From a bacterium (GTDB lineage Archaea; Thermoplasmatota; Thermoplasmata; Lutacidiplasmatales; UBA184): DNA of 34,411 bases. Positions 1 through 34,411 of the stretch are shown one piece after another. The notes under the pieces are model-generated. The model was given only the letters and a program-made list of their open reading frames with translations, searched no databases and had not been told where the DNA came from. The stretch covers positions 1 through 34,411 of the forward strand of contig DAIDCO010000018.1 of NCBI GenBank assembly GCA_027309555.1, read 5' to 3'. Both the position numbers and the translations under genes were made by a program. Numbering within the stretch: the first letter of the stretch is position 1; each line of letters opens with the position of its first letter.

Positions 1-1
1 C

Positions 2-992
<991 letters not shown>

Positions 993-1006
<14 letters not shown>

Positions 1007-1778
1007 CGCGCTGCGGACCGCCCGCGCGGCCGGCCGACCGATCGTGGTCCCGTACCTCCTCGTCGACCGCGCGCGCAAGAACCGCCTCGCCGCCACGGTC
1101 CGCGCCTTGCGTGACGCGGGCGCGACCGCCCTCGAGCTCGGCTTCCCGTTCTCCGACCCCATCGCCGACGGGCCGGTCCTCGCCGCCGCCGCCGACCGGG
1201 CCCTCGCGCACGGCACGGACTGGTCGGATCTCCTAGCGGCCGGCCGGACCGCGAGCGCGACCCTTCCGACGGCCGTCATGACGTATGCGAACCCGGTCCT
1301 CCGCCACGGCCTCGGCGCGGCCGCCCGAGCGCTCGGCGCCGCCGGGGTCTCGGGGCTCATCGTTCCCGACCTCTCGCTCGAGGAGGCGGGACCCTGGCGG
1401 CAGTCGACCCGGGCGAGCGGCCTCTCCCTCGTCTTGCTGGCCGCCCCCGGGGGCTCGCCCGATCGCGTCGCGCGAATCGCGAAAGCGTCGCGCGGCTTCC
1501 TGTACCTCGTCGCCTACTATGGCACGACGGGTCATGCCGCCACGGGCGACCCCGTCGACCTGGCACCGATCGTCGCGACGGCGCGACGCGCGCAGCCCGC
1601 CCTCCCCGTGCTCGTCGGCTTCGGCGTCCGCGACCGGTCCAGTGCGCGGCGAGCCCTCGCGACCGGGGCGGACGGCGTGGTGATCGGAACGGCGCTCGAA
1701 GAGGCGATCGCTCGGGACCCGCGTCCCGAACAGATTGGGCGCTGGCTCCGTTCGGTCGTCCCGACCGCCGTCGGGTGA
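993..1778 (+). CDS. trpA: Tryptophan synthase alpha chain
   Basis: GTG start overlapping the trpB stop; [59 protein letters not shown] motifs. Confidence 0.95.
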
Positions 1779-1818
1779 TCCGGACCCGAGGGCCCGCGTC
1801 CGTGGGCCTTCGGGATTC

Positions 1819-2883
1819 CTACGGCCGCACGCGTTCGAGGGCCAGGAAGCGAACCTTCGCCTCCGGCGAGACTCCGGCCATCAGGAACTCCTTGCGGACG
1901 CCCTGGGCGACCCGGACGCCGCCCGCGACCTCGGGCCATGCGGTCACGTGCCCCGCCGGAACCGCCTGCACCAGGTAGCGGGCATGCGCGTTCGCCGGGT
2001 TCCGCGGGTAGGCGCGGAAGTGAGCCCCGTACTTGAACCCCGTCTTGACGACCAAGTTCCGGCCGCGAAGGTCGCGGTAGGCGCTCAGCCGCTCGAAAAA
2101 GCGCGGGTCGAGGCGGCGCGCCCGGCGCTCGAGCCGGTCGAGGGTCACCGTTCGGCCGGAGTGCGCGTCCCGGAGGCGCAGCTGCCCCGTGAGGACGAGG
2201 TACGCCGCCTCGATCAGGCTCAGTTCGAGCCGGTCGCCGATGCGGCTGCCGTAGGCGAGCTCGCGGCCGAGCTCCTCGACCGCGGCCGGCGCGTGGACCG
2301 TCACGCGGTCCTCCGAGAGCCAACCATCGGTCGGTTCGGGCAGCGGACGGGGGGGGAGCGCCCCGGTGGGCACGGGCCGACGCACTCGGTAGTACGTGAG
2401 GTCGGACTCTTCGTCCACGAGGCCCAACAGGAGCGCCTTCTTCGCGCTCTGGGCTCGTTCGGCGAGGTCGAAAAGGCGGGCGAGGTCGAACGGCTCGCGC
2501 TCGCTGAGCGCCTCGACCCAGTAGCGCGACGGGGTCTTGTGCAGGGTTCCGCCGCGAGGCAGGACGGCGAACGCGACCGGGGGAGGGCTCGCGCGAACGA
2601 CGTATCCCCGCTGCCGCAGGTCCCGGTAGACGAGATAGCGGACGGGGAACTCCCGGTCCTGGCGCACGGCCCGTCGGAAGATCGAGGGCCACTCGACGGC
2701 CCGGCCGGCCGTGCCGACGACCGAGATGCGGGACATCTCCGCGAGGTAGACCGCCTCGTAGCGGTCGAGCACGAGTCCGCCCGCCGCGGCCGGAGTCCCG
2801 AAGAACCCCTTGCCGTAGATCCCGCTCGCTTCGGCCGGGTCGTCGAACCGGACCGTCGCGTCGTCGGCGAGCACGCCGCTCAA
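1819..2883 (-). CDS. endA: tRNA-splicing endonuclease, two-repeat (alpha2-type) archaeal EndA
   Basis: C-terminal GFKYGAHFRAY...HARYLVQAVP...VRKEFLMAGV carries the Y/H/K catalytic signature; N-terminal half is a related degenerate repeat (KGFFGTP...LDRYEAVYLAEMSRI). TTG start inside a TTGA overlap with the pyrE stop. Confidence 0.9.
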   Translation of the reverse strand: MSGVLADDATVRFDDPAEASGIYGKGFFGTPAAAGGLVLDRYEAVYLAEMSRISVVGTAGRAVEWPSIFRRAVRQDREFPVRYLVYRDLRQRGYVVRASPPPVAFAVLPRGGTLHKTPSRYWVEALSEREPFDLARLFDLAERAQSAKKALLLGLVDEESDLTYYRVRRPVPTGALPPRPLPEPTDGWLSEDRVTVHAPAAVEELGRELAYGSRIGDRLELSLIEAAYLVLTGQLRLRDAHSGRTVTLDRLERRARRLDPRFFERLSAYRDLRGRNLVVKTGFKYGAHFRAYPRNPANAHARYLVQAVPAGHVTAWPEVAGGVRVAQGVRKEFLMAGVSPEAKVRFLALERVRP

Positions 2884-3438
2884 CGACGGGCTCCGCGCAG
2901 CTCGGAGATCGTCACGAGCGGTTCGAGCCGGACCCCGGCGGCCGCGAGGCGCTCTCGCGCACCGGCCTCCCGATCGACGACGACGATCGCGCGGTCGACG
3001 CGTCCGCCGGCCCCACGAACGATCTCGACCGAGCGCAGCGTGCTTCCGCCCGTCGTGGAGACGTCCTCGATCAGGAGCACGCGCGCGCCCGCCGGGATCT
3101 CGCCCTCGAACGGGAGCCGGGTGCCGTGCTCCTTCGGCGCCTTGCGCAGGACGACCATGGGCCGGCCCGTCCGCAGCGCGGTCGCGACCACGAGCGGCAC
3201 CGCGCCGAGCTCCATACCGGCGAGGCGTTCGGCATCCCCCGCCCGCGCGGCGAGGGCTCGCCCGAGCGTGGCGAGCCGCGCGGGGTCGGTCCACGCCCGC
3301 TTCACGTCGATATAGACGTCGCTCTTCTCGCCCGAGGCGAGCGTGAACTCGCCGAAGCGCACCGCGCCCGCGTCGAGCAATAATCCCACGAGCACGGAGG
3401 TCGGGACCGGTCCTGGTGCGTCCTCGGTCCGCGTCACC
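2880..3438 (-). CDS. pyrE: Orotate phosphoribosyltransferase
   Basis: LASGEKSDVYIDVKRAWTDP..., PRPP motif VLLIEDVSTTGGSTL; GTG start in a GTGA overlap with the carS stop. Confidence 0.9.
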
Positions 3439-4012
3439 AGGGCACCCTCTTGAGTCCGGCCTTGTACCCGATCCAGTTGAAGGACGCGTGCAACCCGAGC
3501 GTGAACACGAGAAGCCATAAGACCGCTTCCCAGTGGAAGAAGACCTCGGAGAAGAGCGACGGGTAGAACGCGAACCCGAGCCCGATCGGAACCAGGACGA
3601 ACGGCAACTGATCGATCAGGAGGGTTCGGGACCCGCTCTCCCGGCCGAGACGGCGTTTCAGGAACGACCCGAGCGCGTCGCCGGTCATGGCGCCAAAGGT
3701 GAGGATCGCGGCGAGCGGCACCGCGGCCCCGACGCTCGCCGCGAGGACCGGGACGAGCTGAAGGTTCGGGGGGGCGGCCAGGATCAGTCCCGCCTCGAGC
3801 AGGCAGAACGGCATGCCGCCGAAGCCCGCGAACAGGAATCCCGACCAGGTCTTCGAGGGCCCGAAGATACGGCGGCCGTCGCGGCGCCACGCGCGGCCGA
3901 AGTCGAGGGCGGGTCCCCGACCTTTCGGGAGGGTAGCGAAGGCGTTCGCGATGTAGGCGGGAAGGAGCAACCAGAGGACGGCGAGCGCGCTCGCGAAGAA
4001 CTGCTCGAGCAC
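3434..4012 (-). CDS. carS: CDP-archaeol synthase (DUF46/CarS)
   Basis: LPAYIANAFATLPKGRGPALDFGRAWRRDGRRIFGPSKTWSGFLFAGFGG and a hydrophobic profile typical of CarS. Confidence 0.92.
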   Translation of the reverse strand: MLEQFFASALAVLWLLLPAYIANAFATLPKGRGPALDFGRAWRRDGRRIFGPSKTWSGFLFAGFGGMPFCLLEAGLILAAPPNLQLVPVLAASVGAAVPLAAILTFGAMTGDALGSFLKRRLGRESGSRTLLIDQLPFVLVPIGLGFAFYPSLFSEVFFHWEAVLWLLVFTLGLHASFNWIGYKAGLKRVPW

Positions 4013-4024
4013 GGTGCGTCCCCG

Positions 4025-5656
4025 CTAGGCTTCCTTCACGAACCGTTCGATCGTCGCGACCACGCCGGCGAACAGCCGAGGGTCGAGGCTCTCCTCGGCG
4101 TCGTGGATATGGGACGCGGGGTCCATGCTTCCGAAGACGAGGGCGGGGAGCGGTGCGCCGTGCGGGGTCGTAAGTCCGCGGAGCGAGCTCGCGTCCGTCC
4201 CGCCGTACTCGCCGGATATCCCTTCCGCGCCTAGGGTCGCCCGAAGGATCCGTTCGAGCTGTTTCGCCGCCGGATGGTCGATCGGCAGCGCGTAGCCCGG
4301 GCGGCAACGCTCGGCCGGCGCCTCGAGGCGCGCGAGCGGAGCGTGGGCGGAAGACCAGGCACGGACCTGGCCGAGCGCGGCGGAGAGGCCGGCGTCGAGC
4401 TCCATCTCGGGGATCAGGCGGAGGTCGACCGTGAACGTCGAAACGCCGAGGGCGCGGTCGTCGAGGAGGCCGCGCCGGGCGGCCCGACGCAGGAGAGCGA
4501 TCGTGGCGGGAAGCGGGTTGTAGCCCCGGTGCGGGTAGCCTCCGTGCGTCGCCTCGCCGACGACCTGGATCGCGCGGGTGCCGGGCGCGGCCGGTAGCGC
4601 GCTCGCCCCCGAGGTTTCGATGCGGAACGGTGGTTCGAGGAGGGACGGGAGCTCCCGTACCAGCGCCTCGAGCCCCGGCGACGGTCCGCCGAAGATCAGA
4701 GTCACCGCGCGGGCGATCTGGTTGGCCGCGTCCGTCTCGGCGTGCGCCGCGAGAAGGCCGACCGCCTCCGGGGCGAGTCGGGCCTCGGTGAGGTCGAACT
4801 GGGTCAGCGACGCCCGGCCGGTCAGGACGGGCTCGGGCGCGTGGCGGTCCGGCCAGTCCGGGGAAAGGTAGACCGAGCGCCATCCCCGGGCCAGGTCGTG
4901 GAGCCGGACGAGCGCCTCGCCGTACTCGAGCGTCTCCGACAGTGGTACGGGGCGTTCGAACGATCCCTGCAGGAACGCTACCCCGCTCGACCCCGCCGTC
5001 GTCTCGGGGCTCCCGTCGGGGATCAGGGCGACCTCGGCACGGAGGAATCGTTCGGGGTCGTCCGGAGGCAGCTGCGCATCGTGCTCCTTCACGGCATCGA
5101 TCCCGCCCTGCCCGCCGGTCTCCTCGTCGCAGCAGACGAGCAACCGGACGTTCCGCGGGAGCACCTTCTCCTCCGCGAGGTGCCGCAGTGCGGTCAGCGC
5201 GGCCACGACCCCGCTGCCGAGGTCGTCGTTCGAGCCCCGGCCATACAATCGACCGTCCGAGCGGTAGGTGAGGGTGTGCGGGGGGCTCTTCCACCGGGCC
5301 CGTTGCTCGGCCGGTACGGGGACCACATCGTAGTGGGCCAGGACGAGCACCGTGTCGCGCGCGCCGACATCGAGGTCGATGATGACGTTGGGCCGGTTGA
5401 TCCCGTGCAGATCCCCGCCCGCATCGCCGTCGACCAGCGGGTCGTAGATCCGGGTGGCGAGGCCCGCCCCCCTCGCCGCGCGCACGATCGCGTCCGCGGT
5501 CCGAAGGTAGTTCGGCTTCTCCCAGCGCCGGTGGATCGGGTCTTCAAGATTCACGGGGGCGGCGGCCACGAGCTGGGTCAGCAGCCGCAGGGGCTCCTCA
5601 CCGCCCATCTGCCGCGCTGCCTCGCTCCCCGGACCCGGCGACGGTTCGACGGCCAT
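4025..5656 (-). CDS. M20 family metallopeptidase
   Basis: LVLAHYDVVPVP, GRLYGRGSNDDLGSGVVAALTAL, CCDEETGGQGGI metal-site motifs. Confidence 0.88.
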   Translation of the reverse strand: MAVEPSPGPGSEAARQMGGEEPLRLLTQLVAAAPVNLEDPIHRRWEKPNYLRTADAIVRAARGAGLATRIYDPLVDGDAGGDLHGINRPNVIIDLDVGARDTVLVLAHYDVVPVPAEQRARWKSPPHTLTYRSDGRLYGRGSNDDLGSGVVAALTALRHLAEEKVLPRNVRLLVCCDEETGGQGGIDAVKEHDAQLPPDDPERFLRAEVALIPDGSPETTAGSSGVAFLQGSFERPVPLSETLEYGEALVRLHDLARGWRSVYLSPDWPDRHAPEPVLTGRASLTQFDLTEARLAPEAVGLLAAHAETDAANQIARAVTLIFGGPSPGLEALVRELPSLLEPPFRIETSGASALPAAPGTRAIQVVGEATHGGYPHRGYNPLPATIALLRRAARRGLLDDRALGVSTFTVDLRLIPEMELDAGLSAALGQVRAWSSAHAPLARLEAPAERCRPGYALPIDHPAAKQLERILRATLGAEGISGEYGGTDASSLRGLTTPHGAPLPALVFGSMDPASHIHDAEESLDPRLFAGVVATIERFVKEA

Positions 5657-5667
5657 CTGCCCGCTAC

Positions 5668-7482
5668 CTATCGCAGCACCAAGGTGACGACGATCGAGCT
5701 CGTGAGGAGAAGGAGCAACATCGCCGGGAACATGTAGGTGAACATCGCCAGGGTGTCGCCGAGCGAGGTCAAAAGGCGTGCGGTGTGGCCGGGACCGAGG
5801 ACGCGCACCGCGGGCACGTCCGCCTCCCCGAAGCGCACTTCCACGGCACCGAGGTCCGCCCGCGCCCGCGTCACGACCTCCTCCGCATCGTGCACGAGGC
5901 GGGCGAGCGGGATACGCTCCCCGACCGGGTTGATCCCCCCGTCGACCTCGTGGACGACGTGATTGTCCGTGGTCATCACCTCGGCCACATCGACGATCCG
6001 CTCGAGCGCGGCGACCAGCGGCGCGCGTCGGCCGACGACCAGGTTGTTCCCGTCGATGAGCAGGTAGCCCGAGGTCCGGCCTCCGCTCCGGATCACGAGC
6101 GCCCGCATTCCCTGGGGACCGATCCCGTCCTGCCCGATCGAGTAGCCGGACCGCACCGCGACGCCGACCTCGATCGGTCCGGTAACGGCGGCGGCGGTCG
6201 CGGCGGCGAGCGCCGCCTTCGCATCGATGACCAGCTTCTCCGCGGTCGGGGTGCCGTACAGGATGTCCCCCTGGCCCTCGATGTAGGAGTTGTGGGCATC
6301 CACGAGCGCGATCGCGGGGCCGGGGCCGCTCGCCACTTCTCGCACCAGCCGGTCGGCCACGCTGTACGCGATGTCGTCGGTCGGGGACGGGGCCTGCGAC
6401 ACGGTGATGAGCGTGACGTCGCCGAGGAGCTGCGCCCGAGCGATGCTGCCGGCGTACGGGGTCACGAGAGCGCTCGACCGGCTCGAGGCCGGGGCGGCGA
6501 GCGACGCGAGCAGCGCCCGTGAGACCGCCGCCACTCGCTCGACCTCCGCCTCGGAGGGCAGGTCGAGGTCGTGGTCGGACGGCGTGTGCGGTACGAACAC
6601 CGTCCCCGCCGTAGGGCCGAGCTGTTCGGAGAGCTTCCGTGGCAAGTCGCTCGCTCCGAGCGCAGCGAACGGCCCGGGGTGGACGGTCGGCAGTGCGAGG
6701 GTCGCGTAGAACCTTCCGCCCCGGACGAACGCGAGCAGGCGTACTTTGAGGTCGGCGGGAACCGCACTCTTGAGGAAGAACGCTTCGAGCGCCTTGGTCG
6801 CCCCGGAGTCGCGCGCGCCGACGTGGTCGAGCAGGGGCCGGATGAGCGACACCCCGGAGGTCTGGAACTCCCGCCGCATCGGTCGGTCGGCGGCACGAAC
6901 GAGGGCGACCGCGCAGCCAAAAGCGAGAAGCAAGAAGACGGGAGCCGCGAGCACGACCGCGAGCGGCGGCGGAGTGAGGAGGAAGAGAGCGGCCAGGTAC
7001 AGCGCCGGCGGCAGGAGCGCGACCGGGACCATCGCGGCGTGGCTCGGGCGCGAGACGCCGTAGAGCGTCAGGTGGCGGAACCAGAAGAGCGGGCCCACCA
7101 GGAAGGTCGCCAGGGCCAGCATCCCCGGCACGCTCCCCGGCCAGACCTGCCAGGCCGCGCGCCAGACGAGCGCGAGGGGGACCTCAAGGACGAGGGTCGA
7201 GAGCGTGAGGAACGCCGAGCGGTGGAACTCGAAACGGCCTCCGAGCGCCTTCGCGAACGGTGGGGTCACGAGGGCGCCGACGATCGCCGGCACGGTCACC
7301 ACGAACACGAACCCTTCGAGGAAACGGGTCGCGTCCGGTAGCCACAAGAGCGCTGAGAGAGCGGCGCTCGCGACCACGGTGAGCGCGAGCGTGACCGGAG
7401 GCCGGGGCGCTCGGAAGAGGATGTGGCCCCGCCTCACGTCCCGGTGGGCCGCGGAGTCGTCGGGGTTCGCGCTAGAGGCCAC
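5668..7482 (-). CDS. DUF2070 family membrane protein
   Basis: 604 aa; several N-terminal TM helices plus soluble VDAHNSYIEGQGDILYGTPTAEKL, RSGYSIGQDGIGPQGMRALVIRSGG, TTDNHVVHEVDGGINPVGERI, as in archaeal DUF2070. Confidence 0.8.
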   Translation of the reverse strand: MASSANPDDSAAHRDVRRGHILFRAPRPPVTLALTVVASAALSALLWLPDATRFLEGFVFVVTVPAIVGALVTPPFAKALGGRFEFHRSAFLTLSTLVLEVPLALVWRAAWQVWPGSVPGMLALATFLVGPLFWFRHLTLYGVSRPSHAAMVPVALLPPALYLAALFLLTPPPLAVVLAAPVFLLLAFGCAVALVRAADRPMRREFQTSGVSLIRPLLDHVGARDSGATKALEAFFLKSAVPADLKVRLLAFVRGGRFYATLALPTVHPGPFAALGASDLPRKLSEQLGPTAGTVFVPHTPSDHDLDLPSEAEVERVAAVSRALLASLAAPASSRSSALVTPYAGSIARAQLLGDVTLITVSQAPSPTDDIAYSVADRLVREVASGPGPAIALVDAHNSYIEGQGDILYGTPTAEKLVIDAKAALAAATAAAVTGPIEVGVAVRSGYSIGQDGIGPQGMRALVIRSGGRTSGYLLIDGNNLVVGRRAPLVAALERIVDVAEVMTTDNHVVHEVDGGINPVGERIPLARLVHDAEEVVTRARADLGAVEVRFGEADVPAVRVLGPGHTARLLTSLGDTLAMFTYMFPAMLLLLLTSSIVVTLVLR

Positions 7483-8239
7483 GGTCGCGTCGCACCTCCT
7501 CCAAGATCCCCCGGAACCCGTCGCCGAATCCCTCCTCCTCGGTGATCGTCCCTGTCACGAGGATCTGGGCGCCCGCGTCGAGCAGCGTCCGGGCGTCGTC
7601 GCCGCTTCGGATCCCGCCCCCCACGATCACCGGAATGCCGACCGCCCCGCGGACGGCACGTACCATCGGCGCGGGGACCGGGGCGGGCGCGCCCGACCCC
7701 GCCTCGAGGTAGACGAAACGCATGCCCAGATACTGGGCGGCGAGAGCGAATCCGGTCGCACTTCGGAGGTCCTCCCGAGCCACCGGGTCCACCTGTCCCA
7801 CCTCGCCGACCCGCATGCCGGGCGCAATCACGAGATACCCCATGGGGATCGGCTCGAGGGCCATCGAGCGGACGATCGGGGCGGCGGCGGCGTGGGCTCG
7901 AATGACGAGGTCGAGATTCCGGGAATTGAGGAGGCTCATGAAGAGCACCGCGTCCGCCCCGGGCGCGAGCGAGCCCGGCCCTTCGGGGAAGATGACGACC
8001 GGTACGTGCACCGCGGCTTTGACGGCCTTCGCGGCCTCGCCCATGACCTCTCGGGAGATGCCGGTCGATCCGCCGAGCAAGATCAACTGACTTCCGAGAT
8101 TGACCGCGCCGCGAGCGATGTGGGCCGCCTTCTCGTCCGGGGACTTGTCCGGGTCGATGAGAGTGAAGTGGACCGGGCCGGTGCCGAGCGCCTCCGCGAG
8201 GTACTGCTCGACCCGGCCGACCGGCGCGGGGCCCGTCAC
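7472..8239 (-). CDS. Geranylgeranylglyceryl phosphate synthase
   Basis: HFTLIDPDKSPDEKAAHIARGAVNLGSQLILLGGSTGIS, VIFPEGPGSLAPGADAVLFMSLLNSRN, PVIVGGGIRSGDDART. Confidence 0.93.
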   Translation of the reverse strand: MTGPAPVGRVEQYLAEALGTGPVHFTLIDPDKSPDEKAAHIARGAVNLGSQLILLGGSTGISREVMGEAAKAVKAAVHVPVVIFPEGPGSLAPGADAVLFMSLLNSRNLDLVIRAHAAAAPIVRSMALEPIPMGYLVIAPGMRVGEVGQVDPVAREDLRSATGFALAAQYLGMRFVYLEAGSGAPAPVPAPMVRAVRGAVGIPVIVGGGIRSGDDARTLLDAGAQILVTGTITEEEGFGDGFRGILEEVRRDRGL

Positions 8240-9084
8240 CGGAACGCCACCACCAGGAACGCGACCAGCGCGACGGTCATCGCCACTTTGCTCAGCGTCT
8301 GCTCGTAGTGCAACCGCTCGGGCAGGTACCGCACGGAGACAACGAAAAGCGCGTCGGCCGCCCCGACCAGTACCATGTAGATAATCCCGACGGCCGATGT
8401 AGGGGATACGAACCAGGCGAGTGGGACCACGCTCAGGAGCACTCCGGCGGCCACGCTCCCTCGGGCCACCCGCCCCGCGACGGGGAGTCCGTAGGCCATC
8501 GGCAGGGTCGTGCGACCGACATCCCCGCGGACGTCCTCCATGTCCTTGATGACCTCGCGGCTCAGCGTTGCCAAGAACGCCATGCCAGCGAACGGGAGAA
8601 CGAGGGCGGCGTTTCCAGCGACCGCTCCGCCGTAGAGGAACACCATGGCGGTGAGGAACGCAACGACGAGGTTCCCCACCAACCCCTGAGCCTTGAACCG
8701 GAACTCGTATCCGAGGAGCGCGAGGACCGCGGCCGCTAGGATCACCCCCACGGTCGGCTCGACGGCGATGACGGGTAGGACGAGGAAGAGGCCGGCCACG
8801 AAAAGCCCGAGGACGAGCCCTTCGGCGAGATCCACCGAGACCTCGCCCGTGACGAGCGGCCGGTCGGGGTGGTTCGTCCGATCGCCCTCCCGGTCCCGAA
8901 GGTCGTTGAGCACATTCCCCGCCGCGGTGACGCAGGCGGTCGAGAGCCCGGCGAGCACGAGGAGGGCGCCGAGGCTCGCGGGCACGCCCGATCGGGCGTC
9001 GAACGCGACGAGGCCCCCGACCAGCGTGCCGACGAACGAGACGGCGAGGTTCGGGGCGCGCAGGAGCCGGAGGGCCGCTCGCAC
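8236..9084 (-). CDS. Digeranylgeranylglyceryl phosphate synthase (UbiA prenyltransferase)
   Basis: NVLNDLRDREGDRTNHPDRPLVTGEVS (NDxxDxxxD motif), SREVIKDMEDVRGDVGRTTLP; adjacent to GGGP synthase. Confidence 0.93.
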   Translation of the reverse strand: MRAALRLLRAPNLAVSFVGTLVGGLVAFDARSGVPASLGALLVLAGLSTACVTAAGNVLNDLRDREGDRTNHPDRPLVTGEVSVDLAEGLVLGLFVAGLFLVLPVIAVEPTVGVILAAAVLALLGYEFRFKAQGLVGNLVVAFLTAMVFLYGGAVAGNAALVLPFAGMAFLATLSREVIKDMEDVRGDVGRTTLPMAYGLPVAGRVARGSVAAGVLLSVVPLAWFVSPTSAVGIIYMVLVGAADALFVVSVRYLPERLHYEQTLSKVAMTVALVAFLVVAFR

Positions 9085-9107
9085 GGCCGCCGATGGCCGA
9101 GCCGCTC

Positions 9108-9116
9108 GCTTAAGAG
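9108..9116 (-). promoter_or_regulatory. TATA-like element for the lipid/UbiA operon (leaderless start)
   Basis: tcttaagcg on the minus strand, about 28 nt upstream of the UbiA start codon at 9084. Confidence 0.5.
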
Positions 9117-9246
9117 TTGTGTCTCATGCTTCCCCGAGGGGGACCCCCCTCGAACGGAAATAGGGGGCCGGAACGGGGCTTCCCGGGCGGCGCCCGGAGC
9201 TGGTGTTCGGACGGCCGCGCGGGGTAACCGGCGCGTGCGCGGCGCG

Positions 9247-9252
9247 TTATAT
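9247..9252 (+). promoter_or_regulatory. TATA box for the M16 peptidase pair (leaderless start)
   Basis: ttatat centred about 26 nt upstream of the GTG start at 9276. Confidence 0.55.
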
Positions 9253-9275
9253 CCCGGTCCGACTCCTCATGGGTC

Positions 9276-10595
9276 GTGGCTCCCCTCGGCGTGTCGCGAC
9301 CGGACCTCCGGTCGTTCGTCCTCGACAACGGTCTTTCCGTCGTCCTCGCACCGCTTCCGTCGAGCCCGACCGCGAGCGTGTGGGTCTGGTACCGCGTCGG
9401 GTCGAAGAACGAGTGGCCCGGGGTCACCGGTGCGTCCCACTGGGTGGAGCACATGCTCTTCGAGGGCTCGCCGCGCTATGCGAAAGGGGAGATCGACCGC
9501 GCGGTCGTCAGCGTCGGCGGGGAGCTGAACGCCTTCACGGACACCGACTTCACCGCCTATTTCTCGACGGTTCCCCGCGAGCATCTCTCGGTGCCCCTCG
9601 ACATCGAGTCGGACCGCATGACGCGGGCGCTGATCACCAACGAAGAGGTCGAGCGCGAGCGGACCGTCATCCACTCCGAGCGGGAGGGGAACGAGAACTG
9701 GCCCGAGTTCCGGGTCGAGGAGGAGCTCTGGTCCCTCGCGTTCCGGCTCCACCCGTATCGGTGGGACGCGCTCGGCCACCGAGAGGACATCGCCCGGATG
9801 ACGCCGGAGCAGCTTCGGGGCTACTACCGTCGGTTCTACGGTACGCGCAATGCGGTGCTCGTGGTCTCGGGGGGCTTCGAGCTCGCCGCGACCGAGGCCG
9901 AGGTTCGCGCTCGGTTCTCCCCGCTCCCCCCGACCGGGGATGCGGTCGCCGTCGCCGAGGTCGAGCCGCCGCAACGCGGCGAGCGTCGCTCGGAGCTGTC
10001 GGGACCGGGCACGACTCCGTACCTCCAGATCGGCTGGCGTTCGCCCGCGCTCGGGGACCCGGCGACCCCCGCGACGATGGTCCTCGATACCCTGCTCGGC
10101 GGCGAGACCCGAATGTTCTCCGCGGGCGCGGGCTGGGGCCGGAGCGCGGAGCACCCGAGCGCTCGGCTGTACCGCGCCCTGGTCGACACGGGCCTCGCGG
10201 TCCGGGCCACGAGCGAGTTTCGGCCGAAGTGCTACCCGGCGCTTTTCACGATCCAGGCGCTCGCCGCGAAAGGGGTCTCGCTCGACCGCCTCGAGCGCGA
10301 GATCGGGTCGGTCGTCGGCCGGCTGGCCCGCAGCGGGCCGACCGCGGGCGAGATGGAGGACCTCCGCGCGAAGATACGTCGGGGCGCGGCGCTGGCCTAC
10401 GAGGGGGCCTCTCGGACCGGGTTCCGTCTCGGCTACTTCTCCGTTCTGCGCTCGCCCGAGTACGAGGACGAGCTGTTTCGCTCCGTGCTTCGTGTACGCC
10501 CCGCGGAGGTCCGCGACCGCGCGCGCGCGATGCTCCGCGACGACCAACGCGTCGTCGTGCGCTATACCCCGACAGGAGGGGAGGCGGATGACTGA
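9276..10595 (+). CDS. M16 family zinc metallopeptidase, catalytic partner
   Basis: HWVEHMLFEGSPRYAKGEI (HXXEH) with downstream glutamate region NEEVERERTVIHSE. Confidence 0.92.
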   Translation: MAPLGVSRPDLRSFVLDNGLSVVLAPLPSSPTASVWVWYRVGSKNEWPGVTGASHWVEHMLFEGSPRYAKGEIDRAVVSVGGELNAFTDTDFTAYFSTVPREHLSVPLDIESDRMTRALITNEEVERERTVIHSEREGNENWPEFRVEEELWSLAFRLHPYRWDALGHREDIARMTPEQLRGYYRRFYGTRNAVLVVSGGFELAATEAEVRARFSPLPPTGDAVAVAEVEPPQRGERRSELSGPGTTPYLQIGWRSPALGDPATPATMVLDTLLGGETRMFSAGAGWGRSAEHPSARLYRALVDTGLAVRATSEFRPKCYPALFTIQALAAKGVSLDRLEREIGSVVGRLARSGPTAGEMEDLRAKIRRGAALAYEGASRTGFRLGYFSVLRSPEYEDELFRSVLRVRPAEVRDRARAMLRDDQRVVVRYTPTGGEADD

Positions 10596-11853
10596 GGCGA
10601 CCGACCCGCTCCGGGTCGAGTACGGGGAAGAGCTCGAGGGCTTGCGCGTGGTCCGCCAGCCCTCCCCCGCCGGTGCGGCGAGTTTCTCGGCCACCTACGT
10701 GGGGCCGGCCGGCTGGGGATTCGACCCTCCCGGGCGGGAAGGCACCGCCCGGCTCGTCAATCAACTCATCACGAGCGCCGCCGGCCGCTACGACCGCGTC
10801 GCGCTCGCCCGACTCCTCGACCGCTCGGGCGCGACCCTCTCGCGGCAGAGCGCCCCCGAATCCGGAGAGGTCACGATCTGGGGCCCGGCGGGCGAGTGGG
10901 CCCGCCTGCTCGGGATCCTGGCCGACGTGGTGCTGCGTCCGCGCTTCGACCCGACCGACATCGCCCGCGCGCGGCGCCAGGCGCACGAGCGCCAGCTCCG
11001 AGAAGCGCGCCAGCCGGCGAACCGCGCCGAGGTGGAGCTGTTGCACGCGATCTTCCCCGCGGACCATCCGTACCGCGAGAGCGGGCTCGGCACCCCGCGC
11101 TCCCTCGCGCGCATCTCCCGCCGCGTCCTCGAGCGTTTTCATCGGGAGCATTACTCGAGTGGGGAGGCGATCCTCGTAGTGACGGCCCCCGCCCGGCGGC
11201 CGGCGGTCGAGCGGGTCGCCCGTCGGCTCTTCCGGGGGTTCGCTACCACGAACGGCCCCACGCTGTCGGTGCCCCGGTCCGGACCGCCCCGGCCGAACGA
11301 GCGCCGGATCGACCTCCCCGGCCGCTCCCAGGTCGAAGTGCGGCTCGGCGGGCCCTCGATCGCGCGGACCGCCGAGGAATACCCGGCGGCGTATCTCGCG
11401 AACGAGATCCTGGGCGGTCGCCCGATGCTGAGCCGCCTCTTCCAGCAGGTCCGCGAAAAGGGTGGACTGGCCTACCACGCTTCGAGCGCGCTTGACGCGA
11501 TGCGCTTCGGCGGTCATTGGGTCGTCCAGGCCGGTACGGGCGCCGACCGCTACCGGAAGGTCGTCCGCCTGCTACGGGACGAACTCGATCGGCTGCGGAC
11601 CCAACCGGTCACGACCGCCACGCTCGGGACGATTCGCGAGAGCGCCGTCGGCCAGATCCCGCTCGCCCTCGAGTCCACGGCGGAGGCCCACGAGCTCGCG
11701 GTCGAGGTCGCCTACCATCGACTGCCCGAAGACTATTGGCTCACGTGGCCGCGAACCCTTCGGGAGATCTCGCCGTCGGAGGTCCGGCGCGCCGCCGAGC
11801 TGGCGATGGACGGGCGGCGCGCAGTGACCGTTCTCGCCGGACCGCTCGGCTAG
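10588..11853 (+). CDS. M16 family peptidase-like protein, non-catalytic partner
   Basis: LGGRPMLSRLFQQVREKGGLAYHASS matches the M16 R/Y C-terminal motif; the HXXEH position reads GREGTARLVNQLI. AGGAGGGGAGGCGG ribosome-binding region precedes the ATG. Confidence 0.9.
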   Translation: MTEATDPLRVEYGEELEGLRVVRQPSPAGAASFSATYVGPAGWGFDPPGREGTARLVNQLITSAAGRYDRVALARLLDRSGATLSRQSAPESGEVTIWGPAGEWARLLGILADVVLRPRFDPTDIARARRQAHERQLREARQPANRAEVELLHAIFPADHPYRESGLGTPRSLARISRRVLERFHREHYSSGEAILVVTAPARRPAVERVARRLFRGFATTNGPTLSVPRSGPPRPNERRIDLPGRSQVEVRLGGPSIARTAEEYPAAYLANEILGGRPMLSRLFQQVREKGGLAYHASSALDAMRFGGHWVVQAGTGADRYRKVVRLLRDELDRLRTQPVTTATLGTIRESAVGQIPLALESTAEAHELAVEVAYHRLPEDYWLTWPRTLREISPSEVRRAAELAMDGRRAVTVLAGPLG

Positions 11854-11893
11854 GCCCGACGGGCGAGCGCGGGCCGCATCGGGCCGGGGCGCC

Positions 11894-12643
11894 TCAGCGA
11901 CCCGGCCGCCTTCGGCCGCGGCGCACCGGCCCGGCCGATGTGGGCGCGGCGCCGAGATTTCGCTCCGCGACGTACCAAAGAGAGATCGGAAACTCCTCCT
12001 CTCCTTCTCGGCGCTCGACGCGGGCGACCCCCTCGAAACGACCGGCCGCGAGCCGCCGAATGTACTCCTCGGAAAAGTAATGCATCGGAACCCCCCGGGC
12101 CGGAGGCTCGAAGATGTCGGGCGCTATCCCGCGGCCCCGTCCGTACCAGGGGTCGGCCGTCGACCGCACCGAGTAGAGGTGGAGGCCCCCGGCCCGCAGG
12201 GCTCGGTGTACCGCGACCCAGAGCGCTCGATGCTCGGCCTCGCTGAAGTCCATGTTGTAGAACATGTTCGAATAGACCGCGTCGAGGCTCCCCGAGGGCA
12301 GGCGCTCGAGGAAGCCGAGGCAGTCCGCTTCGACGATCTCGCACGGTACGTCGGGCCCGGGCGCGCGTGAACTCGCGAACCCGCTGAGGTCCACCCCCCG
12401 AACCTGGAACCCGCCGGCGGAGAGGAATCGGGTGTCGCGTCCATACCCGCAGCCGAGGTCGACCACCGTTCGGACCCGCGGCTCCGCGCGAAGGATCGGG
12501 AGGCACCAGCGGGCGAAGTCGCTCTCCCCCTCCCCGAAGAACACGGGGTCCGCGGAGTAGGCTTCTCGCCAGAACGCGCGTTGGCGTTCCCGTCGCGCGT
12601 GAGGCCCGGGGAGGGAGGAAGGCTCGCTCACGCGCCGGCCCAC
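11894..12643 (-). CDS. SAM-dependent class I methyltransferase
   Basis: VVDLGCGYGRDTRFLSAGGFQVRGVDLSGFA (motif I), EADCLGFLERLPSGSLDAVYSNMF. Confidence 0.85.
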   Translation of the reverse strand: MGRRVSEPSSLPGPHARRERQRAFWREAYSADPVFFGEGESDFARWCLPILRAEPRVRTVVDLGCGYGRDTRFLSAGGFQVRGVDLSGFASSRAPGPDVPCEIVEADCLGFLERLPSGSLDAVYSNMFYNMDFSEAEHRALWVAVHRALRAGGLHLYSVRSTADPWYGRGRGIAPDIFEPPARGVPMHYFSEEYIRRLAAGRFEGVARVERREGEEEFPISLWYVAERNLGAAPTSAGPVRRGRRRPGR

Positions 12644-12729
12644 GACCGGTCGCTCGAAAATGGTAACGCTCGGTTCGCGCGTGAGTCCCCCGAGGCGCTC
12701 CCGTGCACCGCCGGGGCGGTCGCGCCGGG

Positions 12730-13590
12730 CTACGCCGGACCGGTGGCGGCTCCGTCTCCGAGCCGCTCGGGGTGAGCGTAAACGGTGAGGCGGTCCCCTC
12801 GGACGAACGCTCCGAGCGTGACCCCGAGCCGGTCGGCCGCGGAGACCGCGAGGCTGGTCGGCGCGGACACGGCCAAGACCACGGGGATACCCGCCGCGGC
12901 CGCCTTCTGCACGATCTCGTAGCTCACCCGGCCGCTGACCTGTAGGATGGCGTGGGCATCGGGCAGGCGGCCGGCGAGGAACCGGGCGCCGACGACCTTG
13001 TCGACCGCGTTGTGACGTCCGACGTCCTCCGCGGCGAGGATCAGCTGACCGGCGGGATCGAACAGCCCGGCCGCGTGCAGCCCGCCGGTCCGGTCGAAGA
13101 GCGGCTGCGCGGTTCGGAGCCGGGCGGGTAGCCCGATCAAGAGCGCCGCGGAGACCGTGAGATCGCTCCCCACCGGGCCACCGCGCGTCGCGTAGATCCC
13201 TTTCACGAGCGAACGGCCGCAGACGCCGCAGCTCGAGTTCGTGAAGAATCGCCGGCGGAGCTCGGGGTCGACGGTGACCGGCCGCCGCGTGTGGACCTCG
13301 ACCACGTTGCCGCTCGTGTCCAGATGGGGGACGATCCGCTCGACCTCGGAGGGGTCCGCGAGGATCCCTTCGGTGAAGAGGAACCCCGCCGCGAGGCTGG
13401 CATCGTCGGTCGGAGTACGCATCGTCACGCTCACGGTCTCGGCGACCCCGGCGTGCACCAGCCGGATCTCGAGCGGCTCCTCGGTCGCGACGACGTCCCC
13501 GACCGGATACGAGAACGCCCGCGCGCCGGCCGAGAGGGCGTACTTGACGCTCTCGACCCGCGCGACGGGACCCGCGTTGGGCTCGGTCAT
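12730..13590 (-). CDS. fdhD: Formate dehydrogenase accessory sulfurtransferase FdhD
   Basis: EEPLEIRL, AAGFLFTEGIL, FFTNSSCGVCGRS, AEDVGRHNAVDKVVGA, SGRVSYEIVQKAAAAGIPVV motifs. Confidence 0.95.
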   Translation of the reverse strand: MTEPNAGPVARVESVKYALSAGARAFSYPVGDVVATEEPLEIRLVHAGVAETVSVTMRTPTDDASLAAGFLFTEGILADPSEVERIVPHLDTSGNVVEVHTRRPVTVDPELRRRFFTNSSCGVCGRSLVKGIYATRGGPVGSDLTVSAALLIGLPARLRTAQPLFDRTGGLHAAGLFDPAGQLILAAEDVGRHNAVDKVVGARFLAGRLPDAHAILQVSGRVSYEIVQKAAAAGIPVVLAVSAPTSLAVSAADRLGVTLGAFVRGDRLTVYAHPERLGDGAATGPA

Positions 13591-13591
13591 C

Positions 13592-14062
13592 CTAGGCGTC
13601 GGCCGACCGGCCGATCCCCCGGAGGAAACCGAGCATCATACGGACCCCACGGTTCACCTCGGGGTCGCGCAGGGTGGTCGCGATCTCGAGCAGGCCCATC
13701 GGGCGGTCGGCCTCCGCCCGGCGCGCCTCCTCGAGGGCGGCCGGGACTCCCCCCGCGAGGGCGGCGAGCGTTGCCGGATCGAGCCGTTCGAACGCGTGCA
13801 GGAGGACCTCGAGGTTCCGCAACGAGCGGCCCAGGGTCGCGGGGTCGATGCGGTCGGTGAGCACCTCGATCACGCGGTCCTGCGAGCGGAGGAGGTCGGA
13901 GGAGAACCGCAGGACCCCGCGCTCCTCCAACAAGCGGACGAGGGCGAGGAGCTCCCGGATCGACTCCGCGGAAGCTCCGAGGTCGGAGGCGATCGCGTCG
14001 ACGCCGGGCGTCGTCCCGGCTCCCGACGGGACCGTGGGCCGAGCGCGGATCGGACGGGCCAT
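13592..14062 (-). CDS. DUF1641 family protein (formate dehydrogenase-associated)
   Basis: LLRLLEERGVLRFSSDLLRSQDRVIEVLTDRIDPATLGRSLRNLEVL...DPEVNRGVRMMLGFLRGIGRSADA; directly downstream of fdhA. Confidence 0.75.
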   Translation of the reverse strand: MARPIRARPTVPSGAGTTPGVDAIASDLGASAESIRELLALVRLLEERGVLRFSSDLLRSQDRVIEVLTDRIDPATLGRSLRNLEVLLHAFERLDPATLAALAGGVPAALEEARRAEADRPMGLLEIATTLRDPEVNRGVRMMLGFLRGIGRSADA

Positions 14063-14073
14063 TGGCGTTCCGC

Positions 14074-16992
14074 TCAGCTCCCGGGCGGCCGGTAATCCGG
14101 CCGGGCCCACTTCTCCTCGACGCGGACTCCGGACTGGGCGGAGCGGGCCTTCCCGCGAGGGTTCGAAGCGCTCACCGGGGATTCGAGGGGACCCGGGGAC
14201 TCGAGCCGTTCGAGCCGGACGCGGGTTCCCTTGTAGTCGGGCGTGGTCGTCGGGCCGTCTCGCACGTCGCGCGTCAGTCGATTGACGGCGGCCTCGCCCC
14301 GGTCGTGCAACGTCAGGAACAAGGTCGAGCCCCGGACCCGGTCGGTGACGTGGACGCGCGCCGTGACCGAACCGACCTCGGAGGAGAGGCGTACCCGGTC
14401 CCCCTCGGAAAGCCCGCGCGCCCCTGCGAGGTCGGGCCCGACCTCGACGAACGTGCCGGGGACCTTGGCCCGGATTCCGCGATTCTCGTAGGTGAGGTTG
14501 CCCCAATGGAAATGCTCGAGCAGCCGGCCGTTGTCGAGCTCGAGGTCGAACTCGGGCTCGGTGGGCGTCGGCTCGGCCCACTCGACGGGATGGAACCTCG
14601 CCTTTCCGTCCGGAAAGTTGAACCGGTCGAGGTGGAGCGTCGGCGTGTCGGTCCCGTCCGGCCGTACCGGCCAGAGGAGGCTGCGGAATCCCTCGAGCCG
14701 TTCGAAGTTCGCCCCGGCGAAGACCGGGGTGACCCGCGCGACCTCCTCCAACACTTCCTTCGCGCCGGGATAGTGCCACGACGCGCCCAGGCGGGTGGCG
14801 AGTGCCTGGACGATCTCCGCGTCCGTCCGCGTCCCGGCGAGCGGTGGGAACGCCCGATAGAGACGCTGGATCCGACGCTCGGTGCTCACGAACGTACCCT
14901 CCTTCTCGATCGAGGCCGCCACGGGCAGCACGTAGTCCGCGAACTCCGCAGTGCGCGTCAGGAACAGGTCTTGGACGACCAGGAGGTCGAGCCGTTCGAA
15001 CGCGCGGGCGACCTTCGCTTCGTCGGCGTCGGCGAGCAGCTTGTCCTCCCCGAGGATGTAGAGCGCGTGGAGGCGACCGTCCAGGATCGCGTCGACGAGT
15101 TCGGTGCTCGTGAGCCCCTTGGTCTTCGGCAGCGGCGTGCCCCACTCTCGTTCGACCCGCGCCCGGGCTTCGGGATCGTCGATCTTCTGGTATCCGGGGA
15201 GGAATCCCGGGAGGCATCCGAAGTCACTGGCCCCCTGCACGTTGCAGTGACCGCGCAACGGATACCCTCCCGTCCCCGGCCGACCGAAATTACCGGTGAC
15301 GAGCAGGAGGTTGCAGATCGCGGTCGAGGTGTCGCTGCCGTTCTGGTGCTGGGTGATCCCCATCGCCCAGAGGATGCAGGCCGAACGGGCCGCATGGAAC
15401 ATCTCCGCCATCCGAACGATCTCGGCGGCCGGGAGCCCCGTCACCTCTTCGGCGAACTCGAGCGTGTAGCGCGCGAGGCGCGAGCGGAACTCCTCGAAGC
15501 CGTTCGTCCGGGCGGCAATGAACTCCCGCGCTTCCCACCCCTGGTCCACGAGGTAGCGGGCGACGGCATTGAGGAGCACGAGGTCGGTCCCCGGGCGCGG
15601 GGAGAGGAACAGGTCGGCTCGCTCCGCGAGCTCGTGCCTCCGGGGATCGACGACTAGGAGCTTCGTTCCCCGGAGCTTCTGCGCGCGTTTCACGCGCCCG
15701 GCGAGGACCGGATGGGCTTCGGCGGCGTTCGAGCCGATCGTCATGATGAGGTCGGCCTGTTCGATATCGGCCATCGTCCCCGCATCCGCACCGATCCCCA
15801 CGGTCCGGAAGAGGCCGGTCGTCGCGGGCGCCTGGCAGTAACGAGCACAGTTGTCGACGTTGTTCGTCCCGAGGACCTGACGGGCAAACTTCTGCGTGAG
15901 ATACGCCTCTTCGTTCGTCCCGGTGCAGGTCGCGATGACGCCGATGGAGTCGGGGCCGTAGCGCTCGCGGACCTCCGCGAACCGACGGGCGATCTGGTCC
16001 AGGGCCGCGTCCCAGCCGATCGCGGCGAACCGGTCGCCGGATCGCGCGAGCGGTTCGGCCAGCCGATTCGGCGAGTTCACGAAGTCGTAACCGAACTTTC
16101 CCTTCACGCACGTAGCGATCCCGTTCGCAGGGGACTCCGCTTTCGGAAGGACCTTGAGGATCTCCCGGCCCCGGCTCCAGACCTCGAAGGAGCACCCGAC
16201 GCCGCAGAACGTACACACGGTCTTCGTCCGCTGGATCGAGCCGTGTCGCGCGGCGGCTTCGAGCTCGCTCGTGAGCCAGAGCGGCCCGAGGTCCGGTGAC
16301 GCGGCCTTGGTCCAGGTGACGAGGCGTTCGCGGGTCGCCGGGGAGAGGTTCGAGAAGTGCGCCGCACGCCCGTGCATCGACGTTTCGAGCAAGGCGTCGA
16401 CCGGGCAGACGGTCGCGCAGGTCCCGCAGGAGACGCACGAGGACTGGTCGATCGACGCGCCCTGGTCCCAGACCACGCGCGGCGGAGCGAGGTTCCAGTC
16501 AATGTGCAGCACCTCGTTGACGACCACGTCCTGGCAGGCCTCGACGCATCGCCCGCAGAGAATGCATTGGCTGGGGTTGTAGCGGTAGAAGGGGCTTGAC
16601 TCGTCGATCGGATAGGGCTTCGGCCGGAACGCTTGCCGTGCGATCCCCATGCGGATCGCCGTGTTGTGGAGCTCGCAGTCGCCGTTGTTGCGATCGCAGA
16701 TCGTGCAGGCGAACTCGTGGTTCTCGAGCACCCGGTCCATCGCGGCGCGCTGGGCCGCGAGCACCACCGGGCTCGACGCGTCGATCGCCATCCCATCGGC
16801 GGGCACGGTCGCGCACGAACGGACGACCTTTCCGTCCACGACGACGAGGCAGGTGTCGCAGGTTTGAAGCGGACCGAGCCGCGGGTGGTAGCAGAGGCTG
16901 GGGGGCCCGCGTCCCTGTGCGCGCAGGAACTCGAGCAGCGAGGGCTCGCCCGCTGTTCGGAGCGGCTGACCGTCGAGAACGACCTCGGCCAT
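14074..16992 (-). CDS. fdhA: Molybdopterin formate dehydrogenase alpha subunit with N-terminal 2Fe-2S and 4Fe-4S domains
   Basis: 972 aa; CYHP...CDTC...C 2Fe-2S; CTICDRNNGDCELH; CILCGRCVEAC, CVSCGTCATVCP; CTFCGVGC; NVDNCARYCQAPATTGLF; GTGGYPLRGHCNVQGASDFG. Confidence 0.93.
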   Translation of the reverse strand: MAEVVLDGQPLRTAGEPSLLEFLRAQGRGPPSLCYHPRLGPLQTCDTCLVVVDGKVVRSCATVPADGMAIDASSPVVLAAQRAAMDRVLENHEFACTICDRNNGDCELHNTAIRMGIARQAFRPKPYPIDESSPFYRYNPSQCILCGRCVEACQDVVVNEVLHIDWNLAPPRVVWDQGASIDQSSCVSCGTCATVCPVDALLETSMHGRAAHFSNLSPATRERLVTWTKAASPDLGPLWLTSELEAAARHGSIQRTKTVCTFCGVGCSFEVWSRGREILKVLPKAESPANGIATCVKGKFGYDFVNSPNRLAEPLARSGDRFAAIGWDAALDQIARRFAEVRERYGPDSIGVIATCTGTNEEAYLTQKFARQVLGTNNVDNCARYCQAPATTGLFRTVGIGADAGTMADIEQADLIMTIGSNAAEAHPVLAGRVKRAQKLRGTKLLVVDPRRHELAERADLFLSPRPGTDLVLLNAVARYLVDQGWEAREFIAARTNGFEEFRSRLARYTLEFAEEVTGLPAAEIVRMAEMFHAARSACILWAMGITQHQNGSDTSTAICNLLLVTGNFGRPGTGGYPLRGHCNVQGASDFGCLPGFLPGYQKIDDPEARARVEREWGTPLPKTKGLTSTELVDAILDGRLHALYILGEDKLLADADEAKVARAFERLDLLVVQDLFLTRTAEFADYVLPVAASIEKEGTFVSTERRIQRLYRAFPPLAGTRTDAEIVQALATRLGASWHYPGAKEVLEEVARVTPVFAGANFERLEGFRSLLWPVRPDGTDTPTLHLDRFNFPDGKARFHPVEWAEPTPTEPEFDLELDNGRLLEHFHWGNLTYENRGIRAKVPGTFVEVGPDLAGARGLSEGDRVRLSSEVGSVTARVHVTDRVRGSTLFLTLHDRGEAAVNRLTRDVRDGPTTTPDYKGTRVRLERLESPGPLESPVSASNPRGKARSAQSGVRVEEKWARPDYRPPGS

Positions 16993-17043
16993 GTTCCGCG
17001 CAGCCGCACCGGCCGCTTGCGACGGCCCAGCACGCCGCCCTAT

Positions 17044-17679
17044 TTAGGAGCCCGTCGTCCGCCCGACGCCGGCGGTACGTTCCGGCTCGTACCCCGCCGC
17101 GGCAAGGGCTCGCGCATAGTCCGCCGGAGTGTCGAGGTCCGTGAACGACCGCTCGGCCACGAGGCCCGCCGGCAGGAGCTCGGCCGTGTCCTCTTCGAGC
17201 AGTACCTCGATAAGCTCGTGGAGCCCGCGTCCGGCCTCGAGGAGCGCGGGAAGCCGGGCGCCCTCGCGGCCCGTGTAGATCGCGTGGAGCACCTGCCAAT
17301 GACCCGAGCGAGATACCGGCACGAGGGTCCGGCCCCGAAACCGCGCGCGCAGTGCCTCGATCCCGGCTCGGTCGAGGAACGGCATGTCCGCCCCGAAGAG
17401 GAAGAACGGCCGGTTCGAGTCCGCGAGCGCCGACGCAAGACCGCCGAGGGGTCCGCGGTCGAGGCGGTCGCGGAGGAACCGCACGTCCGGGAGGTCGACC
17501 GGTGCTACGCCCACGAGGGTGACCTCGAGGCCGAGCGAGCGCAGGAGCCGAACTTCCCGGAGCACGACCGGCTCCCCTCCGAACGGGAGCAGGAACTTCC
17601 CCGGGAGTCTCGTGGCGCGCCCCGCGAGCAGGTAGGCGCGGCGGACGACGCCCGGCGCGCCGGTGGGTGTCAGGGCCAA
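17044..17679 (-). CDS. mobA: Molybdenum cofactor guanylyltransferase-like protein
   Basis: AYLLAGRATRLPGKFLLPFGGEPVVLREV, RGPLGGLASALADSNRPFFLFGADMPFLD; next to mobB and the fdh genes. Confidence 0.85.
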   Translation of the reverse strand: MALTPTGAPGVVRRAYLLAGRATRLPGKFLLPFGGEPVVLREVRLLRSLGLEVTLVGVAPVDLPDVRFLRDRLDRGPLGGLASALADSNRPFFLFGADMPFLDRAGIEALRARFRGRTLVPVSRSGHWQVLHAIYTGREGARLPALLEAGRGLHELIEVLLEEDTAELLPAGLVAERSFTDLDTPADYARALAAAGYEPERTAGVGRTTGS

Positions 17680-18320
17680 CGTCGGACCTCGTGGGCGCCC
17701 TCGACCTCGAGGAAGTGGGCCACGAACCGCCAGGGCCCCCGAGCTCTCCTCCGTCGCCCGTCGACCACGATCGAGGGGATACGGGGCCGGGGAGGGGCTG
17801 CCCGTACGATGCGGTTCACGCAGGCGGTCGCATCCGATGGCGCGGACACGCGCACCCGCGGCCCACCAAACCTCCGGTGGGAGTACCCCTCGACCAGTAC
17901 CACGTCAACGGGCAGGGCCGGCACAAGGCGAGCCGGCGATGCGCGGAACGACACGAACGACCGGCGCGAGGCGAAGACGACCACCGCAGCGCCGGCGTCG
18001 GCGAACCGCGAAGTGTCCTTGCCCCGAAGATCGGGCGAGTGGTGCGAGTGCTTGACCACCGCGACCGTAAGCCCCCGGGCCACGAGTCGCCGAACGGCGC
18101 GTTCCACGGTCCGGGTCTTCCCCGATCCGCTCGGCCCGACCACCTGGACCACGAAAGGGCGGTCGCTCACCGCCGCCCGGAGTCCCCCGAGGGCCATCAA
18201 GGCTCGGACCCTCCCCGCCCGGGGAAACGGCCCTCCCTCGTGGGGCATGCGTCCGGCTCCCCTCCGGAGCGGGGTCCCCTCCCGGCGAGGGGTCCTGAGA
18301 GGTGGTTCCTGCGCACCCAT
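17670..18320 (-). CDS. mobB: Molybdopterin-guanine dinucleotide biosynthesis protein B (start uncertain; 18200 and 18248 also possible)
   Basis: VVQVVGPSGSGKTRTVERAVRRLVARGLTVAVVKHSHHSPDLRGKDTSRFADAGAAVVVF, VDVVLVEGYSH. Confidence 0.88.
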   Translation of the reverse strand: MGAQEPPLRTPRREGTPLRRGAGRMPHEGGPFPRAGRVRALMALGGLRAAVSDRPFVVQVVGPSGSGKTRTVERAVRRLVARGLTVAVVKHSHHSPDLRGKDTSRFADAGAAVVVFASRRSFVSFRASPARLVPALPVDVVLVEGYSHRRFGGPRVRVSAPSDATACVNRIVRAAPPRPRIPSIVVDGRRRRARGPWRFVAHFLEVEGAHEVRRWP

Positions 18321-18353
18321 ACGGACTTATACGTCTAGTACATTGTCGCAGTC

Positions 18354-18608
18354 ATGCGTCCCCGCCAGCGTCCCGAGCCCGCGCCCGCCGGTATGCAGCG
18401 AAAGAACATCACGATCACGCCGGAAGAGGCCCAGTTCCTCGAGCGGCATCCCGAGATCAACCAGAGCGCGCTGTTCCGGCAGATCGTCGAGAGCATGATG
18501 CTCGCCGAACGCACCCCGGGGGTCGGCTCCACCCAGCCGGTGCGCCTTGGCAAGGCGGTCTACCGCTCGGGCGCGATCATGTTCCAGAAGAACGAGCGAC
18601 GCGGCTGA
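18354..18608 (+). CDS. Small ribbon-helix-helix-like DNA-binding protein (84 aa)
   Basis: RKNITITPEEAQFLERHPEINQSALFRQIVESMM has RHH-like beta-alpha-alpha patterning; TATA (18327-18332) about 25 nt upstream of the ATG. Confidence 0.55.
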   Translation: MRPRQRPEPAPAGMQRKNITITPEEAQFLERHPEINQSALFRQIVESMMLAERTPGVGSTQPVRLGKAVYRSGAIMFQKNERRG

Positions 18609-18621
18609 GCGGTCGGTACCC

Positions 18622-19437
18622 CTACTCCGGTCCCTCCCGGGCCGGCGCATCCCCGTCTCGGAGCCGGCGGCCTACCCCACTCAGCGCGGGGTGACTCGCG
18701 TCCTGCGCGCGGGCGAAGAGGATTCCCTCGGCCCCGGCCGTCGATGCATAGGCGGCTCGAGCCGTCTCGGCGTCGAGCCCGTCGAGGGAATGGCGGGAGA
18801 GGATATGCCCGAAGGCCCAGTGACGTCGGAGGGCAAGCTGGGTGAAGTGCGGAGCGTAATGACCCCCCCCCACTCCGATCGCTACGCGGTCGCGGAGGTC
18901 CGGGTCGAGGCGGGGGATCGTCTCGGCGACCAGCTTCACGGCCACCGAGGGGGGCTCGGCTCTCGCGCCGTAGCCGATCTCCACGAAGAACGCCGGAACA
19001 CCGAGCTCGGGACCGTGGTGGGTCGCCTCGTAGGTGACCGAGAGCCCGGCGGGCTCCGCGCGCTCTGCCAGCGCTCGCAGGGCGGCGGCCATAGCGCGGG
19101 CATCGGTCGGGACGAGGGACCGCGGCCGCCCACCCACTTCGGCCCGCTCGCCCGGATTCCCGAGCGGGTGCACGGTGAGGCACTCGATGTTCTGCTCGCT
19201 CCGATGAATCGACGGGAACACGATCGTCGGCCGTTGCGCGGCAACGATCGAGGGGAGCCGAGCGTCCAGCCGCTCGTCGTGGATGTGCGGACCGGCGCGG
19301 CGCACGAGGAGGGTTCCGTCGGAAAGGGATCGGACGGCGGCCCCGTCGATGTGCTCGCCGGTCGCGGGAGGGGTACCCCATAGGGCGGCCACTCGCACTG
19401 CCACGGGGTCGGTCTCCGAGACCACCACGAGAAACAC
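18622..19437 (-). CDS. dtdA: D-aminoacyl-tRNA deacylase, archaeal DtdA/GEK1 type (ORF open to 19575)
   Basis: LVVVSETDPVAVRVA, LTVHPLGNPG, SVTYEATHHGPELGVPAFFVEIG, GVGGGHYAPHFTQLAL. GTG at 19437 gives the expected N-terminus. Confidence 0.9.
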   Translation of the reverse strand: MFLVVVSETDPVAVRVAALWGTPPATGEHIDGAAVRSLSDGTLLVRRAGPHIHDERLDARLPSIVAAQRPTIVFPSIHRSEQNIECLTVHPLGNPGERAEVGGRPRSLVPTDARAMAAALRALAERAEPAGLSVTYEATHHGPELGVPAFFVEIGYGARAEPPSVAVKLVAETIPRLDPDLRDRVAIGVGGGHYAPHFTQLALRRHWAFGHILSRHSLDGLDAETARAAYASTAGAEGILFARAQDASHPALSGVGRRLRDGDAPAREGPE

Positions 19438-19727
19438 TCGAGCACCCTCTCCCTCCCGAAGGCGGAAGCCTTGGGAACTGACGGGGGCCGAGAGCGCGCT
19501 TCCTGAATAGCCTAGGTCTTGGCTCGAGGCAGGGCGGTACGGTCCCTCCTTGGCGCGCGCGGAACCCAAGGGCATGGGACCATCCCACCGGGGGGATGGG
19601 CACCCGGCCTCCGATCCTCGCGACCTGCTCCTCGAAAGGCAGGGGTGTACGAGTCCCCGAAGCGCCGGATTGCAACGAATGCCGGCGGGCCCGTTCGATG
19701 CCGCCGTGGTGTCGGCTCACCGCATCT

Positions 19728-19741
19728 CCGAACCGGTTCGG
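19728..19741. promoter_or_regulatory. Perfect palindrome CCGAACCGGTTCGG upstream of DUF2249 gene
   Basis: 14-bp perfect inverted repeat about 8 bp upstream of a TATA-like tttagttcatg. Confidence 0.55.
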
Positions 19742-19793
19742 CACGGCCTTTAGTTCATGATCCTGCCTCCATCGTTTGGGGAGCTCGGAATAG

Positions 19794-20117
19794 ATGGTCG
19801 AGACCGAGCGCAGTGGTGCTGCCGCCGGCGCCCAAGGGGAGCGAGGCGAACGCGGGGAGAGCGTGCTGGATGTTCGGAGTGTGAGCCCTCCCGAGCGCCA
19901 TTCTCGCATCTTCGGAACGTTTACCCATCTCGAACCCGGGGGGTCCTTCGTACTGGTGAACGACCACGACCCGAAGCCGCTCTTCTACCAATTCCAGGCA
20001 GAGTACACGGGCCGGTTCTCCTGGGAGTATCTAGAACAGGGACCGAAAACCTGGCGCGTGCGAATCGGAAAGCAGAAATCTAGCGTGGAGGCGACGCCCC
20101 TCCCCACGATTCCCTGA
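19794..20117 (+). CDS. DUF2249 domain protein
   Basis: LDVRSVSPPERHSRIFGTFTHLEPGGSFVLVNDHDPKPLFYQFQAEYTGRFSWEYLEQGPKTWRVRIGK is a full-length DUF2249 match by eye. Confidence 0.88.
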   Translation: MVETERSGAAAGAQGERGERGESVLDVRSVSPPERHSRIFGTFTHLEPGGSFVLVNDHDPKPLFYQFQAEYTGRFSWEYLEQGPKTWRVRIGKQKSSVEATPLPTIP

Positions 20118-20174
20118 CATCCAGGTAGGGCACCGTCGGTAAGATCTTCCGTCGGGCCGTGCGTAGGATTCCCC

Positions 20175-21290
20175 GTGGTAACGCGGTCTCGGGTCCGATT
20201 CCTCGGGATCGGCCTGTCCTTCGTCGCGTTGGGGCTGGGCCTATGGGCGGCGCTGTGGTTGGTCGGCTGGCCGATCCCGCTCCTCAATGCTTCGCTACCG
20301 GACGCCCACGGCGTTCTCATGGTGAACGGAGTCCTGGCAAGCCTCATCGGTATCGAGCGCGCGGTGGCGCTTAGCCGTCGAGCATTCTATCTCGCTCCTG
20401 TGCTCACCGCCGTCGGGGCGATTTCGCTCGCGCTGAGCGGGGACGCCGCCCTCGCCTTTGCCCTCGTCAGCGGCGGTGCGGCGATTCTCCTTCTGATGTT
20501 CCTGGTGATCCTCCGTCGCCAGCCGGCGCTCTACACCGCGGTCCAAGTCCTAGGAGCCGCCTGCCTCGTCGGAGGCAACGTCCTCGGTTGGAGCGGGCTC
20601 GACATTCCCTTCCTGATCCCGTGGTGGGGTTCCTTTCTGGTCCTCCTGCTTGCCGCCGAGAGACTGGAGCTAAGCCGGGTGCTCCGCCTGGACCTGCTCG
20701 ACAAACTCACCTTCGCCGTCTCGGCGTCGCTCAGTCTGATCGGCTGCGTCCTATCGACCGTCTGGTTCGCATCGGGATTCTTGGTGGCGGCCTCCGGGTG
20801 GGTCCTCCTTGCGGTCTGGCTCTTGTTCCACGACATCGCGTACCGGAACCTGTCACGGCCCGGCCTTCCCCGATTCACGGCGTTCTGTTTGCTGAGTGGC
20901 TATGCGTGGCTCCTTCTGGGGGGAGCAATCGTGTACCTCGAGGGCGGCAACCTCCTCGGATGGGAGTACGACGCGGGCCTCCACGCCCTCTTCCTGGGCT
21001 TCGTCCTCTCCCTCGTATTCGCCCATGCTCTGATCATTCTGCCCGCCGTTCTGGGAAAGAAGCTCCCGTTCCATCGCGTCCTGTACGTTCCGGTCTCGCT
21101 CCTGTACCTCTCGCTGTCCGTTCGCATCTATGCCGACTTCGGGGTCCTTCCGGTCCTGCGCGAGTGGGCCGGCCTGTTCAACGTGGTGGCAATCGTCCTC
21201 TTCGGTGCGCTCCTACCCGCGATCTCCCTCTACGATCGCTCTTGGTTCCGGCGGGCCTACGGCACGGATGCATCGACGTTCTACCCCTGA
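20175..21290 (+). CDS. Polytopic membrane protein (about 10-12 TM), possibly NnrS-like
   Basis: 371 aa; hydrophobic throughout; DAHGVLMVNGVLASLIGIERAVAL and GLHALFLGFVLSLVFAHALIILPAV contain intramembrane His resembling NnrS/heme-copper membrane proteins. Confidence 0.6.
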   Translation: MVTRSRVRFLGIGLSFVALGLGLWAALWLVGWPIPLLNASLPDAHGVLMVNGVLASLIGIERAVALSRRAFYLAPVLTAVGAISLALSGDAALAFALVSGGAAILLLMFLVILRRQPALYTAVQVLGAACLVGGNVLGWSGLDIPFLIPWWGSFLVLLLAAERLELSRVLRLDLLDKLTFAVSASLSLIGCVLSTVWFASGFLVAASGWVLLAVWLLFHDIAYRNLSRPGLPRFTAFCLLSGYAWLLLGGAIVYLEGGNLLGWEYDAGLHALFLGFVLSLVFAHALIILPAVLGKKLPFHRVLYVPVSLLYLSLSVRIYADFGVLPVLREWAGLFNVVAIVLFGALLPAISLYDRSWFRRAYGTDASTFYP

Positions 21291-21359
21291 GGCGTTGTTG
21301 CGGGGACGCCACCCCCGTCCGTCGTCCCGTCCGCGCACCCGGGCCGTCGATCGTGCTCC

Positions 21360-22058
21360 TCACGCGTAGCCGAACTCGCGCTTGGCCGTCGGACTCATCC
21401 GCTCGGGTCCCCAAGGAGGGTCCCATACAACGGAGACGTCTACCTCGCGAATGCCCGAAATCGATTCGGCGACGGCCTTGACCTCGTCCTGGAGCATGCC
21501 AGCGACCGGGCAGCCGGGACTGGTCATAGTCATCCGGATGTGCACTTTGCCTTCTTCCCCCCACTCGATACCGTAGATCAGGCCCAGGTCCAGGATGTTG
21601 ACGGGGATTTCCGGGTCATAGACCCGACGGAGGGCGAACCGAAGCTGGCGTTCTCGTTCGCCCTCGGTGCGGTCGGCCTCCGCGGAGTCCGCCGGCAGGG
21701 GAGCCGGTGGCGAGCCTCCGGCCGCTTGGTTCGAGGAAGAGGGGGCCGCGAGCGGGGTACTGAAGCGGGGGCCCGAGATCGAAAAGCCGCCCCCGGGAGA
21801 ACCCTCGTGAAAATCGACGGTCGCGCCATCGAGATAGAGCTGGCTGGCCGCGTCCACGACCAACCGTGCCGGGCCAAGATCGAGGATTTCATCTCCGGAC
21901 CGCGGCGTCGATAGGTACATTTGCGCCGTCGGATGCACCCCCGGGAGAACCCCCAGCCGCACGATCGTGGGGGATTGATTCCGGGCGATGGCCGCCCCCA
22001 TCGCCTCCCGGGCTGCTGGCGTGACCTCCAAACGGAAAGCGACCCCTTGGTTGGCCAC
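21360..22058 (-). CDS. Fusion of a cysteine-less HesB/IscA-like domain with a SufT/MIP18 (DUF59) domain
   Basis: GTG start at 22058. N-terminal FRLEVTPAAREAMGAA...IVRLGV...DLGPARLVVDAASQLYLDGATVDFHEGSPGGGFSIS (A-type fold pattern); C-terminal LRRVYDPEIPVNILDLGLIYGIEW...MTMTSPGCPVAGMLQDEV...VSVVWDPPWGPERMSPTAKREFG (DUF59). Confidence 0.82.
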   Translation of the reverse strand: MANQGVAFRLEVTPAAREAMGAAIARNQSPTIVRLGVLPGVHPTAQMYLSTPRSGDEILDLGPARLVVDAASQLYLDGATVDFHEGSPGGGFSISGPRFSTPLAAPSSSNQAAGGSPPAPLPADSAEADRTEGERERQLRFALRRVYDPEIPVNILDLGLIYGIEWGEEGKVHIRMTMTSPGCPVAGMLQDEVKAVAESISGIREVDVSVVWDPPWGPERMSPTAKREFGYA

Positions 22059-22105
22059 GGTTCCTCGTGGACACGGATAGCCGGGACTTGAATTACAAGC
22101 CCTCG

Positions 22106-22119
22106 CCGAATCGTTTCGG
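22106..22119. promoter_or_regulatory. Inverted repeat CCGAATCGTTTCGG between divergent HesB-SufT and ferredoxin genes
   Basis: CCGAA-N4-TTCGG (extended CGCCGAA-TCGT-TTCGGCG, 22104-22121), about 7 bp upstream of a TATA-like TGTAATTCA on the minus strand. Confidence 0.5.
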
Positions 22120-22232
22120 CGCTCCAGTGAAAACGGTCGGATGCCCTCGGTTTCCCAGCGTACCTGCGCGACTACCACGATCTCGGCCGCTGCCACTTCA
22201 GCTGCCGGCCCGGGTCGTGAAGGAGAGGCCCA

Positions 22233-22507
22233 GTGGACGTCAAGGCCCAGATCGAGAAGTGCAAGGGTTGCCGCCATTGCTTCGATGTCTGTCCCGTGAA
22301 CGTGTTCGTCATGCACCCCCGCACCGAGGTTCCCGACGTCGTGGGCGACACCGAGGTCGCTGCGAATTTCCGATTCCGCACGGAGAAGTCCGTGGTCGGG
22401 CACGGCCCCGATTGCATTCTATGTAACGCCTGCCGGACGGAATGTGAGGGTCGTGCATCACGATATGGGGCGACGAGGGGAAAACCTACCAGTCGACGTA
22501 CAAGTGA
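22233..22507 (+). pseudogene. 2[4Fe-4S] ferredoxin with an apparent single-base frame disruption near the C-terminus
   Basis: GTG start; CKGCRHCFDVCPVNVF and CILCNACRTEC; at 22455-22459 the frame must shift by -1 (or one base is missing) to continue RAITIWGDEGKTYQSTYK* ending at 22507. Confidence 0.75.
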
Positions 22508-22896
22508 GGGGACGGGTTCCTCTGGAACGGAGGACCCGGCTCACATCGACGCGAGCGCGGTCGTCTCCGGAGCGGGGCCGCACACCGCGTGGAGAGAACG
22601 CTCCCGGGTCGGTCCGTCGGACCGGTTCGCCCGTCTCGAGACACGTTCGCCGCGCTTCGCCCGCCTGGGGCTCGGAACAGCAGGGGCGGAACCGGCGCCG
22701 ACCCGCCGAAGAGCAATAGGGCACGTGAATCGATCGGGCCAACCCGGAGAAACCTGGTGGGCTGGCTCCGGCCGGAGAGGGCAGGGGTCGCACGTTCGAA
22801 CTACACCTGCGAGCTCCGACGCCATCGTTCCCCGACAGCGGCCGGAAGATCCCGGGGGTTCTGCGATCTATTCCCCCAAACCGGGGTCTCGTCGGC

Positions 22897-23412
22897 TCAC
22901 CGCCCGACGCCCTGGTTTGGTCGCAAACTCTTCCCGCGCGAGAGCCCAGGAGAGACGACGAACGGCGCCACCGTCACCAGCACCCCGATTCCGAAGAGCA
23001 GGAATGAGAACGCCACCAGCCCCAAAAAGAGGTCCGGCGCGACGGTTCCGGGCGCAAGCAGGGCGGTAGTGAGGAATCCGATGAGGCCGACATTCGCGAG
23101 CAGGAAATGAAGCCGTGGGAGATACCGGGGTCGCAGCCAGACCCCCAAGTGGTTTGGGACGATGATGACGCTCACGCCGCTGATCATCATCCCCACCCAG
23201 CCAAAGAGGCCGATCAGGTCCCGGTCGTCGTACACGCGACTTGGGACCGAGGCCGCCCCCCCGAGCGACGACACTATACTCGTGACGATCACCATTATGC
23301 CGACGACGAGCAGGTAGCCCGTGCCGGACGCGATGAGCGTGAGGCCATCCCATGACGGAACCGCGCGCCGTGCGGGGGCGTTCCCGGCGGCCGGGAGCAC
23401 GACCGGATTCAA
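22897..23412 (-). CDS. Membrane protein (about 4 TM), heme-copper oxidase/NnrS-like flavour
   Basis: YLLVVGIMVIVTSIVSSLG...LIGLFGWVGMMISGVSVIIVPNHLGVWLRPRYLPRLHFLLANVGLIGF; TTG start in TTGA overlap with the hemerythrin gene stop. Confidence 0.65.
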   Translation of the reverse strand: MNPVVLPAAGNAPARRAVPSWDGLTLIASGTGYLLVVGIMVIVTSIVSSLGGAASVPSRVYDDRDLIGLFGWVGMMISGVSVIIVPNHLGVWLRPRYLPRLHFLLANVGLIGFLTTALLAPGTVAPDLFLGLVAFSFLLFGIGVLVTVAPFVVSPGLSRGKSLRPNQGVGR

Positions 23413-24290
23413 GGACTATCCGCGGCGATGGGGTCGCAGCAGCTACAGGGTTCCGGTTCCTCCGCCGCGGTCGGGGCCGGCTTGGCAGCCCCTCCGTCCT
23501 TCCGCGCCCCCACCGCGACCTCCCCGTTAGCGGCGCTCTTATCGCGATGATCCGGACACCAGAAATCGGCTCGCAGGCGGATGGTCCCGTCCTCGCCGAG
23601 GACCGCCGGTACCGAGACCACCTGCCAACCCGCAGGCACTTCGATTCCCAACCGGCCGTCGTTCGAGGGCACCACGTGCGACTCGGCGACCGCCGGGCAG
23701 TTCTCTCGACGGCACCGCACGGTCAAGGCGTGGCCGGGGGTGCCGGGAGCGCGCGCGAGGTACCGCTCGATATGTCCCTCCAAATCCGTGACCTCGGAGG
23801 CGGTTTGGCGGAAGGCGGTGCTCACGCGAGCCGCTGCCTCGTCCGGGAGAGCCGCTCTGAGGCAAGAAAGAGGGTAATCCTTCTCGAACGCCATGCTCTC
23901 GTGGTCCTTCTGCGTGAGCTCGGCGAGCGCTTGGGAGAGCCGGGATCGTGAGCCGCGGGGGTCGGATACGAAGTCCTTCAAGGCGGCCCGAGCGCGGTCA
24001 GTCTGGTCGCGCTCGACCCGGTGATCGTCGGTGATCGCGTCGAGATGCGGAAAACAACCGGCCATGGCCACGGAGCGCGCCTCGGGCTGGAGGTCGCGGT
24101 CGACCCGCCCGGCGTGGACCCTCCGATATTGCTCGAGGAGGCGAAGCCCCTCGGCGATCTCCCCGGGCGGTGGGTTTCTGCCTTCCTTCAGCTCGATGGC
24201 CGTCGCTGCAAGACGCTCGATCAGTCGCTCCGCGACATCGTTCTCGTGCTCGAGTTCGTCGAGTGGGTCCTGGGATTCGATCGTCATCAT
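23409..24290 (-). CDS. Hemerythrin (HHE) domain protein with Cys-rich C-terminal extension
   Basis: LDELEHENDVAERLIERL, YRRVHAGRVDRDL, HLDAITDDHRVERDQTD, LTQKDHESMAFEKDYP; C-terminal CRRENC, WCPDH and CSCC. Confidence 0.8.
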   Translation of the reverse strand: MMTIESQDPLDELEHENDVAERLIERLAATAIELKEGRNPPPGEIAEGLRLLEQYRRVHAGRVDRDLQPEARSVAMAGCFPHLDAITDDHRVERDQTDRARAALKDFVSDPRGSRSRLSQALAELTQKDHESMAFEKDYPLSCLRAALPDEAAARVSTAFRQTASEVTDLEGHIERYLARAPGTPGHALTVRCRRENCPAVAESHVVPSNDGRLGIEVPAGWQVVSVPAVLGEDGTIRLRADFWCPDHRDKSAANGEVAVGARKDGGAAKPAPTAAEEPEPCSCCDPIAADSP

Positions 24291-24537
24291 CGCCTTGCCC
24301 TCCGGGGTGTCCCCAGGGTGGTAGGGAAGTCTGGGCCGTTAAGGGACGGACCTAGTGGGTTCGGCGGTGGGCGGACGGGTATGTTGGGTCCGCCCCTCGT
24401 CCTCGGGCCGAACGCGAAACGGATATGCCGTCCTCGGCCGCTACCGGGACGTGTCCCCGCGTGCGTCGCGAGCTACGTCGGGCCGCACGAGCACGCCCGG
24501 TCGTCGTGCGCGGGACGTTCGGAGCGACGGAGGGCCG

Positions 24538-25173
24538 GTGAGCGTCTGTCGACTCCGTGTTCCGTTGCCGGACTCCGCTTGGATAGCTCGCTTCTCCCGG
24601 GAGCATCCGGGGGTGACCATCGAGATGCTCAGCCGCCTTGACCTTGGAACGCGTAGGAGCCTCAGCGAAGTGCGCCTCTGCGTTCCCCAACCCGGCGATT
24701 GGGTCGGCGAGCTGCGGGCAGTCGACCAAGTGGAGAAGGTCGAGCTTCTCACTTCGGGACCCTCGGGGCTCCGACTGCGAGTGATCCACCGAACCTCGCC
24801 GTTCGTGCCGATCTTCCGGGCGCTTCTCCTCATGCGACGCCTTCCCTTCACGATCCGGGACGGCGAGGCATCGTGGACGGTCATCGCTTCGGAGGACAAA
24901 GTCCACAAGCTCCTCGACCGGCTGAGAGAGAAAGTTCCCGGTGTGGTCCTCGAGTCGGTCCGGCACTCCGACGATCCGACCGGTGCGGAGATCCTCACTC
25001 GCCGTCAGGCCGAACTTTTCCAACGGGCGCGGGCGGCGGGATACTTTGAGGTTCCCCGGAAGATCACACTTACCCGTCTCGCCGACCGCGAGCGGATGGC
25101 GGTATCCAGCCTTTCCGAAGCTCTGGCCATCGTGGAGAAGAAGCTGCTTGAAGGCTGGCCGTCGGGGGGTTAG
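24538..25173 (+). CDS. HTH_10 (bacterio-opsin activator/NarO-like) transcriptional regulator
   Basis: C-terminal LTRRQAELFQRARAAGYFEVPRKITLTRLADRERMAVSSLSEALAIVEKKLLEG is a classic HTH_10. GTG start at 24538. Confidence 0.85.
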   Translation: MSVCRLRVPLPDSAWIARFSREHPGVTIEMLSRLDLGTRRSLSEVRLCVPQPGDWVGELRAVDQVEKVELLTSGPSGLRLRVIHRTSPFVPIFRALLLMRRLPFTIRDGEASWTVIASEDKVHKLLDRLREKVPGVVLESVRHSDDPTGAEILTRRQAELFQRARAAGYFEVPRKITLTRLADRERMAVSSLSEALAIVEKKLLEGWPSGG

Positions 25174-25624
25174 GCCGGCCCTATCGGGTCGCACGGACGA
25201 CCGCGGACCGCCGAATCGTTCGAGCGCCTCGGGCAGCGACCACGCGCATGAGTCTTGATCGGTCGATACCCCCCACTCCGGGTGGGCGAGCCGGCTCCGA
25301 ATGACCGTTACGCACGAGAGCGCGGTCGAGCCGGTCACCCCACGCTTCTCCTCGCCCGGTACACAGTCACCGAGGACACGGTTCGCCTACCTCCCGCCGA
25401 ATTTCGGGACCGCGGCCGGAGTCGGGCCCGTCCGGAAACAGCAATCGAACACTCTCCGAGGATAGTTGGTCGCGGTGGTCGGCGAGCCGCGAGCGACGTT
25501 CCCGCGCTACCGGCGGACCTCGGGGTCCTGGTGCCGTTCGCGCTTCTCCGCAACTCGGAGGCCTTCGGTCGGGGGGAGAACGCAGGATGTCGGGATCGAG
25601 GAGGCTATGACCCTAAAGATGAGG

Positions 25625-25729
25625 TGCTCCCGGCGGGATTTTCCCGGGTCGGACCGCTGGTCCGGCCAGCTTTGAACCCGCGTCAGAGGCTCGAGAGGCC
25701 TCTATCCTTGACCACTAGACTACGGGAGC
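25625..25729 (-). tRNA. tRNA-Glu(CTC) interrupted by a 32-nt intron in the T-loop
   Basis: Exon 1 GCTCCCGTAGTCTAGTGGTCAAGGATAGAGGCCTCTCGAGCCTCTGACGCGGGTTCAA (25729-25672), exon 2 ATCCCGCCGGGAGCA (25639-25625). Joined 73 nt: acceptor 7/7 bp GCTCCCG:CGGGAGC, anticodon arm GAGGC-CTCTCGA-GCCTC, T arm GCGGG-TTCAAAT-CCCGC, discriminator A. Confidence 0.88.
25640..25671 (-). other. tRNA intron, canonical position about 58/59 (junction ambiguous by 1-2 nt because of flanking A runs)
   Basis: AGCTGGCCGGACCAGCGGTCCGACCCGGGAAA; removal restores a 7-nt T-loop and full T and acceptor stems; internal hairpin GCTGG-CCGGA-CCAGC; TTC/GAA pairing flanked by AAA and AAT bulges resembles a relaxed bulge-helix-bulge. 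Confidence 0.82.
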
Positions 25730-25782
25730 GCCCCTCGCCCGTAGCGGGGCGGCTCTTTGAGCCTTTCGTCGGGCGCGGCGAG

Positions 25783-26181
25783 TCATCGCAGGGCGACCGG
25801 CTGCGCCGGGCCCGGGTCCGCTTCGACCACGACCGCGGTCCCGTAGGCGAGGACCACGGTCATGATGTCGCCCATCTCCGACGTGTCGAAGCCGACCGAG
25901 AGGACCGCGTTCCCCCCCAGGCTCTTCGCGTGGTCCTTCAGTCGCGTGATCGCGTCGTGGCGCACCTGCTCGAGCAACTGCGTGTACTCCGTGATCTCTC
26001 CTCCGGCGATGCTCCGGAACCCGGCGACGATGTTCCGGCCGAGGCCCCGGGATCGGACGATGAGCCCATAGGTGAGCCCGATCACCTTGGTGACGCGGTA
26101 GCCGGGTACGAACGGTGTCGTGGCGGCGCCGGCGAGCGCAAGCCCCCCTACTTGTAGGGGGGTTAGCGAGCCAAGGTTCAT
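25783..26181 (-). CDS. YbjQ/UPF0145 family protein
   Basis: TTPFVPGYRVTKVIGLTYGLIVRSRGLGRNIVAGFRSIAGGEITEYTQLLEQVRHDAITRLKDHAKSLGGNAVLSVGFDTSEM. Confidence 0.88.
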   Translation of the reverse strand: MNLGSLTPLQVGGLALAGAATTPFVPGYRVTKVIGLTYGLIVRSRGLGRNIVAGFRSIAGGEITEYTQLLEQVRHDAITRLKDHAKSLGGNAVLSVGFDTSEMGDIMTVVLAYGTAVVVEADPGPAQPVALR

Positions 26182-26215
26182 GGCCCATCCCGTGCATGGT
26201 CTTTCGCTACCTCCG

Positions 26216-27448
26216 ATGTATCAGCCACAGAAGTACCGTCTCTACCCATTTCCGAACCAGGAGCGAGAACTCCTCCGGCAGTTCGAGGAACTCCGTTTTC
26301 TCTGGAATCACGCACTAGAGCAGCGCATCGAGGCGTGGCGCAAGGAGAAGCGCTCCCTCTCCCACGTGGACCAGTGTCGGGACCTCGCGCGATGGCGGGC
26401 CTACGACAAGGAAGGTATCGGGCGCGTGTACGGCCACGTCGCGCAGGATAGCCTCGCCCGGCTTCACGACGCTTTCGGACACTTCTTTCGGAGAGTGCGA
26501 GAGGGGGTTCGACCCGGCTTTCCCCGCTATAAACGGGAGATCACCTCGCTCACCTATCCCGACTCCAACGGGTCGGCGGCCATCGTCCCCGGGCGGAACG
26601 GGACGCGACGGCTGCGCTTGTCGATGCTCGGCGAGTTGCCCATCGAGGTCCACCGCGAGCCGCCGGCGGGTCGGGTCAAGACCTGCACGGTCGAGCGGGA
26701 GGGGGACCGGTGGTTCGCCATACTCACCTACGAGATGGAAGACCCCCCGTCGCCGCCCTCGACCCCGCCATCAGCGCCGATCGGCGTGGACCTCGGCCTC
26801 TCCCACCTTGCTACCCTCTCGACGGGGGAGACGGTGGAGCCGCCGAAGTTCCTCCGCCGCGCCGAGGAGCGCCTTCGTCGCGCCCAGCGGGTCGTGTCGC
26901 GGAGGACGAAGGGCTCGCACCGGCGGGAGAAGGCGAGGGAGCGGCTGGCCCGGTGCCACGCGAAGGTGCGGGACCAGCGGCGGGACTTCGCGCACAAGGT
27001 CACCTCGACGTGGGCGGCCCGCCACGACCTCATCGCCTTCGAGGACCTGTCCGTCCCATCGATGCTCGGCGACGCCCACCTGTCGAGGTCGATCTCCGAC
27101 GCCGGGTGGGGGATGCTCCGGCAGATGGCGGCCTACAAGGAGACCCGACGGTCGGGGCGGTACGTCGAGGTCCCGGCGAGCGGGACCACCCAGACCTGCT
27201 CGGGATGCGGCCGCCTCCACGACCCGCCGCTCACTCTCCAGGATCGCACGTACGTCTGTCCGTGCGGTCTGCACATGGACAGAGACCTCAACGCGGCGAG
27301 GAACATCCTCGCCCGCGCGCTCGCGAAGATACCCGGGGGCACCGGGGAATCGACGCCCGTGGAGACGGGACCTCCACCGCACCGCAAGGGGCGGCGAGTC
27401 CGGTCGAAGAAGCGGGAACCGCCACGGGACTCGGAGGTAGCACGATGA
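26216..27448 (+). CDS. tnpB: TnpB RNA-guided endonuclease
   Basis: YRLYPFPNQERELLRQFEELRFLWNHAL, RuvC IGVDLGLSHLATLS, IAFEDLSVPSM, zinc finger CSGCG...CPCG, DRDLNAARNIL. Confidence 0.95.
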   Translation: MYQPQKYRLYPFPNQERELLRQFEELRFLWNHALEQRIEAWRKEKRSLSHVDQCRDLARWRAYDKEGIGRVYGHVAQDSLARLHDAFGHFFRRVREGVRPGFPRYKREITSLTYPDSNGSAAIVPGRNGTRRLRLSMLGELPIEVHREPPAGRVKTCTVEREGDRWFAILTYEMEDPPSPPSTPPSAPIGVDLGLSHLATLSTGETVEPPKFLRRAEERLRRAQRVVSRRTKGSHRREKARERLARCHAKVRDQRRDFAHKVTSTWAARHDLIAFEDLSVPSMLGDAHLSRSISDAGWGMLRQMAAYKETRRSGRYVEVPASGTTQTCSGCGRLHDPPLTLQDRTYVCPCGLHMDRDLNAARNILARALAKIPGGTGESTPVETGPPPHRKGRRVRSKKREPPRDSEVAR

Positions 27449-27461
27449 GTCCCGGAGGAAG

Positions 27462-27492
27462 CCCCCGAACTTGTTCGGGGGAGGATGTCAAC
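27462..27492 (+). ncRNA. Probable 3' end of TnpB omegaRNA/reRNA scaffold (5' boundary not determinable)
   Basis: CCCCCGAAC-TT-GTTCGGGGG-AGGATGTCAAC hairpin at the right end, matching the usual location and shape of IS605-type scaffold 3' ends. Confidence 0.6.
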
Positions 27493-27637
27493 AGAATGCA
27501 GTCGTTCGGAGGGGCGTAGAGCGGAGGCAGTCCCGAGGGGAGCCGTGCGGCGGACATGGACGGGTCACGTCGTGCGCGGCCTTCACCCTGGCGGGTCCGG
27601 GGAAAGGTGTTAATTGGCTCCGTCCCGTTCCGGGCCC

Positions 27638-28093
27638 GTGACCCCTCCCGTGAAGGCCCGCAGTGGCCACATCCTGCTCGACTCGAAGCGCTCGTACAAG
27701 GACCTCGTCCGCGTCTATCCCGAGATTCACAAGCGCGTGGTCGAGATGAACCGCCCGTTCGTTAAGGAGTCGGACCCGCTGCTCCCCGAGGTCCTGCTCG
27801 ACGAGAATCTACGCGATCTCAAGGGGGACCGCAAGCCGGTCGGCTACAACCGCCAGGACGCCTTCGGCCTTCGTCTGGTCTTCCCGATCGTCGATGAGCG
27901 GCGGACCGAGTTCTACTTCGCGAAACCCGCCCGCTGCCAGGAGGTCGTGCAGATCACCGAACAGGTCTCGACGCTCCTCCGCCGCCGCGGCATCAAGCAC
28001 ACGGTCGAGTACGACCGACTCGCGCTCGGTCCCCCGCGGGGACTCCCGAACGTACCCGTGACGGGCGTCGGGTCGGGGTTCCTTTCGTCGTAA
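27638..28093 (+). CDS. Conserved hypothetical protein
   Basis: GTG at 27638 with TATA-like gttaattg about 25 nt upstream; coding-like composition (SYKDLVRVYPEIHKRVVEMNRPFVKE...AFGLRLVFPIVDERRTEFYFAKPARCQEVVQITEQVSTLLRRRGI). Confidence 0.65.
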   Translation: MTPPVKARSGHILLDSKRSYKDLVRVYPEIHKRVVEMNRPFVKESDPLLPEVLLDENLRDLKGDRKPVGYNRQDAFGLRLVFPIVDERRTEFYFAKPARCQEVVQITEQVSTLLRRRGIKHTVEYDRLALGPPRGLPNVPVTGVGSGFLSS

Positions 28094-28105
28094 CCCCGGC
28101 GGACC

Positions 28106-31100
28106 TTACGGGGGCCGGCGGAACGGCCAGACCGGGGCCGCGGGAGGCGGGGCCGCCGTCGCGCCGGCCCCCAGCTCCTGAAGCCGCCGCAAAGCCTCGC
28201 GCGCCTTCTCGAGGGCAGCGCTGTAGTCCGTCTCCCGCAGACGGATCGATTCGGTCAGGAGAGCTCGCGCCGACGCGGTATCGACGTGATGATCGTGCGC
28301 CCGCGCGAGCGCGGCATCGATCAGGTAGTGGAGGTTCATCAGTTCCCGATGGAGCGACTTCCGCAGGTTGAGCTCCTCCTCGGTCCGGAGGAGCGAGCGG
28401 GCTCCCTCGAGCGCTCGGCCCGCCCGGTCGAGCTCCTCGACCTCTTTCAGGCGCGCGCGAACCGACCCGACGCTGACGTGAAGGCCCTCCTCCGCGAACG
28501 TCACTTCGGTCTGGACCTCCTTGAGCTTGCGTTCGAACGGCTCGCGGACGACGGACTCGAGCGCCACGGTCGCGCGAACGAGCAGCCCGTCCGCGTCCTC
28601 GAGGCGGCCCGCGTCGAGCGCCACGCGGGCTTCACTGAACGTCTGCATCACCGGCGTCGTGTCGACCCCGAGCCGCTCGCCGACCCACAGGCGGTCCTTG
28701 AAGCCGGCGGCCCGCGCCTCGACCTCCTCCTGGTGGCGTAGACGGGCGTTCGCGGCCTCGGAGTGGAGCAGCTCGAGCGCCCCGGCGTACTCCGGGCGCT
28801 CGCGGAACGCGGCGAGGCGAGCGAGCACCTCGGCCCGGCGGGCGAGCTCCGCGTCGGTGGGACTCTCGGTGCGCGCGTACTCCGCTTCGAGCTCGCGCCG
28901 TTGGCCGTCGACGATCCCTTCGAAGATGGTCCGGCGGAGCTCCTGGCCCCGTCCCAGCATCTCGCGTGCCCGCTTCCATTCCCGCTCACGGAGGGCGGCT
29001 TCGCCCTGGGTCACGAGGGCCTCGAGAGGGTCGACCTCGGCCGAGAGACCTCGCTGCTGGGCCATCTCGACCTCGCGGCGGAGTTCGCCGAGAGGCGCGG
29101 CGAACCGCCGCTCGATCGCCCATCGTCCGAGCTCGGTCGCCTCCCGGCTCGCGCGGATCGCCTCGGCGTACTGCCCCGCCCCAAAGTGCTGGCGTGCCTC
29201 GGCGAGTCGCGCCGTGGATTCCGTGGCGTCGGCGCCGTGCTCGGCGGTCTCCGCGACTTGCCGATCGGCCCCCGCGAGCGACTCCTGCGCCCGCCGGTGG
29301 CCCTCGCGAGCGACCGCGAGCGCGTCGAGCGCGTCCATCGACCGCTCGAGAACGTCGGCGAACTCGCGCGCTCGGAGCGCGACCTTCGCCGCTTCGTACT
29401 GCTCGCCGGCCCGCTCGGAATGGATCCCTTCCCCGATCGCTTTCGCGATCGCACCGCCCGCGGCTTCGATCGACCCTTCGGCGACCCGCTGCTGGAGCTC
29501 GGCCCGCTCGACCTCGGCCTCGCTGTGGGCGGCCAAGCGCAACGCCTCGACCGAGCGTCCCTCGTCGACCGCCATGCGGGCCTGGTGCAGGAGATTCTCC
29601 GCGAGCGAGGTATCGACGCCCTGGGCCCGAACGCCGGCCACCATCGCTTGGAAGCTGGCCAGGGTCTTCGAGACGTGCTGATACGTGGTCTGGAGCAGCT
29701 CCCGCTCGATCGGCCCCCCGAGCTCGATCACGCGCGCGTACTGCTTCTGGGCGAGGAGCTGCTCGAGTCGGTCCATCTGGCCCCGGAGGGCGACCGTATC
29801 GGCGTGCAGAAGGTCCGCGCCCGCGAGCGCCTCGCGCGCCCGCTTCGCGATCCGCTCGGCGTGCTCGACGAGCCCGCGGGTCGCGACGAACTCGGCCCGG
29901 GCAGAATCGAGGAGCGCGGCCGCTCCGATCGGGATCGGTAGCGCGACACGGCGCCGGGCCTCGGCGAGCGGCAGGAGGATTCTCTCGAGATCGACGCCGG
30001 CGCCCCGCGCGATGTCGAGGTCGACCTCGAGCGCCCGGAGATTCTCCTCAAGGACCGGTCGCAGGATGGCGATGAGCTCCTCGTGGAGGAGGCGCGCCCC
30101 GGTCCGGGTCGCTTCGGCGGGCGCGGTGGGGCGCTCGGTACGCAACTGTTCGACCCGGGCCTCGAAGGGTTCCATGGGGGAGGAGAGTCGGTGACCGTCC
30201 TCGATCATGAGCCCGATCTCCTGGAGCAGCCGAGAGGTCTCGAGGCGCGCTTCCTCGTCGGCGAGGCGCTGATGAAGGTCGTCGAGCAGGGTCCGAGCGG
30301 CGTCGAAATCGAGCGACTGGAGGAGGCCGCGAGCATTGCGGAGCGGTTCGTAGAACGGCGCGGGGTCGACGCCGGCCTCGCGCAGCCGGTTCAGCTGCTC
30401 GCCGGCCCGGGCAATCCCCTCGAGGAGCTGCTGGGCGGCGGCCCGGGCCCGCGAGGTGGCTTCCTCGAGCTTCGTCGCGACCCGGTAGGCCTCGAGGTAC
30501 TGACCCGCCCGGGCCGCGGTCTGGGCCTCCTCGAGCTGTCCTCGGAAGTCCGCGAGCTCGAGGCCCATCGTCTCGAGCTCGATGAGCGAGAGCTTGGTAT
30601 GGGAGACCGCGCCCTCGCTGCGCAACAGCTGTTGCTGCTGCGCGCGGGTTCGGATCTCCTGCGACGCGCGCGACGCCTTGACGAAGTCGCCCATGTTGAA
30701 GATCTGCTGGACCTCGTCGATCTGGCGCTGGATCTCGTCGCTCGCGCCTCCCATCTGCTCGAGGACGTGTCCTTCCGACTCCAGTACCTCGACTAAGGCG
30801 GAGGCGTGAGCGGCAAACACCGACGCGAAGTCGCGCTCGGCCCGTCGCAGGCTCTCGACCGCCGCCATGAGGTCCTGCTTCACGCGCAGGTTCACGTCCG
30901 CGTCCGCGAGCAGGCGTCGGACCGGGGCGGTCAGCCCGTCATCCGGGATGTCCCCGAGCCCCTTCTCCATCTCCTCGACCCGGCGCGCAATGTACGACCC
31001 GGCGGCGGTTCGGAGTTCGACCTCGGCCCGTCCGATTCGCTCGGCGCCGTCGGCGAGGTCGCCTCGGTCGAGGAGCTCCCGCGATTCCGTGAGGGCCCGG

Positions 31101-32581
31101 TCGGCGTCCGCGGAGAGGAACCCGCGGGAGCGGGCGTACTCACGGACCCGGTCGAGTCCGGTCCAGCGGCCCAGGAAGAACTGGAGGGCATCCCGGCCGA
31201 GACGGACGACCGTGTCGGCGAGGAGCTCTCGAGCAGGTCCGATCTCCGCACGGTCGAGGTGAGCGCGAATCCGACCGATCGCCGATTCGAACGGCTCGAC
31301 GGCGAGGCCCGTCTGTCGGAAGCGGCCGAGCATCTCCTCGACCGCGGCCATCTCGTCGCGCGCCGCGCTCATGTCCTCGGTAAGGCGGCTCACGCGGTCG
31401 AGTGCCTCCTGGCTCGCGGCGAACGCCTCGGAGTAGATCTTCAGCCGAAGCGCCTCCCGCGCACGGTTCATCGCCGCGAACACCTCGCTGGGATCGCGAC
31501 CGAGGCGACGGGCCTCGGCGATCCGGGGACGGACCTCGTCGAGCACGCTCGCGATGACCGTCACGACCGGCTCCTCGGCCACGCGACGGGCCTCGAGGAA
31601 GATCGAATGGAGGTCGAGCGGCGCCGCCGTGGCGATCCGCGCGGTGGCCTCCTCGATCGCGCGGCGGGCTTCGACGGGGTCGACGCCGTAGTCGGCGGTC
31701 GCATCAACCGAGGCGCGGAGCCCCGCGAGCCCCTGGAGGCACCGCTCCCGGAGCGCCTCCCCCACCTCCGCGACCGCGGCCTCGGTCGCGGGCACGGTGT
31801 CGGGCCAACTCTCCACGCTCGCCTCGGCGCCGGCGTCGAACGAGGCCTCGAGTACGGACGTGGGTGCCCCGTGCTCCTTGGCCTGCGAGAGCAGCGTCGC
31901 CGCGGCTTCCCGGATCGAGCGACGACGCTCGACCGCCTCAGGAAGGTGGTCCCTCAATGCCCGTTGGATCGCCTCGAGTCCCTCCGCCGGGCGCCCTTCC
32001 TGGGCTGCCGCAGCGGCTTCATCGAGCTCGCGCTCGAACTCGGACATCCGTTCGGGGGGAAGGGCCGCCCAACGAGCGACGCGAACGGCCCGCTCGCGAA
32101 CGGTCGCGAAGTGTTCTGACTGCGCCCGGCGCAGCGCATCCTCGGCGTGCACCAGGTGAGCGACGGTCGTCGACCAGGCCTCCTTTTCGGAAGGGTGCGA
32201 AAGCGAGTCGAGGTCGGCCGTCACCTCCGGGGGGAGCGTGATCCCGATTCCCGATAGCTGTCCCAGCGCGTCGCGCGTTCGCTGACGGCGGGCCTCGAGG
32301 TTCTCGGGGACCGTGCGCGAGAGGTGGTCCAGGAGCGCCTTCGATTCCCGCTCGACGCCCTCCCAATCGGACCGGCGCTGAAGCTCTCGGATCGACTGCT
32401 GGCGCTCGGCGACGCCGCTCGGCGTGATACCGAGCTGGTCGAGCTGCTGGACCTGCTCGTCGAGCCGGTGCTGCTCGACCTCGGCCGCCTGCCGCTGCCG
32501 CTTGAGCGCTTCCGCCTTTTCTTGGAGGATTCGCGTGAGGCGGGAGGACGGAAGTGCGCCGACCCCACCCGGTCCCGTCGT
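28106..32581 (-). CDS. Very large all-helical repeat/coiled-coil protein (about 1.4-1.5 kaa; 5' end uncertain, first standard start is GTG at 32224)
   Basis: Continuous helical ORF; coding-like sequence continues upstream of 32224 in the same frame (RLTRILQEKAEALKRQRQAAEVEQHRLDEQVQQLDQLGITPSGVAERQQSIRELQRRSDWEGVERESKALLDHLSRTVPENLEARRQRTRDALGQLSGIGITLPPEV-TADLDSL). Confidence 0.8.
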   Translation of the reverse strand, partial: TTGPGGVGALPSSRLTRILQEKAEALKRQRQAAEVEQHRLDEQVQQLDQLGITPSGVAERQQSIRELQRRSDWEGVERESKALLDHLSRTVPENLEARRQRTRDALGQLSGIGITLPPEVTADLDSLSHPSEKEAWSTTVAHLVHAEDALRRAQSEHFATVRERAVRVARWAALPPERMSEFERELDEAAAAAQEGRPAEGLEAIQRALRDHLPEAVERRRSIREAAATLLSQAKEHGAPTSVLEASFDAGAEASVESWPDTVPATEAAVAEVGEALRERCLQGLAGLRASVDATADYGVDPVEARRAIEEATARIATAAPLDLHSIFLEARRVAEEPVVTVIASVLDEVRPRIAEARRLGRDPSEVFAAMNRAREALRLKIYSEAFAASQEALDRVSRLTEDMSAARDEMAAVEEMLGRFRQTGLAVEPFESAIGRIRAHLDRAEIGPARELLADTVVRLGRDALQFFLGRWTGLDRVREYARSRGFLSADADRALTESRELLDRGDLADGAERIGRAEVELRTAAGSYIARRVEEMEKGLGDIPDDGLTAPVRRLLADADVNLRVKQDLMAAVESLRRAERDFASVFAAHASALVEVLESEGHVLEQMGGASDEIQRQIDEVQQIFNMGDFVKASRASQEIRTRAQQQQLLRSEGAVSHTKLSLIELETMGLELADFRGQLEEAQTAARAGQYLEAYRVATKLEEATSRARAAAQQLLEGIARAGEQLNRLREAGVDPAPFYEPLRNARGLLQSLDFDAARTLLDDLHQRLADEEARLETSRLLQEIGLMIEDGHRLSSPMEPFEARVEQLRTERPTAPAEATRTGARLLHEELIAILRPVLEENLRALEVDLDIARGAGVDLERILLPLAEARRRVALPIPIGAAALLDSARAEFVATRGLVEHAERIAKRAREALAGADLLHADTVALRGQMDRLEQLLAQKQYARVIELGGPIERELLQTTYQHVSKTLASFQAMVAGVRAQGVDTSLAENLLHQARMAVDEGRSVEALRLAAHSEAEVERAELQQRVAEGSIEAAGGAIAKAIGEGIHSERAGEQYEAAKVALRAREFADVLERSMDALDALAVAREGHRRAQESLAGADRQVAETAEHGADATESTARLAEARQHFGAGQYAEAIRASREATELGRWAIERRFAAPLGELRREVEMAQQRGLSAEVDPLEALVTQGEAALREREWKRAREMLGRGQELRRTIFEGIVDGQRRELEAEYARTESPTDAELARRAEVLARLAAFRERPEYAGALELLHSEAANARLRHQEEVEARAAGFKDRLWVGERLGVDTTPVMQTFSEARVALDAGRLEDADGLLVRATVALESVVREPFERKLKEVQTEVTFAEEGLHVSVGSVRARLKEVEELDRAGRALEGARSLLRTEEELNLRKSLHRELMNLHYLIDAALARAHDHHVDTASARALLTESIRLRETDYSAALEKAREALRRLQELGAGATAAPPPAAPVWPFRRPP

Positions 32582-32714
32582 ACGTCCCCCTCCTAAGACC
32601 GACCGGACCGATGGCGGCGATCGGGCCGGACGGGTACCCGTTTCATGCCCCGTCCCCTTTATTAATGAAGCGAGGCGGAGGCGGTGCTAGAACGGGGACC
32701 CGAGCGTGCGGCCG

Positions 32715-33101
32715 TCAGGTCCGCGTGATCCGTCGCTTGCCCATCGCGTCCAGGTACTGGATCTCGGTCCCGGGCGAGAGCTGGCCCTTGAGGTCGGCGT
32801 CGAGCGGAAGGCTGAACGTCTCGTAGCTTTCGAGGTCCATCAGCTGTACCTCGGCGTCGGTGAGCGACAGCACCTGCGCCTGTCGCTTGCCGATCATCGG
32901 CACCTGGACCTTGTGCTTCACGGGAAAGACGACGCTCCGTTTGGAGCCGTCGAAAATCCCCACTGCATCGATCCGAGCCTTCGCCTCCCCGTGCTTCCCC
33001 GGTTTCGAGGTCTGAATGCTGAGGATGCGACAGGGCTCCTCGTCGATCAGCATATAGCGGCCCTCTTTGAGTTCCCGAACCTCTTGCTGCGTCCAGGCCA
33101 T
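32715..33101 (-). CDS. Translation initiation factor aIF5A
   Basis: [59 protein letters not shown] hypusination loop; [13 protein letters not shown]-terminus. Confidence 0.95.
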
Positions 33102-33250
33102 CGGATGGATCCTCGAGGATTCGGGGAAGGGTCCGGTGTGATAAGAGTTGCCCCGGACCTCGGGACGCGGGTCTTCTGCCGGCGCGAAGGAGGGTTTATT
33201 CGAGGCCCGGCCCATCCCGAGATCGTCCGACCGCCGTCCTTCTTCCGAAC

Positions 33251-34411
33251 ATGCCTCCCCCTTCCAGCGAGTACGATCCTCGGTCGTTGGAAGCCGAGGT
33301 ACGCCGGTTCTGGAAGGCGCGAGGTCTCCCCCCTGCCGGAGGGATCTCCGGCCCCGCGGACGGCGCAATCCTTCACGCCTTCGAAGGGACCTGCGTCTCC
33401 CGGGAGGGGCCCGGCGCCCTCGTCTTCCGGGCCGTGGCCGCCGACGTCGACGCCCGGTATCTCGCCCTCATCGGCCGTCGGTTCGTCGGCACGCTCCGCT
33501 GGGAAAAGGTCGGCGAGATGGCCGAGCCGCCCGAGGGAGAGCTTCTCCGCCGCCTGGGAGTCTGGACCGGGGGAAACGGCGCGGTACCGTGGGATACGGA
33601 AGACCGCTTCCGGATCGTGGAAGCGATCGTGGGGCGGCTCGCGCGCCGGGGGGCGATCGTCTCGCGCGATCTCCCGATGCGGATCTGCCCGACGTGTACG
33701 GTCCCCCGCGCCCCCGAGCGGATCATCTACGAGGAAGAGGAAGGGGAGACCCACCTCGTGCGGTTCTCGATCCACCGGGACGGGCACGCGGTCTCCGCCC
33801 TCGTTTGGGTCGATAGCCCCTGGAAGCTCCTCGGGGCCGCCGCCGTCCTCCTCCACCCCGACCTACCGTACGTGGTCGCGCGCTACCGTCGCAAAGACGC
33901 CGAGGAGCTCGTACTGACCTCCCGATCCTCCCTCGAACGGTTCCGCGCTTGGATCCCGAGCGCGACCTTCGAGGTTCTCGAGGAGCAGCCCGGCCGCGCG
34001 TTCGTGGGGACGGTCTACCAGTATCCTCTCCGTCACGAGTTCCCGATGGGGGGAACGGTCGCACCGCCCGGCGGAACCCTGCTCGCAGTCCCCGAGGTGA
34101 CCGACACAGGCACGGGCATCGTTCCGCTCGTTCCCGGCCACGGAAGCACGGACGCGACCGTCGCGGAGGCCTACGGGATCGCCGGGTGGCCGCTGCTCAC
34201 GCCCCGCGGCCAACTCGATTTCACCCTGGTCCACAAATACGCGGGCCTCGACCTCAAGACGGCGAACGAGTTCATCGTTCGAGACCTAACGGAAGCCGAC
34301 GCGGTCTTCGCTCATCTCACGGTGCGCCACGGGGTACCCCACTGCCTCGTTTGCGGGACCGCCCTGATCTGGATCCCCGGGCGGGCGTGGTGCCTCGAGC
34401 CGGGTCGCCTC
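33251..34411 (+). CDS. Isoleucyl-tRNA synthetase-like protein with degenerate HIGH region (3' truncated by window end)
   Basis: [124 protein letters not shown] align with class I IleRS editing and zinc regions. Confidence 0.7.

Follow-up and report, generated by a model that had tools for sequence, protein, structure and literature searches.

The closest described system is the denitrification operator of the haloarchaeon Haloferax mediterranei, a NarO-associated cis element with the consensus CGAAYATDKTYG, represented at nor and nos by CGAACATGTTCG; haloarchaeal sites of this type lie 66-79 nt before the ATG of nirK, nor, and nos, and mutation of the motif lowers nos and nor promoter activity in H. 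mediterranei (PMC10062603). In this organism, the published list of motif-bearing genes includes two for DUF2249 proteins and, within the nirK cluster, one for a bacterioopsin-type activator; two motif-bearing haloarchaeal DUF2249 genes are induced under denitrification, and the protein that binds the motif is described as undisclosed (PMC11218638). A second parallel comes from the NO-response regulons of bacteria (NnrR/DNR/NsrR type), which have the same set of genes: in Aminobacter, DUF2249 adjoins NnrS, and in Azospirillum it lies close to Crp/Fnr and hemerythrin genes. They use another regulator family and another operator, however, and CGAA-N4-TTCG was found upstream of bacterial DUF2249 genes at none of the six loci checked. 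The archaeal regulators NarO and DmsR carry four conserved N-terminal cysteines, CXnCXCX7C.

The window, the whole stretch of 34,411 nucleotides analysed here, comes from an uncultured archaeon and contains a nitric-oxide/iron-sulfur island with two operator sites of the form CCGAA-N4-TTCGG. An exact search placed one site before the DUF2249 gene and one before the HesB-SufT gene, as the original prediction had claimed, with 7 bp between site and TATA-like element at both promoters, where 7-8 bp had been proposed. The features are as follows (coordinates, strand, description).

19728-19741, plus: operator 1, CCGAACCGGTTCGG, a perfect palindrome upstream of the DUF2249 gene; exact match, present at 17 of 17 family orthologues, 21.0 bits
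19749-19756, plus: TATA-like element TTTAGTTC, 7 bp past operator 1; CTTTAGTTC is kept in two close relatives
19794-20117, plus: DUF2249 protein, 107 aa, gene 1 of the operon; PF10006, E 1e-32
20175-21290, plus: 371-aa membrane protein with a heme-copper oxidase/NO-reductase-like fold in a structure model
21360-22058, minus: HesB-SufT type Fe-S assembly protein, 232 aa; PF01883
22090-22098, minus: TATA-like element TTGTAATTC, 7 bp past operator 2; CTTGTAAT is kept in genomes G033 and G051
22106-22119, minus: operator 2, CCGAATCGTTTCGG, reading CCGAAACGATTCGG in the SufT direction; exact match, 21.8 bits
22897-23412, minus: small membrane protein of the island; one orthologue is a weak COX1 match
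23409-24290, minus: weakly hemerythrin-like island protein; PF01814 below cut-off, orthologues in most islands
24538-25173, plus: HTH_10 regulator, proposed reader of the operator; PF04967, E 5e-10
27465-27478, plus: third exact motif, outside the regulon; a hairpin at the end of a TnpB insertion element, with near-identical flanks at loci L002 and L019

The window sites share with the haloarchaeal motif the inverted repeat CGAA-N4-TTCG at fixed spacing and the position, about 50-80 nt before start codons and upstream of TATA. In particular, the 5′ ends of the operators lie 66 nt (DUF2249) and 61 nt (SufT) before the start codons, compared with 66-79 nt in haloarchaea, and the systems are also alike in target types (DUF2249 and nirK) and in having HTH_10 genes in the clusters (PMC10062603, PMC11218638). 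The haloarchaeal CGAA-N4-TTCG cited in the original prediction is right in substance when set against the published CGAAYATDKTYG and the nor/nos sites (PMC10062603). Differences include the centre, mostly MCGK here versus YATR-like in haloarchaea, the added flanking C and G, and the targets; those of the window are DUF2249, SufT, and the protein with the NO-reductase fold, and no complete denitrification pathway was seen. The full published consensus is not matched in the window, the centres of the two operators, CCGG and TCGT (ACGA in the SufT direction), not fitting YATD.

On haloarchaeal plasmids, the site precedes DUF2249 in 8 of the 10 species examined. Its position is about ATG-50 to -57 for the plasmid-borne genes of Halomontanus, Halobaculum, Haloarcula, Halorussus, two Halomarina, and Salinibaculum. 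Haloferax larsenii has one site 105 nt ahead of the gene set containing DUF2249 and another 92 nt ahead of nirK; no site precedes DUF2249 in Halobacterium hubeiense or isolate XH8. In Halomarina sp. BND7, CGAA-N4-TTCG precedes the DUF2249 gene, and nirK, DUF2249, and an HTH_10 gene (NKI68_RS19705) are consecutive, the HTH_10 product having ~30% identity to the window regulator over nearly its full length. This identity is low, and Cys3 is not conserved in the homologue of Halobacterium hubeiense.

The window regulator resembles NarO and DmsR in its HTH_10 DNA-binding domain, with 37% identity over 54 residues to a NarO-like protein of Haloferax larsenii, but does not align beyond the HTH, has one conserved cysteine, and lacks the DmsR_N domain (PF24277). 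Its identification as NarO was rejected because both that domain and the four-cysteine motif are absent. A search for PF24277 found no match in any of the 61 genomes of the family, with a positive Haloferax volcanii control, so that, unlike the haloarchaeal system, the family has no NarO/DmsR-type sensor. With the motif present in the family and the domain absent from all 61 genomes, the operator is common to this family and haloarchaea and the NarO sensor is not; for this reason, the operator is best read as a variant of the haloarchaeal denitrification operator.

Conservation within the family argues strongly for an operator common to both promoters, as had been predicted. A DUF2249 orthologue is present in 17 of the 61 genomes, and CGAA-N4-TTCG lies upstream of it in all 17, the opposite of the lack of conservation in relatives that would have spoken against the prediction; the site also precedes SufT in genomes G033, G051, G002, G008, G014, G007, and G020. 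We fetched 20 island stretches, called genes by a codon model, and retained a non-redundant set of 19 loci (the window and 18 others). In this set, 35 N4 sites are intergenic and 11 coding, at a coding density of 80% (binomial p = 3e-16), and a start codon follows within 150 bp for 32 of the 35 intergenic sites. The spacing is specific: intergenic counts are 35 for N4 and 0-5 for each of the spacings 0-3 and 5-10. Motif density is 0.37 per kb in DUF2249 loci versus 0.05 per kb in 21 other SufT-type loci retrieved by the same procedure (L046-L066). Among sites the arms are conserved and the centre is variable, giving over 33 promoters the consensus C-CGAA-MCGK-TTCG-G, with a TATA-like A+T peak 9-13 bp past the 12-mer that reaches 85% at position 12. 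A weight matrix built from 31 sites of relatives, with the window left out, and scored over all positions of the window (34 kb) ranks the two operators first and second (21.8 and 21.0 bits), the next match, a coding one, scoring 13.1 bits. The window holds 3 exact matches to CCGAA-N4-TTCGG versus 0.10 expected from dinucleotide shuffles, and none of 100 shuffles reaches 3. Among more distant DUF2249 proteins of the class, the motif occurs in 2 of 14 loci, about 1.0-1.5 kb from the DUF2249 match. MCR alpha had no match among the sampled class members.

In the islands, the motif immediately precedes DUF2249, linked SufT-like genes, hemerythrin genes, a gene for an FAD/NAD reductase, and one for a membrane protein, NnrS-like or COX1-like, which is often divergent from DUF2249. 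Genome G015 also has NirK, the copper nitrite reductase (297.6 bits, cut-off 296.3), transcribed away from DUF2249, and the motif occupies the intervening region. In the window, the 371-aa membrane protein is probably co-transcribed with DUF2249; it has no Pfam match, and its model (pLDDT 86) has NO reductase 4xyd as best PDB match (prob 1.00, TMq 0.63, E 0.0099). HesB-SufT combines a C-terminal half of TIGR02945/TIGR03406 with an N-terminal half of TIGR00049 (HesB/IscA type). Judged by position (before DUF2249 in 17 genomes and NirK in G015), the operator would control nitrogen-oxide genes, and the targets taken together point to roles in nitrogen-oxide handling and in the repair of Fe-S centres. 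The ferredoxin gene that adjoins operator 2 (22233-22508) is frameshifted relative to relatives, its C-terminal part, CITIWGDEGKTYQSTYK, lying in a different frame, which indicates that the gene is broken or the assembly wrong there.

We infer that the linked HTH_10 protein acts as an activator at CCGAA-N4-TTCGG, serving a small nitrogen-oxide-stress regulon, and give this reading a probability of roughly 0.7. Most likely, the 24538-25173 product binds as a dimer to the palindrome, immediately ahead of the BRE/TATA region, and the bound dimer would help to bring basal factors to two promoters, one for DUF2249 and the NO-reductase-fold membrane protein and one for HesB-SufT. The regulon so formed would be small and mostly local, dealing with nitrogen-oxide stress and Fe-S repair; its signal may be NO or low oxygen, with the conserved Cys3 as a possible sensor. 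Several observations count against this reading: the own genome (that from which the window comes) has no NirK match, the hemerythrin-like and HTH_10 genes of the window have no exact operator upstream, motif-adjacent HTH_10 regulators fall in several groups of the tree instead of one (haloarchaeal NarO sitting on a very long branch), genome G022 has a 63% identical HTH_10 protein with no motif nearby, and the linked HTH_10 proteins of G007 and G020 are just ~41% identical.

The assignment of the reader follows the gene neighbourhood. The 24538-25173 product has a clear HTH_10 domain (PF04967, 39.5 bits, cut-off 23.1) and a weak BAT match; Foldseek with its model gave no useful PDB match. In 14 of the 17 genomes, DUF2249 and an HTH_10 homologue are at most about 7 kb apart, a conserved linkage that supports the original choice of this gene as the likely controller. 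Linkage is indirect evidence, haloarchaeal islands also hold DtxR- and ArsR-type genes, the own genome encodes a second HTH_10 homologue, and in three genomes (G051, G015, and G023) HTH_10 and DUF2249 are on separate contig stretches; a real operator read by that second HTH_10 protein, or by another HTH protein encoded elsewhere, would accommodate these points. We nonetheless regard such a different reader as unlikely, since HTH_10 is the regulator in nearly all islands of the family, the unlinked HTH_10 genes still adjoin another motif-bearing promoter, and motif and HTH_10 class recur together in haloarchaea (PMC11218638).

Activation by the HTH_10 protein, in preference to repression, is suggested by promoter architecture. 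An archaeal activator is expected to adjoin BRE/TATA. It is on this position, and on the H. mediterranei mutagenesis (PMC10062603), that the activator reading is based. Cys3, the sole invariant cysteine among 20 HTH_10 homologues as against a four-cysteine motif, could sense redox state, and SufT and hemerythrin genes would suit oxidative stress too; the HTH_10-bound site might then repress, or might respond to oxygen or redox state instead of nitrogen oxides. This is improbable, at long odds, given that the site lies upstream of TATA, that equivalent haloarchaeal sites lose activity when mutated (PMC10062603), and that the targets include NirK and an NO-reductase-fold protein.

The own genome (2.04 Mb) contains 19 strict CCGAA-N4-TTCGG sites and 117 CGAA-N4-TTCG sites. 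Even scatter over coding and non-coding DNA had been named as evidence against an operator, and here the two scans diverge: about half of the strict own-genome sites are inside called genes, which makes the motif unimpressive within this genome alone, and the sites of the island loci are mainly intergenic, in favour of the prediction. Because the own-genome sites are mostly coding or mobile-element copies (three strict sites are TnpB insertion-element ends), no regulon is established from the single genome alone; the promoter sites are significant because they are conserved in relatives and not because of own-genome counts. A wider own-genome regulon was rejected: other strict sites, which lie by genes for DUF429, Band 7, HTH_45, and rhodanese proteins, are without relevant neighbours, and no exact site was found in the promoters of four further hemerythrin loci in the own genome. 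The third exact copy in the window, at 27465, on which the original prediction was silent, lies directly downstream of the TnpB gene and scores 12.5 bits with the operator matrix; it was rejected as an operator and belongs to the mobile element, its flanks being repeated at L002 and L019. The alternative that chance, codon usage, or a trace of a mobile element accounts for the motif draws on these coding and TnpB copies and on P-K-I-F-G codons of DUF2249 that spell the motif by accident, and is true for 27465, but is refuted for 19728 and 22106 by the 17/17 conservation, the enrichment at N4 only, and the matrix ranking, leaving it next to no credence overall.

The motif was already known in haloarchaea; new is that it is fixed in a second archaeal family without the NarO sensor domain. 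As a tentative extension, to which we give somewhat less than even odds, CGAA-N4-TTCG may be an old cross-lineage archaeal nitrogen-oxide operator, with DUF2249-linked HTH_10 proteins that lack the NarO sensor as its readers. If so, the bacterioopsin-type regulator of the nirK cluster, and not a NarO, would read the motif in H. mediterranei, and sensor domains would have been swapped over a fixed DNA code. The near-constant HTH_10 neighbour offers a specific candidate for the reader and, with the two promoters, a minimal system, and DUF2249, the NO-reductase-fold protein, and SufT would be tied into one nitrogen-oxide response outside haloarchaea.

Several further occurrences of the motif were observed. 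A hairpin, CCCCCGAA-N4-TTCGGGGG, past TnpB recurs at the other element copies (L002 and L019) and mimics the operator, and the P-K-I-F-G codons within DUF2249 can spell CCGAA-N4-TTCGG (L106:8407, L152:5443, and L164:1538), a trap for genome scans. Genome G060 lacks a DUF2249 match and carries the motif 56 bp ahead of its HTH_10 gene (L115:6043), suggesting that this gene may be autoregulated. Other HTH_10 paralogues, in G003 (L155:6996) and G009 (L156:6545), have the exact haloarchaeal nor/nos site, CCGAACATGTTCGG, 190-390 bp ahead of their starts. In a related subgroup, tandem CGAA-N4-TTCG copies 18 bp apart lie near HTH_10 genes (L095:2302 and 2320; L096:1167 and 1185), possibly representing a different operator layout.
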